From Pseudolysinimonas yzui (GTDB taxonomy: Bacteria; Actinomycetota; Actinomycetes; Actinomycetales; Microbacteriaceae), in assembly GCF_014653215.1 (NCBI RefSeq), contig NZ_BNAI01000001.1:1017012-1081011 (forward strand): a stretch of 64,000 nucleotides of DNA. The letters run 5' to 3'. The notes under the pieces are model-generated. The model saw only the letters and a program-made list of their open reading frames with translations. It had not been told where the DNA came from and ran no database searches. The position numbers and the translations under genes were made by a program. Positions 1 to 64,000 of the stretch are shown here, one piece after another (positions within the stretch are counted from its first letter, which is position 1; every line of letters starts with the position of its first letter).

Positions 1-139
1 TGTCGTTCATGTCCTCACCGCCCTGGCCGACGTCGACCGCGAGCGCGATGACCTCCTTGCCGGTCGCATCCTTGAGCCAGCCGATCCCGACCGAGGTGTC
101 GAGTCCGCCCGAGTAGGCGAGGACGACGCGTTGTGCCAT
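1..139 (-). CDS. argG: Argininosuccinate synthase, N-terminal fragment
   Basis: The first 46 codons of argininosuccinate synthase, which joins citrulline and aspartate at the expense of ATP in the next-to-last step of arginine synthesis. The visible start [20 protein letters not shown] carries the SGGLDTS P-loop of the N-type ATP pyrophosphatase fold. The ATG at 137-139 has an AGGAGAG ribosome binding site about 9 nt upstream. The gene runs off the left edge of the window. It points the same way as the argCJBDF cluster but is separated from it by an oppositely oriented gene, so it probably has its own promoter. Confidence 0.95.
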
Positions 140-185
140 GTGTTTTGTCTCTCCTGTGATTGCCGATGTTCAGCTTAGGGATGGG

Positions 186-191
186 TAGTGT
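186..191 (+). promoter_or_regulatory. -10 element for a leaderless DUF6264 transcript
   Basis: TAGTGT fits TANNNT and ends 6 nt before the ATG at 198, with no Shine-Dalgarno sequence between. This spacing places the transcription start at the start codon. No convincing -35 was seen. Confidence 0.45.
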
Positions 192-197
192 GGGCGC

Positions 198-746
198 ATG
201 TCCGAGCCGAACTCAGCGCCCGACCCGACTCCCGAGGTTCCGAAGGCTCCGTCGTACACGTACGACACGCCGGCAGCGGCCGCCCCGAGCAACCCGCTCC
301 CCCCGCCGACGTACGGCGAGCGGGTTCCGGACTACAGCGCGGCACCCGTCTACGGTCAGCAGCCGTACCAGCCGCCGGTCAAGCGTCGCCGCACCTGGGA
401 CCTGGTGCTGACCGTCATCCTGTTCGTCGTCGGATTCTTCGGGATGCTGATCGGCCTGTTCTACGCCTGGGCGTTCTCCGACCCGGTGCTGCTCAACGAG
501 GCGATGGGCCAGGGCGGCATGGGCGGCTTCAACGGCACCATCGGCGCCGGCCCGGCGATCATCGCCGTGAGCCACATCGTGCTCTACCTCGTCGCGCTCG
601 GCGTCGGCATCCTGTTGCTGGTGAAGAACAAGATCGCGTTCTGGGTGCCGCTCAGCGCCGGCGTGATCGCGGCGATCGTGTTCTGGGGCGTGCTGGTCAG
701 CATCCTGCTGAGCGACCCCGACTTCATGGCCAACGTCTACCGCTGA
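198..746 (+). CDS. DUF6264 family membrane protein
   Basis: A 182-residue protein of unknown function. Residues 1-65 are proline-, alanine- and tyrosine-rich and end in a basic KRRR patch. Three hydrophobic segments follow (about 70-92, 115-142 and 148-172), giving a cytoplasmic tail and a small membrane domain. The pattern matches the DUF6264 family seen in Microbacteriaceae. It lies between argF (convergent) and argG (divergent) and interrupts what is usually a continuous arg gene run. The ATG lacks a ribosome binding site, in line with leaderless translation. No catalytic motif is visible. Confidence 0.75.
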   Translation: MSEPNSAPDPTPEVPKAPSYTYDTPAAAAPSNPLPPPTYGERVPDYSAAPVYGQQPYQPPVKRRRTWDLVLTVILFVVGFFGMLIGLFYAWAFSDPVLLNEAMGQGGMGGFNGTIGAGPAIIAVSHIVLYLVALGVGILLLVKNKIAFWVPLSAGVIAAIVFWGVLVSILLSDPDFMANVYR

Positions 747-760
747 CCCCGGCGGGTCGA

Positions 761-1690
761 TCACCGGGAGCTCTTCTCGAGCAACCAGGTGAGCAGTGCC
801 TTCTGGGCGTGCAGCCGGTTCTCGGCCTCGTCCCAGATGACGCTCTGCGGTCCGTCGATGACTTCGGCCGCCACCTCGTAGCCGCGGTCCGCCGGCAGGC
901 AGTGCAGGAAGATCGCGTCGGGCTTCGCGAGCGTCATCAGCTCCGGCGTCACCTGGTAGCCGCCGAACACGGCGACGCGGTGCGCCTTCTCGTCTTCCTT
1001 GCCCATCGACACCCACGTGTCGGTGACGACGACGTCGGCCCCGGCGACGGCTTCGTTCGGGTCGGTGAAGATCGTGACCGAGCCCCCGGTCTCGGCGGCG
1101 CGGGCGTCGGCATCCGACACCACGGCATCCACCGGGCTGAACTCCTCGGGAGCCGCGACCCGCACGTGCATGCCCGCGGTCGCGCAGGCGAGCAGATAGC
1201 TGTGCGCCATGTTGCTCGCCCCGTCACCGAGGAACGTCACGGTGAGGCCCGCGAGCGTGCCCTTGTGCTCCCGGATGGTGAGCAAGTCGGCGAGCAACTG
1301 GCACGGGTGGAAGTCGTCCGAGAGCGCGTTGACGACCGGCACCGTGGTGCCCTGCGCCATCTGTTCGAGCCCCGACTGCGCGTAGGTGCGCCAGACGATC
1401 GCCGCGACCTGCCGCTCCAGCACGCGGGCCGTGTCCGACGGGCTCTCCTTGCCGCCGAGCTGGCTGTTCGCGGTCGAGATGATGAGCGGGATGCCGCCGA
1501 GGTCGGCGATGCCGACGGCGAACGACACCCGGGTGCGGGTCGACGACTTGTCGAAGATCACCGCGACCGTCTGCGGCCCCTCGAGCGGCTTACGGCCCCA
1601 GCGGTCGGCCTTGATCGCCTCGGCGAGGTCGAGGATCTCGGTCTGCTCGGCCTGGGTGAGGTCGTCGTCGCGGAGGAAGTGCCGGGTCAT
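761..1690 (-). CDS. argF: Ornithine carbamoyltransferase
   Basis: A 309-residue enzyme that makes citrulline from ornithine and carbamoyl phosphate in the cytoplasm. The carbamoyl-phosphate loop SSTRTR lies at 49-54, HPCQ at 128-131, the ornithine-binding DTWVSMG at 224-230 and the HCLP loop at 263-266, so all signature sites are intact. The ATG at 1688-1690 is overlapped by the argD stop (ATGA), which indicates translational coupling. It is the last gene of argCJBDF. No argR regulator follows it, unlike in many actinobacterial arg clusters. Confidence 0.97.
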   Translation of the reverse strand: MTRHFLRDDDLTQAEQTEILDLAEAIKADRWGRKPLEGPQTVAVIFDKSSTRTRVSFAVGIADLGGIPLIISTANSQLGGKESPSDTARVLERQVAAIVWRTYAQSGLEQMAQGTTVPVVNALSDDFHPCQLLADLLTIREHKGTLAGLTVTFLGDGASNMAHSYLLACATAGMHVRVAAPEEFSPVDAVVSDADARAAETGGSVTIFTDPNEAVAGADVVVTDTWVSMGKEDEKAHRVAVFGGYQVTPELMTLAKPDAIFLHCLPADRGYEVAAEVIDGPQSVIWDEAENRLHAQKALLTWLLEKSSR

Positions 1691-2865
1691 GAGCTGCTGC
1701 TTTCGGTTGCGGCCAGAGCTTGGGTGAAGAGATCGAGGAAGCGGTCGACATCGGCGTCGTCGATCGTGAGCGGCGGGGCGAGGCGGATGCGGTCCTCCGC
1801 CGCCGCGTTGACGATGAGCCCCAGCTCGAGGGCACGCGCGGCGACGGCGTTCGCCCACGGGCCGGTGAGGCCGATGCCGACGAGCAAGCCTCGGCCGGAG
1901 ACATCTGTGATGGCAGGGTGTGCGAGCGTCGCGAGGCCGGCCCGGATGCGCCCCCCCATCGCCCGGGCGTTGCCCACGAGGTCGGCGCGTTCGATCTCGC
2001 CGAGCACGGCGTTCGCCGTCGCGGTCGCGAGCGGGTTGCCGCCGAACGTCGTGCCGTGGTCGCCGGGCTTCAGGATGTCGCCCGCCGTTCCGAAGGCGAC
2101 GAGCGCCCCGATCGGGAAGCCGCCGCCGATGCCCTTCGCGAGCGCGACCACGTCGGGCATGGTGCCTGACGGCAGGGCGCCTTCGTGCTGAAAGGCGAAC
2201 CACTCCCCGGTGCGCCCCGCTCCGGTCTGGATCTCGTCGAGGATCAGCAGCGCGCCGTGTTGCGCGGTGAGTTCGCGGGCGCGCGCCAGGTAGCCCTCGG
2301 GCAGGTCGAGCACGCCCGCCTCGCCCTTGATCGGCTCGAGCACGAGCGCGGCGACGTCATCGCCGATCGCGGCTTCGAGCGCGTCGACCGTCGTCGGGAG
2401 GAACTCCGGCCCCGGCAGCAGCGGCTCGAACGGCTCCCGCAGGGCCGGCTTGCCGGTGATCGACAGGGCACCCAGCGTGCGGCCGTGGAACGACTTTTCC
2501 AGCGCCAGGATGCGCGGCCGCCCGGTGCGCCGGGCGATCTTGACCGCGGCCTCCATCGCCTCCGTGCCCGAGTTGCAGAAGAACACCGAGGTGCCGCCGG
2601 TGAGCCGCTTGAGCCGCTCGGCGAGTTCCAGCTGCGGTTCGCTCGCGAAGTAGTTGGAGACGTGCGCGAGCGTCGCCGCCTGGCGGCTCACGGCATCCAC
2701 GAACACCGGATGGGCGTGCCCGAGCGCGTTCACTGCGATGCCGGCGAGGAAGTCGAGGTACTCGACGCCGTCGACATCCCACACCCGCGCGCCCTCGCCG
2801 CGGGCGAGCACCTTCAACGGGGTGGGCGCGTAGGAGAACATCGCCTCCCGGAACCGGTCACTCAT
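1687..2865 (-). CDS. argD: Acetylornithine aminotransferase
   Basis: A 392-residue PLP enzyme (class III aminotransferase) that converts N-acetylglutamate semialdehyde to N-acetylornithine with glutamate as amino donor. SGTEA at 99-103 binds the PLP phosphate, DE at 210-211 contacts the pyridine ring, and Lys244 in ALAKGIGGG is the Schiff-base lysine. The chosen ATG gives a usual-length N-terminus ([10 protein letters not shown]) and overlaps the argB stop by 4 nt; a longer upstream frame is antisense noise. Third from last in the arg operon. Confidence 0.96.
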
Positions 2866-3767
2866 GCGACCACCTCTGTGCCGATGCCGGCGTCGGTGAA
2901 GATCTCCAGCAGCACCGAGTGCGGGCGGCGACCGTCGATGATGGCCGCCTTCGGCACTCCGCCGGCGACGGCTTCGAGACATGCGGTCATCTTCGGGATC
3001 ATCCCGCTTTCCAGTTTCGGCAGCAGCGCCGTGAGTTCGGGCACCGTGATGTTCGAGACGAGCGAGTCGCGGTTCGGCCAGTCGGCGTAGAGCCCCGCGA
3101 CATCGGTGAGGATGACCAGCTTCTCCGCGCCGAGGGCGACCGCGAGAGCCGCGGCGGCGGAGTCGGCGTTGACGTTGAGCGACTGACCCGGCACGTCGAG
3201 GTCGGGCGCGATCGACGAGACCACCGGGATGCGCCCCGCCTCGACCTCCGCGAGCACCGACGCGGGGTCGACCTGCACGACGTCGCCGACCAGGCCGATG
3301 TCGACGAGTTCCCCGTCGACCATCGCGCCGCGCTTGCGGCCGCCGAACAGCCCGGCGTCCTCGCCCGAGATCGCCGAGGCGAGCGGGCCGTGCTCGTTGA
3401 TGAGGGTCACCAGCTCGCGGCTCACCTGACCGGTGAGCACCATGCGCACGACCTCCATCGCCTCCGGGGTCGTCACCCGGTAGCCGCCGCGGAACTCGCT
3501 CGGGATGCCGAGCCGGTCGAGCATCGCGGTGATCTGCGGGCCGCCGCCGTGCACGACGACCGGCTTCAGTCCGACGTAGCGCAGGTAGACCATGTCTTCG
3601 GCGAACGCCCGCTGCAGCTCGGGGCTCACCATCGCGTTGCCGCCGAACTTGACGACGACGATCTTGCCCGAGAAGCGCTTCAGCCAGCCCAGGGATTCGA
3701 TGAGCGTGCCGGCCTTGATCTCGGCACCGAGCGCCCGCTCGTCGGCTTCGAGTTCCTCGGGCGTCAT
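2862..3767 (-). CDS. argB: Acetylglutamate kinase
   Basis: A 301-residue amino-acid kinase that phosphorylates N-acetylglutamate, normally the feedback-controlled step of arginine synthesis. Lys40 in the KFGGNAM motif and HGGGPQ at 73-78 form the phosphate and substrate sites; the C-terminal half carries the ATP-binding [10 protein letters not shown] and ESGMIPKM motifs. The N-terminal extension of about 20 residues resembles arginine-sensitive forms of the enzyme, so feedback by arginine is likely (inference). Its start and stop both overlap neighbouring arg genes by 4 nt. Confidence 0.96.
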
Positions 3768-4915
3768 GAGCTGTACGCCGAATTCTCGTGCACGTAGTCG
3801 TGCGTGAGGTCGTTGGTGAGGATGGTCGCGCCCGCGTTCCCGGCATGCAGCTCGAGCTGCAAGAGCAGCTGTCGCGGCGTGAGATCGACCTCCTCGCGCG
3901 GCCGGTCGGGGCCGCCCTTCGTGCACACCCGCACGCCGTTCATGAGCACGTCGACGTCGTAGGGGTCGAAGGCGGCCTGCGTCGTGCCGATCGCGGCGAG
4001 CACCCGGCCCCAGTTGGCGTCGTTGCCGAACACCGCCGCCTTGAACAGATTGTTCCGCGCGATCGCCCGGCCGACCTCGACGGCATCCTCTTCGGTCGCC
4101 GCCGACATGACCTCGATGACGATGTCGTGACTCGCGCCCTCGGCATCCTGCTGCAACTGGAACGCGAGATCCATGCAGAGCGCCTGCAGTTCCGCCGTGA
4201 AGGCGTGGATGTCGGGGCTGACGCCCGAGGCCCCGCTCGCGAGCAGGGTCACCTGGTCGTTCGTCGACATGCAGCCGTCGCTGTCGAGCCGGTCGAAGCT
4301 GATCCGGGTCGCCGCCCGGAGTGCCTCGTCGAGCTGTTCGCTCGTCAGGTCGGCGTCGGTCGTGATGACGACGAGCATCGTCGCGAGCCCGGGCGCGAGC
4401 ATCCCGGCGCCCTTCGCCATGCCGCCGATCTTCCAGCCGTCGCCATCGCGGGTCGCCGTCTTCGGGTGCGTGTCGGTCGTGATGATCGCGGCAGCGGCAT
4501 CCGGTCCCCCGTCGGCGGAGAGGGCGGCAGCCGCGGCGGCGATGCCCGGCAGCAGCTTCTCCCGGTCGAGCTGCATGCCGATGAGGCCGGTCGAGCAGAC
4601 GAGCACGTCGCCCGCGCTGATCCCGAGCGCCTCACCGACCGCCTCGGCCATCAGGTGGGTCGTCTGGAATCCCTCGCTGCCGGTGAAGCAGTTCGCTCCC
4701 CCGGAGTTGAGCACGATCGCGCTCACGGTGCCGTCGGCGATGACCTGCTGCGACCAGATGATCGGGTTCGCCTTCGCCCGGTTGCTGGTGAACACCGCGG
4801 CGGCGTTCTGCAACGGACCGGTGTTGACGACGAGCGCCAGGTCGGCGTTGCCCGACGACTTGAGACCGATCGGGATGCCGGCGGCGGTGAAACCCTTCGC
4901 GTACGTCGTGCTCAC
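3764..4915 (-). CDS. argJ: Bifunctional ornithine acetyltransferase / N-acetylglutamate synthase
   Basis: A 383-residue ArgJ that recycles the acetyl group from acetylornithine to glutamate. The precursor self-cleaves before the threonine of the ATML motif; here Ala178-Thr179 fits, so Thr179 becomes the N-terminal nucleophile of the beta chain. The oxyanion-hole CSTG lies at 107-110. The start is GTG (MSTTYAKGF), chosen because it overlaps the argC stop as GTGA and gives the usual N-terminus. Whether it also uses acetyl-CoA cannot be told from sequence alone. Confidence 0.95.
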
Positions 4916-5952
4916 GGGGCGACTCCATCGAGGGGAAGGCCGAGCGTCTCGGCGAAGCCGAGCGCGAGGTTGGCGGACTGGACGGCGGCACCGGCGGTGC
5001 CCTTCACGAGGTTGTCGAGCGCGCTGACGACGACCACCCGGCCGGCCCGTTCGTCGATGGCGAGCCCGATGAGCACCGTGTTCGCACCCGTCGTGTCGCC
5101 GGACTTCGGGAAGGTGCCGGCGGGCAGTAGATGCACGAACGGTTCGTCGGCGTAGGCGGTCTCCCAGGCCTCCCGCACGGCGGCGGCGCTTGCGGTCAGC
5201 TTCGCGGTCGACGTGGCCAGAATGCCGCGGGCCATCGGCACGAGCACCGGCGTGAAGTTCAGGGTGACCCCCGACCCGCCCGCGGCGGTGAGGTTCTGCA
5301 CGACCTCCGGGTTGTGCCGGTGGGTGCCGCCGACTCCGTAGGCCGACGCGGACCCGAGGATCTCGGCGGCGAGCAGGTCGGTCCGCAGGCTCTTGCCCGC
5401 GCCCGACGGGCCGACCGCGAGAACCGAGACGAGATCGTCGGCCGCGATGACCCCCGCCGCGATCCCCGGCGCGAGTCCGAGGGTGATCGCGGTGACGTTG
5501 CAGCCGGGAACGGCGATGCGGGTCGCGCCCACCAGGTTCGTGCGTTGCGTGCCGCCTCCCGCGAGACGCAACTCCGGCATCCCGTACGTCCACGCGCCGT
5601 GGTACTCGCCGCCGTAGAACGCCGCCCACGCGCTCTCGTCGGTGAGCCGGTGGTCGGCGCCGCAGTCGATGACGAGCACGTCGTCGGGCAGGTGCGCGGT
5701 GATCGCCCCCGACGCGCCGTGCGGCAGGGCGAGGAACACGACATCGGCCCCCGACAGCACGGCGGGGGTGGTCTCCTGCAGCACGAGGTGGCGCAGCGAG
5801 ACGAGATGGGGATGCACGGCAGCCAGCGGCTGCCCGGCGTTCTGGTGAGCCGTCACGGTGACGACCTCGAACTCGGGGTGGGCGGAGAGCAGCCGCAGCA
5901 GCTCGCCACCCGCATAGCCGCTCGCGCCAGCGACGGCGACGGACACAGACAT
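4912..5952 (-). CDS. argC: N-acetyl-gamma-glutamyl-phosphate reductase
   Basis: A 346-residue NADPH-dependent reductase and the first gene of the arg cluster. GASGYAGGE at 9-17 is the dinucleotide-binding loop and Cys151 in the VPGCN motif is the thioester nucleophile. The ATG has AAGG about 8 nt upstream. The 240-nt upstream region shared with the divergent DUF937 gene holds a putative leader peptide and a strong hairpin, described separately. No obvious ArgR operator could be recognised there. Confidence 0.96.
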
Positions 5953-5993
5953 GGATGGGGCCTTCAGATTCGACGGGACGAGGACTTGTCTGT

Positions 5994-6039
5994 GGCGACG
6001 TCGCGCGAACTCACGAGGGCTCAGCGGGGCGACGTCGCC
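5994..6039 (-). promoter_or_regulatory. Hairpin between putative arg leader ORF and argC
   Basis: Two copies of the self-complementary GCGACGTCGC (5995-6004 and 6029-6038) can pair as an 11-bp stem with a loop of about 24 nt. The stem starts in the stop codon of the putative leader ORF and ends about 40 nt before argC. No T-run follows, so it is not a classical intrinsic terminator. It could be a translational or Rho-dependent attenuator, or each palindrome could bind a protein. Confidence 0.5.
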
Positions 6040-6107
6040 TAGAGTCGGCGCGCGCGGCGGATCGAACGGAGCTCGAGGCCCCGGATGTCGTCCCGCGTGA
6101 ATTCCAC
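6039..6107 (-). CDS. Putative arginine-rich leader peptide upstream of argC
   Basis: A 22-codon frame starting at GTG and ending at TAG, lying 86 nt upstream of argC. It has seven arginine codons, four of them in the last six codons (positions 17, 18, 20 and 21). Nearly all third positions are G or C, as expected for coding DNA here. A GGGGAG lies about 12 nt upstream and a GAGG very close to the start, so the ribosome site is imperfect. An ATG in another frame a few bases earlier also opens an arginine-containing frame, and GC-rich DNA is rich in Arg codons by chance. A regulatory role is inferred from position only. Confidence 0.4.
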
Positions 6108-6196
6108 GCCTCGACCATACTCCCCGTGCGCGACCGAGCACTAATCTGGTTCGTGAACAGGGCTCATTACGGGCTCCGAATCGGAAGAAGGAACCC

Positions 6197-6778
6197 ATGG
6201 CAGACCTCAGCTCGCTGCTCAAGCAGATCCCCGTCGCAGACATCGCCAAGCAGCTCGGCATCGACGAATCGGTCGCCGAAGCCGCCGTGCAGCAGATCGT
6301 GCCCGGCCTCGTCGCCGGCCTCGCCGCCAACGCCGAAGACCCGAAGGGTGCCGCCTCGCTGACCAAGGCGCTCAGCCATGACCGCGGCGCCGTGCACAAG
6401 AAGAAGGTCACCGAGATCGACGTCGAAGACGGCAAGAAGATCGTCAGGAACGTCTACGGCGACAAGCAGGATGCCGTCGCCACCAAGCTCGCCGCGAGCG
6501 CCACGAAGGCCTCCGCGGCCGGCGACGTCACGCAGGACATCATCAAGCAGATCCTGCCGATCGTCGCCCCGATCGTGCTCGCCTGGCTGGCGGAGCAGTT
6601 CCTCGGCGGCAAGAAGGAAGAGCCCGCGGCGAAGGAAGAGGAGTCGTCGACCGGAGGCGCCATCGGCGACCTGCTGGGCGGGTTGCTCGGCGGCGGCTCG
6701 TCGTCGGGTTCGTCCAACTCGACGGGCGACCTGCTCGGCGGCATCCTCGGCGGCCTGCTCGGCGGCGGCAAGAAGTAG
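6197..6778 (+). CDS. DUF937 domain-containing protein
   Basis: A 193-residue protein of unknown function. Residues 1-125 are helical and match DUF937 (start [20 protein letters not shown]). Then comes a hydrophobic stretch, an acidic/lysine linker, and a tail with repeated GGLLGG and GGILGG blocks. Similar glycine/leucine tails occur in this family and may mediate self-association. The ATG has GAAGGAA 4-8 nt upstream. It is divergent from argC and convergent with pheT, with a bidirectional terminator in between. Confidence 0.8.
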
Positions 6779-6795
6779 CGCCCGCCTTCACATTC

Positions 6796-6827
6796 GAACG
6801 CGCCGTCCCGACAGGGGCGGCGCGTTC
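6796..6827. terminator. Bidirectional terminator between DUF937 gene and pheT
   Basis: A 14-bp stem (GAACGCGCCG at 6796-6805 pairing with CGGCGCGTTC at 6818-6827, extended by CCC/GGG with one wobble) closes a 4-nt loop. It sits in the 53-nt gap between two converging genes and can serve both. The T-run is weak, as is common in high-GC genomes. Confidence 0.75.
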
Positions 6828-6831
6828 GTCG

Positions 6832-9312
6832 TCACTCGCGCAGAGTCGCTTTGAGGCGGGATGCCGCAAGGGCGACGCCGGCGAGTTTCGACTCGGTGGC
6901 CTCCGCGGCCGTCAGGGTGCGGTCGGCGGCGCGGAAGCGCAGCGCGAAGGTGAGGGACTTCGTGCCGTCGGGCACCCCGGATCCGCGGTAGTCGTCGACG
7001 AGGCGGGCATCCTCCAGCAGGTCGCCGGCCCCCTCGATGACGGCAGACCGCACGTCGGCGGCCGGCGTCTCGACGGGGACGACGAGCGAGAGGTCCTGCG
7101 TCGCCGCCGGCAGCGTGCCGATCGGGCGCGCGGCGATCTCGGTCGCCCCGAGCTCGAGCAGGGCGTCGAGGTCGAGTTCGGCGACCGCGACCACGCCGGG
7201 CAGGTCGAGTTCGCGGGCGAGCGACGGCAGCAACTCGCCGGCGATCCCGACGCTCCGCGCGCCGACTCGCAGTTCGGCGGTGCGTCCGGGGTGCAGAGCG
7301 GGATGCGCGCCGGTGACCGGCCGGATGTCGGCGGCCAGGGCGAGGCCGACATCCGCGACCGCGTCGAGCGCGTCGGCGAGACCGGCGCTGACGGCCGGTG
7401 CTCCCGGCTGCTTCGGCACGACGTCGCCGAGGAACAGCACGGCGACGCGGCGCGGCTGCGGCGGCAGCCCGGTGGTGAGGGCGTCGAGCACGTCGGGGGC
7501 GAGCTCCACCGCGCCCGGAGGCAGCTCGTCGGTGCCGTAGGCGACTCCCGGCTCGGGGCGGAACACCGTGCCGATCTCGAAGATGCCGAGGTCGGTGAGC
7601 CCGCGCGACAGGTTGCGCCGCGCGGTGTCGAGCAGTCCGGGCAGCAGCGAGCGCCGCAGGTACGGAGCCTGCGGGTCGAGCGCGTTCGCCAGCTGCACGG
7701 CGGCGGCGCCGGGCTCGAAGCGCTCGACGGTCGCGGCCGACTGGAACGGATAGGCGAGAACCTCGGTGAGCCCCGCGGCGGCGAGGGTCTGCGCGAGGCG
7801 GCGGCTCGCGGCCTGTTCCCGGGTCCACCCGCGACCGGGAGGCGCGATCGGCAGCTCCGACGGGATGCGGTCGTATCCGGTGATGCGGGCGACCTCCTCG
7901 ACGAGGCTGGGGGCATCGATGAGGTCGGGTCGCCAGGGTGGCGGAGTCACGGTCCAGCGGTCCACGGTGGCGTCGACCGTCGCCCCGATCAGGGTGAGCG
8001 TGTCGCGCACCTCGTCGTCGGAGTAGTCGACGCCGACGAGGGCGGCCGCGTCGCCCGGTGAGAAGGCGATGGGCACCGGCTCGCCGAGGTAGGGCACGAC
8101 GGTGCCGAGCGGGTCGATCGTGCCGCCCGCGAGTTCCACGAGCAGGTCGGCCACCCGCTGCGCGGCGATCGGCCCGAGTGTCGGGTCGACCCCGCGCTCG
8201 AACCGCTTGGAGGCTTCGCTCCACAGCTTGTGGCGACGGGCCGTGCGTGCGACGGTCACCGGATCGAAGTGCGCCGCCTCGACGAGCACGTCGGTGGTCG
8301 TGTCCGACACCTCGGTCGAGAGTCCACCCATGACGCCGGCGAGCCCGATCGCGCCCGACTCGTCGGTGATCAACAGGTCTTCGACATCGAGCTTCCGCAC
8401 TTGACCGTCGAGCGTCTCGAGAGTCTCCCCCGGCGCCGCCCGGCGCACCACGATGCCACCGGCGAGCTTGCCGAGGTCGTAGGCGTGCGTGGGCTGCCCC
8501 AGCTCGAGCATCACGTAGTTGCTGATGTCGACCGGCAGCGAGATGGAGCGGATGCCGGCGAGCTTCAGCCGCGCGACCATCCCCGACGGCGTGGGCCGGG
8601 TCGCGTCGACGCCCCGGACGACGCGCGCGGCGAAGGCGTCGCAGCCGACGCGACCGCGGATCGGGGCGGCGTCGTCGACGACGACCGAGTACCCGGCGGC
8701 CTCCCCCACCACCGGCTCGAGCGCCGGGTCGCGGAACGCCGCACCGGTCGAGTGCGAGTACTCGCGGGCGAGCCCGCGGATCGAGAGCGCGTAGCCACGG
8801 TCGGGAGTGACGTTGATCTCCACTGCCGAGTCGTCGAGGCCGAGCAGCGCGATCGCATCCTCGCCCGGCTCCCCGACCAGGCCGCGTTCGTGCAGCCGCA
8901 GGATTCCGGAGTGCTCGTCGCCGAGCCCGAGCTCGCGTTCCGACGCGATCATGCCGTCGGAGACGTGCCCGTAGGTCTTGCGCGCCGTGATCGGGAACGG
9001 CCCCGGCAGCACCGCCCCGGGCAGCGACACCGGTACCAGGTCGCCGACCTCGAAGTTGTGGGCGCCGCAGACGATTCCGCGCGGCTCGGGCTCGCCGACA
9101 TCCACCTGAACCCAGCGGATCGTCTTGCCGTTGCTCTGCGGCTCGTCCGCGAACGAGAGCACGCGGCCGACGACCACGGGGCCCTGCACGCCGAAGCCGT
9201 GGACGTCTTCTTCCTCGAAGCCGACCTTCACGAGCGCCGCGTGCAGGTGCTCGAGCGTTACATCAGCCGGCAGGTCGACCCAGTCACCCAGCCACGAGAT
9301 CGGAACCCGCAC
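6832..9312 (-). CDS. pheT: Phenylalanine-tRNA ligase beta subunit
   Basis: The 826-residue beta chain of the (alpha-beta)2 phenylalanyl-tRNA synthetase. It has an N-terminal tRNA-binding OB domain (about 40-150), the B3/B4 editing domain, B5, a catalytic-like core and a C-terminal anticodon-binding FDX-ACB domain ending near RFRAADRTLTAAEA. The start is GTG, giving MRVPISWLGDWVDL, the usual N-terminus; it lies one base after the pheS stop, so the two are translated together. Confidence 0.96.
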   Translation of the reverse strand: MRVPISWLGDWVDLPADVTLEHLHAALVKVGFEEEDVHGFGVQGPVVVGRVLSFADEPQSNGKTIRWVQVDVGEPEPRGIVCGAHNFEVGDLVPVSLPGAVLPGPFPITARKTYGHVSDGMIASERELGLGDEHSGILRLHERGLVGEPGEDAIALLGLDDSAVEINVTPDRGYALSIRGLAREYSHSTGAAFRDPALEPVVGEAAGYSVVVDDAAPIRGRVGCDAFAARVVRGVDATRPTPSGMVARLKLAGIRSISLPVDISNYVMLELGQPTHAYDLGKLAGGIVVRRAAPGETLETLDGQVRKLDVEDLLITDESGAIGLAGVMGGLSTEVSDTTTDVLVEAAHFDPVTVARTARRHKLWSEASKRFERGVDPTLGPIAAQRVADLLVELAGGTIDPLGTVVPYLGEPVPIAFSPGDAAALVGVDYSDDEVRDTLTLIGATVDATVDRWTVTPPPWRPDLIDAPSLVEEVARITGYDRIPSELPIAPPGRGWTREQAASRRLAQTLAAAGLTEVLAYPFQSAATVERFEPGAAAVQLANALDPQAPYLRRSLLPGLLDTARRNLSRGLTDLGIFEIGTVFRPEPGVAYGTDELPPGAVELAPDVLDALTTGLPPQPRRVAVLFLGDVVPKQPGAPAVSAGLADALDAVADVGLALAADIRPVTGAHPALHPGRTAELRVGARSVGIAGELLPSLARELDLPGVVAVAELDLDALLELGATEIAARPIGTLPAATQDLSLVVPVETPAADVRSAVIEGAGDLLEDARLVDDYRGSGVPDGTKSLTFALRFRAADRTLTAAEATESKLAGVALAASRLKATLRE

Positions 9313-9313
9313 G

Positions 9314-10345
9314 TCAGACCACCATTCCGAACTGCTGCGAGAAGCGCACATCGCCCTCGACCATGTCGCGCATGTCGTTCATGTCGTTGCGGAACTGCAG
9401 GGTGCGCTCGATGCCCATGCCGAACGCGAAGCCCTGGTACTCGGTCGGGTCGACGCCGGCGCTGCGCAACACGTTCGGGTTGACCATGCCGCATCCGCCC
9501 CACTCCACCCAGCGGGCGCCGCCCTTGGCGTTCGGCTGCCAGACGTCCATCTCGGCGCTCGGCTCGGTGAACGGGAAGTAGTTCGGACGCAGCCGGATCT
9601 GCGCGCCCTGGCCGAACATCGCGCGCGCGAGGTGCTCGAGGGTGCCGCGCAGATGCGCCATCGTCAGACCCTTGTCGATCGCGATGCCCTCGATCTGGTG
9701 GAAGACCGGCGTGTGGGTGGCATCCAGCTCGTCCTTGCGGAACACCTTGCCGGGCGCGACGACGTAGAGCGGCAGCGGCCGGTCGAGCAGCGAGCGGATC
9801 TGCACGTTCGAGGTCTGGCTGCGCAGCACCAGGTGCCGGTCGGCGGGCTCGACGTAGAAGGTGTCCTGTTCACCACGCGCGGGGTGGTCGGGGCCGATGT
9901 TGAGGGCGTCGAAGTTGAACCAGGCGTGCTCGAGCTCCGGCCCTTCCGCGATCTCCCAGCCCATCGCGATGAAGATGTCGCCCATCTGCTCCATGAGCAG
10001 AGCGAGCGGATGCCGGGCGCCGGTTCGACGGCGGGACGGCACGGCGGTGACATCCACCGCTTCGGCGGCGAGCTGGGCCTGCTCCTCGGCGGCGAGGATG
10101 CGGCCCTCGGCCTCGGCGAGCGCCGCGTTGACCTGCGCGCGGGCCTCGCCGACGAGCTTCCCGGCGGCGGCCTTCTGGTCGGCCGGCACCTCGCGCATCG
10201 ACGCGTTGAGCTTCGCGAGCGGGCTGCCCTCGGCGGTGTGCGCCGCCCGGGCGGCCTTCAGCGCGGCCGAATCCTGCGCCTCGGAGATCGCGCTCAGAGC
10301 GGCTTTGACGGCGGCGTCGACGGCCTGCGGAGTGATCTCGGACAC
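9314..10345 (-). CDS. pheS: Phenylalanine-tRNA ligase alpha subunit
   Basis: A 343-residue class II aminoacyl-tRNA synthetase chain that activates phenylalanine and charges tRNA-Phe. An N-terminal coiled coil (about 1-95) precedes the catalytic domain. The motif 2 region reads GKVFRKDELDATHTPVFHQ and motif 3 reads GFAFGMGIERTL. The start is GTG. It is transcribed before pheT and diverges from the Doc-like gene at 10423. Confidence 0.96.
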   Translation of the reverse strand: MSEITPQAVDAAVKAALSAISEAQDSAALKAARAAHTAEGSPLAKLNASMREVPADQKAAAGKLVGEARAQVNAALAEAEGRILAAEEQAQLAAEAVDVTAVPSRRRTGARHPLALLMEQMGDIFIAMGWEIAEGPELEHAWFNFDALNIGPDHPARGEQDTFYVEPADRHLVLRSQTSNVQIRSLLDRPLPLYVVAPGKVFRKDELDATHTPVFHQIEGIAIDKGLTMAHLRGTLEHLARAMFGQGAQIRLRPNYFPFTEPSAEMDVWQPNAKGGARWVEWGGCGMVNPNVLRSAGVDPTEYQGFAFGMGIERTLQFRNDMNDMRDMVEGDVRFSQQFGMVV

Positions 10346-10422
10346 GAGGGTCGAGTTTAGTGCTCAGCGAGACGTGTCCTTGGTCTGGGGTAGTCTCCCC
10401 GAAACCCGGTAGGAGCGCCCCT

Positions 10423-11637
10423 TTGACCCGAACCACGCTGACTGTCGAGTCTCTCGCGCGCGAAGCTGGCATTGAAGTCGATGATGCGTTGATACAGCTT
10501 TGGGATGCGGGGGTTGATTACCCGTCCGGCCCCAAGTCACCAATCCGGCCTCACGACGTAGCACGCGCGCGCGACTCGTGCGAGCTTCCGAACGGCCGTG
10601 AGCTGACCCGCGTGGACTACTGGCTCCAGCGGGATGGCCTTTCGCGCGAAGCGTTCACGGCGCAACTGGCAGCTCTTGGAATCAAGCTAGGACCCAACGC
10701 ACGCGCGCTACCGAAGGGAGCCGTTGCACGTCTTCGCAAGAAGTCCACCCAGCCACGGCCCGAGTCAAGAAAGCCACAGAAACCTAGCCCTGCCCCCCTC
10801 CAGAACTTCGTGTGGCGCAACATCGGTCACGTGAGAGAGACGCGGGCGCTTGATGTCGACGAAATCGAGTCGATTCACTTCGCGCTGGCCGATGACTTCG
10901 CCGGGTCCAATGATCCAGTGAGCCCCGCCGGCGTCCGCGACCGCACGCTCCTAGAGAGCGCCGCGACGCGACCACTAACATCCCTGGGCGGCGAGAGTAA
11001 GTACCGAACGGTGGAACTGGCATCCGCCGCTCTGATGCATTCACTTGTCCACAACCATGCCTTCTACAACGGCAACAAGCGAACTGCGCTCGTGTCGATG
11101 CTCACGATGCTGGATCGCAATGGTGTTGTGATCACCTCGACGCAGGATGAGATCTTCAAATGGACGGTTCGTGTCGCTCAGCATCGAGTCGCCAAGCGCA
11201 ACATTGTCGGCGATCGCAGTGACATCGAGGTAGCTGCGATGGCCGAGTGGATTTGCTCCAACAGTCGGTTGCTGGACAAGGGAGAGAAGGTCATTGCTTG
11301 GCACTTCCTGAGGCGACGCCTTAATGCGATGGGCTGCGAGATCATCCCAACCGGCAACCGCGGGGGCGCGCAACGAATCTCAAGAGTTGTGTCGGTTCGC
11401 GACCGCAACTTCCTCGGCGTTTCTCGAATGGCCGAGAAGCGACTGTCCATCCAAGTCGCATACGACGGAGACGGTCGCGAGGTATCAAGGAACGACATTC
11501 GATCCATCCGTCGAGAACTACACCTCGACGACGAGCATGGCGTCGACTCGGCGATCTTCTACGGCACGGACTCGACCCCGCCGGATCAGTTCATCGCTGA
11601 GTATCGCAAGACGCTCGTTCGACTCGCGCGCATGTGA
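10423..11637 (+). CDS. Doc/Fic-type toxin-like protein with extra N- and C-terminal domains
   Basis: A 404-residue protein. TTG at 10423 is preferred because AGGAG lies 7 nt upstream; a GTG 63 nt earlier lacks a good site. The central domain holds H212-A-F-Y-N-G-N-K-R220, the Doc (death-on-curing) form of the Fic motif; Doc enzymes phosphorylate EF-Tu whereas classical Fic proteins transfer AMP. Residues 1-45 and about 60-110 look like two small helical repeats resembling the IF2 N-terminal domain (tentative). The C-terminal 90 residues (LRRRLNAMGCEI... RNDIRSIRREL) resemble a HicA-like RNA-binding fold, also tentative. No antitoxin neighbour is present. GC is near 50 percent in a hand-counted line (11101-11160), against about 70 percent in core genes, suggesting horizontal transfer. 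Confidence 0.7.
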   Translation: MTRTTLTVESLAREAGIEVDDALIQLWDAGVDYPSGPKSPIRPHDVARARDSCELPNGRELTRVDYWLQRDGLSREAFTAQLAALGIKLGPNARALPKGAVARLRKKSTQPRPESRKPQKPSPAPLQNFVWRNIGHVRETRALDVDEIESIHFALADDFAGSNDPVSPAGVRDRTLLESAATRPLTSLGGESKYRTVELASAALMHSLVHNHAFYNGNKRTALVSMLTMLDRNGVVITSTQDEIFKWTVRVAQHRVAKRNIVGDRSDIEVAAMAEWICSNSRLLDKGEKVIAWHFLRRRLNAMGCEIIPTGNRGGAQRISRVVSVRDRNFLGVSRMAEKRLSIQVAYDGDGREVSRNDIRSIRRELHLDDEHGVDSAIFYGTDSTPPDQFIAEYRKTLVRLARM

Positions 11638-11652
11638 GGTGCACACTCGCGT

Positions 11653-12579
11653 CTACAGAAGCGGCGGAGCAGCGCCCATTCCCGCATCCGGCACGCGCGA
11701 CATGGCGATGTCGCCCTCCGGGTGCACGCCGCGTCGCGGGATGCGCGGCCGCACGATCCGGCCACCCGGACCGGTGCGCTTCGCGACGAGCCGCGCGATG
11801 AACGACAGCAGCAGGTTCATCCCCAGGTAGATCAGCAGGGCGACGAAGAAGAACGAGTAGAGGTAGCGGTTGCCGAAGAAGTTCGGAAGCGTCTTCGTCG
11901 CCACGTAGAGCAGCTCGCTGTAGGCGAGGATGTACGCGAGTGCGGTGTCCTTCAGCAGGACGACGAGCTGCGCGATGATGATCGGCAGCATGTTGCGCGC
12001 CGCCTGCGGGAACTCGATCCGGAAACGCGTGCTCAGCGGGGAGAGCCCGATCGAGAGGCCCGCCTCGCCTTGCCCCCGCGGAAGCGCGGCGACTCCCGCG
12101 CGCAGGATCTCGCCGATGATCGCCCCGTTGTAGAGCGCGAGGGCGGAGATTCCGGCCCAGTACGACCCCGTCGAGAACACGAGCAGGATGAAGAGCATCA
12201 TCAGCAGCACCGGCATGCCGCGGAAGAACTCGAGGATCACGGTCGACGGGATGCGGATCACCGCGAGCGACGCCGTGCGGGCGAACGAGAACAGCACGCC
12301 GATGGCGATCGCGAGCACGGCGGCGATCCCCGCCATGCGCAGCGTGTTGAGCACGCCGTTCCCGAAGGCACGCCAGACGACGAGGTCGTTGAACACGTCC
12401 CACCGACTCGGGTCGAACAGGCCGGGAACCACCTGACCTGACGCCGTGGTGCGCGGCACCGCGAGGGCGACGATCACGGCCACGAGGACGCCCGCGATGA
12501 GCAGCACCGCGATGACCGAGACGATGCGCGCGATGCGCTTCGCCTTCGGCCCGGGGGCGTCGTACAGCACACTCGTCAT
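11653..12579 (-). CDS. gluD: Glutamate-type amino acid ABC transporter permease (GluD-like)
   Basis: A 308-residue inner-membrane permease of the HisM/GlnP family with an N-terminal membrane helix (about 18-42) and a five-helix core. The EAA loop that docks the ATPase reads EAGLSIGLSPLSTRF. The first ATG overlaps the gluC stop by 4 nt. It is last in the gluABCD operon. Substrate assignment rests on gene order and resemblance to corynebacterial glutamate importers, so another polar amino acid is possible. Confidence 0.85.
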   Translation of the reverse strand: MTSVLYDAPGPKAKRIARIVSVIAVLLIAGVLVAVIVALAVPRTTASGQVVPGLFDPSRWDVFNDLVVWRAFGNGVLNTLRMAGIAAVLAIAIGVLFSFARTASLAVIRIPSTVILEFFRGMPVLLMMLFILLVFSTGSYWAGISALALYNGAIIGEILRAGVAALPRGQGEAGLSIGLSPLSTRFRIEFPQAARNMLPIIIAQLVVLLKDTALAYILAYSELLYVATKTLPNFFGNRYLYSFFFVALLIYLGMNLLLSFIARLVAKRTGPGGRIVRPRIPRRGVHPEGDIAMSRVPDAGMGAAPPLL

Positions 12580-13223
12580 CGCGCGACCGCCACTCTCTTC
12601 TCCACCTGACCGGCGATGATGCCCAGCGTCACGGTCACGAGCAGGTAGAAGGCGGCCACGGCGAGCAGGATCGCGATGACCTCGTCGCCGCGCGCGTTGA
12701 TCGCGTTACGTGACGAGGCGAAGAGCTCGACCACGAAGAACCCGCCCGCGACCGAGGTGTTCTTGGTCGGGGCGATGAGCACGTTGATGATCGGCGGGAT
12801 CACCATCCGCACGGCTTGCGGCAGGATCACGTGTCCGAGCACCTGCCCGAAGCCGAGTCCGATGCTGCGGCCGGCCTCCGCCTGACCCACCGGGATGCCG
12901 TTGATGCCCGAGCGGATCGCCTCCGCGATGAACGGAGTCGTGTAGAGCGTGAGGCCGATCGCCGCGAGCACGAAGTAGCCCCCGCGCGCCCCCAGGTACG
13001 GTCCGAGCGTCGCGAACCCGAAGAGGATGAGCGTCAGGGGGATGTTGCGGAAGAGTTCCGTGAAGGTGGCGGCGAAGATGCGCAGCGGGCCGATCGGCGA
13101 CACCCGGAATCCGGCGACGAGGGTGCCGAAGACGAGGGCGCCCGCCCCGGCGATGCCGAGGAGCGCGAGGGTCTTGGCGAACCCCTCGAGAAGCCGCGGG
13201 AACTGCTCGATGACGGCATCCAT
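12576..13223 (-). CDS. gluC: Glutamate-type amino acid ABC transporter permease (GluC-like)
   Basis: A 215-residue permease that pairs with GluD to form the membrane channel. About five hydrophobic segments are visible, and the EAA loop reads EAGRSIGLGFGQVLGHVILP. The ATG has AAGGAAG 3-4 nt upstream. A perfect 16-bp hairpin lies just upstream, between this gene and gluB, and probably lowers permease expression relative to the binding protein. Confidence 0.85.
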   Translation of the reverse strand: MDAVIEQFPRLLEGFAKTLALLGIAGAGALVFGTLVAGFRVSPIGPLRIFAATFTELFRNIPLTLILFGFATLGPYLGARGGYFVLAAIGLTLYTTPFIAEAIRSGINGIPVGQAEAGRSIGLGFGQVLGHVILPQAVRMVIPPIINVLIAPTKNTSVAGGFFVVELFASSRNAINARGDEVIAILLAVAAFYLLVTVTLGIIAGQVEKRVAVAR

Positions 13224-13244
13224 GGGCTTCCTTTCGGCTCGGGT

Positions 13245-13282
13245 GGCGAGGAGGGGCGCCGTTCGGGGCGCCCCTCCTCGCC
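13245..13282 (-). terminator. Perfect 16-bp hairpin between gluB and gluC
   Basis: GGCGAGGAGGGGCGCC and its exact reverse complement flank a 6-nt loop (GTTCGG on the plus strand). Position inside the operon, after the binding-protein gene, fits a partial terminator or 3'-end stabiliser that gives an excess of binding protein over permease, as known for other ABC importer operons. No T-run follows. Confidence 0.7.
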
Positions 13283-13292
13283 GGTCAGATCG

Positions 13293-14183
13293 TCAGTACC
13301 GGTCGACCGCCGGCGGCTCGGGCAGGTCGAGCACCGCTCCCGCGGTGGCCTCCCAGGCCGCGGCCCAGCTGCCGTCCTCGTACGAGGCCTCGAGCACGTC
13401 GTTCAACCACATCCGGAACTCGGTGTCGTCCTTCGGCAGGCCGATCCCGTACGGTTCGGCGGTGAACGGGTTGTTCACGACCTCGAACTCACCCGCGTTC
13501 TGGTCGGCGAGTCCGGCGAGGATGACGTTGTCGGTGGTCACCGCGACGGCCTCACCGGTGCGGATCGGCTCGAGGCAGTCGGCGTAGTCGGCCGCTTCGA
13601 GCACGTTGGTCGTGTACTCCTGGATGTTCGTGAGCGACGTCGAGCCGCTCACCGTGCAGACGGTGGCATCCGGGTTGTCCGCGAACCACTCGGGTCCGTC
13701 GATCCCCTCGGGGTTGCCCGCGGCGACGAGGATGTCCTGTCCGGCCTCGTAGTACGGCCCGGCGAACGAGATGACCTCCTTGCGGGTGTCGTTGATCGTG
13801 TAGGTCGCGATGACGATGTCGACCTCACCTGACTGGATGAACGGCTCGCGGTTCGCGGAGACGGTGTTGACCCAGTTGATGCTCTCCTCGTCGATGCCGA
13901 GGTGCATCGCGATGATCTTGCCGATCTCGACGTCGAAACCGACAGGGATGCCGTCGGGGCCCTCCAGGCCGAACAGGGGCTGCGCGTACTTCGTGCCGAT
14001 CGTGATCTCGCCGGCGTCGGCCAGCGCGGCCATCGTGGTGCCCTCCTCGTACGGGACGGGCGTGAACTCCTCGGTGGGCTCCGTGGCCTCACCGCCGGGC
14101 GCGCTCGAATCGACGCATCCCGACAGGACGAGCGCGCCGGCGACGGCGAGCGCTCCTAGTGACATTGCTGTGCGGACTCTCAT
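13293..14183 (-). CDS. gluB: Glutamate-type ABC transporter substrate-binding lipoprotein
   Basis: A 296-residue lipoprotein that captures the amino acid outside the membrane. The signal peptide MRVRTAMSLGALAVAGALVL ends in the lipobox LSGC, with the lipidated Cys at position 23. A type 3 extracellular solute-binding domain follows (GTKYAQPLFGLEGPDG, VGFDVEIGKIIA). Two starts are possible: 14183 (used; GGAGG 5 nt upstream, clean signal peptide) and 14201 (adds MAMEGT, also with GGAGG). The shorter form avoids an acidic residue in the signal n-region. Confidence 0.88.
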   Translation of the reverse strand: MRVRTAMSLGALAVAGALVLSGCVDSSAPGGEATEPTEEFTPVPYEEGTTMAALADAGEITIGTKYAQPLFGLEGPDGIPVGFDVEIGKIIAMHLGIDEESINWVNTVSANREPFIQSGEVDIVIATYTINDTRKEVISFAGPYYEAGQDILVAAGNPEGIDGPEWFADNPDATVCTVSGSTSLTNIQEYTTNVLEAADYADCLEPIRTGEAVAVTTDNVILAGLADQNAGEFEVVNNPFTAEPYGIGLPKDDTEFRMWLNDVLEASYEDGSWAAAWEATAGAVLDLPEPPAVDRY

Positions 14184-14220
14184 GGTTCCCTCCATTGCCA
14201 TGCGGTTCCTCCCCACCGGT

Positions 14221-14958
14221 TCAGTGGGTGAGGATCTTCGACAGGAAGTCCTTCGCTCGGTCGGAGCTCGGCTTCGTGAAGAAGTTCTCGGGGGTGGCCT
14301 CTTCGACGAGGGCACCATCCGCCATGAAGAGCACGCGGTCGGCGGCCTTCCGGGCGAAACCCATCTCGTGCGTGACGACGATCATCGTCACGCCGTCTTT
14401 CGCCAGGCCGACCATGACGTCGAGCACCTCGTTGATCATCTCGGGGTCGAGCGCCGAGGTCGGTTCGTCGAAGAGCATGAGCTTCGGCTCCATCGCGAGC
14501 GACCGCGCGATGGCGACGCGCTGCTGCTGACCCCCGGAGAGCTGGGCGGGCATCTTGTCGGCCTGGTTGGCGACTCCCACGCGGTCGAGCAGCTCCATCC
14601 CGCGCTTCTTCGCTTCGGCCGCGCTCTTGCCGCGCACCCGGATCGGACCGAGGGTGACGTTCTCGAGCACGGTCTTGTGCGCGAACAGGTTGAACGACTG
14701 GAACACCATGCCGACATCCGCCCGCAACTTGGCGAGAGCGCGACCCTCCTCGGGCAGCGGGACGCCGTCGATGAGGATGCGCCCTGCGTCGATCGTCTCC
14801 AGCCGGTTGATCGCGCGACACAGGGTCGACTTGCCCGAGCCCGATGGTCCGATGACGACGACGACCTCGCCCGGAGCGACGGTCGTCGAGATGCTCTTCA
14901 GAACGTGCAGTTCGCCGAAGTGCTTGTCGACCGCGTCCAGAACAAGCAGAGGCTCCAT
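14221..14958 (-). CDS. gluA: Glutamate-type ABC transporter ATP-binding protein
   Basis: A 245-residue ATPase that drives the GluBCD importer. Walker A GPSGSGKS (about 37-44), the Q-loop FQSFNLF, signature LSGGQQQR, Walker [13 protein letters not shown] and the switch histidine in VVTHEMGF are all present. It is the first gene of the operon. A TTGACC on the minus strand at 14989-14994 may be the -35 element. GAGG lies very close to the ATG. Confidence 0.93.
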
Positions 14959-15029
14959 CGCCTCAGTGCATCATGTACCCCGGTCGGGGGTCAACCGCTT
15001 GACAGGATCGTCACCCGTTCGACACCTGC

Positions 15030-15827
15030 TCAGGGCGAGCGCTGGGCGAACGCCGACTCGTAGAGGCACACGGATGCCGCGGTCGCCAGGTTGAGCGACT
15101 CGGCGTGCCCGTAGATAGGCACCTTCACCACCCGATCGGCGAGACGAAGCTGCTCGTCCGTGAGTCCGCGCGCCTCGTTGCCGAACAGCCACGCGGTGGG
15201 GGTGGTGAGGATGTCGCGCACCCGCGGCAGGTCGGCGCCCTTCACGTCGGCGGCCAGCACCTGCATCCCTGCGCCTCGCACGGCGGCGAGCGCCTCGTCG
15301 AGGGTGCCGTTCTGCGCGACCGGCACGTGGAAGATCGAACCCGTCGTCGAGCGCACCACTTTGGGGTTGTAGGCATCCACGCTGTTGCCGGTGAAGATCA
15401 CGCCGTCGGCACCCGCGGCATCCGCTGCTCGAATGATCGTGCCCGCGTTGCCCGGGTCGCGGATCTCCTCGAGCACCGCGATCAGCCGCGGACCCGTGGC
15501 GAGCAGGTCGGCCATCGGGGTGGGGAACTGCCGGCAGGTCGCCAGCACCCCCTGCGGAGTCACGGTGTCCGCCATCGTGTCGAGCACGGCATCCGAGACG
15601 TTCACGACGTCGATGCCCCGGTCAGTCGCCGCCTGCACCAGGTCGGTCAGGCGCTCCCGGGCGGAGCGGGTGATGAAGATGTCGACGAGCAGGTCGGCCT
15701 TGAAGGCGAGCGCCTCGGCGACGGCCTGCGGTCCCTCGACGAGGAACACCCCCGTCTCGGCCCGGGCGTGGCGTTTGGCGAGCTTCGCGACCGCTCGCAC
15801 CCGCGGCGAACGCGGGTTGTCGATCAT
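15030..15827 (-). CDS. TrmH/SpoU family RNA 2'-O-methyltransferase
   Basis: A 265-residue RNA methyltransferase with an N-terminal substrate-binding domain (about 1-95) and a C-terminal knotted SPOUT domain. The three SpoU motifs are visible: EEIRDPGNAGTIIRAADAAG, WLFGNEARGL and SLNLATAASV. The family methylates ribose in rRNA or tRNA; the exact target is not determinable. It lies downstream of the infC-rpmI-rplT operon, after a terminator, with its own likely leaderless promoter. Confidence 0.9.
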   Translation of the reverse strand: MIDNPRSPRVRAVAKLAKRHARAETGVFLVEGPQAVAEALAFKADLLVDIFITRSARERLTDLVQAATDRGIDVVNVSDAVLDTMADTVTPQGVLATCRQFPTPMADLLATGPRLIAVLEEIRDPGNAGTIIRAADAAGADGVIFTGNSVDAYNPKVVRSTTGSIFHVPVAQNGTLDEALAAVRGAGMQVLAADVKGADLPRVRDILTTPTAWLFGNEARGLTDEQLRLADRVVKVPIYGHAESLNLATAASVCLYESAFAQRSP

Positions 15828-15833
15828 GCTCTC

Positions 15834-15839
15834 AGGCTA
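15834..15839 (-). promoter_or_regulatory. -10 element for the TrmH-family gene
   Basis: On the minus strand this reads TAGCCT (TANNNT) and ends 6 nt before the ATG at 15827, with no ribosome binding site between. The layout indicates a leaderless mRNA. No clear -35. Confidence 0.45.
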
Positions 15840-15873
15840 CGGGGGCGAGGTGAACGTGCGGTGACGAAACGCG

Positions 15874-15914
15874 AGAGGACGGCATCCCGAGGTGAATCCG
15901 GGGTGCCGTCCTCT
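15874..15914 (-). terminator. Terminator of the infC-rpmI-rplT operon
   Basis: A 15-bp stem (AGAGGACGGCATCCC pairing with GGGGTGCCGTCCTCT, one wobble) closes an 11-nt loop about 15 nt after the rplT stop. Confidence 0.75.
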
Positions 15915-15928
15915 TGGAGATACCTGCG

Positions 15929-16315
15929 TTACGCGGCGTCGACCTTGGCGTTGACGTCGGTCGGGAGCGCCTTCTTGGCGACCTCGACCAGACCGGCGAA
16001 CCCGGCGGGCTCGTTGACCGCCAGCTCGGCGAGGATGCGACGGTCGACCTCGACACCCGCGAGGCCGAGGCCCTGGATGAGGCGGTTGTACGTCAGACCG
16101 TTCGCACGGGCCGCAGCGTTGATGCGCTGAATCCAGAGGCGACGGAACTCGCCCTTCTTCGCGCGACGGTCGCGGTAGGCGTAGACGAGGGAGTGGGTGA
16201 CCTGCTCCTTCGCCTTGCGGTAGAGGCGCGACCGCTGGCCGCGGTAACCCTCTGCGCGCTCGAGAATCGTGCGGCGCTTCTTGGCGGCGTTGACCGCCCT
16301 CTTGACACGTGCCAT
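15929..16315 (-). CDS. rplT: 50S ribosomal protein L20
   Basis: A 128-residue basic protein that binds 23S rRNA early in large-subunit assembly. It starts [20 protein letters not shown] and holds the family segment [20 protein letters not shown]. It is last in infC-rpmI-rplT. In other bacteria L20 also represses its own operon; whether it does so here through the long infC leader is open. Confidence 0.98.
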
Positions 16316-16361
16316 TTCGGTTTTTCCTTGTCCTGGGCTCTGCTACTCGGGCGTCTCGGGC

Positions 16362-16548
16362 TTACTTGCCGAGGAGCCGCTTGATGACCTTGGCGTCCTG
16401 CGGGGCGAGGACGACTTCCTGGTTGAGGCGACGGGTCAGCTTCGAGGACTTGCCCTCGAGGTTGTGGCGCATGCCCGCGCCCTGCTTCATGACCTTGCCG
16501 CTGCCGGTGACCTTGAACCGCTTCTTGGCACCCGAGTGCGTCTTCTGC

Positions 16549-16556
<8 letters not shown>
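16362..16556 (-). CDS. rpmI: 50S ribosomal protein L35
   Basis: A 64-residue large-subunit protein starting [20 protein letters not shown], a family-diagnostic N-terminus. The gene overlaps the 3' end of infC by 8 nt, so translation is probably coupled. L20 follows 46 nt downstream. Confidence 0.98.
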
Positions 16557-17166
<610 letters not shown>

Positions 17167-17393
17167 TAGTGGGTTCCTTTCGCTGTACCAATACGAAGGA
17201 AGACGCCCACCACGATGCGCATGCATCGTTCTCACCCTGGCTACCGGCCCTCTGCCTCTTTCGAGAGCAACGGACCGGCGGAGTGAAACTGACCCGGTAG
17301 CCTTGAGAGCAGCTGACGGGTGGGAGGATTCTCCGCTTCGTTACCGGGGAGATGGCCCCGGAGCCCGTATGAGAATAGCAGAGGACCCCGCAC
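17167..17393 (-). promoter_or_regulatory. infC operon 5' leader with hairpins
   Basis: A 227-nt region between infC and the divergent DUF1844 gene with no convincing coding sequence. It holds a perfect 9-bp inverted repeat (GGCTACCGG at 17239-17247 with CCGGTAGCC at 17294-17302) enclosing a smaller CTCT-TTCG-AGAG hairpin. Position suggests an RNA leader that may regulate IF3/L35/L20. It does not match any leader I can name. The promoter was not located with confidence. Confidence 0.45.
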
Positions 17394-17777
17394 TTGGCAC
17401 TTGACGCTTTCGGCCGCACCGTCGACGAGGCTCCCCCCGTGTTCGATCAGCACAGTGTCGAGCCGGAGATCCGCGACATCGCGGAAGTGCCGGCGGTCGA
17501 AGTCATCAACACCGTCGCCGTGCATCTGCTCTCCGCCGCGGCCGTGCAGTGCGGCCTCGCCGACGATGACCCGCGCGTCGACCTCGACGAGGCCCGCAAG
17601 CTCATCGACGCCCTCGCCGGCCTCGTGACGGCGGCCGCCCCGCACCTCGCCGACGTGCACGCCCGCCCCCTGCGCGATGGGCTCCGCTCGGTGCAGCTCG
17701 CGTTCCGCGAAGCCTCCGCCATCCCCGACCCGATCGGTCAGGGTCCCGGCGAGAAGTACACCGGCCCCGTCAACTAA
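17394..17777 (+). CDS. DUF1844 domain-containing protein
   Basis: A 127-residue cytoplasmic protein of unknown function, conserved near infC in Actinobacteria. The DUF1844 core reads IAEVPAVEVINTVAVHLLSAAAVQCGL and the C-terminus ends GEKYTGPVN. TTG at 17394 with GAGGA 8 nt upstream is used; a GTG at 17439 (MFDQHSVEPE) is an alternative. It ends one base before the stop of the convergent deaminase gene, so the accessory cassette abuts it but leaves it intact. Confidence 0.8.
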   Translation: MALDAFGRTVDEAPPVFDQHSVEPEIRDIAEVPAVEVINTVAVHLLSAAAVQCGLADDDPRVDLDEARKLIDALAGLVTAAAPHLADVHARPLRDGLRSVQLAFREASAIPDPIGQGPGEKYTGPVN

Positions 17778-17778
17778 G

Positions 17779-20103
17779 TCAAGGCCTACGCGAGATGAGC
17801 TGAGTGCGGACTGTTGGGTCGGTCAGGTCGAAGCCGCCCTTCCGGGCCGTCGGCGCACACCAGGCACGCGATCTATCAAGCACTGCTGTCACACCTCGGT
17901 CGCCGGAGGCGAAAAGGTGGCCGTACTCTCGATGAACTGTCGTTGCAAAGATTCCCGGGTCATCCGAATTGACTGTGATCGGGCGATCCTCGGCCAACCA
18001 GCGCCTCGCTGGCAGTTCGGCATAACTTCCGGCCTCTGTCGTGATCAGATTGGAGGTGGGGCAAGTTTCGATCACCCCACTGCGTTGATCAAGCAGAGCC
18101 CAAGACAGCTCGCGCATTGCGTGCGTGCCTTCGATGAGGACTCCGACGAGCGGATCGAGAGCCACGCCACTCCCGAGGCCCCCAAGTGTCGCTGTCGTCC
18201 CTTCATTGCGCGCGAGGAGAACCGCGAGCTTCTCTTCTGCTGTGGCCGCTGCAAACACCTCTGGCGGTATTTCATTGGTGCGAAAGGTGTAACCCTCTCC
18301 CTCCCGTCGAAGTACGTTGAGTGAAGCCCAATACTCTCGTTGGAACGGCAGCCGCACTGCCTGCGTAACATCTGCCGAACGATCGAATGCCGCGTAGTCG
18401 GGGATGTGCGTTACGACGTCCCAAAAGCGTTCAACTGCGGCGACGGAGACCGCCCCAAAGTCGTGGGCCGCGATTGTCGCGAGATCTCGAAGGATCTCGG
18501 TGGGGGCGCATCCCCGAAGCTTCGCAACCCATTGGCCGCGCGAAAGGTCGTCATCTGCGTTACCGAGTGCGAGGGCATGCCCAACTCTCGCAACCGCGAC
18601 CTCGAAGAAGCTCAGCACCTCAAGCACACGGCGCACACCCGTGCTTGGAAGCGGATACGCCTCACCAGCATGAACCGTGTAGAGCGGTTCGATCGCGTGC
18701 GGCTGAGCCCGACCGGCGATCTCGGCGAAGGCGATCGCGAACGGCCAGTTCGGCGCCGCGTTCTCGTAGCCGACAACGTCGAACGATGACACTAGGGGCG
18801 CCAAGCGAGGTTGGTCTCGCAATAGGCAGTGCCACGCCGCGACGACCCGCCACGCGTTAGCTAGCGACACAGATGTGTCGCGCGCCGACGGCTCGGACCT
18901 CGCAGGGGGCACCGAGCTCTCGCGACGAAAGCTCACTGGCACTTCGATGTAACGCAACGGCAGATTGTCGCGGTCGATCGACTCGAAGACCCCCTCGAGA
19001 AGGGCGTCGAGAGACTGTGCGATTGCCTCACCGCCGCGCGTCGGCGATGCACGGCTGTGAGCCGAGTCGACCTCCCAGTCGACGGTCCGCCTCAGTTCGG
19101 CGGCTTCGAGGCTGCCGAGCGCACAAATGGACTTTCGAGCGAGGTTCACGCCGGTGCGGAGAGCGGTATCCCGTAGGCGACCGGAGAGACGGAACACTCG
19201 GGTGAAACCGTCAAGCCCCTCTTTGATTTCAGGTACCAGGACAGTGTTGGCCTGCACGAGAATTTGCCATGCACCGTCAACCAGGTAATCGACGACGTCG
19301 GAACCGCCCCCCTGGCTGACCCGGTCGAGGTAGCCTTCCAAGAAGGCTCCGAGCGCCGTGACGTCGCCCACACGGTCGACGCGCGACTGCGAATGCGCGA
19401 TCAGGTTGGAAACTGATCGGGGCGCGTCTGGTCCAATGACTTTCTCAGCTTCATCCCAGACCCGCCTCCAATAATCGCGGCGGTTGATCGCTGACCTAAG
19501 TTCCTCATGGATCGCCACGTCGTCGAGGTTCTCGCCGTCGTCGAGATGCGCCGCCGTGTTTAGAGCCACGACGCAGGCGAGCGCAAGAGTCACGAGGTTG
19601 AGCGGTCGGGAGCCCGAGGTCATAACGGACTCACGGCTTGCGACTCCCTCATCCCAGTCGCGGGTCAGCTCGATGAGCAGTTCAACGGCAGAGAGGCAAG
19701 CGCCGTAGTGGACGTGGGCATCAACCGGAAGCCCCAGTTCCTCGATGCCGACTCCTGGGTCCACTCTCTCGGCACTCTGTGGCTTCCAAAGCACGCCTAG
19801 AGCTGCGCGAGCGGCATGATCTCGCGCACTCGCCGCCTCTTCAGGGATCTCCGCACGACTGAGGCAGGAACGTCGCGCAATCACTGCCAACCCCAGCGTC
19901 GGTCTGGCGGTGACGGATAGCGATTCTCGATGGAGGGCAGCGATGCGGTCGGCGAGATCGTTCTGCGGTTCGCTACGCCATCTCACGGCCTCATGGAAGG
20001 CCGGTTTCTGGAAGAAGTCCTCGACGTCGTCGTCCGGGCATGGGGCGAGGTCGGTCGCAAGAGCGACGGCCACCGCTGCGTGTAGCGGGAGTTCGCGTCT
20101 CAC
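17779..20103 (-). CDS. Large adenosine deaminase-like protein, RADAR RdrB candidate
   Basis: A 774-residue protein with every motif of metal-dependent adenosine deaminases: the HxH metal site in DAHVH (129-132), HAGE (478-481, with the catalytic Glu), RVGHAL (506-511), CPTSN (681-685) and NSDDP (712-716, metal and catalytic Asp). The gap between HxH and HAGE is about 350 residues, against about 200 in ordinary adenosine deaminases, matching the enlarged RdrB type. RdrB forms large shells that deaminate adenosine, ATP or RNA during phage infection. The GTG start overlaps the ATPase stop (GTGA). Low GC and atypical codon use suggest transfer. A stand-alone nucleoside deaminase role is less likely given length and partner. 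Confidence 0.85.
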   Translation of the reverse strand: MRRELPLHAAVAVALATDLAPCPDDDVEDFFQKPAFHEAVRWRSEPQNDLADRIAALHRESLSVTARPTLGLAVIARRSCLSRAEIPEEAASARDHAARAALGVLWKPQSAERVDPGVGIEELGLPVDAHVHYGACLSAVELLIELTRDWDEGVASRESVMTSGSRPLNLVTLALACVVALNTAAHLDDGENLDDVAIHEELRSAINRRDYWRRVWDEAEKVIGPDAPRSVSNLIAHSQSRVDRVGDVTALGAFLEGYLDRVSQGGGSDVVDYLVDGAWQILVQANTVLVPEIKEGLDGFTRVFRLSGRLRDTALRTGVNLARKSICALGSLEAAELRRTVDWEVDSAHSRASPTRGGEAIAQSLDALLEGVFESIDRDNLPLRYIEVPVSFRRESSVPPARSEPSARDTSVSLANAWRVVAAWHCLLRDQPRLAPLVSSFDVVGYENAAPNWPFAIAFAEIAGRAQPHAIEPLYTVHAGEAYPLPSTGVRRVLEVLSFFEVAVARVGHALALGNADDDLSRGQWVAKLRGCAPTEILRDLATIAAHDFGAVSVAAVERFWDVVTHIPDYAAFDRSADVTQAVRLPFQREYWASLNVLRREGEGYTFRTNEIPPEVFAAATAEEKLAVLLARNEGTTATLGGLGSGVALDPLVGVLIEGTHAMRELSWALLDQRSGVIETCPTSNLITTEAGSYAELPARRWLAEDRPITVNSDDPGIFATTVHREYGHLFASGDRGVTAVLDRSRAWCAPTARKGGFDLTDPTVRTQLISRRP

Positions 20104-22436
20104 TCGCGGTCGTGAGCGGCGGCGGAGCGTCGAATCGATTCGAGCTCCTCGTGCGCTACGGCGAAGAGTTCATCACGCGCCTTCGCTGTCTGGGCTTGAG
20201 CCGGCTTGCCTGCTCCCGGCTCGCGGCCGTCTAGAGCAGTTGAAACCTGGAGCGCCAGTTCGCCGAGGCGCTTAGCGGCACGTGACTGGATAGCCTCGAT
20301 GTGACGATCACGCAGCTTGTCAGCGGAGCTGAGGTCGAGACGACCGAGTCCATCGAGAAGCGGCTCAATCCACTGTTCCCCGAGGTTCTCACGAATCCGC
20401 GTCTCCAGCGCGCGCACGAGCCCTTCAGTCTTGTGACGGCGTTTCGCGCGGCGGACGACATCGATCCACCACTCCCACGAGTGGTCGTCACCCGACTTAC
20501 CTAGAAACATCGGGTGAAATCCGAGTGGAAGGTATCGCTCGAACCATGCAACGAAGTCGCGATCTCGCTGCGACCTGCTGTTCACTGCAGCCTCATACGC
20601 GGTCGCTAGATCCGCATGCACACGGTCGAGAGCCTGATTCCGCCGTCTTGTCCACGTGGCACCGGTTGGAAGGTCGGGGTCAAGAACGCGACCGAGACGT
20701 GTTACTACAGAGGTGAGTTCGGATCGTTGGACTGCCGCGACGAGCATGAGATGCGCGAGAGCAACACGCTCCGTGACTTGGGTCGTGATTTCGAGCGACT
20801 TTTCCACCGCGGCGAGCCGCTCACAGGCCCACTCCCAATAAGCGAAGAAGGCGTAATAGTCGGAAAATCCTTCCCACGTCGGAAGGGCGAGAAAAAAGTG
20901 ATCGGCAACTTTGCCATCCAAATACACGTCCGCCAAGCGGGTCCCGAAACCGCCAGCGTAAGGGCGGCGGCCACGGACTTGAATATCCGGGTTCAGCGTG
21001 CGAGCCGCGACATCAAGCATCAAGAGAACAGATTGCGCAAGCTCCAGGGGCAGCTTGGCACCTTGTCCGATGGAAAGGACCGGATGGAAGCGGCGATAGA
21101 AGACTACATAGTCGGTCCCGACATCGACCTGACGCGGCGACTCACTCCAGGGTTGAGTCTTGATCTCGCTGAAATCTGCATCGACGGACTCCGCATCGGC
21201 ACCAGAGAATCGCACGAGATTCTCGAGTTCGTTGGCGAGGGCAGGGTCAACGTGACGCAGCGACACGTGCAGCAATTCCAGAGCGACTCTCCAAGCGGCA
21301 GCAGACCCACTCGACTTGTGGCGCTCAATTGCCTTGTAAAGAAACTCGAGATCCCGAAGGCCGGATGGCAGAGCGGAAGCGTACGGTGTAACGCCGAGGC
21401 TGGCGTTTCGTCGGCGGTCTCCGAATGCCTTAGGTAGCGGAACTCGGAAAAGTTCTGAGAGTGCCGTCTCCTCGTCGGTGATATGGCTGGGAAGCCAAAT
21501 CTGACCCAGGAGTCCCTCTAGGGACTCCGTCGCGCCCACCGGCGTGAACGTGAGCTTTGCCTCATCGCTCAGGGGATGGAGGTGAACTCGGCGGTGTGTT
21601 GGAAGGCTCTTTGTTAGGGCCGCGTCAGCGAACTGAATCGCGTCACGGTAGCCCACATCACCGGCGGTGCCATCGCGCACCGAAGCCGCAAACGACCTCT
21701 GCGCATGCTCGTAGCTCAGAGCCGCAATGCACACAACGCGAGGCGTCGAGGCTATGCGCCTGATGTCGAGCAAGATTTGGGGAAGCATGCCTGGCGCGAG
21801 ATCAGCATCGTCGACAGGGATCACAAGCGTGCGCCCGGTACTCGCGAGTAGGCCATCAATTAGCGCCCGCCACTCGTCAACGAAACCTAGGCCGCGGCGC
21901 GAAACACTGACGAGCGCTTGAGCTTGCTCATCGAGGGTCCAGGCTCCGGCCGTCCCCAGAGTTCCGTGCCGTCCGGAAGCTTCCTTGAAGGCAAGTTCGT
22001 CAAGCCAGCCCGCCGCAGAACGTTCCTCACCTCTGTAGGAGATGCGCCTGCCACGAAGATCCTCGTCTTCGTTGATGCTCGCCATCATGCTGGCCAAGAG
22101 GACGCTATAAAGCGTGTCGCCTCTGTCAAAGAACTCCGGACGAATCACGCGAGTTACGAGGTAGCGGTCGTCCAACTCGAGTTGGGCGCAAACTTGCGCC
22201 AGAGTGTACGTCTTGCCGCTCCCTCGGTCGCCAAGAATCGACACTGTTTGGCACGGATCCAGCGCCGCTTCGGAACCGAGCCCTCCAGCTTTCTGACCGT
22301 CGGCGGACTCGAACCCGTCTCGCTCGGCAAGTTCGGCGACATACTCCACGACTCGGGCTACGGAGTCCGCGATTCGTCCGGAGAGCCGCACGCGGTTTCG
22401 CTGAGGGGACGCCGATGCCGTCGTTGTAGGGCTCAC
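20100..22436 (-). CDS. P-loop ATPase, RADAR RdrA candidate
   Basis: A 778-residue AAA+-like ATPase. Walker A is GDRGSGKT (69-76) and the Walker B-like strand is TLVIPVDDADLAP (203-215), with acidic residues D209, D210 and D212. The remaining 550 residues look mostly helical and have no signature I recognise. Length, P-loop position and coupling to a giant adenosine deaminase fit RdrA, the ring-forming sensor/ATPase of RADAR, encoded upstream of rdrB as here. GTG start, overlapping the small upstream gene by 4 nt. A hand-counted line (20461-20520) is 53 percent GC. Confidence 0.82.
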   Translation of the reverse strand: MSPTTTASASPQRNRVRLSGRIADSVARVVEYVAELAERDGFESADGQKAGGLGSEAALDPCQTVSILGDRGSGKTYTLAQVCAQLELDDRYLVTRVIRPEFFDRGDTLYSVLLASMMASINEDEDLRGRRISYRGEERSAAGWLDELAFKEASGRHGTLGTAGAWTLDEQAQALVSVSRRGLGFVDEWRALIDGLLASTGRTLVIPVDDADLAPGMLPQILLDIRRIASTPRVVCIAALSYEHAQRSFAASVRDGTAGDVGYRDAIQFADAALTKSLPTHRRVHLHPLSDEAKLTFTPVGATESLEGLLGQIWLPSHITDEETALSELFRVPLPKAFGDRRRNASLGVTPYASALPSGLRDLEFLYKAIERHKSSGSAAAWRVALELLHVSLRHVDPALANELENLVRFSGADAESVDADFSEIKTQPWSESPRQVDVGTDYVVFYRRFHPVLSIGQGAKLPLELAQSVLLMLDVAARTLNPDIQVRGRRPYAGGFGTRLADVYLDGKVADHFFLALPTWEGFSDYYAFFAYWEWACERLAAVEKSLEITTQVTERVALAHLMLVAAVQRSELTSVVTRLGRVLDPDLPTGATWTRRRNQALDRVHADLATAYEAAVNSRSQRDRDFVAWFERYLPLGFHPMFLGKSGDDHSWEWWIDVVRRAKRRHKTEGLVRALETRIRENLGEQWIEPLLDGLGRLDLSSADKLRDRHIEAIQSRAAKRLGELALQVSTALDGREPGAGKPAQAQTAKARDELFAVAHEELESIRRSAAAHDRE

Positions 22437-22768
22437 TGCGCCACCTTGCCGTCGGATTCGCGCGCGGTGCGATTGTGCTGTGCGACAGAATCTCTCACCT
22501 GTACGCGCACGTCCTCATAGGCCGCCGCCCCGGCCACCTGAATTTCCGCATCCGAGATGTTCTCTCGAATCCACTCGATCGCTCGGTCATCGCCGTCCTC
22601 AAGCGCTGCGATGAACTGCTGGAGACGAGCCGGGCTGAGTCCCCGGGCGAGCCGCTCTCCGGCCACCAACCGAATAGTCTCAACAACGTCGCGCGCAAGC
22701 TGTTCGTTGTGACGACGGTCAGACGCGTCCAAGCCGACGCTCTCTATGAACGACTGGTCTACGCGCAC
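22433..22768 (-). CDS. Small helical protein leading the RADAR-like operon (DUF5663-like)
   Basis: A 111-residue acidic, predicted all-helical protein with no membrane segment. The pattern (FIESVGLDASD, then LARGLSPARLQQFIAALEDGDDRAIEWIRENI) resembles DUF5663, a short family of unknown function; this is by eye. GTG start with AGGAG 6 nt upstream, the best ribosome site of the operon. A TAGGAT at 22799-22804 on the minus strand could be its -10. Its end overlaps the ATPase gene by 4 nt. It is neither SLATT- nor Csx27-like, the membrane accessories known with RADAR, so it may be a new accessory, regulator or inhibitor. Confidence 0.6.
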   Translation of the reverse strand: MRVDQSFIESVGLDASDRRHNEQLARDVVETIRLVAGERLARGLSPARLQQFIAALEDGDDRAIEWIRENISDAEIQVAGAAAYEDVRVQVRDSVAQHNRTARESDGKVAQ

Positions 22769-22866
22769 TCTCGGCTCCTGATCCCTGACCTGCGCCCGAT
22801 CCTAGTAGAAGCCACCGACCCCCGGTCGCCATTGCAGACGCGTTGGGGCGCGCCTCAAAATCACCC

Positions 22867-23619
22867 TCAGAGCGACTCGAGGCGCACCGCGATCGAGTCG
22901 ACGCGGTCGAGGATGACGGGGGATGCCGCCCAGGCATCGCCGAGTCGCGCGAGCAGGGCATCCAATTCGGTGCGGTCGAGGCCGCTCTCCAGGGCGAGCT
23001 GCACGAGCAGTTCGGGCCCGGTGAGGCGGGCGTCGGGGTCGCCGGGGGCGAGTTGCACGGCCCGCACGGCCGACTCCGCCGCCGATGCCGCGAGGAACGC
23101 GTCGAGCACCCGCTCGTCGAGGAAGCATGGGATGAACGTCGCACCGGTCGCGAGCGCCTCGAACGCCGTGCGACGCAGGGCGAACTCGGTCGGCGACCCG
23201 GGGTCGAGCACGATCGCGCCAAGTTCGTCGGCTGCCGCAGCGAGGGCCGCCTGCGGTGCGGTCACCGGGATGGGCCGCGCGGCCGGATTCCAGGTGCGCA
23301 TCGCCTCGACCGACGAGAACACGGGCAGCACGTTGCGCCCGGCGGGCCCGGCGACGGTGACCAGCGCGAGCTCCTGAGTCTTATCGACCAGCTGTCCGTG
23401 CGGTCCGATGCCCTCATCGCCGCGGTCGGTCACGAGGGGAACCAGCACCCGAGCCGCGCCAAGCGCCAGGAGTACCTCCGACATCCCGAGCTCGCGGGCC
23501 CGGAAGCGCAGCACCGCTTCGATCAGCCGCGCATCGGCCGAGCCGTCGTCATCCGCCGACGGGTTCGCGTGAAAGGAGCGCCCGTCGAACGGGATGCCGG
23601 CGGAGTCGGCGTGAGCCAC
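22867..23619 (-). CDS. SseB family protein
   Basis: A 250-residue cytoplasmic protein with an SseB-type domain: LVPLVTDRGDEG and LVTVAGPAGRNVLPVFSSVE match the enhanced-serine-sensitivity family, whose biochemical role is unknown. GTG start. It lies 7 nt after priA and probably belongs to the histidine transcription unit, as in related genomes. The RADAR-like cassette lies just downstream, separating it from DUF1844. Confidence 0.82.
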   Translation of the reverse strand: MAHADSAGIPFDGRSFHANPSADDDGSADARLIEAVLRFRARELGMSEVLLALGAARVLVPLVTDRGDEGIGPHGQLVDKTQELALVTVAGPAGRNVLPVFSSVEAMRTWNPAARPIPVTAPQAALAAAADELGAIVLDPGSPTEFALRRTAFEALATGATFIPCFLDERVLDAFLAASAAESAVRAVQLAPGDPDARLTGPELLVQLALESGLDRTELDALLARLGDAWAASPVILDRVDSIAVRLESL

Positions 23620-23626
23620 GCGAGAC

Positions 23627-24376
23627 TCAGTCTCCCGCGACGTCGAGCGCCTCGGCGAGGGTGAACGCCCCGGCGTAGAGGGCCTTGCCGATGATCGCGC
23701 CCTCCAGCCCCTGCGGCACGAGCTGGCGCAGCTCGGCGATGTCGTCGAGGTCGGCGACCCCGCCGGACGCGATGACGGGCTTGTCGGTGCGTCCGCAGAC
23801 CTGAGCGAGGAGTTCGAGGTTGGGGCCCTTGAGGGTGCCGTCCTTGGTCACATCGGTGACGACGTAACGCGCACAGCCTGCCGCCTCCAGGCGATCCATC
23901 ACCTGCCAGAGGTCACCACCCTCCTGCGTCCAGCCGCGGGCCGCAAGGGTCGTGCCGCGCACGTCGAGGCCGACGGCGATCGCCTCGCCGTACTCGGCGA
24001 TCACGTGCGCCGCCCACTCGGGATTCTCGAGGGCAGCCGTGCCGAGGTTGATGCGCTTGGCGCCCGTCGCGAGGGCGGCCTCGAGCGTCGCATCGTCGCG
24101 GATGCCACCGGAGAGTTCGATGTTGACCCGCTTCGGGGTGTTCTTGATGACCTTGCGGATGACCGCGGTGTTGTTGCCGCGACCGAAGGCGGCATCCAGG
24201 TCGACCAGGTGAATCCATTCGGCGCCCTGACTCGCCCAGTTGTCGGCCGCCTCGACCGGATCGCCGTAGCTGGTCTCGCTGCCGGCCGCCCCCTGGGTGA
24301 GACGAACGGCCTTGCCGTCGGCGACGTCGACGGCGGGGAGCAGGGTGAGCTGGGGAGCGGAGTTGAACTCGGTCAC
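23627..24376 (-). CDS. priA: Bifunctional HisA/TrpF isomerase PriA
   Basis: A 249-residue (beta-alpha)8 barrel that isomerises ProFAR in histidine synthesis and, in Actinobacteria, also phosphoribosylanthranilate in tryptophan synthesis. [15 protein letters not shown] holds the first catalytic Asp, [17 protein letters not shown] the second, and VIASGGV the phosphate site. The dual role is inferred from the taxon, as the sequence alone does not separate HisA from PriA. GTG start. Follows hisH in the his gene run. Confidence 0.9.
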
Positions 24377-24413
24377 AAGGTCGAAAGCGTACCCGGTTCA
24401 GCCGCCTGCGCCG

Positions 24414-25049
24414 TCACAGCGAGCCGATCCAGTTCGCGAGCAGCCGGATGCCGGGTTCCCCCGACTTCTCCGGGTGGAACTGGGTCGCCGACAGCGGGCC
24501 GTTCTCGGCCGCCGCGACGAACCGCCCGCCGTGGTCGGCCCACGTGACACGAGGTTGCGCGAACGCCCCGTACGGCTCGAGCGTCCAGTCACGGGCGGCG
24601 TAGGAGTGCACGAAGTAGAAGCGCTCGTCGCGGATCCCGTCGAACAGCACCGAGTCGACGGGAGCGTCGACGGTGTTCCAGCCCATGTGCGGCAGCACCG
24701 GTGCCTGCAGTTCGTCGACGATGCCCGGCCACTCGCCGAGCCCCTCGGTGTCGACGCCGCGCTCGACGCCGCGCTCGAACAGCACCTGCATCCCCACGCA
24801 GATCCCGAGCACCGGGCGGCCGCCGGCGAGCCGACGTTCGATGAGCTCCCCGCCGCGCACCTCGTTCAGCGCCGCCATCACCGCTGCGAACGCCCCGACT
24901 CCCGGAACCACGAGGCCGTCGGCATCCATCACCCGCTGCCGGTCGGCCGTCAGGTCGACCTCCGCACCGGCCGCCTCGATCGCCTTGGCCGCCGAGTGCA
25001 CGTTGCCCGATCCGTAGTCGAGCACGACCACGGATTTGCGTCGGGCCAT
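24414..25049 (-). CDS. hisH: Imidazole glycerol phosphate synthase, glutaminase subunit
   Basis: A 211-residue class I glutamine amidotransferase that feeds ammonia to HisF. Nucleophile Cys84 sits in GICVGMQ, and the His/Glu pair in FHPEKSG near the C-terminus completes the triad. The N-terminus [17 protein letters not shown] is typical. It lies 2 nt after hisB. HisF is not in this window. Confidence 0.95.
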
Positions 25050-25051
25050 CG

Positions 25052-25654
25052 TTAGAGCGCGCCCTTCGTCGACGGGATGCCGCGCACCCGCGCATCGGGT
25101 TCGACCGCCTTGCGGAAGGCTCGCGCGAACGCCTTGAACTCCGCCTCCGCGATGTGGTGCGGGTCGCGACCGGCGATTACGGTGATGTGCATCGTGAGGC
25201 CCGCGTTGAACGCGATCGCCTCGAAGACGTGCCGCACCATCGACCCGGTGAAGTGGCCGCCGATGAGGTGGTGCTGGAAACCCTGCGGCTCGCCGCCGTG
25301 CACGAGGTACGGACGCCCGGAGACATCCACGACCGCCTGGGCGAGTGCCTCGTCGAGCGGTACGAGCGCGTCGCCGTAGCGACCGATGCCCGACTTGTCG
25401 CCGAGCGCCTGCTTGATCGCCTGACCGAGCACGATTCCGGTGTCCTCGACGGTGTGGTGCACGTCGATGTCGGTGTCGCCCGACGCCTTCACGGTGAGAT
25501 CGACGAGCGAGTGCTTGCTGAACGCCGTCAGCAGGTGGTCGAAGAACGGCACCGTGGTGTCGATGTTCGACGTGCCCGTGCCGTCGAGGTCGAGGCTCAG
25601 CTCGATCGACGACTCGCTCGTCTGACGCGCGATCTTCGCGGTGCGGGAGGCCAT
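25052..25654 (-). CDS. hisB: Imidazoleglycerol-phosphate dehydratase
   Basis: A 200-residue manganese enzyme of histidine synthesis. Metal-binding repeats read FFDHLL...DVHHTVED and [11 protein letters not shown]...[12 protein letters not shown]. The ATG at 25654 ([12 protein letters not shown]) is used; a longer version starting at 25696 would overlap the end of hisC. No strong ribosome site is visible, so coupling to hisC, 10 nt upstream, is likely. Confidence 0.95.
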
Positions 25655-25664
25655 GCCGTCGAGC

Positions 25665-26753
25665 TTAGTGAGCGCCGCCTGCTCCGAGTTCTGCAAGGGC
25701 GGCCAGGAAGTAGCTCGTCTCCTCTTCCGTGCCGGCGGTCACGCGCAGGGCGCCCGGCAGACCGACATCCCGAATGAGGATGTCGCGCTCGCGCAGCGCG
25801 CGGAAGGTGGCGTGCGGGTCGGCGACTCCGTCGAACAGCACGAAGTTCGCCTGGCTCTCGTGGGCCCGGTAGCCGAGCGCGGGCAGTTCGGCCAGCAGGC
25901 GGTCGCGCTGGCCGCGGATGTCGTCGACCATCGCGAGCATCTCGGGCGCGTGGCGGAGTGCCGCCAGGGCTGCCGCCTGGGTGAGCGCGGACAGGTGATA
26001 CGGCAGGCGCACCAAGCGCAGAGCGTCGGTCACGGCGGCGTCGGCGGCGAGGTAGCCGACCCGCACGCCGGCGAACGCGAAGGCCTTGCTCATCGTGCGC
26101 GAGACGATGAGACGCTCCCGTCCGGGCAGCAGGGTGAGGGCACTGGGCACCTCGTCGGGCATGAACTCCGCGTAGGCCTCGTCGACGAACACCATGCCGC
26201 GCGACGCCGCGTAGACGGCCTCGATCGTCTCGATCGGCAGCGGCGTGCCCGTCGGGTTGTTCGGGGCGCAGAGGAACACCAGGTCGGGGTCGGTGCGCTC
26301 CACGGCGGCGACGGCCGTCTCGGGTGAGATGCGGTATCCCGCATCCCGCTCGGCCGTCACCCACTCCGTTCCGGTGCCCGCCGCGATGATCGGGTGCATC
26401 GAATAGGTGGGCGGGAAGCCGAGCACGCGGCGGCCGGGGCCGCCGAACGCCTGCAGAACGTGCTGGATGATCTCGTTCGACCCGTTCGCCGCCCAGATCT
26501 GGTCGGCGTCGAGCCCGTGGCCGAGGTAGCCGGCGAAGGCTGTGCGCAACTCGGAGAACTCGCGATCGGGGTAGCGGTTCGCCCCGAGCACCGCGCGCGC
26601 GAGCGACTCGACGATGTCGCGGGCGACGTCTTCCGGGATGGGATGGGTGTTCTCGTTGACGTTCAACGCGTAGCGGACGGCATCCTGCGGGGCCCCGTAC
26701 GGGGTCATGCCCCGGAGGTCGTCGCGCAGCGGAAGGTCGGAGAGGGAAACCAC
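25665..26753 (-). CDS. hisC: Histidinol-phosphate aminotransferase
   Basis: A 362-residue PLP-dependent class I/II aminotransferase. NENTHP and [10 protein letters not shown] form the N-terminal substrate and cofactor region, APNNPTG holds the Asn that contacts [11 protein letters not shown] the Asp, and [17 protein letters not shown] the Schiff-base Lys. GTG start. First gene of the hisCBH-priA run. Confidence 0.94.
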
Positions 26754-26785
26754 TCGCGCGAGTCTACTGAGCGCGCGGCGCGGCC

Positions 26786-27160
26786 TCAGTCGGTGTACTG
26801 CGCGGGGATCGCGAGCTTCTGGCCGGGCTGAAGCACCGCCCCGTCGAGCTGGTTGAACGCGGCGACCTGGGCGGCGAACTCGCGCGGGTCTTCGCCCGGG
26901 GCGATCTCGGCGGCGAGATCCCAGAGGGACTGCCCGCCGTCGACCGTGACCCAGGTGAGGGAGTCGGTCGCCGCGTCGTTCGTCGCGACGGCGCCCCCCG
27001 CGCCCAGGCCGAAGACGAGCGCGGCGATCAGGAGCGGAATGGCGGCCAGTGCCGAGAACACCACGCGACCGCGACGCGTGAGGCGCAGTCGAGGCGAGGT
27101 CGGTCGCGCATACCCGGAAGTCGGCAGGTAACTCACGTTTCCGTAGCTCAGTGCGGTCAT
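26786..27160 (-). CDS. LysM membrane protein divergent from lexA; likely SOS cell-division inhibitor
   Basis: A 124-residue protein with a basic cytoplasmic segment (about 1-35), one membrane helix (about 38-62) and an extracytoplasmic LysM domain (WVTVDGGQSLWDLAAEIAPG). Same size, topology and place next to lexA as YneA of Bacillus and DivS/ChiZ-type proteins of Actinobacteria, which delay division during DNA damage. ATG at 27160 with GAGGAG 6 nt upstream. LexA boxes lie in the shared upstream region, so SOS induction is expected (inference). Confidence 0.8.
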   Translation of the reverse strand: MTALSYGNVSYLPTSGYARPTSPRLRLTRRGRVVFSALAAIPLLIAALVFGLGAGGAVATNDAATDSLTWVTVDGGQSLWDLAAEIAPGEDPREFAAQVAAFNQLDGAVLQPGQKLAIPAQYTD

Positions 27161-27210
27161 CTCGTGCTCCTCGTAGCCGGCGTCTGACACCGGGCTTCTT
27201 CGGCTGGTCC

Positions 27211-27254
27211 CGCTTCCGGAACCCCTGGCGGCCGGGCCGGGGGTTCCGGAAGCG
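27211..27254. repeat. Perfect 15-bp inverted repeat in the lysM-lexA intergenic region
   Basis: CGCTTCCGGAACCCC (27211-27225) and its exact reverse complement (27240-27254) flank a 14-nt spacer. On the minus strand it lies just after a TAGATT -10-like hexamer (27255-27260) and 50 nt before the LysM start, so it would form at or near the 5' end of that mRNA. Confidence 0.6.
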
Positions 27255-27280
27255 AATCTATGTTCCGAACATACCTTCGA

Positions 27281-27296
27281 TCGAACGTATGTTCAA
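27281..27296. promoter_or_regulatory. LexA box 1 (lysM/lexA)
   Basis: TCGAACGTATGTTCAA contains an exact GAAC-N4-GTTC core, the actinobacterial/Bacillus SOS box. Nearby TATGTTCCGAACATA (27259-27273) is a further palindrome made of the same half-site words in the opposite arrangement. The box sits where the -35 of the LysM gene would be. Confidence 0.8.
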
Positions 27297-27335
27297 CCTC
27301 CCCGCCGCAGTTTCTCGACGAATCGGGCGACACAC

Positions 27336-27376
27336 TCGAACAAATGTTTGTCGGAGCGACCGAGAACGGATACAGT
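27336..27376 (+). promoter_or_regulatory. lexA: lexA promoter with overlapping LexA box 2
   Basis: -35 TTGTCG (27348-27353) and -10 TACAGT (27371-27376) are 17 nt apart. A second LexA box, TCGAACAAATGTTTGT (27336-27351; GAAC-N4-GTTT, one mismatch), overlaps the -35, which fits autorepression by LexA. Confidence 0.7.
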
Positions 27377-27446
27377 TTCGATCGCCGGGATGATTCGATC
27401 ACCGACCACCGACATCGGCACTCGACCGGCGGCACGAGGAGGCACC

Positions 27447-28130
27447 GTGGACGACACGCAAGACCAGGACGCCGCAGCAGACCGGCCCCAGACGAGACGA
27501 CGCACGTCGCTGAGCGAGAAGCAGACGGCCATCCTCGAGATGATCCAGCGCTCCGTCGCATCGCGCGGCTATCCGCCGAGCATGCGCGAGATCGGGGATG
27601 CCGTGGGGCTCTCGTCGCTCTCGAGCGTCACCCACCAGCTCACCCAGCTCGAGCTATCGGGCTACCTGCGGCGCGATCCGAACCGGCCGCGGGCGCTCGA
27701 AGTGCTCATCGAACTGCCGGGTACCGAATCCTCCGACTCGGGCATTCCCGTCGGCGACGCCGCCATGGTGCCGCTCGTCGGGCGCATCGCCGCCGGCATC
27801 CCGATCACCGCCGACCAGCAGATCGACGAGGTCTTCCCGCTCCCCCGTCAGCTCGTCGGCAAGGGCGACCTGTTCATGCTCAAGGTCGTCGGCGAGTCGA
27901 TGATCGACGCGGCGATCTGCGACGGCGACTGGGTCGTCGTGCGACAGCAGAAGAGCGCCGAGAACGGCGAGATCGTCGCAGCCCTGCTCGACGGGGAGGC
28001 GACCGTCAAGGTGTTCCGCCAGCGCGACGGCCATGTCTGGCTGCTGCCGCGCAACTCGGCGTTCGAGCCGATCGTCGGCGACGACGCCGAGATCCTCGGC
28101 AAGATCGTCGCGGTGCTGAGGTCGGTCTAG
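27447..28130 (+). CDS. lexA: SOS response repressor LexA
   Basis: A 227-residue repressor-protease. A winged helix (about 21-85) recognises SOS boxes and the C-terminal S24 domain self-cleaves on RecA filaments. The cleavage bond is Ala116-Gly117 in RIAAGIPI, the catalytic pair Ser151 (GESMIDA) and Lys188 (ATVKVF). GTG at 27447 with GGAGG 4 nt upstream is chosen, since earlier in-frame starts lie inside or next to the promoter. It overlaps the convergent ROK gene by 4 nt. Confidence 0.95.
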
Positions 28131-29275
28131 CGCACGACGCTGCGGTCGAGCACGTAGTCCTGAATGGCGACGACCGCTGCTCCGCGGCACCATTCGGCGT
28201 CGTCACCGTCGGTCACGAAGAGCCGAACCTCGGACGCCCGAGAGTCGCGGTCCCCCGCGATGCCCTCTCGGACGGCGTCGGCCGCGACGGTCGCGAGCCG
28301 CACTCCCTCGCCGCCGAGTACGACGAGTTCGGGCATGGTGAGGTTGGCGACAGCCGCGATGAGCCGCCCGAGCGCGCGCCCGGCATCGTCGACGATCCGA
28401 CGTGCGGCCGGCTCCTCAGCCGTCGCGAGGTCGAGAACCTCGGCGTACGAGACATCCCGGCCGAGTGCGCCTGTGGCGGCGGCGACGACGGCGCTCTCGG
28501 TGAGAACGCTCCGAGCGCATCCGCGGTGACCGACGGGACAGAGCGCCCCGAACGGATCGAGTGGCCAATGGCCGACCAGACCAAGCCCCGCATCGTCATT
28601 GCGAACGACCTCACCTCCCACCATCAGCCCGTAGCCGACCCCCGCACCGAGGGTGATGACGGCGAAACGGTCGGCCGAGCGCGCGGCGCCGAACCAGTGC
28701 TCGAACTCCGTGAAGGCGACGAGATCGTTGTCGACGACGCTTCGGATCCCGGTGGCCGCCGCGACCAGTTCCGCGAGCGGCACGTTCTCCCACTCCAGGA
28801 ACGGCGCGGACTGCACGACACCCCGCCTGTCGACCCGCCCGCCGACACCGACCCCGAGGCCGGTCATCTCCGATCCTGCCGGAGTGAGCCTTTCGGCGAG
28901 GCGCGCGATGTCCGCAACGACCGAGTCGGGATCACGTGCGAGCAGGGGCGCCGAGGCGACTTCTTGGATGCTCGCCCGGAAGTCGGTGCGGGCTGCGATC
29001 ACCCGGTCGCCGGTGACCTTCATGCCGATGAACGCCCGCGAACCCGGGATGACATCGAGGGGCCGCGATCGTCGACCGGCGCGGCCTTCGGCGCGCTCTT
29101 CGCCCTCGACCAAGAGCCCGGCTTCGATGAGCGGTGTGCTCAATCGGGTGAGTGAGCCGGCGGACAAGTCGAGCTTTCGCGCGATCTCGGTGCGCGAGAT
29201 GGGGCCGTTGATGAGCACTTCGAGCGCGACCGCGCGGGTGGCCCCGCCTGTCGGCGTCCAGCTGTGCGTATTCAC
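28127..29275 (-). CDS. ROK family transcriptional repressor of the sugar locus
   Basis: A 382-residue regulator with an N-terminal winged helix ([21 protein letters not shown]) and a C-terminal ROK domain ([19 protein letters not shown]). The zinc motif is usually CxCGxxGC; here CPVGHRGC lacks the second Cys, so zinc binding may be altered. GTG at 29275 with GAAGG 6 nt upstream is preferred over the ATG at 29281, which directly abuts that site. It is divergent from the ABC importer and likely represses it until a sugar ligand binds. Confidence 0.88.
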
Positions 29276-29339
29276 CGGCATCCTTCGTTGGTTTTGCTTC
29301 GGAATGAACAGCCGCCATTCTTGCACGAGAACGCCCCAC

Positions 29340-29368
29340 TTGACGAGCGATTGCTTTTGCAATAGAAC
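29340..29368 (+). promoter_or_regulatory. Sugar operon promoter with ROK operator in the spacer
   Basis: -35 TTGACG (29340-29345) and -10 TAGAAC (29363-29368) are 17 nt apart. The spacer carries the inverted repeat ATTGC-TTTT-GCAAT (29350-29363), placed to block polymerase. With a ROK repressor gene diverging 65 nt away this is the best operator candidate. A related TTGGTTTTGC lies near the ROK start. Confidence 0.65.
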
Positions 29369-29429
29369 TAACTCGATGCGTCGTCCTCTCGTTGCACCGA
29401 GAGGTTTCGATATCCGACAGGAGACTGCA

Positions 29430-30695
29430 ATGAAGCGTCCAATCCGATCCGTGGCGGTAGGTGCCGCCGGAACGGCCCTCGCCCTCGCCCTCGCCGCCTG
29501 CGGCGGTGCCCCCGCCGACACCGGCGGGCCCGTCACGATCACCTTCTGGGGGTCGTACGGCAACGGCGGGAACTCGGCCCAGCAGGAAGTACTCAACGAC
29601 ACACTCATCCCCGCGTTCGAAGAGGCGAACCCCGGCATCCAGGTCGAGTACGTCGACGTGCCGTACGACGACCTGCTCCAGAAGCTCACGACGAGCGCCG
29701 CAGGCGACGAACTCCCCGACCTCGTTCGTGCGGATCTGGGTTGGGTGCCTCGCTTCGCCGAGCTCGGCGTGCTCGTTCCGCTGTCCGAGGTCATGCCCGA
29801 CTTCCAGGAGCTCGCCGACGCGACCTACCCCGGCGTGCTCGCGACGAACCTGTACGACGGCGAGTACTACGGCTTGCCGCTCGATACCAACACCCGCGTG
29901 CTCATCACCAACCCGGACGCTCTCGCTGCGGCCGGCTGGGATGCCCCGCCCGCGACGTTCGACGAGTTCCTGGAGCTCGGCGACGACCTCGACGGAACCG
30001 GGTTCACCTTGTTCGCCGACGGCGGCCTCGGGGCGTGGAACCTCATGCCCTGGATCTGGTCGGGTGGCGGCGACATCGCCGACGAGGGTCTCACCACCTC
30101 GAGCGGAGTGCTCGACTCGGACGAGAACATCGCGACGGTGCAGATGCTCGTCGACCTCTACCAGGAAGGTCGCGCATCGAGCGGTCTCATCGGCAACGCC
30201 GGCGCCGTTTCGACGAGCGAAGGTCTCCCCGGCGGCCAGTACGCCACCATCTTCGACGGCCCGTGGATGAACGGCATCTGGGAGAGCCAGTTCGCCGACT
30301 TCGCGCCGATCTACTCCCCGATCCCCGCCGGTGACGGCGGCTCGGTGAGCGTCGTCGGCGGCGAGGACATCGTGCTGACAGCATCCTCGGAGCATCAGGA
30401 GGCGGCGCTCGAGTTCATCCGGTTCACCCAGACCGAGGAGTTCCAGCTCGCCCTCGTACCGACCGGCCAGCTCACCGTCATCAAGGCGCTCGGCGAGCAG
30501 CAGGTCGAGCTCGTGCCGTACTACGAGGTCTTCACCCGACAGCTGGAGACTGCGAAGAACCGTCTCGCCATCACCCGCGCGTCCGAGGTCGACTCGATCC
30601 TCAACGCCGAACTGGTGCCGGCCTTCGAAGGCACCGTCTCGGTCGAAGAGGCCCTCCGGAACGCGGCGGCCAAGATCGACGAGCTGCTGGGCTGA
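29430..30695 (+). CDS. Sugar ABC transporter substrate-binding lipoprotein
   Basis: A 421-residue group 1 extracellular solute-binding protein. The signal peptide ends in LAAC, giving a lipidated Cys at 24. Typical segments follow: TFWGSYGNGG, GLPLDTNTRVLITNPDAL and FDGPWMNGIW. ATG with AGGAG 6 nt upstream. The enzymes encoded downstream act on alpha-1,6-glucans, so isomalto-oligosaccharides are the probable ligand (inference). First gene of a six-protein transport and hydrolysis set. Confidence 0.9.
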   Translation: MKRPIRSVAVGAAGTALALALAACGGAPADTGGPVTITFWGSYGNGGNSAQQEVLNDTLIPAFEEANPGIQVEYVDVPYDDLLQKLTTSAAGDELPDLVRADLGWVPRFAELGVLVPLSEVMPDFQELADATYPGVLATNLYDGEYYGLPLDTNTRVLITNPDALAAAGWDAPPATFDEFLELGDDLDGTGFTLFADGGLGAWNLMPWIWSGGGDIADEGLTTSSGVLDSDENIATVQMLVDLYQEGRASSGLIGNAGAVSTSEGLPGGQYATIFDGPWMNGIWESQFADFAPIYSPIPAGDGGSVSVVGGEDIVLTASSEHQEAALEFIRFTQTEEFQLALVPTGQLTVIKALGEQQVELVPYYEVFTRQLETAKNRLAITRASEVDSILNAELVPAFEGTVSVEEALRNAAAKIDELLG

Positions 30696-30697
30696 GC

Positions 30698-31642
30698 ATG
30701 ACCTCGTCTCTCACGGCGTCCCCCCGGGCGGCTTCGGCCGCCCGGGGTGGCGCCCGGCGCCGCATCCCGGTCGCGCCGTACCTGTTTCTCGCGCCGGGAG
30801 TCATCCTGTTCGGCGCGACGATCCTGTATCCGATCACGCAGGCCGTGCAGATGAGCTTCTTCGACTGGAAGATCGTCGGTTCGGCCGCGAGCGAATTCCT
30901 CGGCCTCGACAACTACGTGCGGGCATTCCAGGACGAGCAGTTCTGGCTGTCGTTCGGCAACACCGTCTTCTACCTGGCGGCGACGATCTTTCCGCAGATC
31001 ATGCTCGGCCTGCTCGTCGCCCTGCTCCTGCACGCCCACAGCCCGGCTCGGCCGCTGTTCCGCGTGCTCTACTACCTCCCCGTCGTGACCAGCTGGGTGG
31101 TCGTGTCGCTGTTGTTCCGCTTCTTGTTCGCGGATGCCGGACTCGTCAACTTCGTGCTCGGCGACCTGTTCCACCTCACCGATGGATCGACGTCGTGGCT
31201 CGCCGACCGCTGGACGGGCATGATCGCGATCTCCGCCCTCGGCATCTGGAAGGGCGTGGGCTGGTCGATGATGATCTTCCTCGCCGCCCTTCAGGGCGTG
31301 CCGCGCACGCTCGAGGAGGCGGCACTCGTCGACGGCGCCAACGCCGTGCAGCGCTTCCGCGCGGTGACGGTGCCGGCGATCCGTGCGGCACTCGCCTTCG
31401 TCACGATCATGCTCGTGATCGGCGGCTTCAACGTCTTCATCTCCGTGTACCTGATGACCGGTGGGGGGCCGGCGGGCGAGACCGACGTGCTGCTCACCTA
31501 CATGTACTACCAGGCCTTCGGCAATCTCGACTTCGGGTACGGCGCGGCCATCGCGGTCATCCTCACCCTGCTGGTCTTCGCGCTCTCGGTGCTGCAACTG
31601 CGGCTGTTCCGCGACCGCGACGGGGCGGGGGTCGCCGGATGA
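30698..31642 (+). CDS. Sugar ABC transporter permease (MalF/UgpA type)
   Basis: A 314-residue permease with about six membrane helices; the coupling EAA loop reads EEAALVDGANAVQRFRAVTV. It starts 2 nt after the binding-protein stop and overlaps the next permease by ATGA. No ATPase gene is present in this locus; a shared MsiK/MalK-like ATPase elsewhere is presumably used, as usual in Actinobacteria. Confidence 0.92.
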   Translation: MTSSLTASPRAASAARGGARRRIPVAPYLFLAPGVILFGATILYPITQAVQMSFFDWKIVGSAASEFLGLDNYVRAFQDEQFWLSFGNTVFYLAATIFPQIMLGLLVALLLHAHSPARPLFRVLYYLPVVTSWVVVSLLFRFLFADAGLVNFVLGDLFHLTDGSTSWLADRWTGMIAISALGIWKGVGWSMMIFLAALQGVPRTLEEAALVDGANAVQRFRAVTVPAIRAALAFVTIMLVIGGFNVFISVYLMTGGGPAGETDVLLTYMYYQAFGNLDFGYGAAIAVILTLLVFALSVLQLRLFRDRDGAGVAG

Positions 31643-32487
31643 ACCGCCGCACCCCTCGCCGCACCACCGCCCTCGTGGTGCGCCTCCTGCTGCTCACCGC
31701 AGGGGCACTCGTGATGGTGACGCCATTCCTCTACCTGCTGGGGATCTCGTTCACCCCGAACGCGTTCGTGCTCACCACGCCTCCGCAGTTCATCCCCGAG
31801 TCTCCGACCCTGGACAACTATGCACAGGCGCTCGAAGCCCAGGACATCCCGCGCGCCTTCCTCAACTCGCTCGTCGTGGCGATCGTCTCGACCGCACTGT
31901 CGCTGCTGCTGAGCTCGATGATGGCGTTCGCCTTCGCCCGGTTCGTCTTCCCCCTCAAAGAGACGATCTTCCGCATCCTGCTGGTCGGGCTCATGATCCC
32001 CGCGGTCCTGCTGCTGATCCCGCAGTTCGTGCTCGCCAAACACCTCGACCTGCTCGACAGCTATGCGGGGCTCGTGGTGTTCTACGTCGCCGGGTCGCTC
32101 GCGCTCAACACCTTCCTGCTGCGCGGCTTCTTCGAGTCGATCCCCGCGGAACTGGATCAGGCGATGGAGCTCGACGGGGCGGGGGTCTGGACCCGCTACT
32201 GGCGGCTCACGCTCCCGCTGGCCAAGCCCGGGCTGGCGACGGCGACCATCTTCACCTTCCTGGGGGTGTGGGACGAGTTCACCTGGGCGCTCACCATCCT
32301 CAATGATCCCGAGATCCGCACCCTGCCGATCGCGATCCGCTTGCTCGCCGGGGTCGGCAACAACGCGGTGCAGTGGGGCGTCGTGTTCGCGGCGTCCGCG
32401 ATCGCGGTCATCCCGGTGGTCGTCGTCTTCCTGGTGTTCCAGCGGTACTTCGTGCAGGGCCTCACGGCCGGCGCGGTGAAAGGATGA
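31639..32487 (+). CDS. Sugar ABC transporter permease (MalG/UgpE type)
   Basis: A 282-residue permease with six membrane helices. The EAA loop reads DQAMELDGAGVWTRYWRLTL. The ATG overlaps the stop of the partner permease, and the stop overlaps the GH66 start, so the operon is tightly coupled. Confidence 0.92.
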   Translation: MNRRTPRRTTALVVRLLLLTAGALVMVTPFLYLLGISFTPNAFVLTTPPQFIPESPTLDNYAQALEAQDIPRAFLNSLVVAIVSTALSLLLSSMMAFAFARFVFPLKETIFRILLVGLMIPAVLLLIPQFVLAKHLDLLDSYAGLVVFYVAGSLALNTFLLRGFFESIPAELDQAMELDGAGVWTRYWRLTLPLAKPGLATATIFTFLGVWDEFTWALTILNDPEIRTLPIAIRLLAGVGNNAVQWGVVFAASAIAVIPVVVVFLVFQRYFVQGLTAGAVKG

Positions 32488-34118
32488 ACATGCTCAGCGA
32501 CCCGATGCTGCTGCCCCGGCGGGCGGTCGACGTTCCGGGCGCCCCGATCGCGATCGAGGTGCGCAACGCTCCCGCGGGCGGTCGGGTGACCGTTCGGCGA
32601 CTCGGTGATCCCGTCGCCGAGCAGAACCGCGACGGCGACAGTGACATCGTCCTCGAGGGGCTGCCCGAGGGCGGCTACGGTGTCGAACTGGCTCTGTCCG
32701 ACGGGCGGCTCGCCCGCACGGCCGTCGACGTGCGAGCGGATGTGCGCACCCGGCTGCGCTACGGATTCGTCGCCGCCTATCCGCCGGGCGCCGACCCCGC
32801 GCCGATTGCGGACGTGGTGCGCCGCCTGCACCTCACCGCCGTTCAGTTCTACGACTGGGCCTACCGGCATGCCGACCTGCTCGGCGGAGGCGAGGAGTAT
32901 CGCGACGCGCTCGATCAGCCGGTGTCGCTCGAGACGGTGCGCGCCTACGCGGCCGCCGTGCGGGATGCCGGAGCCGATCCGCTCGGCTACGCGGCCGTCT
33001 ATGCCGTCGGGCCGGAGGAATGGCCCGAGTGGGAGCAGCACGCCCTGCTCGCTCCGTCAGGGGCGCCTTATGCGCTCGGCGACTTCTTGTTCCTCGTCGA
33101 CCCGGCCGCGCCCGAGTGGCTCGCACACTTCACCGCCGACCTGCGGCGTTCGATCGACGAGGTGGGGCTCACCGGCTTCCACCTTGACCAGTACGGCTAC
33201 CCGAAATATGCGCGCCGCCCCGACGGGGTCGTCGTCGACGTCGCCGAGTCCTTCGTGCGCACCCTCAACGGAATCCGTCGGGCCCTGCCCGCGGCACGGC
33301 TGGTGTTCAACAACGTCAACGACTTCCCCACCTGGCGCACCGCGAAAGTGGCGCAGGACGCGCTGTACATCGAGCCATGGGAACCGCAGACGACCCTCGG
33401 CGCCCTCGCCGCGACCGCGACCCGGGCCCGACTGTCGGGCGGCGGGCTCCCCGTCGTATTCGCTGCGTATCAGCACGTCTACGACACCGCCGACCGCGCA
33501 GCCGCAGACCGCGCGACGGCGCTCACCATGGCGACGCTGTACTCGCACGGCGCGACCCAGCTGCTCGCGGGAGAGAACGGACGGGTGCTCGTGGACCCCT
33601 ACTACGTGCGCAACCACACGGCCGAGTCCGAGACGCTCGACCTGCTGACCCGCTGGTACGACTTCGTCGTCGAGCACGACGAGGTGCTGCTGGCACCGGG
33701 CATCGCCGACGTCACCGACGCCTACGTCGGCGGCTACAACAACGACTGCGACGTGGCTTACACCTCCGCGGAGGTGAGCGAGGAGGCGACCGCCGGCCGG
33801 GTCTGGCGACGCATCACCGACGCCGGCGGCCGCCTCGTCGTCCACCTCGTCAACCTCGTGGGCCAACCCGACACGACATGGGATGCGGCGCGTGCGCCGT
33901 TCGGAGACCCGGGGGCGGGGCGCATCCGGGTACGGCGTCTCCTCGGATCGACTCCCCGCATCCGGGTCGCGGATCCCGACGGCTCCGGCCGCCTGGAAGA
34001 ACTCGAGGTACGCCTCGACGGCGACGCCGCCGTTGCGGACCTCCCGACGCTGCGCGCCTGGCAGCTCGTGGTGATCGATCCCGCGGAGCTCGTGCGGGAC
34101 GGAGCCGAACTGCCGTGA
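32484..34118 (+). CDS. Intracellular glycoside hydrolase family 66 protein (dextranase-like)
   Basis: A 544-residue protein without signal peptide. GH66 members cut alpha-1,6 bonds in dextran or make cyclic isomaltosaccharides. The likely nucleophile is Asp235 in GFHLDQYG and the acid/base Glu297 in YIEPWEP; GENGRVLVDPYYVRNHT further on is also family-like. A beta-sandwich of about 90 residues precedes the barrel and another follows it. Cytoplasmic location between permease and glucosidase genes suggests it shortens imported isomalto-oligosaccharides. Start ATG overlaps the permease stop; an ATG 6 nt later is possible. Confidence 0.82.
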   Translation: MNMLSDPMLLPRRAVDVPGAPIAIEVRNAPAGGRVTVRRLGDPVAEQNRDGDSDIVLEGLPEGGYGVELALSDGRLARTAVDVRADVRTRLRYGFVAAYPPGADPAPIADVVRRLHLTAVQFYDWAYRHADLLGGGEEYRDALDQPVSLETVRAYAAAVRDAGADPLGYAAVYAVGPEEWPEWEQHALLAPSGAPYALGDFLFLVDPAAPEWLAHFTADLRRSIDEVGLTGFHLDQYGYPKYARRPDGVVVDVAESFVRTLNGIRRALPAARLVFNNVNDFPTWRTAKVAQDALYIEPWEPQTTLGALAATATRARLSGGGLPVVFAAYQHVYDTADRAAADRATALTMATLYSHGATQLLAGENGRVLVDPYYVRNHTAESETLDLLTRWYDFVVEHDEVLLAPGIADVTDAYVGGYNNDCDVAYTSAEVSEEATAGRVWRRITDAGGRLVVHLVNLVGQPDTTWDAARAPFGDPGAGRIRVRRLLGSTPRIRVADPDGSGRLEELEVRLDGDAAVADLPTLRAWQLVVIDPAELVRDGAELP

Positions 34119-35836
34119 AGAAACCGCTCATCGCCGGCGGAGGGCCGGCGGGATGGTGGCGCTCGGCCGTCGTCTACCAGGTCTACGTGCGCAGTTTCGC
34201 CGACTCCGACGGTGACGGGATCGGCGACCTCGGCGGCATCCTCTCGCGGCTCGATCACCTCGAGGACCTGGGCGTGGACGTCGTCTGGCTCGGTCCGTTC
34301 TACCCGTCGCCGCATGATGACAACGGCTACGACATCAGCGACTACCGCGGCGTCGACCCCGTGTTCGGAACCCTCGAGCAACTCGACACCCTGCTCGCCG
34401 AACTCCATCGACGCGGCATTCGGCTCATCCTCGATCTCGTCGTCAACCACACCTCCGATGAGCACCCCTGGTTCCGCGAGTCGTCGAGCGGCCCGCAGAG
34501 CGCCAAGCGCGACTGGTACTGGTGGCGTCCGTCCCGGCCCGGTTGCGAACCGGGGACACCGGGTGCCGAACCGAACAACTGGGAGAGCTTCTTCTCCGGG
34601 CCGGCATGGGAGTTCGACCGCGCGAGCGGAGAGTATTTCCTGCACCTGTTCTCGCGGCGACAGCCCGACCTCAACTGGGAGAACCCGGACGTGCGCGAGG
34701 CGGTCTACGACATCATGAACTGGTGGCTCGACCGCGGAGTCGATGGCTTTCGTATGGACGTCATCAACTTCATCTCGAAGGACCCGCACCTCCCCGACGG
34801 CGTGGTGCGACCGGGTGCAGAGTTCGGCGACGGCTTCCCGTTCTTCGGCTACGGCCCTCGCATCCATCGCTACGTACAGGAGATGCACCGCCGGGTGTTC
34901 GCACACCGTCCGGGGGCCTTCCTGACCGTCGGGGAGATGCCCGGCGTCAGCCCTGAGCAGGCCGCGCGATTCACCGACCCGGCCCGCGGAGAGTTCGACA
35001 TGGTCTTCCAGTTCGAGCACATGGGCGTGGACCAGAGCGAGTCGAGCAAGTGGCAGCCGGTCCCCTTCGAACCGCCGCGGCTCATCCAATCGCTGGTGCG
35101 CTGGCAGGACGCCCTCGCCGAGACGGGGTGGAACAGCCTCTACTGGAACAATCACGACCAACCGCGAGTCGTCAGTCGGTTCGGGGACCCTGAGCGGTAC
35201 TGGTACGAGTCGGCGACTGCGCTCGCGGCCGTGCTCCACCTGCAACGCGGCACCCCCTTCGTCTATCAGGGCGAAGAGCTCGGGATGACGAACATGCCGT
35301 TCACGTCACTCGACGAGGTGCGCGACATCGAATCGCTCAACCACGCGCGCAAGCAGCCGGAGGCAGACGCGCTCGACCGCATCCGCCGGGTGGGGCGCGA
35401 CAATGCCCGCACGCCGATGCAGTGGACGGACGGGCCGGCCGCCGGGTTCACGACGGGAATCCCGTGGATCGGTGTGAACCCCAACTCGTCCTGGCTCAAC
35501 GCCCGGTCCCAGCGGCGCGCGAAACGAAGCGTCTACGAGTTCTACCGCCGGTTGATCCAGCTGCGACACACCCTTCCGGTCGTCGTCGACGGCGCATTCG
35601 TTCACCTTCCGGTACCGGAGTCGTCCGTCTTCGCATTCGTTCGACGGCGCGACGACGAGGTGCTGCTGGTGACGGCGAACCTGAGCAGCGAACCGGTCGG
35701 AATCGACCTCGCGCAGACCCACGAGGACGCCTCGCCGGGCCGCACGTGGACGGTGGAGCTCGGCAACTACGACGACGCCGATCCGGAAACACTCCGGGCG
35801 TGGGAGGTCGTCGTGACGCGGGCGCTCGCCCTCTGA
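34115..35836 (+). CDS. GH13 alpha-glucosidase, probably oligo-1,6-glucosidase
   Basis: A 573-residue family 13 enzyme. Region I DLVVNHT (107-113), nucleophile Asp215 in DGFRMDVINF, acid/base Glu274 in TVGEMPG and Asp348 in NNHDQP are all present. The residue after the nucleophile is Val216; Val there is typical of enzymes that prefer alpha-1,6 linkages, while Ala or Thr marks alpha-1,4 specificity. It would release glucose from isomalto-oligosaccharides. GTG start overlapping the GH66 stop (GTGA). It ends one base before the convergent hydrolase gene. Confidence 0.9.
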   Translation: MKKPLIAGGGPAGWWRSAVVYQVYVRSFADSDGDGIGDLGGILSRLDHLEDLGVDVVWLGPFYPSPHDDNGYDISDYRGVDPVFGTLEQLDTLLAELHRRGIRLILDLVVNHTSDEHPWFRESSSGPQSAKRDWYWWRPSRPGCEPGTPGAEPNNWESFFSGPAWEFDRASGEYFLHLFSRRQPDLNWENPDVREAVYDIMNWWLDRGVDGFRMDVINFISKDPHLPDGVVRPGAEFGDGFPFFGYGPRIHRYVQEMHRRVFAHRPGAFLTVGEMPGVSPEQAARFTDPARGEFDMVFQFEHMGVDQSESSKWQPVPFEPPRLIQSLVRWQDALAETGWNSLYWNNHDQPRVVSRFGDPERYWYESATALAAVLHLQRGTPFVYQGEELGMTNMPFTSLDEVRDIESLNHARKQPEADALDRIRRVGRDNARTPMQWTDGPAAGFTTGIPWIGVNPNSSWLNARSQRRAKRSVYEFYRRLIQLRHTLPVVVDGAFVHLPVPESSVFAFVRRRDDEVLLVTANLSSEPVGIDLAQTHEDASPGRTWTVELGNYDDADPETLRAWEVVVTRALAL

Positions 35837-35837
35837 C

Positions 35838-36575
35838 TCAGGTCGCGGGGGACGCGACGTGGCGGGCGATCCAGCCGCGCACGAGCGACATGAAGCCGGC
35901 ATGGTCGTCACGGAAGACCGTGTGACCCGACCCGCTGATCGACGTCACCGTCATCCCGCGGCCGCGCAAGCCGTCGGCGACCGCTCGGGAGATGAGCAGG
36001 CTCTTCTCGGCGAGGATGACCAACGTGGGCGCGACGAGGTTCAGCGGAGGAACCAGCGGGCGGGTGTTCACGAAGCCCAGGATCGTGCGCTTGTCCCAGA
36101 CGCGCAGCGTCGCGAGTTCGATCGCGACGTCATCGGCATCCCATCCGGGATTGAGCCGGCGCAGCATCCACGCGCTCGGCCGGGGGGCGAGCGTGAACGC
36201 CGTCTTCAGTGCGAACCCGCGCACCCCGCGCGGAAAGGCGAAAGCGGGGTCGACGTAGATCGCGGCGCGCGGCGTGAACTGGTCGGCGACGATGCTCGCG
36301 ACGAGCGCGCCGAGGGAGTGCCCCATGAGCAGGTCGGGCGGCGCGTCGAGCTCCGCCTCGAGGGTCTCGGCGACATCGGCGGCCCAGCGGCGCGGCGAAT
36401 AGCGACGGGATCGCGGACTCGAACCGTGACCGGCAAGATCGACCGCGACTACCTCATAGCCGTCGTCCCGAAGATCGGCGGCGACCCGGTGCCAGGCGCG
36501 GTGGTCGGACATCATCCCGTGGATGAGCACGGCCGTGCGCGGTCCGGATCCGGACCGGTGCACGGCGAGTCGCAT
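35838..36575 (-). CDS. Alpha/beta-fold hydrolase
   Basis: A 245-residue soluble hydrolase. HGMM after strand 3 forms the oxyanion region, Ser87 in MGHSLGA is the nucleophile, and the His in SGSGHTVFRDD completes the triad. The family covers esterases, lipases and epoxide hydrolases, so the substrate is unknown. ATG at 36575 follows a terminator-like hairpin of hflX. Upstream in-frame extension is rejected because it would run through that hairpin. Confidence 0.85.
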   Translation of the reverse strand: MRLAVHRSGSGPRTAVLIHGMMSDHRAWHRVAADLRDDGYEVVAVDLAGHGSSPRSRRYSPRRWAADVAETLEAELDAPPDLLMGHSLGALVASIVADQFTPRAAIYVDPAFAFPRGVRGFALKTAFTLAPRPSAWMLRRLNPGWDADDVAIELATLRVWDKRTILGFVNTRPLVPPLNLVAPTLVILAEKSLLISRAVADGLRGRGMTVTSISGSGHTVFRDDHAGFMSLVRGWIARHVASPAT

Positions 36576-36589
36576 ACGCCTGACGGTAA

Positions 36590-36623
36590 CTGCGCCGGCT
36601 GGGCGGTTGCCCAGCCGACGCAG
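36590..36623 (-). terminator. Terminator downstream of hflX
   Basis: CTGCGCCGGCTGGGC and GCCCAGCCGACGCAG pair with one mismatch around a GGTT loop, 15 nt after the hflX stop. Confidence 0.7.
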
Positions 36624-36637
36624 TGAGTTCGCCTGGC

Positions 36638-38161
36638 TCAGCTCCCGAGTGCCGAGCGGATCATCCGTGCGATGCGGTCGGTCGCCAGCAGCTTGATGCG
36701 CGTGCCGTCTTCCTCGTATTCGGTCTCGAGCACCCGCGCCTTCTGATGAGCGAGCGCCACGACGTCGCCGCGGTCGTACGGCACCAGCAGGTCGAGTTCG
36801 ACATCCCACTGCGGGAGCCGCTCGGCGATGCGCTCACGCAGCTCGTCGATCCCCTCCCCCGTGCGGGCGCTCACGAAGATCGCGTCGGGTTCGAGCCCGC
36901 GCAAGACCAACCGGCGGTCATCATCCACGAGGTCGGCCTTGTTGAACACCACGATCTCGGGCAGGTCGCGTGCGCCCACCTCGCCGATCACGTCGCGCAC
37001 CGTGGCGAGCTGAGCCCCGGGGTCGGGATGCGCGCCGTCGACGACGTGTACGATGACGTCGGACGAACCGACCTCCTCGAGCGTCGAACGGAACGCCTCC
37101 ACCAGTTGGGTCGGCAGGCTGCGCACGAACCCGACAGTGTCGGCGAGCGTGAACTCCCGTCCGTCGGGGGTCGACGAGCGGCGCACCGTCGGGTCGAGGG
37201 TCGCGAACAGCTGGTTCTGCACGAGCACGCCGGCCTGTGTCAGGCGGTTGAGCAGACTCGACTTGCCGGCGTTCGTGTACCCGGCGATCGCGACGCTCGG
37301 CACCTCGAAGCGGTCGCGGTTGGCCCGCTTCGCCTCGCGAGCCGGCGCGAACCCCTTGATCTGCCTGCGCAGCTTCGCCATGCGGTCATGGATGCGGCGG
37401 CGGTCGAGCTCGATCTTCGTCTCACCCGGACCACGGCTGCCCATGCCCGCGCCGCCGGAGCCCACCTGGCCACCGGCCTGACGGGACATCGACTCGCCCC
37501 AGCCGCGCAGTCGCGGCAGCAGGTACTCGAGCTGCGCCAACTCGACCTGCGCCTTGCCCTCGCGGCTCTTGGCGTGCTGGCTGAAGATGTCGAGGATGAC
37601 CGCGGTGCGGTCGATCACCTTGACCTTCACCTGGTCCTCCAGCGCACGCCGCTGGCTCGGGGCCAGCTCGGTGTCGGCGATCACGGTGTCGGCCCCGAGC
37701 GCAGTCACGATGTCGGCGAGCTCCTGCACCTTTCCGCGGCCGAAGTAGGTCGACGGGTCGGGATGCGGGCGGCGCTGCAGCAACCCGTCGAGCACGACGG
37801 CGCCCGCGGTCTCGGCGAGGGCGGCGAGTTCGCGCAGCGAGTTCTCGGCCTCGTCGGCATCCCGGTTGTATACGCCGATGAGCACGACGTTTTCGAGACG
37901 CAGCTGCCGGTATTCGACCTCGGTGACGTCGTCGAGTTCGGTGCTCAGCCCCGGCACGCGCCGCAGGGCGGCACGTTCTTCGCGGTCGAGCTGCTCGCCG
38001 TCGAGGTCGGCGGTGCTGGTCTCGTCGTCGTGGAGGGCCTCGGCCCGGCGGTCGCCGAACCGGCTCACCGTCGCCGCACGGGCTTCCTCAGCCGCGAGAA
38101 TCCGCCCGATGGCGCGGTCCGGCTCCGTCGCCCGGGAATCAGTGGTCTGGGATTCGGTCAT
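36638..38161 (-). CDS. hflX: GTPase HflX
   Basis: A 507-residue ribosome-associated GTPase that can split stalled 70S ribosomes. The N-terminal HflX domain and coiled coil include STYFGRGKVQEL and the glycine-rich GGQVGSGGAGMGSRGPGE linker. The GTPase domain has Walker A GYTNAGKSS, DTVGF, and NKAD. It is the end of the miaB-miaA-dapF-hflX region in conserved actinobacterial order; a methyltransferase gene lies between dapF and hflX on the other strand. Confidence 0.95.
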   Translation of the reverse strand: MTESQTTDSRATEPDRAIGRILAAEEARAATVSRFGDRRAEALHDDETSTADLDGEQLDREERAALRRVPGLSTELDDVTEVEYRQLRLENVVLIGVYNRDADEAENSLRELAALAETAGAVVLDGLLQRRPHPDPSTYFGRGKVQELADIVTALGADTVIADTELAPSQRRALEDQVKVKVIDRTAVILDIFSQHAKSREGKAQVELAQLEYLLPRLRGWGESMSRQAGGQVGSGGAGMGSRGPGETKIELDRRRIHDRMAKLRRQIKGFAPAREAKRANRDRFEVPSVAIAGYTNAGKSSLLNRLTQAGVLVQNQLFATLDPTVRRSSTPDGREFTLADTVGFVRSLPTQLVEAFRSTLEEVGSSDVIVHVVDGAHPDPGAQLATVRDVIGEVGARDLPEIVVFNKADLVDDDRRLVLRGLEPDAIFVSARTGEGIDELRERIAERLPQWDVELDLLVPYDRGDVVALAHQKARVLETEYEEDGTRIKLLATDRIARMIRSALGS

Positions 38162-38201
38162 TGTCGTCTCACCCTAGTTCTCTAGCTCTGGTCGTTTTCG
38201 G

Positions 38202-38207
38202 TAGGTT
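38202..38207 (+). promoter_or_regulatory. -10 element for the methyltransferase gene
   Basis: TAGGTT ends 7 nt before the ATG at 38215 with no ribosome binding site between, indicating a leaderless mRNA. Confidence 0.45.
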
Positions 38208-38214
38208 CATACGC

Positions 38215-38874
38215 ATGCCCGCCCCCGAGCACTACTTCTCGGCGAACCCCGGCGGAGAACTCGTGCCCCGCACCATCCAGGTGCGTCTTGCCGGCCGCGA
38301 TCTCGAGCTGACGACGGCCAACGGCGTGTTCAGCCCGGAACGAGTGGATGTCGGCACCTCGGTGCTGCTGTCCCACGTTCCGGCGCCACCGCCCGGCGGC
38401 AATCTGCTCGATCTCGGCTGCGGCTGGGGGCCGATCGCGATCTCACTCGCGCTCGAATCCCCGCGGGCCACGGTCTGGGCGGTCGACGTCAACGAGCGCT
38501 CACTCGAACTGGTGCGCCGGAACGCCGCGCAGCTCGGGTTGACGAACATCAACGCCGTCACCCCCGACGAGGTTCCGGCTGATGCGATGTTCACCACGAT
38601 CTGGTCGAACCCGCCGATCCGGGTGGGCAAGAACGAACTGCACGCCATGCTGCTGCACTGGCTGCCGCGGCTCGAGCCCGGCTCGGACGGCTGGCTGGTC
38701 GTACAACGCAACCTGGGGTCCGACTCGCTGCAGCGCTGGCTGCAGGCGGAGCTGCCGAGAGAGTTCGCGGTCTTGCGCGCGGCCACCAACAAGGGCTACC
38801 GAGTGCTGCGCTGCCGGCGTCGTTCGGGTCTGACTCAACCGATCGACATCATCGACAAGACCGTGGTCTCTTAG
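38215..38874 (+). CDS. Class I SAM-dependent methyltransferase (RsmC-like)
   Basis: A 219-residue methyltransferase. [16 protein letters not shown] binds [15 protein letters not shown] is motif II, and the catalytic SNPPIR resembles the NPPF motif of RNA guanine-N2 methyltransferases such as RsmC. It corresponds only to the catalytic half of those enzymes. rRNA is the likely substrate but this is not proven. It overlaps the convergent dapF stop by 4 nt. Confidence 0.85.
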
Positions 38875-39764
38875 AGCAGCTTCATAGTTCCCGAGAATAC
38901 CAGCTCGGCCGGTCCGCTCAGCAGCACGTGGGCGCCGTCCGCCGTCGGCGTAACCCGCACGCCTACGGTGCCGCCGGGAACGTCGACGCTCCAGGCATCC
39001 GGGGCGCCCTCCCCCGCCCAGTGCCGGGTCGCCAGCGCGGCCGCAGCGGCACCGGTGCCGCAGGAGAGCGTCTCGCCCGAGCCGCGCTCGTGCACCCGCA
39101 TCCGGATGCGGCCGACGCCGTTCTCGACGAGCGGATCGGCCGGCACGACGAACTCGACGTTCACGCCGTCGGGCGGCAGCGGCGTCACGACCGGGGCATC
39201 GCCGAGGTCGAGGGCATCCAGCTCGCTGTCGTCGGCGAGGGCGACGACGACGTGCGGATTGCCGACCCCGACCGCGAGACCCGGGCGGTCGACGTGCAGC
39301 CCGTCCGCCGCCACCATGGCGTCGCCGGCGACGACGAACGGGCCGAGGTCGACTTCGAAGCCGGCGGCCGTGCGGGTGAGCTGTCGCACCCCGCCGCGTG
39401 TGCCGATGGCGACCGTCTCGCCGACGGCGAGATCGAGCAGACCCTGCGCGATCAGGTACGACCCGTAGACGCGGATGCCGTTGCCGCACATCTCCGCGGG
39501 GCTGCCGTCGGCGTTGTGGTAGTCCATGAACCATTCGGCGGCGGGGTCCTCGGCCAGGGCCGCGGCGCCTTCGGGCAGGTTCGCCGAGCGGACCGCGCGG
39601 ATGACGCCATCCGCACCGACGCCGAAGTGCCGGTCGGCAAGGGCGGCGAGGTCGTCGGCATCCAGGTCGACCCGCCCGTCGGGGTCGGCGAACAACACGA
39701 AGTCGTTGCCCGTGCCGTGCCCCTTGGTGAAGGCGATCCGGCGTTCGTCGATCTGGGTAGCCAC
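38871..39764 (-). CDS. dapF: Diaminopimelate epimerase
   Basis: A 297-residue cofactor-free epimerase that makes meso-DAP for lysine and cell wall. The two catalytic cysteines are Cys93 (MCGNGIR) and Cys235 (SCGTGAAA). GTG at 39764 is used ([12 protein letters not shown]); no strong ribosome site is seen, and miaA ends 26 nt upstream, so coupling is possible. Confidence 0.95.
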
Positions 39765-39790
39765 CAGGCGATGGTATCTGCGGTCGGCGG

Positions 39791-40696
39791 TCACGCGCCG
39801 ACGACGGCCATCGCCGCATCGACGCGAGCGGGGTCGTCCGCGTCGAGCCACCGGGTCTGCCGGTAGCGCCCGAACCAACTCACCTGGCGGCGGGCGTAGC
39901 GGCGGGTGAGGGCGGCCGCCTGTTCGATCGCCTGCTGCTCGGTCGACTCGCCGCGCAACTGGGCGACGGCCTGCGCGTAGCCGATCGCCCGGCTCGCGGT
40001 CACCCCGAGGCCGGCCGGCATCAGTCGCTCCACCTCGGCGACGAGGCCCTCCCGCCACATCCCGTGCACGCGTTCGTCGAGACGTTCGACGAGTCGCTCG
40101 CGGGGGATCCGCAGCCCGATCGTCACGCTCGGGCGCCAGAGTGCCGTCTCGTCGGGCAGCCCCGCGCCGAACGGGGCCCCGGTGATCTCGATCACCTCGA
40201 GGGCACGCACGAGCCGCCGCCCGTTGGCCGGACCGATCGCCGCCGCGGCCGCCGGGTCGACATTCTGCAACCGGCGATGAAGCAGGCCGGGGCCGCCCGA
40301 CTCGAGATCGGCTTCGAGCCGCGCCCGCACGTGCGGGTCGGTTCCCGGGAACTGGAAGTCGTACAGCACGCTCGACACATAGAGGCCGCTGCCTCCGACG
40401 AGGATGGCCACGGCATCCCGCGCGAGGATCCCGTCGACCACCTCCCGGGCCTCGACCTGATAGCGGGCGACGCTCGCTTCCTCGCGCGGCTCGAGTACAT
40501 CGAGCAGATGGTGCGGGATGCCGCGTCGCTCCGCGAGCGGAACCTTCGCGGTGCCGATGTCCATGCCGCGGTAGAGCTGCATCGCGTCGGCATTGACGAT
40601 CTCCGCGTCACGGCCCGCATCGCGGAGCCGGGATGCGAGGTCGAGCGACAGCGACGACTTGCCGGTGCCGGTGGCGCCGACGACCGCGATGAGCAC
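39791..40696 (-). CDS. miaA: tRNA dimethylallyltransferase
   Basis: A 301-residue prenyltransferase that modifies A37 of tRNAs reading UNN codons. P-loop GATGTGKS (7-14), the [17 protein letters not shown] segment, and [14 protein letters not shown] are typical. GTG start 5 nt after the miaB stop, so the two enzymes of the pathway are co-expressed. Confidence 0.95.
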
Positions 40697-40701
40697 GCGC
40701 G

Positions 40702-42213
40702 TCAGCTCGCGGTGGAGTGCAGGCCGATCGTGGGGAGGCCGATCGTCGGCAACCCCAGGCTCACCCGTCCGGCGGCGTCGACCGGGGTGGCGGGAACGGC
40801 GCACGACTCGGCTTCGGCACGGTCCCAGGCATCTCCGGCGCGGGTGCGCCGCACGGGAAGCTCGGCGCCCGCAGGTGCGGCGATCAGGAAGTGCGGGGCG
40901 GCGCGGATGACCTCGACCGTGACGACGTCGCCGGGACGCGGGATCTGGCTGCCCTCGGGCACCTCGAAGTGCACGAGCCGGTTGTCTTCCGCGCGGCCCG
41001 ACAGGCGACCCCGCTCCACGTCGCGACGGCCTTCGCTCGTCGCCACCAGCACCTCGACGGTGCGGCCGACCAGCTTCTGGTTCTCTTCGGCGGAGATGCG
41101 CTCCTGCAGCTCGATGAGACGCTCGTAGCGCTCCTGCACGACCTCCTTCGGCACCTGGTCGGGCAGCGTCGCCGCGGGGGTACCGGGGCGGATCGAGTAC
41201 TGGAAGGTGTAGGCCGAGGCGAAGCGGGCCTGCTCCACGACGCGCAGCGTCTCGGCGAAGTCCTCCTCGGTCTCCCCCGGGAAGCCGACGATGATGTCGG
41301 TCGAGATCGCCGCGTGCGGCATCTTCGCGCGGACGCGGTCGAGGATGCCGAGGAACTTCTCGGAGCGGTACGAGCGACGCATGGCCTTGAGGATGCGGTC
41401 GGATCCCGACTGCAGCGGCATGTGCAGCTGCGGCATGACGTTCGAGGTCTCGGCCATCGCGTCGATGACGTCGTCGGTGAAGGCGGCGGGGTGCGGGCTG
41501 GTGAACCGCACCCGTTCGAGCCCCTCGATCTCGCCGGCTGCACGCAGCAGCTTGCCGAACGCGAGGCGGTCGCCGAACTCGACGCCGTAGGAGTTCACGT
41601 TCTGCCCGAGCAGCGTCACCTCGATGGCGCCGTCGGCGACGAGCATCCCGATCTCGGAGAGGATGTCGCCGGGGCGGCGGTCCTTCTCCTTTCCACGAAG
41701 CGACGGCACGATGCAGAAGGTGCACGTGTTGTTGCAGCCGACCGAGATCGACACCCACCCGCTGTGGGTGGAGTCGCGACGGGTCGGCAGAGTCGACGGG
41801 AAGATCTCGAGCGACTCGAGGATCTCGATCTGGGCTTCGTCGTTGTGGCGCGCGCGCTCGAGAAGACTCGGCAGGGACCCCATGTTGTGGGTACCGAAGA
41901 CGACGTCGACCCACGGAGCCTTGTCGAGGATGACCGACTTGTCCTTCTGGGCGAGGCACCCGCCGACGGCGATCTGCATCCCCTCGTGTTCCCGCTTCGT
42001 GCTCGCGAGGTGGCCGAGAGTTCCGTAGAGCTTGTTGTCGGCGTTCTCACGCACGGCGCAGGTGTTGATGACGACGACATCCGCGACCCCGCCGTCGGCC
42101 CGCACGTAGCCGGCGGCCTCGAGGCTGCCGGAGAGCCGCTCGGAGTCGTGCACGTTCATCTGGCAGCCGAAGGTGCGCACCTCGTAGGTGCGCGGCTGCG
42201 CGAGCACGGTCAT
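40702..42213 (-). CDS. miaB: tRNA methylthiotransferase MiaB
   Basis: A 503-residue radical-SAM enzyme that adds methylthio to i6A37. The N-terminal UPF0004 domain has three cluster cysteines (GCQMN, NTCAVR, GGCLAQ), the radical-SAM cluster motif is CNNTCTFC, and a TRAM domain sits near 375-445. The C-terminus carries a repeated [12 protein letters not shown] stretch, longer than in most homologues. First gene of miaB-miaA-dapF. Confidence 0.95.
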
Positions 42214-42250
42214 GCTCGGAATCCTACGCGCGCCTCGCTGGCAGCAACGA

Positions 42251-42282
42251 CGAAGGGGCCGACGTCGCCGCCGGCCCCTTCG
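42251..42282 (-). terminator. Terminator after the 42293-42697 lipoprotein gene
   Basis: CGAAGGGGCCG (42251-42261) and CGGCCCCTTCG (42272-42282) form an 11-bp perfect stem with a 10-nt loop, 10 nt after the lipoprotein stop and before miaB on the same strand. Confidence 0.7.
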
Positions 42283-42292
42283 CGAGATCTCA

Positions 42293-42697
42293 CTAGTCCT
42301 GGGTGATGGTGAGGGTGAAGGTTCCGCCCGTGTACGTGCCGTCGAGGTCGATGGAGTCCTCGGCCACCGGCCCGGTCATGTCGACGGCGCCGTCCGTGAA
42401 CGCGACGTGGATCGCGAGGGTGTCGCCGCTCACGGTCCAGGTGTCGCTCGCGTCGTCGTAGGAGTCACCGTTGTAGGTGAGGCCGACCGTGCCATCGCCC
42501 TGGAACTCGAGGCCCCAGGAGTCACCGTCGGAGTCGACGCCGCTCCACGAGGTGCCGGAGAGGTCGATCGTGTCGGTGTCGCCACCGGTGTCACCGCCGG
42601 TGTTGCCACCGGGGGTCGGAATCCCGAAGCACGCGGTGAGCGAGGCAAGCAGGAGCAGGGTTGCGGACGCGGTTGCAAGGGTGCGACGAATAGTCAT
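42293..42697 (-). CDS. Small secreted lipoprotein
   Basis: A 134-residue protein with a signal peptide ending in LTAC (lipidated Cys 23), a GGDTGGDT linker, and a beta-rich domain with many Asp, Ser and Thr ([19 protein letters not shown]). No family is recognised; the shape recalls small lipocalin-like or META-type lipoproteins. ATG at 42697 with GGTGA 5 nt upstream; a GTG 9 nt earlier is possible. It interrupts the usual recX-miaB adjacency. Confidence 0.7.
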
Positions 42698-42724
42698 GAC
42701 CGTCACCTTAGCGCTGGCTGTGGA

Positions 42725-43348
42725 TCAGCGGAATGCGACACCACGGCGCGCACTCGACGGGAGCGCCTGATCGACGGCGGCCCGAATCGTGCTGCTGCCA
42801 TAGCCGCGGCGTGCGAGGTAGGCGCTCAGCCGACGCACCGCCGTCTCGCGGTCGAGGTGGTGCAACTGGCCCGCGCGCTTGACGGCGATCTCCCGGGCCC
42901 TCGACAGCTCGTCACCGGTGTCGATGAGGTCGAGCGCGTACTCGATGGCGGCAGGGGCGAGAAGCCGTCGCGTCAGTTCCGCGGCGATCGCCGACCGACC
43001 GAGCCCCTTGCGCTCTTGCAGCGTGCCGACGAGGTTCTGGGCGAGGGCGATGTCGTCGACATAGCCGTCGCGTTCGAGACGCGAGACCTCGTCGACGATC
43101 TCGTCGTCGCTGAAGTCCCGATCTCGCAGGTGACGCTCGAGCTCGCGACGGGAGAGCCCGCGGCGGGCGAGCGCGCTGATCGACACGTTGCGCGCGGCGC
43201 CGGGGGCTGGTTCGGCGGATGGCGGGAGGGAACGGCTCGACGACGCCGGATCGTGGAGGGGGGCTTCCACGCTCGTGACCTCGACGGGCGTGACGCCCGG
43301 GAGGTAGGTGACGCGAGCGAGCGCGCCGTCGCCGTCGAGCCGTTCCAT
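42725..43348 (-). CDS. recX: Regulatory protein RecX
   Basis: A 207-residue RecX that limits RecA filament growth. Tandem three-helix repeats are visible (LARRGLSRRELERHLRDRDFSDDEI and following). The N-terminal 55 residues are a variable, Pro/Ser-rich extension. It starts 5 nt after recA and will be co-transcribed with it. Confidence 0.92.
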   Translation of the reverse strand: MERLDGDGALARVTYLPGVTPVEVTSVEAPLHDPASSSRSLPPSAEPAPGAARNVSISALARRGLSRRELERHLRDRDFSDDEIVDEVSRLERDGYVDDIALAQNLVGTLQERKGLGRSAIAAELTRRLLAPAAIEYALDLIDTGDELSRAREIAVKRAGQLHHLDRETAVRRLSAYLARRGYGSSTIRAAVDQALPSSARRGVAFR

Positions 43349-43353
43349 GGGGG

Positions 43354-44487
43354 CTACTCCCCTGCCGCGCGCAGTGCGGCGGGCTCTTCGGCCACCGGCG
43401 TCTGCGTCGGCTTCTCGACCACAGGCTTCTCCACCACAGGGACGATGGAGGCCACGTTCGACGCTTCCGCCGCCGCAGCCGCCTTGCCCGCGGCACCGAC
43501 CCCGAGCTTGGCGAGGATCTTGGTTTCGATCTCGTTCGCCATGTCGGGGTTCTCGAGCAGGAAGTTGCGGGCGTTCTCTTTGCCCTGGCCGAGCTGGTCG
43601 CCGTCGTAGGTGTACCAGGCGCCCGACTTGCGCACGATCTCGTGCTCGACGCCGTAGTCGATCAGGCTGCCCTCGCGGGAGATGCCGATGCCGTAGAGGA
43701 TGTCGAACTCGGCCTGCTTGAACGGCGGGGCCATCTTGTTCTTGACGACCTTGACGCGGGTGCGGTTGCCGACGGCATCCGTTCCGTCTTTCAGGGTCTC
43801 GATGCGGCGGATGTCGAGACGCACCGACGCGTAGAACTTGAGCGCCTTGCCGCCCGAGGTGGTCTCGGGGCTGCCGAAGAACACACCGACCTTCTCGCGC
43901 AGCTGGTTGATGAAGATCATCGTGGTCTGCGTCTGGCTGAGCGCGCCGGTGAGCTTGCGGAGCGCCTGCGACATGAGGCGGGCCTGGAGGCCGACGTGCG
44001 CGTCGCCCATCTCGCCCTCGATCTCGGCACGGGGCACGAGTGCCGCGACGGAGTCGATGACGATGAGGTCGATCGAGCCGGACCGCACGAGCATGTCGGC
44101 GATCTCGAGCGCCTGCTCACCGGTGTCGGGCTGCGACACGAGCAGCGAGTCGATGTCGACGCCGAGCTTCTTCGCGTACTCGGGGTCGAGCGCGTGCTCG
44201 GCGTCGATGAACGCCGCGATGCCGCCGCCCTTCTGCGCGTTCGCGATGGCGTGCAGGGTCAGAGTCGTCTTACCCGACGACTCCGGGCCGTAGATCTCGA
44301 CGATGCGGCCGCGCGGGATGCCGCCGATGCCCAGCGCGACGTCGAGGGCGATCGAGCCGGTCGGGATGACGGCGACCGGCGCGCGCTCGTCGCTGCCGAG
44401 TCGCATCACCGAGCCTTTGCCGAACTGTCGGTCGATTTGGGCGAGAGCGGTCTCGAGGGCCTTCTCGCGGTCTGCAGGACTGGGCAT
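43354..44487 (-). CDS. recA: Recombinase RecA
   Basis: A 377-residue strand-exchange protein and SOS co-protease. Walker A is GPESSGKT (67-74); [12 protein letters not shown] is Walker B, and DNA loops L1/L2 include [11 protein letters not shown] and [13 protein letters not shown]. The C-terminus is an Ala/Glu/Val-rich tail. ATG at 44487 with AAGGAG 6 nt upstream; an upstream in-frame GTG-like extension is not used. It has a 200-nt leader with a LexA-controlled promoter. Confidence 0.97.
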
Positions 44488-44697
44488 TGCGGTCTCCTTC
44501 AGTTCGGCGAGACGGTCGCCTCGCATGCTGTGCGCCCATCGGCTGCCGTTCTCTCGCTGACCGGTGAAGCAAGGTCAGCGCCCTCACGGCAGGGCTAGTC
44601 GGTGTCCGACGAGTGCGACGCTACGCCCGGGGTCCGACATCGGCCGGGACCGACGGGCGAAACGCGCACAACTCGTCTTCGAATGACTCTGTGGAGG

Positions 44698-44726
44698 ACA
44701 CTACGCGCATCCGAACGAATGTTCGA
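44698..44726 (-). promoter_or_regulatory. recA: recA promoter with LexA box
   Basis: The LexA box CCGAACGAATGTTCGA (44711-44726) has an exact GAAC-N4-GTTC core. On the minus strand TAGTGT (44698-44703) is a fitting -10, and the box covers the -35 region, so LexA would block polymerase. The implied start gives a leader of about 200 nt before recA, in which no gene is seen. Confidence 0.75.
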
Positions 44727-44758
44727 GAGGTTTCGAACCTCGGCGTGTCGCGGGGCGA

Positions 44759-44983
44759 TCAGCCGCGAGCGGGCTTCGGACGACCGGCGCCGTGCCACCG
44801 CTCGACGGGAACCTCTTGCACGCGGCACATGGCGATCCAGACGTCGCGAGCCGGGATGCCGACGGCGAGCGCCTGCTCGGGCGTGCGGTTGCCCAGCTCG
44901 ACGATCACGGTGTCACGGAGCAACACGCGCCCGAAGGCACCGAACTCGTCGTCGACGGCCCGGGTGAACTCGCTGAGCTTCAG
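44759..44983 (-). CDS. DUF3046 protein with CTG start
   Basis: A 74-residue protein conserved between clgR and recA in Actinobacteria. The frame reads KLSEFTRAVDDEFGAFGRV and ends GAGRPKPARG, matching DUF3046. The only codon giving the family N-terminus is CTG at 44981-44983, which overlaps the clgR stop as CTGA; the usual start codons are absent until well inside the domain. Function is unknown; position suggests a link to the DNA-damage or Clp regulon. Standard gene finders may miss or truncate it. Confidence 0.85.
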   Translation of the reverse strand: MKLSEFTRAVDDEFGAFGRVLLRDTVIVELGNRTPEQALAVGIPARDVWIAMCRVQEVPVERWHGAGRPKPARG

Positions 44984-45312
44984 CGGACGGCGAGGTCGGC
45001 GTCGAACTCGGCGACCAGCTCGTCGGGCAGCGTGTCGGGCACGCGGTCGAACGACGGGCCGGCGTGGAACGAGACGCCCTCGATGACGGCGAGACGGTCG
45101 CCCACCTCGCGCATGATGACCGAGATCGGGGTGTCGAGCGCGTCGGCGACCGAGGCGAGGATCTCGCTCGACGCCTCCTTCTGACCGCGTTCCACCTCGG
45201 AGAGGTAGCCCAGTGCGACCGAAGCGCGCGACGCCACCTGGCGCAACGTCATCGCCTTCTGGAGGCGGAAGTCACGGAGGACGTCACCGATTTCCTGACG
45301 GACCAGAACCAT
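44980..45312 (-). CDS. clgR: XRE-family regulator ClgR
   Basis: A 110-residue activator of Clp protease and stress genes in Actinobacteria. The helix-turn-helix spans about 10-65 (LRQVASRASVALGYLSEVER), followed by PISVIMREVGDRLAV. ATG at 45312 with AAGGAGG 5 nt upstream. ClgR proteins carry a C-terminal Clp degron; here the end is DADLAVR, not a clear match to the usual Ala-Ala tail. The upstream leader has an 8-bp hairpin (45356-45381). Confidence 0.9.
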   Translation of the reverse strand: MVLVRQEIGDVLRDFRLQKAMTLRQVASRASVALGYLSEVERGQKEASSEILASVADALDTPISVIMREVGDRLAVIEGVSFHAGPSFDRVPDTLPDELVAEFDADLAVR

Positions 45313-45457
45313 GGTGTCCTCCTTCACAAGGTCTTGGGAACCCTGGCGGGCTCCGGGTGGGGTGGTAAGGCTACCCCACCGATATACCTGAACTCTAATT
45401 CGCGTCGCCTAGGGAAACCCTGTGACGACACGATCTGTAACGAGATCGAAACGGCAT

Positions 45458-45925
45458 CTATTCCGGGAGTGACATCGACGCCAGCTCGATCGCTGCATCA
45501 ACGGTCTCACGTCGGATGCTCGCCCGGTCACCTCCCAGTTCGAGGCGCACCGAGCGGATGCCGGCCGCCGTCGCGACGGCGATCCACACCTCCCCCGGCG
45601 CATGACCGTCCTGCGGGTCGGGGCCGGCGGCTCCGGTCGTCGCGAGTCCGATGTCGGCGCGCAGCCGCTCGCGCACACCGGACGCCATCTGTTCGGCGAC
45701 CGCCGCCTGGATGGGGCCTCCCGCGGCGAGGAGGGCGGCATCCACCCCCAGCAGGTCGTGCTTCAGCTCGGTCGCGTACGCCACGATGCCGCCCCGTACG
45801 ACGGCTGAGGCACCCGGGATGGAGACGAGTTCGGCGACGACCAGACCGCCGGTGAGCGACTCGGCGACGGCGATCGTCAGGCCACGCTCCGTCAGGGTGC
45901 GGATGAGGTCGGCGGGTCTCGACAC
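45458..45925 (-). CDS. Nicotinamide-nucleotide amidohydrolase (CinA C-terminal family)
   Basis: A 155-residue stand-alone CinA C-terminal (PncC) domain that deamidates NMN in pyridine-nucleotide recycling. AVAESLTGGLV and GLATTGAAGPDP are the substrate-site signatures. It lacks the N-terminal MoaB-like half of full-length CinA, as is usual in Actinobacteria. GTG start 14 nt after pgsA. Confidence 0.88.
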   Translation of the reverse strand: MSRPADLIRTLTERGLTIAVAESLTGGLVVAELVSIPGASAVVRGGIVAYATELKHDLLGVDAALLAAGGPIQAAVAEQMASGVRERLRADIGLATTGAAGPDPQDGHAPGEVWIAVATAAGIRSVRLELGGDRASIRRETVDAAIELASMSLPE

Positions 45926-45939
45926 GGGCGCTGCGCGCC

Positions 45940-46602
45940 CTACTCGACCGACGAGGTGGGCGGGGTGGATGGCCTGGACGGGCGGCCCTTGTAGGCCTGC
46001 CAGAGGTACTCGACGCCGCTCACCAGGGTGATGATCACCGCGAGGGTCATCAGCACGGCGTTGACGACGTGCATTCCGTCGCCGAAGAAGGTCCACAGCG
46101 GGATGATGGCGGCCGAGATCGCGATGATCTGCACCCAGGTCTTGATCTTGCCGAGCAGGGATGCGGCGATGACGTGGTCGCGGAGCGCGACGAACCGCAG
46201 CACCGTGATGCCGACCTCGCGGAAGAGGATGACGCCGGTCACCCACCACGGCAGCTCGCCGAGGATGCTGAGCGCGACGAGCGCCCCGCCGGTGAGGAGT
46301 TTGTCGGCGATCGGGTCGAGCAGCTTGCCGGCGTCGGTGACCAGGTTGCGGCGGCGGGCCAGGAACCCGTCGACGCCGTCCGTCGCGGACGCGAAGATGA
46401 ACAGCCCGCCGGCGATGTAGCGGAGGTAGCCGTCAGCCCCCGCGTCGAGCAGCAGCAGCACGATGAAGACGGGGGCGAGCAGCATCCGGAACACCGTGAT
46501 GATGTTGGCGAGATTGCCCGCACTGGCGGTTCCTTCACCGCCACGCACGACGCGACCGCGCATCGGGTTGACCCTCGGCGTGGGAGGTCCGTCGAGAGCC
46601 AT
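45940..46602 (-). CDS. pgsA: CDP-diacylglycerol-glycerol-3-phosphate phosphatidyltransferase
   Basis: A 220-residue membrane enzyme that starts phosphatidylglycerol and cardiolipin synthesis. The CDP-alcohol phosphotransferase motif with its Asp and Gly residues is intact (ATDGVDGFLARRRN, TDAGKLLDPIAD). About six membrane segments; the N-terminal 25 residues are soluble. ATG at 46602, 2 nt after the ftsK stop, with AGGGAG upstream. Confidence 0.92.
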   Translation of the reverse strand: MALDGPPTPRVNPMRGRVVRGGEGTASAGNLANIITVFRMLLAPVFIVLLLLDAGADGYLRYIAGGLFIFASATDGVDGFLARRRNLVTDAGKLLDPIADKLLTGGALVALSILGELPWWVTGVILFREVGITVLRFVALRDHVIAASLLGKIKTWVQIIAISAAIIPLWTFFGDGMHVVNAVLMTLAVIITLVSGVEYLWQAYKGRPSRPSTPPTSSVE

Positions 46603-46604
46603 CG

Positions 46605-49241
46605 TCACTCCCTGCCGGTCAGACTCCAAGCGTCCCCATCCGAGCCGCCGTCGTCATCAGGATACTCCGAGCCCGCGGCCCCGGCCGTCGCGGCGGGAGC
46701 CCCGCGCAGCCGGGCGAGTACCTCGGGAAGCTGCTCCGCGGTGACGAGCACGTCGCGGGCCTTCGACCCTTCGCTCGGGCCGACGATCTCGCGCGACTCG
46801 AGCAGATCCATCAGCCGCCCCGCCTTCGCGAAACCGACCCGCAGCTTCCGCTGCAGCATCGAGGTCGAGCCGAACTGCGTGTTGACGACCAGCTCGGCCG
46901 CCTGCAGCAGCACTTCGAGGTCGTCGCCGATGTCGGCATCCACTTCCTTGCGCTCGACGACCGCTTCGACGTCGGCACGGTACTCGGGCCGGGCCTGCGC
47001 GGTGACGTGGGCGACGACCGCGTGGATCTCGTCTTCGGTGACCCACGAGCTCTGCACGCGGATCGCCTTCGACGCGCCCATCGGCAGGAACAACCCGTCG
47101 CCCTGGCCGATCAGCTTGTCGGCGCCCGGCTGGTCGAGGATGACGCGGCTGTCGGTCATCGAGGAGACCGCGAACGCCAGTCGCGACGGCACGTTGGCCT
47201 TGATGAGCCCGGTGACGACGTCCACCGAGGGGCGCTGGGTGGCGAGCACGAGGTGGATTCCGGATGCCCGCGCGAGCTGGGTGATGCGCACGATCGAGTC
47301 CTCGACGTCGCGCGGCGCGACCATCATGAGGTCGGCGAGCTCGTCGACGACGACGAGCAGGTACGGGTAGGGCTGCAACTGCCGCTGCGACCCGACCGGC
47401 AGCACGATCTCGTTCGACAGCACGGCCCGGTTGAAGTCGTCGATGTGGCGGAACCCGAACGACGCGAGGTCGTCGTACCGCATGTCCATCTCTTTCACGA
47501 CCCAGGCGAGCGCTTCGGCCGCCTTCTTCGGGTTGGTGATGATGGGCGTGATGAGGTGCGGGACGCCCTGGTAGGCGGCGAGTTCGACGCGCTTGGGGTC
47601 GATGAGCACCATCCGCACCTCGGCGGGCTTCGCGCGCATGAGCACGCTCGTGATCATCGAGTTGATGAACGACGACTTGCCCGAGCCGGTGGAGCCGGCG
47701 ACGAGCAGGTGCGGCATCTTCGCGAGGTTGGCGACGACGAAGCCGCCCTCGACGTCTTTGCCGAGCCCGATCGTCATCGGGTGCTGCGAGCGCGCGGCGG
47801 CGCTGGAGCGCAGCACGTCGCCGAGGGTGACGATCTCGCGATCCTTGTTGGGGATCTCGACGCCGATCGCGCTCTTGCCGGGGATCGGCGACAGGATCTG
47901 CACCTCGTTCGACGCGACCGCGTACGACAGGTTCTTGGCGAGCGCGGTGACCCGCTCGACCTTGACCCCGGCGCCGAGTTCGATCTCGTAGCGGGTGACC
48001 GACGGGCCGCGGCTGAAGCCGGTGACCTTGGCGTCGACCTGGAACTGGGTGAGCACCTCGGTGATCGCGGCGATCGTCTCGTCGTTCGCGGGGGTGCGGG
48101 TCTTCGGCGGCGTGCCGGCCTGAAGGCTGGATGCCGCGGGCAGCCGGTAGGGACGGCGTTGCGCCGGCGGGCGGGGCGCGGCGATCTCGGGGTCGGGCAG
48201 CTCGGTGGCGACCGACTCCCCCGAGCCCGCCCCGAAGCCGTCGTCCTGCAGCCCCCGCGCGCGCTGGGGAACCTCGCCGGTGAAGCGGCGCACGGCATCC
48301 TCGGCCTTGTCGAGTTCGGCGAGCAGGTCGAACGGGTTGACCTCCGACGGCGGCACGATGACATCCGTCACGTGTTCGCGGGCGACCGGGGTGTCGAACG
48401 CCGGGTCGCCCGTGGAGTCCTTCTTGCGGCGCCACCACGGCATCGATGCCGGGTCTTCGGGCTCGAAACCGAGGTCGGTGAGCGAGCCGAGTTCGAGCTG
48501 GTCGGCGGGTGTCTTCGGCGCCCGCGTCGGCAACTCGGCGCCGAACAGATAGCTGTAGGCCTCGCCGAGGCGCGCGCCGATGCGGTTCGGCGGCGTCTTG
48601 GTGAGGATGAACAGCGAGAGCAGCATGAGGCCGCCGGCGAGGGGAACCGCGAGCCACGACGCGCCGATCGTGACGAACGGCTGGGCGACGATCCAGCCGA
48701 GCACGCCGCCGCCGTGCGCCATCGCGACGGCACCGTCGGCGGGTTGCGGTTGCCCGCCGAACAGGTGGCTGAGTCCGCTGACGCTGGTCAGCAGCAGCAC
48801 GAGCCCGATGCCGAGACGGCCGTTGTCGTGCACGCTCGACGGATGCCGGAACAGCCACACCGCGAACACCAGCATGATCACCGGCAGGGCGAACGCGACG
48901 CGCCCGAACAGGCCGCCGAAGGTGTAGGCGTCGAGGGCGATCGCGACCTCGTGCGTCGGGTTGAACCACTCGACGATCGCCCCGCCGATCGCCAGCACGA
49001 TCAGCAGGAACGGCACCCCGTCGCGACGCTCCTCGGGGGCGAGGGTCTCTTTGCCGAACAGTCGTGCGGCACCGCCGACGATGTGGGCGAGTCCCATCCA
49101 GAGGCTGGTCAGCGCACCGGGTTCCTCGGTCTTCGCCGGCGACTTGCCCTTCGGGTAGCGCTTCGTGGCCGCCGACGTGGTCGAGCGCGCGCGCGAGGTC
49201 GAACGCGCACGCGCGTTTGACGACCGGGTGCTCGTGGCCAT
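46605..49241 (-). CDS. ftsK: DNA translocase FtsK
   Basis: An 878-residue septal DNA pump. A basic Ser/Arg N-terminus (1-40) precedes four membrane helices (about 75-215), a 200-residue linker and the motor: Walker [10 protein letters not shown], Walker [15 protein letters not shown], and [13 protein letters not shown]. The C-terminal winged-helix gamma domain ([20 protein letters not shown]) reads polarity sequences. ATG at 49241 chosen from the Microbacteriaceae-like MATSTRSS start; ribosome site weak. Confidence 0.95.
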
Positions 49242-49296
49242 GCGGTCACGGTACCCGCGGGGCGCGCCCCCACCGGGGAGCGACACCCGCCTGGCC

Positions 49297-49980
49297 TTAC
49301 ACGTGACAGACGCCGAGGAGGTTCTCGCTCGCCGCCACTGAGAACGTGCCCCAGGAGGGCACCGACGCGTGGATGTAGACGACGGTGTCGTTGGGCCGGA
49401 ATCCCGCCCAATGCGACGCGTCCGCCGCGACCTCGATCTGGAGGGTGCCCACCGAGCCGGTGACGACGTAGATGTCGGTGAGAATCGCTGGGACGACGGC
49501 CGCACCCGGGTAAGCGGCCTCCACCGCGGCTCGACTGTCGCCGAAGCGGATGCCCTCGGTCGTCGGGATGTCGTTCGCGTTGAGGTCGATGCGGCTCATC
49601 GGTCCGCCCGGCCCGTCACTCGTCACCGAGAACGCGGTACCGGCGCCGTAGACGTTCGGGTCGGTCGAGGCGAACGACGGGTCGGCGTTCCAGACCCCCA
49701 GGCCGCCGCAGGCCGCCGCGTCGAAGGTCACCATCGCGAGGGTGGGGTCGGTCGTCGGCACCTCGCCGAGCGGCAGCTGTTCGAAGCCGTCGGGCCCGAG
49801 GGCGAGGTCGGCGAGCGCGGGCCGCGTCTCCGGCTCCGGGGTCGGGGTGACGGTCTCGGTCGGGGTCGCCGACCCGCTGTCGGTCGGCGTGGAACTGGGA
49901 GTCGCTCCGCCGGGTCCGCACGCCGCCAGGGCGACAGCGAAGGTGACGGCGAGCAGGGATGCCGGGATGACGCGCCTCAT
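49297..49980 (-). CDS. Secreted lipoprotein of unknown function
   Basis: A 227-residue protein with signal peptide and lipobox LAAC (lipidated Cys 21), a Thr/Pro/Ser-rich linker (about 24-52), and a globular domain of about 170 residues with two further Cys that could pair (AAACGGLG and LLGVCHV). No family is recognised. It begins the accessory block between ftsK and rnj. Confidence 0.7.
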
Positions 49981-50029
49981 GCCCGCATCCTGGCAGTTCT
50001 GCCGCCCTTCGCGACAGAGGGAGTTTTCG

Positions 50030-51265
50030 TCAGTACCGGATCGCGTCGATCACCTTCACCCGCACGGCGACCAGGGCGGGCAGCAGGCCGGCGAGCGCGC
50101 CGACCAGGGTCGCGGCGCCCAGCCCGATGAGTGCCGCCTCGATCGGGAAGCCCGGGATGTCTTGGATGTAGAGAGCGAGGAGCGACTCGGTGAGCGGGTT
50201 GCGGATCAGCACGATCGCCAGCAGCACGCCCGCCAGACCCGCGACGAAGGTCGCGACGACGCTCTCCATCATCACCGAGAAGAACACCCGCCCCGCGGTG
50301 GCTCCGAACGCCCGGCGGATGCCGATCTCGCGGATGCGATGCCGCACCGACACGAGGGCGATGTTGAGCAGGCCCAAGGCGCCGAGGGCCATCACCAGGA
50401 TCGCGATGCCGGTGATGACGATCTTCGGGACGAGGAGCGGGTCGTCGACCTGCCATGCGAGGTAGTCCTGACGCTGCACGTCGACCTGCCAGCCCTCGCC
50501 GAGAGCGGCCGCGATGTCGCGCTGCAGGATCGGAAGCAGCTGATCTGCGGCCTCCGGCGGCACCCAGGCCTCGTAATTCGGCAGCTGCGGGTAGTTCGGA
50601 TCCTGGGGAGGCGCGAAGGCGTCGTAGTCGTCGTTCAGCATGTACGCCTGCAGGTACGTTCCGTCGAGGGACTGCTTCGGCGTGACGCCGATGATGATCG
50701 CATCGACGGTGCCCGTCGGGGTGACGATGCCGATCGTCGGATCGACCCGAAGGTCGGGTGACCCGAGTCGCTCCCAGATCTCCTCGCTCACCACGATCGC
50801 CGGGGCGAGCCGCAGAGCGTCGCGATCGGTGAACCAGGCGCCCTGCTTGAGCGAGATCCGGTGCATCGCCCCGTAAGGCTGGTCGACGCCGAAGGCCGAG
50901 ATCCCCATCACGCCGTCGGGGAACTGCACCGACAGACCGCCGTACATGGTGCGGTTCGTGTAGGTGACGCCGTAGCGCTCCATCGCCGTGGCGAAGGCGA
51001 CATCGAGGTCGGTCTTCGACGGCTGCTCCCCCGTGACCGGGTTGTACGCCCACACCGCCACCGTCGCGGGGCGACCGCTGCCGCGCTCGAAGCCCTCGAC
51101 CGTCGCCTGAGTCGCGATCGATCCGGCCGCGACGACGCCGGTGAGGGCCGTCACCGCGACACCGACCCCGATGAGGCTCAGCAGCACCTGGGTCTTGTGG
51201 ATGCGCAACTCGGCCCACGCCTCGACGACGGCCCCGACGAAGGCCGCCCACAGCCCGGCCTTCAC
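50030..51265 (-). CDS. MacB/FtsX-type ABC transporter permease
   Basis: A 411-residue protein with an N-terminal membrane helix (about 26-50), a large extracytoplasmic MacB-like domain (about 50-275) and three C-terminal helices. RHRIREIGIRRAFGAT is the conserved segment after helix 2. Such permeases act mechanically with an ATPase and an adaptor, exporting peptides, lipoproteins or drugs. GTG start overlapping the ATPase stop. Confidence 0.88.
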   Translation of the reverse strand: MKAGLWAAFVGAVVEAWAELRIHKTQVLLSLIGVGVAVTALTGVVAAGSIATQATVEGFERGSGRPATVAVWAYNPVTGEQPSKTDLDVAFATAMERYGVTYTNRTMYGGLSVQFPDGVMGISAFGVDQPYGAMHRISLKQGAWFTDRDALRLAPAIVVSEEIWERLGSPDLRVDPTIGIVTPTGTVDAIIIGVTPKQSLDGTYLQAYMLNDDYDAFAPPQDPNYPQLPNYEAWVPPEAADQLLPILQRDIAAALGEGWQVDVQRQDYLAWQVDDPLLVPKIVITGIAILVMALGALGLLNIALVSVRHRIREIGIRRAFGATAGRVFFSVMMESVVATFVAGLAGVLLAIVLIRNPLTESLLALYIQDIPGFPIEAALIGLGAATLVGALAGLLPALVAVRVKVIDAIRY

Positions 51266-51987
51266 AGCGTCGCTCCCGTCGCCGCGAGGCTGCGCACGTG
51301 GTCGGACGCGATCTCGTGCAGCACCCCGCCATCGAGGCGGTAGTGCCGGCTCGCCAGAGCGGCGACGTTCGGGTCGTGGGTGATGGTGATGAGCGCAGCC
51401 CCCGCTTGTTCGGCGGCGGAGTCGAGCAGCTCCATCACCGTCGCGCCGGTCTCGACGTCGAGGGCACCGGTCGGCTCGTCGGCGAGGATGAGGCGCGGGC
51501 CACGCACGAGCGCACGCGCGATCGCGACGCGCTGCTGCTCGCCTCCCGAGAGCTGGTCGGGAGTCGACGAGGCTCGGGCGCCCAGCCCGACGCGCTCGAG
51601 CATCTCGCGGGCGATCTTGTCGCGCTTCCAGAACTGGGTGCCGGTCGCGTAGAGCAGCGGGGTGACCACGTTCTCGAGTGCCGTGCGCCCGGGCAGCAGG
51701 TTGAACTGCTGGAAGATGAAGCCGACATCGCGACCCCGACGACGATCGCGCTCGCCGGCATCCAGCTCGTCGAGCGGGGTGCCGTCGAACTCGAGCCGAC
51801 CGCTCGTCGGCGTGTCGATGAGGCCCAGCAGGTTGAGCAACGTCGACTTTCCGCTACCCGACCGGCCGACGATGCTCACGTGATCACCGATCTCGAGACG
51901 CAGGTCGACGCCTCTGAGGATGTCGAGGCGCCCGCCGTCGGGAAGATCGATCGAGCGGGTCACGCCCTCCAGTTCGACGAAGGCCAT
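51262..51987 (-). CDS. MacB/LolD-type ABC transporter ATP-binding protein
   Basis: A 241-residue ATPase: Walker A GRSGSGKS, signature [15 protein letters not shown], Walker [13 protein letters not shown], and switch His in TITHDPNV. It starts 1 nt after the adaptor gene and pairs with the downstream permease. Substrate unknown. Confidence 0.92.
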
Positions 51988-51988
51988 C

Positions 51989-52975
51989 TCAGCCGCCGTT
52001 GCCGTAGATCACGACGCCGCCGTCGGTGGGCATCCCCGGGTCTCCCGCGGGGGCCCCGGGAACGAACTGCATGACCAGCTCGCCCTCCTCGAGGCCGTCG
52101 ACGATCTCGACGTTGATGCCGTCGGAGAGCCCGAGGGTCACCGGGCGTTCCTCGGTCTCCCCGGTCTCGGGGTCGATCACGACGTAGACGACGCCCGACT
52201 CCGCCGAGCCGAGCACCGCGGTCACCGGAACGACGAGCACGTTCTCGGCGACTCCCGCCGAGATCGTGAGCTGGGCGACGAGATCGGGGAAGACGGTGAC
52301 ATCCGCGGGGACGACGCACCGTGCCGTGGTGCCCGAACCCGCGTTCGGGTCGCCGGTGCCCGGGTCTTCGCCGGAGCCGCTCGAGGCGCCCGCGAGCGGA
52401 GTCGTGACGGTCAACCCGGTGCAGGTGAACGGAGCCGGCCCTCCGGTGACCGTGACGGTGGCTTCCGTCGGTGCGGAGGTGAGGCGGTACCGGTCGGTGG
52501 GCTGCACCGAGGCGGTGACGTAGAAGCCGGGCGGGGCGATCTGGGCGATCGCGGTGCCCGCGGTGGTCTGTTGGTTCGGCACGATGCTCAGGGCCGAGAT
52601 GGTGCCCGCGACGGGAGCGGCGATCCCCACGGTGACGGTGCGCCCCGCGGCGTTGAACCCCTTCACGATGCCGATCTGCTGTCCTGCTGCCACGACTGAG
52701 CCGACCCCGACCTCGACGCTGGTGATGGTGCCGTCGAGCGGCGCCTTGACGGGCACCGCGTCGTCGGCCTTGACTGTGCCGCTCAAGACGACATCGTTGC
52801 TGACCGTGCCGATCATGACCGGCACCTGCGGGTCGACGAACCCACCGGTCGGCTCCTCGGCGCCGACCCCGGCGACCGAGGTTCCGAAGAATGCGAGCTT
52901 GATCAGCGCGACGGCGATCGCCGTTGCGACGACGAGTCCGATGATCGGAAAGACCCATTTGCGGGCTACGGACAC
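51989..52975 (-). CDS. Membrane-fusion-like periplasmic adaptor subunit
   Basis: A 328-residue protein with one N-terminal membrane anchor (about 8-30), a biotinyl-lipoyl-like hairpin domain (VPVKAPLDGTITSVEVGVGS and GIAAPVAGTISALSIVPNQQ) and a C-terminal beta domain with EGELVMQFVPG. GTG start with GGAG 6 nt upstream. Adaptors of this family work with MacB-type permeases; here there is no outer membrane, so it likely gates or receives substrate outside the membrane. First gene of a three-gene operon. Confidence 0.82.
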   Translation of the reverse strand: MSVARKWVFPIIGLVVATAIAVALIKLAFFGTSVAGVGAEEPTGGFVDPQVPVMIGTVSNDVVLSGTVKADDAVPVKAPLDGTITSVEVGVGSVVAAGQQIGIVKGFNAAGRTVTVGIAAPVAGTISALSIVPNQQTTAGTAIAQIAPPGFYVTASVQPTDRYRLTSAPTEATVTVTGGPAPFTCTGLTVTTPLAGASSGSGEDPGTGDPNAGSGTTARCVVPADVTVFPDLVAQLTISAGVAENVLVVPVTAVLGSAESGVVYVVIDPETGETEERPVTLGLSDGINVEIVDGLEEGELVMQFVPGAPAGDPGMPTDGGVVIYGNGG

Positions 52976-53177
52976 GGCGCACTCCAATCACACGGGTGCC
53001 GCGCCCCTGAGACACGGCTCACCTCATCGAACCAGCGCAGGCGGTCGAACGCATCCCAACCATTCGGCCGGGTCGAACGTCTGCTTCCTGGACTCTAAGG
53101 GCGCGTTCCGCCTGACCGGCTCATTCTCGAGGATGAGTCGCGCTCGACAGGCGCATGATATTTCGCGTTAGTTCGTA

Positions 53178-53207
53178 TTGACATGAAATGGTGTCCCGAC
53201 CTAACGT
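53178..53207 (+). promoter_or_regulatory. Promoter of the TetR gene, leaderless
   Basis: A consensus -35 TTGACA (53178-53183), an 18-nt spacer and -10 TAACGT (53202-53207). The predicted start of transcription coincides with the ATG at 53214. The 225 nt between the adaptor gene and this gene hold no coding sequence I can support. Confidence 0.65.
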
Positions 53208-53213
53208 GTGCGC

Positions 53214-53813
53214 ATGACCTCCACCCGCGGCTATCGGATGTCGGCCCGTGCGACGAGCGCGGCGCAGACCCGGGACCGCATCCTGCGCGCCGTCATCGAC
53301 GCGGCACAGGAGAAGCTCACCCTCGAGATCAGGCTCGACGACGTCGCGCGGCGCGCAGAGACCACCGTGCAGACGGTGCTGCGGCACTTCGGCTCCCGGG
53401 AGAAGCTGCTCGACGCGGCGATCGTCGCCGGAGCGGCCGACATCGCCGCCGAACGCGCGGTCGACAGCGGCGACATCGATTCCGGATTCCGCCGACTGCT
53501 CGACCACTACGAGTCCCGTGGCGACTTCGTGACCCGGATGGTCGCTCAGGAAGACGCGGATGCCCGCATCCGCTCCATCACCGAACAGGGGCGACGCCAG
53601 CACCGCGACTGGGTCGCCGGGCTGTTCGCCGCCGACCTCGCGAAGCGCCCCGAGCCCGCACGGACGGCGCTCCACGACCTCCTCGTCGTCACCACCGATC
53701 TCGCGACCTGGCGCCTGCTCCGGCGCGATCGTGGGCTCGACCGCGACACGACCGAGGCGCGGATGCGCGCCCTGACCGCCGCCGTGCTGGCGGCACCCGA
53801 CCCTAGGGAGTGA
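53214..53813 (+). CDS. TetR/AcrR family transcriptional regulator
   Basis: A 199-residue regulator with an N-terminal helix-turn-helix (about 13-58: RILRAVIDAAQEKL, IRLDDVARRAETTVQTVLRHFGSREKLL) and a helical ligand domain. It directly precedes and overlaps a glycosyltransferase gene, and diverges from the MacB-type operon; it may control either. A GTG 6 nt earlier is less likely given the promoter spacing. Confidence 0.88.
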   Translation: MTSTRGYRMSARATSAAQTRDRILRAVIDAAQEKLTLEIRLDDVARRAETTVQTVLRHFGSREKLLDAAIVAGAADIAAERAVDSGDIDSGFRRLLDHYESRGDFVTRMVAQEDADARIRSITEQGRRQHRDWVAGLFAADLAKRPEPARTALHDLLVVTTDLATWRLLRRDRGLDRDTTEARMRALTAAVLAAPDPRE

Positions 53814-53815
53814 CG

Positions 53816-54895
53816 ATGAGAATGCTGGTTGCGACCTTCGATGCCGGCGGCAACATGCCCCCGATGTCGGCCATCGCCCGCGAACTCGCCGAGCGCGGGC
53901 ACGACGTCACGATGCTGCTCGAACCCCACCAGACGGCGCCCGGGCTCGAGGCGCGGCCCTATGCCACGCCCTTCCGCCCGCGCCGACCCCGCAGCCAGCT
54001 CGGTGCCGCGATCGGACTCTCCCGGGTGTTCGCCGATCGTCGGCTGGCGGCCGAGATCCTCGAACTCGCACGGCGCGAAGAGGCGGATGCCGTCGTCGTC
54101 GACTGTCTGCTCGTCGCGACCGTGAACACACTGGCGGCGGCCGGCATCCGCACGATCAGCGTCGTGCACACCCCGTGGTCGTTCCTGCGCGACGCCGCGC
54201 GCGGGCCGTTCGGCGTGATCATCCGGCTGCTCGGCGGGGGCGATGCCGCGGCATCCCTCGACGCCCCCGAAGCCGTGCTGGTGACGTCGGCCCGCGAACT
54301 CGACGGCGACGCCGCGATGCCCGAGCACGTGCACCACGTCGGCCCGGTGGATCGCCTGCCGCACCCCGGCACCCCGGCTGCGGGAGCGCCGCTCGTCGTG
54401 GTCAGCCTCAGCACGACGCCCAACCCCGGGCAGGAACGCACCCTGCAGGCGATCGCCGACGCGCTCGGCGAGCTGCCGGTGCGGGGCCTGCTCTCGGGCG
54501 GTGGGCTCGTCGAGACCACCGCCCTGCGACTCCCCGACAACGTCGACGCCGCGCCGTGGATCGACCACGATGCGGTCCTCCCGACCGCGGCGCTCCTCGT
54601 CGGCCACGGCGGGCACGGAACAACCGTGCGCGCCCTCGCCGCCGGAGTGCCGGTGCTCGCGTTGCCGGTGAATCCGCTCGGCGACCAGCCCGGAATCGCG
54701 AAGGCCCTCGCGCGACTCGGGATCGGATCCCGCCTGTCCCGTTCGGCATCGCCGGCCCGGATCCGACGCGAGATCCAGCGACTGCTCGGCGACGCCGCGA
54801 CCCGACAGCGAGTCGCCACTTTCGGCGCGCGACTCCATCACGCACGAGTGGCGTCGGCCACGGAGATCATCGAAGGCGTCGCCGCGGCGCGATAG
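53816..54895 (+). CDS. Glycosyltransferase of the UGT/GT1-like type
   Basis: A 359-residue GT-B fold enzyme. The N-domain begins MLVATFDAGGNMPPM; the C-domain holds the nucleotide-sugar loop GHGGHGTTVRALAAGVPVLALP and the following DQPGIA. Relatives glycosylate macrolides, sterols or other lipophilic acceptors. ATG at 53816 with AGGGAG 5 nt upstream is preferred to the GTG at 53810 that overlaps the TetR stop. Pairing with TetR suggests induction by an acceptor or drug (inference). Confidence 0.82.
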   Translation: MRMLVATFDAGGNMPPMSAIARELAERGHDVTMLLEPHQTAPGLEARPYATPFRPRRPRSQLGAAIGLSRVFADRRLAAEILELARREEADAVVVDCLLVATVNTLAAAGIRTISVVHTPWSFLRDAARGPFGVIIRLLGGGDAAASLDAPEAVLVTSARELDGDAAMPEHVHHVGPVDRLPHPGTPAAGAPLVVVSLSTTPNPGQERTLQAIADALGELPVRGLLSGGGLVETTALRLPDNVDAAPWIDHDAVLPTAALLVGHGGHGTTVRALAAGVPVLALPVNPLGDQPGIAKALARLGIGSRLSRSASPARIRREIQRLLGDAATRQRVATFGARLHHARVASATEIIEGVAAAR

Positions 54896-54945
54896 CCGCG
54901 CGGCGGGCTCTTGCACCACGCGACCGGACGGCGAGATCATCCCCC

Positions 54946-55335
54946 ATGGCACTCATCTGGTTCCGCATCGCGGCAGGGGTGGTCGCGTTCCTCGCGCTCG
55001 GCTTCGGGATCCCCGGAGTGATCGGCGCCGTCCACTACCTGCGCGTCGGGGAGGTGTGGCGTCTCTGGGGCTTCCCGACCTATGGGCCCGGGATGTTCGA
55101 GAAGTGGGGCGTGCCGTTCGGTGCGACGCTGCTCGTCGCGTTCAGCGCCGTGTGCGCCCTCGCCCTCGGGTCGGCGGTGCTGCTGTGGCTGCCCGGCACC
55201 GCCGTGGTCGGGGCGATCGCCGCGCTCGTGCTGCTCCTTGCGCAGGCGGTGTTCTGGATCGGGTTCGAGCTGCCGTTCGGTCCGCCGCTGGGGATCGCCG
55301 CCGTCGTGCTGACCGTGCTCGGCCTCGCCGGCTAG
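54946..55335 (+). CDS. Small membrane protein
   Basis: A 129-residue protein with four hydrophobic segments (about 4-28, 55-75, 79-100 and 107-127) and a loop WRLWGFPTYGPGMFEKWGVP between the first two. No family recognised. The ATG lacks a clear ribosome site; GATCAT ending 5 nt upstream might act as a -10. It overlaps the convergent rnj gene by 4 nt. Confidence 0.7.
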   Translation: MALIWFRIAAGVVAFLALGFGIPGVIGAVHYLRVGEVWRLWGFPTYGPGMFEKWGVPFGATLLVAFSAVCALALGSAVLLWLPGTAVVGAIAALVLLLAQAVFWIGFELPFGPPLGIAAVVLTVLGLAG

Positions 55336-57008
55336 GCCTCGATGACGACCGGGATGATCATCGGGCGGCGGCGGTGCTGGGTGTTCACCCAGCGGCCGAC
55401 GGTGCGGCGCACGATCTGCTGGTAGCCGTGCTGGTCGCGCGTTCCGCTCTCCGCCGCCTCGATGAGGGCCTTCACGATCTGCGGGCGTACCCCGTCGAAC
55501 ACGGAGTCGTCTTCGGCGAAGCCCCGAGCCTGGATCTCGGGACCGACGATGATCTTGCCGGTCTGCACGTCGATCGCGATGAAGATCGAGATGAAGCCCT
55601 CCTCGGCGAGGATGCGGCGGTCTTTGAGGTCGGCATCCGTGATCTCGCCGACCGTCGAGCCATCGACGTAGACGAACCCGATGTCGAGCTGGCCGGTGAC
55701 CTTGGCGACGCCGTCTTTGAGGTCGACGACGATACCGTTCTCGCCGATGATCGCGCGCGACGGCTTCACACCCGTCTCGATCGCCAGGTCGGCGGCGGCA
55801 CGCAGGTGCCGGGCCTCGCCGTGCACCGGCAGCACGTTGCGCGGCTTGATGATGTTGAAGCAGTAGAGCAGCTCGCCGGCGGCCGCGTGCCCCGAGGTGT
55901 GCACCTTGGCGTTGCCCTTGTGCACGACGTTGGCGCCGAGCTTGGTGAGCCCGTTGATGACCCGGAAGACCGCGTTCTCGTTCCCCGGAATGAGGCTCGA
56001 CGCGAGGATGACGGTGTCACCCTCGCCGACCTCGATCTGATGATCCTGGTTCGACATGCGGGCCAGCACCGCCATCGGCTCGCCCTGCGACCCGGTGCTC
56101 ATGAACACGACGCGGTCGTCGGGCATGTTGAGGGCGGTCTTCAGGTCGACGATGATGCCGTCCGGCACGTCGAGGTAGCCGAGGTCGGCGGCGATGCCCA
56201 TGTTGCGCACCATCGAGCGCCCCACGAAGGCGACGTGCCGCTCGTTGGCGACCGCGGCATCCAGCACTTGCTGAACGCGGTGCACGTGCGACGAGAACGA
56301 CGCGACGATGACGCGCTTCTTCGCCCGCGAGATGACGTGGTCGAGCACCGGGCCGATGTCGCGCTCGAGCGGGGTGAAGCCCGGCACGTCGGCGTTGGTC
56401 GAGTCGGGGAGGAAGAGGTCGACCCCCTCCTCGCCGAGACGGGCGAACGCACGCAGGTCGGTGATGCGGCCGTCGAGCGGCAGCTGGTCCATCTTGAAGT
56501 CGCCCGTGTGCAGCACGAGGCCGGCGGGAGTGCGGATGGCGACGGCGAGCGCATCGGGGATCGAGTGGTTGACGGCGACGAACTCGAGCTCGAACGGCCC
56601 GAACCGGTCGATCTGGTCGGCCTTCACCTCGCGCGTCTGCGGCGCGATCTTGTGCTCCTTGAGCTTCGCCTCGACGAGCGCGAGCGTGAGTCGCGACCCC
56701 ATCAGCGGGATGTCGCGGCGCAGCCTCAACAGGTACGGAACGGCGCCGATGTGGTCTTCGTGACCGTGGGTGAGCACGACGCCGACGATGTCGTCGAGCC
56801 GGTCACGGATCGGGGCGAAGTCGGGCAGGATCAGGTCGACCCCGGGCTGGTGCTCCTCGGGGAACAGCACGCCGCAGTCCACGACGAGGAGGCTGCCCTC
56901 GTATTCGTAGATCGTCATGTTGCGACCGATCTCGCCGAGCCCGCCGAGCGGGAACACCCGGAGGGTGCCGTCGGCGAGTATCGGCGGGTCGAACAGGTCG
57001 TCGGCCAT
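55332..57008 (-). CDS. rnj: Ribonuclease J
   Basis: A 558-residue metallo-beta-lactamase/beta-CASP nuclease for mRNA decay and rRNA maturation. The zinc motif THGHEDH lies at 80-86; further sites are TGDFKMD and the beta-CASP SSHVHRVQQV, VFMSTGSQGEP and SGHAAAGEL segments. ATG shares one base with the dapA stop (TGATG), a conserved actinobacterial pairing. Confidence 0.96.
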   Translation of the reverse strand: MADDLFDPPILADGTLRVFPLGGLGEIGRNMTIYEYEGSLLVVDCGVLFPEEHQPGVDLILPDFAPIRDRLDDIVGVVLTHGHEDHIGAVPYLLRLRRDIPLMGSRLTLALVEAKLKEHKIAPQTREVKADQIDRFGPFELEFVAVNHSIPDALAVAIRTPAGLVLHTGDFKMDQLPLDGRITDLRAFARLGEEGVDLFLPDSTNADVPGFTPLERDIGPVLDHVISRAKKRVIVASFSSHVHRVQQVLDAAVANERHVAFVGRSMVRNMGIAADLGYLDVPDGIIVDLKTALNMPDDRVVFMSTGSQGEPMAVLARMSNQDHQIEVGEGDTVILASSLIPGNENAVFRVINGLTKLGANVVHKGNAKVHTSGHAAAGELLYCFNIIKPRNVLPVHGEARHLRAAADLAIETGVKPSRAIIGENGIVVDLKDGVAKVTGQLDIGFVYVDGSTVGEITDADLKDRRILAEEGFISIFIAIDVQTGKIIVGPEIQARGFAEDDSVFDGVRPQIVKALIEAAESGTRDQHGYQQIVRRTVGRWVNTQHRRRPMIIPVVIEA

Positions 57009-57985
57009 CAGCGCGTCGTCCCGGCGATTTTCGGCAGGGCGCCACCGGCTGCCGCATTCGCGTCGGGACGGAAACTCTTCGGGTCGATGCCCTCGATGTC
57101 GTGCACCAGGGCGATCTCGTCCTCGATCAGGGCGGCCTCATGTTCTTCGGGCCCGACGAGCGGCAACCGCACGCGCGGGGTGGAGATGCGGCCGAAGCCG
57201 TGCAGGATGTACTTCGCCGCGACCGTGCCGGGCACGTGCGTCATGGTGGCCCGCACGAGCGGCTCGAGCGCCTGGTGCGCGGCGCGCGCGCTGTCGAGAT
57301 CGTTCGCGTTGACGGCATCCACCATGCGGCGGTACGGCTCGGGGGCGATGTTCGCGGTCACCCCGATGAGACCCGTTCCGCCGATCGCGAGAGTCGGCAG
57401 CACGTTGGCGTCGTCGCCCGCGAAGTACATGAGGTCGGTCTGGTTGAGCACGCGGCTCACCTCGCTCAGGTCGCCCTTGGCATCCTTCACGGCGAGGATG
57501 TTGGGGTGCTTCGCGGCGCGCAGGATCGTCTCGTACTTGATCTCGACGCCCGTGCGGCCGGGGATGTCGTACAGGATCACCGGCAGGTCGGTCGCGTCGG
57601 CGACCATGCGGAAGTGGGTGAGGATGCCGGCCTGCGTCGGCTTGTTGTAGTACGGCGTGACGATCATGATGCCGTCGGCGCCGGCCTTCTCGCTCTTCTT
57701 GTAGAGCTCGATCGCGTGCGCCGTCTCGTTGGATCCGCCGCCGGTGATCACGCTCGCGCGGCCCGCCGCGACATCCTTCGCGACCTCGACGAGCTTGATC
57801 TTCTCGGGGTCGGTGAGCGTGCTCGTCTCCCCCGTGGTACCCGTGACGACGATTCCGTCGACGCCGTGGCCGACCAGGTCGTCGATGTGCTTCTCGACGT
57901 CGGCCCAGTGCACCTCTCCGTCGTGGGTGAACGGGGTCACCAACGCGACGAGCACCTGCCCGAAAGGATTCTCTTGCGACGACAC
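57008..57985 (-). CDS. dapA: 4-hydroxy-tetrahydrodipicolinate synthase
   Basis: A 325-residue aldolase-type barrel that condenses pyruvate with aspartate semialdehyde, the first step to lysine and DAP. GTTGETSTL binds substrate and Lys167 in LAVKDAKG forms the Schiff base; ILYDIPGRTG has the catalytic Tyr. GTG at 57985 is used because a -10-like TAGCCT lies 7 nt upstream and the N-terminus then fits the family. Confidence 0.95.
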   Translation of the reverse strand: MSSQENPFGQVLVALVTPFTHDGEVHWADVEKHIDDLVGHGVDGIVVTGTTGETSTLTDPEKIKLVEVAKDVAAGRASVITGGGSNETAHAIELYKKSEKAGADGIMIVTPYYNKPTQAGILTHFRMVADATDLPVILYDIPGRTGVEIKYETILRAAKHPNILAVKDAKGDLSEVSRVLNQTDLMYFAGDDANVLPTLAIGGTGLIGVTANIAPEPYRRMVDAVNANDLDSARAAHQALEPLVRATMTHVPGTVAAKYILHGFGRISTPRVRLPLVGPEEHEAALIEDEIALVHDIEGIDPKSFRPDANAAAGGALPKIAGTTR

Positions 57986-57992
57986 GTAGTTC

Positions 57993-57998
57993 AGGCTA
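57993..57998 (-). promoter_or_regulatory. -10 element for dapA
   Basis: TAGCCT on the minus strand, ending 7 nt before the GTG start, with no ribosome binding site between; suggests a leaderless dapA-rnj transcript. No -35 at the right distance. Confidence 0.4.
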
Positions 57999-58070
57999 CC
58001 GGTGTTGGCGGGGCACAACTTCTGGGCGAATCGTGACGCATGACTCCTCCCGCCGCGCCCGCGGCATCCC

Positions 58071-58076
58071 TATCGT
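58071..58076 (+). promoter_or_regulatory. -10 element for the YHYH protein gene
   Basis: TATCGT ends 7 nt before the ATG at 58084; no ribosome binding site. Leaderless layout. Confidence 0.4.
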
Positions 58077-58083
58077 CACAGGC

Positions 58084-59055
58084 ATGTCGCTTCGTCGTCC
58101 CGTCGCCACCGCACTCAGCGTCGGCATCCTGCTTCTCGTCGCCGCCTGCACCACCACGACGGTCACCAGCTCGCCCACCGCGACGATCCCGCCGGCCGAC
58201 TCCGACTACTCGGCGGATGCGGTCGTGCTCGACCCCGGCGCGTCGTACGGCGACCGCTACGCCGACGGCATCCTTCCCGTCGGCGATGAGAAGTGGACCG
58301 TCACCGACCCCGCCGTCGGCACCGTCTACCTGTGCCGCGACACCTTCGTCGCCGACGAGCAGGCCGGCGCCCAGACCCGCGGGCCGTGGTTCGTCGCCGA
58401 CAACACCGCGTACGACATCGACCTCAAGGTCGCCATCCAAGGCACGGTCGACTGGGCACCGCAGCTCTCGGTGACGGTCGACGGCGCGGAGCGGGTGGTG
58501 GCGACCAACGACCTGCCCGATCACCCGACCGGCGAATTCCCGGTCGCGCACGACGACCCGGCCCGCGTATACGACGCCAACCCCAACACGATCAGCGAGC
58601 AGGACCTCGAGTACCGGCTCTCCGCATCCCCCGAGTATGGAGAGCCGCAGTGCATGGGCGGCGAGGCGGGCGTCATGCTCACCGGCGTCGCGCTGTTCAA
58701 CGGCTTCGACGCGGGAGGTCGGGATGCCGGGGCGTGGGAGGTGCAAGACGCGTGCGATGGGCACCCGCAGAACCTCGGGGTGTACCACTACCACTCGCTC
58801 TCCCGCTGCATCTCGCAGGTGGGCGTCGACACGGTGATCGGGTGGGCGCTCGACGGGTTCCCCATCACCGGGCCGACCGTCTCGGAGGGGAACATCCTCA
58901 CGACGGCCGACCTCGACGAGTGCCACGGACTCGTCTCCGACGTCGTGATCGACGGCGAGGTCGTCACCACCTACCACTACGTGATGACGCAGGACTTCCC
59001 GTACTCGGTGTCGTGCTTCCGCGCCACCCCGATGCAGCAGGGGCCGCCGCAGTAG
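58084..59055 (+). CDS. YHYH domain-containing secreted lipoprotein
   Basis: A 323-residue protein with signal peptide and lipobox VAAC (Cys 22), a Thr/Pro linker and a YHYH domain: CDGHPQNLGVYHYHSLSRC with the name-giving motif, then WALDGFPITGP and TYHYVMTQDFPYSVSCFRA. Multiple His and Cys residues suggest metal binding or disulfides. The family's function is unknown. It lies between dapA and thyX as an accessory gene. Confidence 0.82.
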   Translation: MSLRRPVATALSVGILLLVAACTTTTVTSSPTATIPPADSDYSADAVVLDPGASYGDRYADGILPVGDEKWTVTDPAVGTVYLCRDTFVADEQAGAQTRGPWFVADNTAYDIDLKVAIQGTVDWAPQLSVTVDGAERVVATNDLPDHPTGEFPVAHDDPARVYDANPNTISEQDLEYRLSASPEYGEPQCMGGEAGVMLTGVALFNGFDAGGRDAGAWEVQDACDGHPQNLGVYHYHSLSRCISQVGVDTVIGWALDGFPITGPTVSEGNILTTADLDECHGLVSDVVIDGEVVTTYHYVMTQDFPYSVSCFRATPMQQGPPQ

Positions 59056-59112
59056 GCGGGGTCGCGCCCGTTCAGCACCCGTCTCGACGACACGCCGCCC
59101 GACAGCACGCAA

Positions 59113-59967
59113 TCACGGCGTGGCGCGGCGACTCGGTGCCGAGCGGTCGAGGTGCAGCCCCGCATCGACCACCGCACGCACGGCGGCGACCACCCCGGCA
59201 GGGTCGCCCACAGCCGCTCGATAGCGGACACGGATGACGAGGTAGCCGAGGGCGGTCAGCATGAGATCGCGCGCGTTGTCGCGATCGAGCTCGCCGGGCG
59301 TCGAGTGATGTGCGCGACTGTCGCACTCGATCACGAGCCGGTCGCCGATGACGAGATCGAGCCGCTCCAAGTCACCGAATGGGACACGCACCTGCGGGGT
59401 CGCGATGATGCCTTCTAGCGCGAGCAGGACCCGAACGATCGACTCGGTTCCGGACTCGGCGCGTGGGTCGACGAGCGCAAGCAGGCGACGGAGTCGTCGT
59501 GGGAGCCCCGCCGCAGCGAACTCGATCTCGATCCGCGTCATCCCGGACCGCCTCAGCATCGAGTCGAGGACGGCGATTGCGAACTGTGGAGGTTCCGAGC
59601 GGAGGATCTGTGCGACCAAGTCGGACGCCGTCGACACACCAAACCGGTTGGGTCCCGCCGGACCCCGGATGATGGCCGCATCTGTCACCGGGATGTGTGA
59701 GCCTCGGGGCACCTCGATCACCAGGTGGCGGCGCGGAGGAGCCCAGAACCCCAGCATCCGTGCCGCGCTGGCGCCTGCGATCCGGCCGCCGATTCGCGCC
59801 GCGTCGACGACCGCCGGGTCGCAGTCCGGTGTTGCCACGACGCCCTCGCGGATGCGCACCAGGAGACCCCGCCGAACCGCCGTGCGGATTTCGGCATCGC
59901 GGACGCCCGCATCTCGGAGTGCCCGAGTCGTGGTGATCCCGTCGGGCACAGCATCCGCGAGTCGCAT
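59113..59967 (-). CDS. AbiEi-like / DUF559 endonuclease-fold protein
   Basis: A 284-residue protein. Residues 1-65 form a winged helix like the AbiEi antitoxin N-terminal domain (TTTRALRDAGVRDAEIRTAVRRGLL). The C-terminal 110 residues have a PD-(D/E)xK nuclease-like core: E175, D204 (RLDLVIG) and E214-C-D216, as in DUF559/Vsr-like proteins. No partner toxin is adjacent. Such proteins are common and usually solitary in Actinobacteria; function unknown, possibly defence-related. Confidence 0.72.
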   Translation of the reverse strand: MRLADAVPDGITTTRALRDAGVRDAEIRTAVRRGLLVRIREGVVATPDCDPAVVDAARIGGRIAGASAARMLGFWAPPRRHLVIEVPRGSHIPVTDAAIIRGPAGPNRFGVSTASDLVAQILRSEPPQFAIAVLDSMLRRSGMTRIEIEFAAAGLPRRLRRLLALVDPRAESGTESIVRVLLALEGIIATPQVRVPFGDLERLDLVIGDRLVIECDSRAHHSTPGELDRDNARDLMLTALGYLVIRVRYRAAVGDPAGVVAAVRAVVDAGLHLDRSAPSRRATP

Positions 59968-60144
59968 GCCTCACTGTCGCGACGGCGCACGGCCCATCGT
60001 CGTGCAAGCGGCCTCGGTGGGAAGGGAGCCGGCGTATTCAAGGTGGGGAGGACGCCCGCTCAGCACCGGTTCGTCCGAGCGTCGGCGTGTTGTACCCGCA
60101 ACCCGGCGTGTCGATTCGAAACGGCGCGGAGCGGTCGAGGGCTG

Positions 60145-60888
60145 TCAGGGGGCGACGCGGCCGCCGGCCTCGAATGCGGCGTGGGTGAGGGGCATGAGGG
60201 GCTTCCATGCCTCCTCCATCAGCTCCGCCACCATCTCGATCTCGCGCTGCGGGAACGACGGGAAGTGCGACTCGGGGCGCTTGGTGCGCAGCGACAGGAA
60301 GTTCATCAGCGACCGGGCGTTCATCGTGACGTACATCGACGAGTAGAGCGACAGCGGAAGCACGGTGCGGGCGACCTCGCGGGCGACGCCGGCATCCAGC
60401 TGCTTCTGGTACTCGGCGTAGGCGAACTCAGCGACCGCGCGACCCGACGCGACCGCGAGCTCGGTGAGCGACGGGTCACCGGGGATGAAGTCGTACGCGC
60501 CGGGTTTGCCGACCTGCACGAGATCCCGTTCCGGTGCGGGCACGTAGAAGACGGGGCGCATCTCGCGGTAGCGGCCCGACTCCTCGTTGTAGGAGGCGAT
60601 GCGGTGCCGCATGAACTCGCGGAAGACGAAGAGCGGCGCCTGTACGTAGAAGGTCATCGAGTTGTGCTCGAACGGCGACCCGTGACGATCGCGCATGAGG
60701 AAGTTGATGAGGCCCTTGTCCTTCGACCCGGCGTCGACACCGGAGGCGGCATCCTCGAGGGTCTGCTCCCCCATCGTCGAGACGCGGGCAGCGAACACGA
60801 CATCGGAGTCATGGGCGCTCGAGCGCACGAGCTCCACGGTCATGTCGGATCGGAACTGGAGCTCGGTAGGCGCGGACACGGCCCTCAC
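60145..60888 (-). CDS. thyX: FAD-dependent thymidylate synthase ThyX
   Basis: A 247-residue flavoenzyme that methylates dUMP. The ThyX signature RHR-x7-S is intact (R94-H95-R96 to S104), and RDRHGSPFEHNSMTF and NARSLMNFLSLRT bind FAD and dUMP. GTG at 60888 keeps the family LQFRSDMTVELV segment; an internal ATG 45 nt later would drop part of it. It usually lies beside dapA and dapB, as here. The 177 nt downstream to the DUF559 gene hold nothing recognisable. Confidence 0.95.
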   Translation of the reverse strand: MRAVSAPTELQFRSDMTVELVRSSAHDSDVVFAARVSTMGEQTLEDAASGVDAGSKDKGLINFLMRDRHGSPFEHNSMTFYVQAPLFVFREFMRHRIASYNEESGRYREMRPVFYVPAPERDLVQVGKPGAYDFIPGDPSLTELAVASGRAVAEFAYAEYQKQLDAGVAREVARTVLPLSLYSSMYVTMNARSLMNFLSLRTKRPESHFPSFPQREIEMVAELMEEAWKPLMPLTHAAFEAGGRVAP

Positions 60889-60929
60889 GATATCCGGCCC
60901 CGGCGTGTGACGGAGTATGACAGGCCCGT

Positions 60930-60958
60930 GTGACGCGAGGCGGCGCGCTCACTACCTT
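60930..60958 (+). promoter_or_regulatory. Leaderless promoter of the thioredoxin-like gene
   Basis: -35 GTGACG (60930-60935), a 17-nt spacer, -10 TACCTT (60953-60958), then 7 nt to the ATG. No ribosome binding site. Confidence 0.5.
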
Positions 60959-60965
60959 GTGAGTC

Positions 60966-61382
60966 ATGGATGTCGGAACCGTCGCACTGGCGCTCGGGGG
61001 CCTCGTGCTCGCCGCGACGCTGCTCGGCTTCCTCCACCGGGCGACCCAGGGCCGCGCCCGAACGATCTCCGACGCCCGGATCGTCAGCATCGACGGGGTC
61101 TCCCTCGGCGGGCGCGCGACGCTGCTGCAGTTCTCCACCGAGGTGTGCGCCCCCTGCAAGTCGACGGCTCGGGTGCTCGACGACCTCGCGGCCCGCACCG
61201 AGGAGGTCACGCACGTCGACCTCGACGTGACGCACCGGCCCGAGCTGGCGTCGCGCTACCGGGTGCTGCAGACCCCGACGACTCTGATCCTCGACGCCGA
61301 CGGCACCGTGCGTGCGCGCATCGGCGGCGCGGTGCGACGGGATGTCGTCATCGCCGAGTTGCAGCGGGTGCTCGCCGCATGA
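60966..61382 (+). CDS. Membrane-anchored thioredoxin-family protein
   Basis: A 138-residue protein with one N-terminal membrane segment (about 4-24) and a thioredoxin fold. The active site is Cys61-A-P-Cys64 and the cis-proline is in LQTPTTLIL. Whether the domain faces in or out depends on the anchor; by the basic residues after the helix the domain is probably cytoplasmic. It overlaps the DUF4395 gene by ATGA. Confidence 0.85.
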   Translation: MDVGTVALALGGLVLAATLLGFLHRATQGRARTISDARIVSIDGVSLGGRATLLQFSTEVCAPCKSTARVLDDLAARTEEVTHVDLDVTHRPELASRYRVLQTPTTLILDADGTVRARIGGAVRRDVVIAELQRVLAA

Positions 61383-61855
61383 CCGCCCCGTCGACTCCGC
61401 GCGGCATCGACCCGCGCGGCCCTCGTTTCACGGCCGGTGTCACCGCGATCCTGTTCCTCGTCGTGATCGCCCTCGCCCTGCTGGGCTTCGACACCGCCGC
61501 GCTGGTGCTGGCGATCTACAACGCCGCGGTCTTCTTGTGGAGCGCCGTCGCCGGGGTCGCCCGGCATCCGTACGGGCTGTTCTTCAAGGCGGTCATCCGC
61601 CCCCGCCTCAAGCCCCCGCTCGAACTCGAGGATCCGACCCCGCCGACCTTCGCGCAGGGCGTCGGGCTGTTCGTCACGGTGATCGGCATCGTGTTGTTCG
61701 TGCCGTTCGGGTCGATCGCCCTCATCGTGGCCGGCGCGGCCGCGTTCCTCGCCGCCTTCCTCAACTCGGTGTTCGCGTACTGCCTCGGCTGCCAGATCTA
61801 TCTGCTGCTGGCGCGGGTCGGCGTCCTGGGCCGCAAGGGTGCCGCGACGGCCTAG
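61379..61855 (+). CDS. DUF4395 membrane protein with CxxC
   Basis: A 158-residue membrane protein with four hydrophobic segments and the DUF4395 pattern (GIDPRGPRFTAGVTAILF). A Cys135-L-G-Cys138 pair sits at the edge of the last helix. DUF4395 proteins are often encoded next to thioredoxin-like proteins, so a disulfide relay between the two is plausible (inference). Confidence 0.85.
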   Translation: MTAPSTPRGIDPRGPRFTAGVTAILFLVVIALALLGFDTAALVLAIYNAAVFLWSAVAGVARHPYGLFFKAVIRPRLKPPLELEDPTPPTFAQGVGLFVTVIGIVLFVPFGSIALIVAGAAAFLAAFLNSVFAYCLGCQIYLLLARVGVLGRKGAATA

Positions 61856-61861
61856 AAAACG

Positions 61862-61867
61862 TAGGCT
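61862..61867 (+). promoter_or_regulatory. -10 element for the OsmC gene
   Basis: TAGGCT ends 6 nt before the ATG at 61874; no ribosome binding site. Leaderless layout. Confidence 0.45.
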
Positions 61868-61873
61868 CGGGTC

Positions 61874-62299
61874 ATGGCACTGACTTCTGAAGCGACGACG
61901 CTGTGGTTCGGGGATCTGACGAGCGGGTCGGGCACGACCAGCCTCGACTCCTCGGATGCCGGCGAGTTCCCGGTCACCTGGCAGGCGCGCTCGGAGGGCG
62001 AAGTCGGTCGCACCAACCCCGAAGAGCTGCTCGGCGCCGCACACTCGGCCTGCTACTCGATGGCGTTCTCGTCGGCCTTGGCGAAAGCGGGCCACCCGCC
62101 GGAGAGTCTGCAGGTCACCGCAGCGGTGACGTTCCAGCCGGGTGAGGGAATCACCGGCGTGCACCTGCTGGTGAGCGCGAAGGTGCCGGGTCTCGACGAG
62201 GCCGGGTTCCAGGCGATCGCCGAGGACGCGAAGCAGAACTGCCCCGTGTCGAAGGCGCTGACCGGAACCACCATCACCCTCGAGGCGAGCCTGGCGTAG
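61874..62299 (+). CDS. OsmC family peroxiredoxin
   Basis: A 141-residue thiol peroxidase that reduces organic hydroperoxides. The two redox cysteines are Cys60 (AAHSACYSM) and Cys123 (KQNCPVSKAL), the OsmC arrangement. It follows the thioredoxin/DUF4395 pair and precedes a TIGR01777 oxidoreductase by 12 nt, forming a redox-related cluster. Confidence 0.92.
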   Translation: MALTSEATTLWFGDLTSGSGTTSLDSSDAGEFPVTWQARSEGEVGRTNPEELLGAAHSACYSMAFSSALAKAGHPPESLQVTAAVTFQPGEGITGVHLLVSAKVPGLDEAGFQAIAEDAKQNCPVSKALTGTTITLEASLA

Positions 62300-62311
62300 G
62301 CCGGGCTGTCG

Positions 62312-63202
62312 ATGAGTCGCATCGTCATCGCCGGCGCGTCCGGCCTGATCGGTCAGCCGCTCGTGCGCGCCCTGCGTGCGGGCGGTCATCGGGTGACCAC
62401 CCTGGTGCGCCGCGCTCCGAAGTCGGCGAACGAGGTGCGGTGGGATCCGGATGCCGGTCAACTCGACCCCGCGGTGCTGACCGGGGCTGACGCCGTCATC
62501 AACCTGTCGGGGGCGTCGATCGCCCGCATCCCGTGGACGAACTCCTACCGTCGCGAGCTGGTGTCGTCGCGCATCAACGCCACCCGCCTGCTCGCCGAGA
62601 CGATGGCGGGGATGCCGGCTCCGCCCGCCACCTTCCTCAGCGGTTCGGCGATCGGCTTCTACGGCGATCGGCCCCGGGTGCGACTCGACGACGACTCCCC
62701 GCGCGGCAGCGGCTTCGTGCCCGACCTCGTGCTGGCGTGGGAGCAGGCCGCCGGGCTCGCCCCACCGCAGACCCGGGTCGTGACGCTGCGCACGAGCGTC
62801 GTGGTGGCGAAGTCGGGCGGGTTGGCGCCCGTGCGGCTGCTCACCACGTTCGGCCTCGGCGCGCGGTTCGGGTCGGGGCGGCAGTTCTGGCCGTGGATCT
62901 CGCTCGAGGATGAGGTGCGGGCGATCGTGCACCTGCTCACCTCGACGATCTCGGGCCCCGTCGTGCTCGCCGGGCCCACACCCGCGACGGCCGACGAGAT
63001 CACGGCGGCCTATGCCGAGGCCCTCCGCCGACCCCGCTTCCTCTGGGTTCCGGCGTGGGCGATCCGGCTGGCCCTCGGCGATGCGGGCGAACACCTGCTC
63101 CTGGCCGACGTGCAGCTTCAGCCCGTGCGCCTCGCCGCCGACGGGTTCGAGTGGCGGCACCGCACGGTGCGCGACGCGATCGACGCGGCGCTCGCCGGCT
63201 AG
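62312..63202 (+). CDS. TIGR01777 family NAD-dependent epimerase/oxidoreductase
   Basis: A 296-residue short-chain dehydrogenase-like protein. GASGLIGQPL is the dinucleotide loop, NLSGASIA and SGSAIGFYGD are family motifs, and DUF1731 forms the C-terminus (RRPRFLWVPAWAIRLALG). Members resemble YfcH/SDR39U1; the substrate is unknown. It overlaps the convergent gene by 4 nt. Confidence 0.9.
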   Translation: MSRIVIAGASGLIGQPLVRALRAGGHRVTTLVRRAPKSANEVRWDPDAGQLDPAVLTGADAVINLSGASIARIPWTNSYRRELVSSRINATRLLAETMAGMPAPPATFLSGSAIGFYGDRPRVRLDDDSPRGSGFVPDLVLAWEQAAGLAPPQTRVVTLRTSVVVAKSGGLAPVRLLTTFGLGARFGSGRQFWPWISLEDEVRAIVHLLTSTISGPVVLAGPTPATADEITAAYAEALRRPRFLWVPAWAIRLALGDAGEHLLLADVQLQPVRLAADGFEWRHRTVRDAIDAALAG

Positions 63203-63642
63203 CTCGTGACGCGACTGAACCGGATCGCCTGCCGGGTCGCCCAGCGCGCGCGTCGGCGGTCACCCGCGGCGTCGTAGACGAGTCCGAGCCGGAACCAGGT
63301 GCGCCAGTCCTCCGGTGCGGCTTCGGTCTCGGCCTGGTACTTCGGGAACACCTCGGCGGCCGCGGCCCGATCGAGGCGGCCGCTCGGGAGCTGGGGCAGC
63401 TCCTCACTGGGCAGCCCGCCCTCGGCATCCAGTTTCATCCCGAGCCGTTCCGCCTGCACCGCGAACAGCAGCTCCCGGACGAGCGCCCAGATCGCCAGAA
63501 GCGGCAGCACGAAGAGCGCGACCCCGAGCCCCACCGCGACGGGTTCGCCGAGCCCGATCAGCAGCACGCCGTAGCGGATCGCGAAGATCAGGTAGAGCAC
63601 GAGCAGCCCGACCATGAGCAGGACCGCGAGTTTGGTGCGCAT
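63199..63642 (-). CDS. Small membrane protein with TPR-like tail
   Basis: A 147-residue protein with two membrane helices (about 5-30 and 34-62) and a soluble tail that ends in one TPR-like unit (WRTWFRLGLVYDAAGDRRRARWATRQAIRF). It starts 7 nt after dapB and is likely co-transcribed. Function unknown; a conserved neighbour of dapB in related genomes is my impression only. Confidence 0.72.
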   Translation of the reverse strand: MRTKLAVLLMVGLLVLYLIFAIRYGVLLIGLGEPVAVGLGVALFVLPLLAIWALVRELLFAVQAERLGMKLDAEGGLPSEELPQLPSGRLDRAAAAEVFPKYQAETEAAPEDWRTWFRLGLVYDAAGDRRRARWATRQAIRFSRVTS

Positions 63643-63649
63643 GGAACCC

Positions 63650-64000
63650 CTACAACCCGAGGAGGGCGCCGAGACCGACGACGAGGCCGGTGCCCGGGGT
63701 GGCAGCGCCGAGAGCGAGCAGGATGCCGGGCTCGTACGACTCGTCGGAGAGCGTCTCGTGCACGATTCGCACCGTCTCCCCCGCCCCGCCCAGCACGACC
63801 TCCTGCCGGGCGCTGACCCCCGACATCCGCATCGAATGCACTGGAACGCTCGCCACCTGCTGGCCGCGGGCCCGCTGATCGGCGTGCGGAGCGGCGACCG
63901 GTCCGAGTTCGGCCCGCGCGGCCCCGATCAGTTCGGCGGTGCGGATGGCGGTGCCCGACGGCGAGTCGGTCTTGCCCGCGTGGTGGGCCTCGATGATCTC
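63650..64000 (-). CDS. dapB: 4-hydroxy-tetrahydrodipicolinate reductase, C-terminal part
   Basis: The last 116 residues of DapB, which reduces the DapA product with NAD(P)H in lysine/DAP synthesis. The active-site segment EAHHAGKTDSPSGTA has the catalytic His-His and Lys, and the C-terminus reads GLVVGLGALLGL as in the family. The start lies beyond the right edge. With dapA and dapF this window holds three DAP-pathway genes. Confidence 0.93.
   Translation of the reverse strand, partial: EIIEAHHAGKTDSPSGTAIRTAELIGAARAELGPVAAPHADQRARGQQVASVPVHSMRMSGVSARQEVVLGGAGETVRIVHETLSDESYEPGILLALGAATPGTGLVVGLGALLGL

What the first reader, a model, noticed from the sequence alone, without database searches (positions are those of the whole stretch)
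17779..22768. RADAR-like antiphage operon in a Microbacteriaceae-type chromosome
Two large coupled genes encode a 778-residue P-loop ATPase (GDRGSGKT; IPVDDADL) and a 774-residue deaminase with all adenosine-deaminase motifs (HVH, HAGE, RVGH, CPTSN, SDDP) and an unusually long gap between the first two. ATPase first, deaminase second, each about 775 residues, is the RdrA-RdrB layout of RADAR. Both proteins look intact, so the system is probably functional. The sequence is distant enough that a name search might label the parts only as hypothetical protein and amidohydrolase.
Basis: partly seen in the sequence, partly recalled or inferred. Interest (0 to 1): 0.9.

Follow-up and report, generated by a model that had tools for sequence, protein, structure and literature searches.

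The report
Deeply divergent RADAR antiphage operon, Actinomycetota
This actinobacterial genome carries a three-gene insert whose two large genes are very distant relatives of the RADAR antiphage machine, which in studied cases converts cellular ATP to ITP during infection; it is a new, outlying branch of a known defence system, with an extra small gene not seen in the other copies examined.

Summary
The finding holds. Window 17779-20103(-) encodes a 774-aa deaminase and 20100-22436(-) a 778-aa AAA+ ATPase. They are homologous to RdrB and RdrA of RADAR by profile, motif and predicted fold. Both proteins match the cryo-EM RADAR structures best in the PDB, clearly above ADA or ORC.

The pair is far outside the sampled range. 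Full-length RdrBs from seven phyla score at least about 280 bits against a RADAR profile, and RdrAs mostly above 180; this pair scores 70 and 16. Its RdrB branches between ordinary deaminases and all 60 sampled RdrBs. No relative turned up in about 940 actinobacterial genomes sampled.

(1) A third small gene (22433-22768, 111 aa, soluble, weakly DUF5663-like) starts the operon; both junctions are 4-nt start/stop overlaps. (2) The genes have low GC3 and sit exactly between two convergent housekeeping genes that adjoin in relatives, so this is an acquired island. (3) Several residues near-invariant in RADAR are changed: HAGE-AY instead of HxGE-DF, no sensor-1 Asp, no IDPTL motif.

Most likely it is a functional RADAR-type (d)ATP deaminase, perhaps with altered regulation or substrate pocket. 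Activity is untested.

The parts
22433..22768 (-). gene 1 of the operon: 111-aa soluble protein, weakly DUF5663-like; no relative in any other RADAR locus examined
   Evidence: ORF; Pfam DUF5663 22.3 bits vs cut-off 23.7, E 2e-4; AGGAG upstream of GTG; GC by codon position 0.75/0.42/0.71; no membrane-like segment; stop overlaps RdrA start
20100..22436 (-). gene 2: RdrA-like AAA+ ATPase, 778 aa
   Evidence: NCBIfam RdrA 6.5e-8, PADLOC RdrA 6.3e-5, hhalign to the RdrA family score 109 over residues 59-292, VIA Z 21.2 to 8hr8 vs 12.7 best non-RADAR
22209..22232 (-). Walker A GDRGSGKT (RdrA residues 69-76)
   Evidence: sequence; R71 G72 G74 K75 invariant in 49 RdrAs
21798..21821 (-). Walker B IPVDDADL (RdrA residues 206-213)
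   Evidence: D209 D210 invariant in 49 RdrAs
17779..20103 (-). gene 3: RdrB-like adenosine-deaminase-fold protein, 774 aa
   Evidence: NCBIfam RdrB 4.8e-13, PADLOC RdrB 1.6e-8, hhalign score 169 over 441 columns, Foldseek top 8 = RdrB, VIA Z 22.7
19708..19716 (-). HVH zinc ligands H130, H132
   Evidence: aligned with E. coli RdrB H152/H154; invariant in 53 RdrBs
18661..18672 (-). HAGE: zinc ligand H478 and catalytic E481
   Evidence: aligned with E. coli H498/E501; the D-F that follows in RdrB is A-Y here
18577..18588 (-). RVGH: H509, fourth His of the tetrad
   Evidence: aligned with E. coli H530
18049..18063 (-). CPTSN motif (residues 681-685)
17956..17967 (-). SDDP motif (residues 713-716)
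17394..17777 (+). flank: DUF1844 gene, its stop codon one base from the RdrB stop codon
   Evidence: Pfam DUF1844 1.6e-15; adjacent to SseB in 5 relatives
22867..23619 (-). flank: SseB-domain gene, upstream border of the island
   Evidence: Pfam SseB 2.5e-24

Best explanation
The locus is a horizontally acquired, translationally coupled operon (small gene, rdrA, rdrB) encoding a deeply divergent RADAR antiphage system. By analogy with E. coli RADAR (PMC9994260), the RdrA-like AAA+ ATPase would form a ring that docks on the RdrB shell and, when a phage infects, switches on the RdrB-like zinc deaminase. RdrB would then convert ATP/dATP to ITP/dITP and block phage replication. Shown here: the genes, their homology, conserved catalytic residues, RdrB-type insertions, the predicted RdrA-type crown insertion and the insertion site. 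Inferred: assembly, activation, substrate and defence. The 111-aa protein probably regulates or bridges RdrA; this is a guess from its place as coupled first gene.
For: RdrB: NCBIfam 4.8e-13, PADLOC 1.6e-8. Profile-profile score is 169 over 441 columns through insertions 2 and 3, versus 108 over 59 columns for ordinary ADA. His tetrad, catalytic Glu, Asp pair and CPTSN all align, with the spacing of E. coli RdrB. Foldseek's top 8 hits are RdrB, TMq mostly about 0.5, versus 0.27 for the best ADA; VIA Z 22.7 over 572 residues versus 17.3 over 311. RdrA: NCBIfam 6.5e-8 and the only hit in 395 actinomycete genomes. K75, D209/D210, K276, R283 and sensor-2 R361 are kept. AAA+ domain pLDDT mostly 80-93 with a helical crown; Z 21.2 to RdrA versus 12.7 to ORC. 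Order rdrA-rdrB as in 61 other pairs. GC3 0.64-0.71 versus 0.85-0.91 in neighbours, and an empty site in 5 relatives. Tree: RdrB plus window separated from ADA at 99/87.
Against: All profile scores are far below curated cut-offs. The window RdrB's score against a small RdrB profile (70 bits) is no higher than that of two ADA-length proteins (79-80 bits), so the score alone does not separate it from ADA; the alignment length, insertions and operon context do. Only 46 of 85 columns at least 90% conserved in other RdrBs, and 21 of 43 in RdrAs, are kept. Changed positions include the D-F after HxGE, sensor-1 Gly-Asp (Leu-Ser here) and IDPTL (IRPEF here). The AF2 models are mediocre (pLDDT 57-58), were built on RADAR alignments, and leave the RdrA C-terminal half untested. 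No close relative exists to show selection on the pair.
Confidence: 0.84

Rival explanations
1. A separate, RADAR-like two-component system: the deaminase acts on a different substrate (AMP, adenosine, a nucleotide signal or a modified phage nucleotide), and the ATPase uses different sensing. Same architecture, different chemistry.
For: RdrB-specific residues near the active site differ: A482-Y483 for D-F, L485 for H, R384 for H, W453 for E. RdrA lacks the sensor-1 Asp and IDPTL. Long end branch of 3.4 and sister position to all RdrBs. Unique third gene.
Against: Catalytic tetrad, Glu and Asp pair are all kept, and the insertion sizes match RdrB. The fold matches RdrB over the whole chain. Other outlying RADARs also lack some of these residues (for example the sensor-1 position in Aureibacter).
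Confidence: 0.2
2. An ordinary or CRISPR-linked adenosine deaminase (Cad1-like) next to an unrelated STAND/ORC-type ATPase by chance.
For: The strongest local similarity of the deaminase is to the ADA C-terminal motif block (Pfam A_deaminase 1.3e-11; CARF_ADA 1.5e-6).
Against: ADA similarity covers only about 60 residues, while the RdrB profile aligns across 441 columns. The CARF_ADA hit is confined to the ADA block (673-728). The ATPase matches RdrA beyond the P-loop, including the LTK...R..LHPL segment. The two genes overlap and sit in the RADAR order.
Confidence: 0.03
3. A decayed RADAR remnant: open frames retained but inactive through changed residues.
For: Loss of residues conserved in most RADARs; RdrA is the shortest of 62.
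Against: Three intact, coupled genes, the first two with Shine-Dalgarno-like sites; all catalytic residues kept; no frameshift or stop. Selection could not be measured without relatives.
Confidence: 0.07

Closest known systems
RADAR (RdrA-RdrB) of Escherichia coli P0304799.3, PDB 8fnt/8fnv/8fnw, and the RADAR entries 8hr7-8hrc
   Same: Gene order, AAA+ ATPase with crown insertion, deaminase with insertions in the same places, His tetrad + Glu, best fold match for both proteins
   Different: Only 15-18% identity to E. coli-type copies; RdrA 778 vs 947 aa; HAGEAY vs HVGEDF; no sensor-1 Asp; no EEE interface; extra small first gene
RADAR of Rhizobium plasmids (L029, L030) and other rhizobial loci
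   Same: Share RVGHAxALG, SDDxGIFxT, PTSN
   Different: RdrA 993-1010 aa; about 15-20% identity on the larger alignments
RADAR with a third gene: SLATT-like (Aureibacter, L033), VanZ-family (Cetobacterium, L034)
   Same: Extra gene coupled to or next to rdrAB
   Different: Those genes are downstream of rdrB and belong to families known as membrane proteins (own knowledge); here the gene is upstream, soluble and DUF5663-like
Cad1 (CARF-ADA)
   Same: Adenosine-deaminase fold; ATP to ITP chemistry in defence (PMC11645235, title)
   Different: No CARF domain here; weaker fold match (Z about 16.7); here the deaminase is paired with an ATPase

Membership tests
RADAR | rdrA and rdrB encoded in tandem, ATPase first | tested here: met
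   20100-22436 then 17779-20103 on the minus strand, 4-nt overlap; same order in 61 loci
RADAR | Profile match to RdrA and RdrB above the NCBIfam curated cut-off (an annotation threshold, not a biological definition) | tested here: not met
   Significant but sub-threshold: RdrB 48.5 bits vs 800, RdrA 31.5 vs 600. An E. coli RADAR pair itself scores only 73-89 bits with PADLOC models, so such scores do not delimit the family
RADAR | RdrB zinc His tetrad and catalytic Glu | tested here: met
   H130, H132, H478, H509, E481 (E. coli numbering)
RADAR | RdrB insertions 1-3 in the ADA core | tested here: met
   About 130 residues before HVH; 346 residues between HVH and HAGE; 173 between RVGH and CPTSN; fold match along 1-753, on a model of middling confidence
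RADAR | RdrA Walker A, Walker B, sensor 2 Arg | tested here: met
   K75, D209/D210, R361
RADAR | RdrA sensor 1 Asp (E. coli D253); not strictly defining, since some accepted RdrAs lack it | tested here: not met
   Ser241 at a column that is Asp in 44 of 48 RdrAs
RADAR | RdrA helical crown insertion contacting RdrB | tested here: met
   Helices between residues 101 and 200 predicted, pLDDT mostly 70-90 with a dip to about 50 at residues 150-170; K150/E151/R162 of E. coli not recognisable
RADAR | RdrA C-terminal helical domain | tested here: inconclusive
   Predicted helical but pLDDT mostly under 50
RADAR | RdrA heptamer, RdrB dodecamer, giant complex | not testable with these tools
   Needs EM
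RADAR | ATP/dATP deamination and phage defence | not testable with these tools
   Needs assay
Cad1 / CARF-ADA | N-terminal CARF domain | tested here: not met
   PADLOC CARF_ADA match has its best stretch at residues 673-728 (ADA block); no CARF domain by Pfam
Housekeeping adenosine deaminase | About 340 aa, no large insertions | tested here: not met
   774 aa; ADA profile aligns only 59 columns

The most novel reading that the evidence does not exclude
A separate RADAR subtype that split off before all RADARs sampled here, with a soluble DUF5663-like third subunit and a remodelled deaminase pocket and ATPase sensor, acting on a substrate or trigger different from that of (d)ATP-deaminating RADAR.
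Probability: 0.25. Interest if true: 0.7.

Novelty: new variant of a known kind. Interest (0 to 1): 0.48.

Why it matters
RADAR is rare (270 of about 38,000 genomes in PMC9994260), and its trigger is unknown. A natural pair that keeps the catalytic core and architecture but changes residues otherwise almost invariant helps show which features are essential. It also shows that present NCBIfam cut-offs (600-800 bits) miss deep branches, so the range of RADAR is probably underestimated, Actinomycetota included.

Tried and rejected
Close relatives were sought in 149 + 400 + 396 partly overlapping genome samples (RdrA protein), in viral contigs, in plasmids and with the RdrA family model in 395 actinomycete genomes: none found. 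Weak hits in G134 and G009 are an unrelated P-loop protein and a spurious frame. The class-wide search with RdrB returned mostly ADA-like matches through the C-terminal motif block. The nine-sequence alignment was too divergent to scan with, so a three-sequence one was used. That scan rests on two peptide patterns, so the absence of Actinomycetota among its RADARs is not proof. Gene 1 was sought among neighbours of the RADAR loci, plasmids, phages and viral contigs without a relative. DUF5663 is rare in the class (4 of 217 genomes); one clear member sits beside a TPR gene, which gave no functional clue. Actinobacterial ADAs could not be extracted for the tree, so the outgroup is mostly Bdellovibrio ADAs. 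No consensus promoter was found, which means little in this phylum. Accessory genes of other RADAR loci were compared and show no common third gene.

Full report
Observation. The interval also holds a third ORF, 22433-22768(-), 111 aa. Its GTG follows AGGAG, and its stop codon overlaps the GTG of the ATPase; the ATPase stop overlaps the GTG of the deaminase in the same way. The operon therefore reads gene 1 - rdrA - rdrB. The lower GC of the stretch (0.61-0.64 against about 0.69) comes with GC3 of 0.64-0.71, against 0.85-0.91 in infC, rplT, SseB, hisA, hisH and DUF1844. The genome is actinobacterial: it holds two WhiB genes, a family that among 14 control genomes rings only in Corynebacterium.

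Identity. PADLOC gives RdrB 1.6e-8 and RdrA 6.3e-5; NCBIfam gives RdrB 4.8e-13 and RdrA 6.5e-8, far below its cut-offs. Pfam sees only A_deaminase and weak AAA-type matches. As a control for the ATPase, the NCBIfam RdrA model over 395 actinomycete genomes rings only here. As a control for the scale, an E. coli-type RADAR pair from a viral contig scores 89 and 73 bits with PADLOC models, against 31 and 19 here.

Comparison set. With a piece of the solved E. coli RdrB, seven plasmid RADARs and three viral-contig copies were found. A three-sequence profile scan of 84,980 species genomes gave 76 loci, most of them RADAR, from Pseudomonadota, Bacteroidota, Thermodesulfobacteriota, Myxococcota, Spirochaetota, Bacillota and Altimarinota; none was actinobacterial. 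Sixty-one loci have both genes near full length, rdrA upstream of rdrB. Against a seven-sequence RADAR profile, full-length RdrBs score at least about 280 bits and the window protein 70. ADA-length proteins score 28-80, so this score alone does not place it. Most RdrAs score above 180 bits and the window RdrA 16.

Membership. Aligned to the full RdrB family by HH-suite, the window deaminase matches over residues 245-734 (score 169), whereas the ADA family matches 59 columns (score 108). The ATPase matches RdrA over 59-292 (score 109), including the segment LTKSLPTHRRVHLHPL that follows sensor 1 in RdrA. Catalytic residues map onto the published E. coli numbering: H130/H132/H478/H509 and E481 in RdrB; K75, D209/D210 and R361 in RdrA. 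The spacing of the ADA motifs is close to that of E. coli RdrB, so insertions 2 and 3 are present in size.

Structure. AlphaFold2 with 52 and 48 distant relatives gave models of pLDDT 57.8 (RdrB) and 56.5 (RdrA, but mostly 80-93 over the AAA+ domain). Foldseek's first eight hits for RdrB and first eighteen for RdrA are RADAR cryo-EM chains. VIA-align gives Z 22.7 (572 residues, rmsd 4.7) for RdrB against 17.3 (311 residues, 3.6) for the best ADA, and Z 21.2 (444 residues, 5.4) for RdrA against 12.7 (229 residues, 4.7) for ORC. The alignments consisted of RADAR proteins, so the models lean that way; the sequence evidence is independent of this.

Difference. The pair keeps 46 of 85 near-invariant RdrB columns and 21 of 43 near-invariant RdrA columns. 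Changes lie in places that matter. After the catalytic HxGE, the Asp-Phe present in at least 50 of 52 RdrBs is Ala-Tyr. The consensus residues at positions 384 (H), 453 (E) and 485 (H) are Arg, Trp and Leu. In RdrA the Gly-Asp of sensor 1 is Leu-Ser, and IDPTL is IRPEF. In a tree of the ADA core the window falls between ADA and all 60 RdrBs, on the RdrB side (99/87), with an end branch of 3.4 changes per column. With such a branch the exact depth is unsure. RdrA is also shorter (778 aa) than any of the 61 compared.

Neighbourhood. In five of eleven same-family relatives, the SseB gene and the convergent DUF1844 gene lie side by side, followed by infC; in the other six the 1.5-kb flanks held show neither DUF1844 nor infC. 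In the window the three genes stand exactly between them, with the RdrB stop codon one base from the DUF1844 stop codon. No integrase or transposase gene was recognised inside the island, and the window has no tRNA. This is a clean acquired island in one genome, not a lineage trait.

Gene 1. It matches DUF5663 just under the cut-off (22.3 vs 23.7 bits), has no membrane-like segment, and has no relative beside other RADARs or in plasmids, phages or viral contigs (the best phage matches are at E 0.3). Accessory genes seen in other RADAR loci here are a SLATT-like protein downstream in Aureibacter and a VanZ-family protein in Cetobacterium. Its role is open; position suggests a regulator or adaptor of RdrA.

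Mechanism. From E. coli (PMC9994260): RdrA heptamers dock on an RdrB dodecamer, and RdrB converts ATP and dATP to ITP and dITP during infection; both active sites are needed. The catalytic core here is complete, so the same chemistry is the first expectation (about 75% by judgement). The pocket and sensor changes leave room for another substrate or trigger. Nothing here shows activity.

Verdict. The new points are its depth of divergence, the third gene, the insertion site and the altered residues.

Noticed in passing
L030 7453-9054 (Rhizobium leguminosarum plasmid pRLN3): A gene annotated adenylosuccinate synthetase (an IMP-using enzyme) lies about 0.9 kb downstream of rdrB on the same strand. 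No other RADAR locus examined has one, so it may be chance.
   Followed up: partly
L125 1447-1833: A clear DUF5663 gene in another actinomycete overlaps the end of a TPR-like gene and lies about 1 kb from a short cysteine-bearing peptide reading frame that looks like a RiPP precursor.
   Followed up: no
L088 1387-2079 (also L092, L095): Three Bacteroidota RADAR loci share a YgjP-like metallopeptidase gene ending 12 nt before rdrA; probably a neighbour, possibly part of the unit.
   Followed up: partly
L031 (Salmonella plasmid pIndS104-CTX): A RADAR pair annotated only as 'hypothetical protein' on a plasmid named for CTX, next to a transposase-like ORF.
   Followed up: no
L050 5526-7885: RdrB homologue split into two overlapping frames (frameshift or sequencing error).
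   Followed up: no
window 27348-28127: LexA repressor gene about 4.6 kb beyond the island; no link to the operon was looked for.
   Followed up: no

Follow-up and report, generated by a model that had tools for sequence, protein, structure and literature searches.

A DUF5663-like gene at the head of a divergent RADAR-like cassette in Pseudolysinimonas yzui, a candidate partner gene of the RdrA-like ATPase

The genome of the actinobacterium Pseudolysinimonas yzui contains an operon in which a small gene precedes genes for an AAA+ ATPase and an adenosine deaminase resembling RdrA and RdrB of the RADAR system. This raises the question whether the small protein belongs to the ATPase-deaminase machine and what it does there. 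The analysis covers a stretch of 64,000 nucleotides (contig NZ_BNAI01000001.1, positions 1,017,012 to 1,081,011), referred to as the window. The original prediction had proposed the small protein as a possible new RADAR component; the results described below point to a probable regulatory role at the side of the ATPase.

The small gene (22433..22768, minus strand) encodes 111 aa and starts with GTG, as had been described. The ribosome binding site AGGAG (22775..22779, minus strand) is located 6 nt before the start codon, and the stop codon shares exactly 4 nt with the start codon of the rdrA-like gene (GTGA, 22433..22436, minus strand), an overlap that was likewise predicted and indicates translational coupling. 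The small gene had also been credited with the best ribosome binding site of the cassette. The site itself is present, but with an anti-SD energy of -6.6 it is tied with that of the rdrA-like gene (-6.8), while a value of +0.4 was obtained for the rdrB-like gene. A sigma-70-type promoter could not be found, which says little in an actinobacterium. With a G + C content of 0.75/0.43/0.71 at the three codon positions, the small gene resembles its rdrA-like and rdrB-like partners; the neighboring host genes differ from all three, having a third-position G + C content of 0.81-0.91. This common deviation from the host flanks suggests a common foreign origin of the three cassette genes. The small ORF is a real gene.

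The protein was expected to be helical, acidic and devoid of a membrane helix, all of which agrees with the analysis. The structure predicted from a shallow alignment is all helical (mean pLDDT of 83), 21 acidic residues stand against 15 basic ones, and neither a transmembrane helix nor any hydrophobic stretch of membrane-spanning length could be detected. SLATT and Csx27, the accessory proteins described with RADAR, are membrane proteins, and the small protein lacks this transmembrane character.

DUF5663 (PF18908) is the sole Pfam match of the small protein (E-value 2e-4). As the score of 22.3 bits does not reach the gathering score of 23.7, the protein is named DUF5663-like. The match is collinear and helical, covers residues 9-67 of the small protein and corresponds to a protein size of about 100 aa. 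The resemblance was upheld with an independent DUF5663 profile, which was built from four other actinobacterial members with the window protein left out and gave the small protein 20.1 bits, compared with 14.1 bits for the best of 5000 shuffled sequences. DUF5663 is rare in this group of bacteria, with two carriers among 148 further genomes of the order and none among 295 further genomes sampled across the phylum. The family is not named in the literature searched, and we know of no function for it.

The second gene of the operon encodes the RdrA-like AAA+ ATPase (20100..22436, minus strand; 778 aa) with the Walker A motif GDRGSGKT at residues 69-76 and the acidic Walker B residues 209 and 210. 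It is directly followed, with a 4-nt overlap at 20100-20103, by the gene for the RdrB-like adenosine deaminase (17779..20103, minus strand; 774 aa), which contains the zinc ligands H130, H132, H478 and H509, the catalytic E481 as well as D714 and D715. The curated NCBIfam equivalogs NF041743 and NF041744 give only 31.5 bits for the RdrA-like protein (cut-off 600) and 48.5 bits for the RdrB-like protein (cut-off 800). Judged by sequence, the locus is a divergent relative of RADAR and was not filed as an equivalog.

For a comparison beyond these models, 86 RADAR loci were collected: 78 from a genome collection with one genome per species (84,980 species), seven on plasmids and one from the same phylum (G649). 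A broad RdrB alignment was too variable for scanning, whereas a trimmed one served to scan the collection. Profiles of RdrA and RdrB were then built from these loci without the window proteins. The RdrA profile scored the RdrA-like ATPase at 78 bits, compared with 0.1 bits for the best shuffled decoy and 5.9 bits for a KAP-like ATPase, and the RdrB profile scored the RdrB-like deaminase at 123 bits (best decoy 5.8). The RdrA match spans the AAA+ part of the protein. The Walker residues and the invariant arginine 361 are kept. For the C-terminal half (residues 321-778), which is mostly helical in a low-confidence model, no sequence match to other RdrAs could be detected. The top 19 PDB matches of the predicted RdrA-like structure are all RdrA, and in a comparison by Z score RdrA structures reach 17.7-21.3, followed by Cdc6 at 12.4; the alignment behind the model included RdrA sequences. 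In the RdrB-like protein, H130, H132, H478, H509 and E481 fall into invariant alignment columns, and the zinc histidines and the glutamate agree with those given for the E. coli enzyme (PMC9994260).

The ATPase and the deaminase are thus genuine but extremely divergent RADAR relatives. Their identity to the RADAR members sampled does not go beyond about 14-22%, and in a tree of RdrB proteins (n=85) the end branch of the window protein is by far the longest (5.0, median 0.46). Its exact place in the tree is unsure; by its sequence, it is a RADAR relative in a lineage of its own. Single-sequence scans of plasmids, viral contigs and genome contigs revealed no full-length relatives of any of the three proteins, and scans of 396 genomes of the order and 249 of the family returned no relative besides the window itself. 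Two matches were rejected by eye, one being a KAP-like ATPase (G119) and the other an ordinary adenosine deaminase (G018). A divergent two-gene RADAR of the same phylum (G649; L012 2412-7725) likewise scores far below the curated cut-offs and has no small gene before rdrA.

The borders of the cassette could be defined by comparison with two related genera (G832 and G830), in which the site is empty. There, only 53 or 14 nt separate an SseB-like gene from a small gene in convergent orientation, behind which infC is located. In the window, the same flanks, i.e., the SseB-like gene upstream (22867..23619, minus strand; assigned by eye) and the small convergent gene downstream (17394..17777, plus strand; DUF1844-like by eye), are kept and lie 5.09 kb apart. 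The additional DNA (17778..22866, minus strand) comprises exactly the small gene, rdrA and rdrB, with no further gene visible. As the insert missing from the sister genera holds exactly these three genes, they move as a unit. No integrase, tRNA or clear flanking repeat marking the insertion was found.

RADAR is described as rdrAB alone, with Csx27 (rdrABC) and with SLATT (rdrABCD) (PMC7699616). The window shares with standalone RADAR the RdrA fold, the ADA-type deaminase RdrB, the gene order, the gene overlap and the catalytic residues; it differs by its low sequence identity, its scores below the equivalog cut-offs and the extra soluble head gene. Small accessory genes are common to the window and to the Csx27- and SLATT-associated forms. 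However, the accessories of those forms are membrane proteins, whereas that of the window is soluble, DUF5663-like and present in none of the described subtypes.

The expectation that DUF5663-like genes recur before rdrA-like genes was not borne out. None of the 86 other RADAR loci contains a DUF5663-like frame, further matches being only the window's own copies; 64 of the 78 collection loci have an rdrA with at least 400 nt upstream, and some loci are cut. Likewise, no DUF5663 match above the cut-off was obtained in 76 whole RADAR-bearing genomes. One weak match of 20 bits in a RADAR genome lies beyond position 133,000 of its contig, and therefore elsewhere, as the RADAR contig there measures 63 kb. 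Four viral contigs with RADAR matches, whose gene order was partly read and which are not counted among the 86 loci, also show no DUF5663-like frame. The set of small gene, rdrA and rdrB was found only once. This is no fair refutation, since the RdrB of the window has the longest branch and the sample includes no close sister locus.

A different gene was found at the same place in nine RADAR loci of Pseudoalteromonas, Shewanella and Photobacterium (L032, L041, L052, L053, L055, L059, L065, L077 and L081). In these marine gammaproteobacteria, a coupled gene directly before rdrA encodes a membrane protein 196-301 aa long, in which two to four transmembrane stretches are predicted. The place before rdrA is thus used for accessories, and the window fills it with a soluble one. 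No confident Pfam family was assigned to the two membrane proteins scanned. As a minor observation, these proteins have a common C-terminal tail, ending on KGLKK or KGLRK in most cases. Two ORFs that precede rdrA, in L034 and L085, were not regarded as accessories, because by eye they seem to be pieces of a broken rdrA.

Further information on the small protein came from other occurrences of its family. Four further DUF5663 proteins were detected in the phylum, and in every case a P-loop ATPase is involved, whose gene is coupled to that of the DUF5663 protein, neighbors it or is fused with it. Including the window, the sample consists of five loci. In G126, DUF5663 is the C-terminal fusion part of an AAA/TPR protein. 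The gene of a DUF5663 protein of ~104 aa in G105 has the identical GTGA overlap onto a gene for a DUF87-like ATPase. In G154, a distance of about 24 nt separates the DUF5663 gene from a TrwB/HerA-like ATPase gene before it, and on a conjugative plasmid of Rhodococcus ruber the DUF5663 gene follows 138 nt after a DUF87 gene. Assuming, as our own estimate, that some 20% of all genes neighbor a P-loop ATPase, chance would produce four of four about once in 600. By association in these few cases, P-loop ATPases appear to have in DUF5663 a general partner domain, in agreement with the GTGA coupling in the window. The association argues for an action of the small protein on the ATPase and for nothing further. 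Unlike the window, the DUF5663-ATPase pairs of actinobacteria have ATPases of the HerA/TrwB type and no deaminase, and JAB/ThiF genes lie nearby in two of three loci (G154, L114 3535-14755; G105, L013 1-8998). G154 additionally encodes a protein of 1552 aa in which Rpb2-like and Rpb1-like domains of RNA polymerase are joined. The element as a whole is an unusual one.

The reading that we favor, tentatively and with somewhat less than even confidence, is that the small protein is a soluble third RADAR component which, docked onto the RdrA-like ring, governs how the ring assembles or becomes active. It would be translated first, in step with the RdrA-like ATPase through the GTGA overlap, and bind to the ring. 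The ATPase-deaminase machine may then be held idle until phage infection, upon which adenine nucleotides would be deaminated by the RdrB-like enzyme, just as RdrB of known RADAR converts ATP to ITP (PMC9994260). We infer that the cassette serves phage defence. Restraint is considered more likely than activation, since a cell would suffer from nucleotide deamination that runs without control, and since the small gene comes first and is coupled to the gene of the ATPase. For defence by canonical RADAR two genes suffice (PMC9994260), so that RADAR in general does not need the small protein.

Instead of controlling the ring, the small protein could be an adaptor that binds a phage product and switches the RdrA-like ring on. 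The 4-nt overlap and the three-gene insert fit this equally, and the C-terminal lobe of known RdrA has been proposed as a sensing lobe (PMC9994260), so that sensing may be rearranged in a protein whose C-terminal half has no detectable similarity to other RdrAs. Yet these lobes are poorly conserved in known RdrAs anyway (PMC9994260), nothing indicates a ligand, and DUF5663 also stands beside HerA/TrwB-type ATPases, where phage sensing is not expected; an adaptor of this kind is therefore unlikely. Slightly less probable still is a chaperone that assists the RdrA ring or the RdrA-RdrB complex in folding or assembly, itself remaining outside the regulated machine. Early synthesis coupled to RdrA would suit a chaperone, and the best structural rows for the model of the small protein belong to RbcX, a Rubisco assembly chaperone. 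However, the Z scores of 5-6 are at the noise level for helical bundles, against which the search tool itself cautions, and a Foldseek search gave no match at an E-value under 1; RbcX, GamS and the other structural neighbors were set aside as noise. Moreover, other RdrAs assemble without such a protein (PMC9994260).

The single find with RADAR would fit a passenger, i.e., an unrelated gene, such as an operon regulator, captured by chance at the operon head. We regard this as improbable, as the insert consists of the three genes only, the small gene is coupled by 4 nt and G105 likewise has a GTGA overlap between its DUF5663 gene and that of an ATPase. That the frame is open merely by chance is very improbable indeed. 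An antisense frame is also open across the small gene and no close homologue of its product exists in any collection searched, but the ribosome binding site, the overlap, the partner-like codon pattern, the matches to Pfam and to the independent profile and the confident helical model all speak against a chance frame.

Should the small protein be a soluble partner coupled to the ATPase, it would provide a handle on both the restraint of RADAR and its phage sensing, and would give DUF5663 its first role. With the cassette, RADAR gains a lineage that is missed by present family models and defence finders or receives scores far below their cut-offs. A wider interpretation, which we consider possible but doubtful, would make the cassette a deeply separate RADAR lineage with the soluble DUF5663 protein as an obligatory third subunit gating the AAA+ ring, and DUF5663 a general control module of P-loop ATPases in defence and conjugation-type systems.

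Two observations concern the surroundings of RADAR-like loci. In an alphaproteobacterial MAG (L024 8681-12531), the RADAR locus is followed by a long regular repeat array, CRISPR-like by eye. In the window, an ordinary cluster of a ROK-type regulator, a sugar ABC transporter and a glycoside hydrolase (28127-35836, by eye) adjoins a lexA-like gene.
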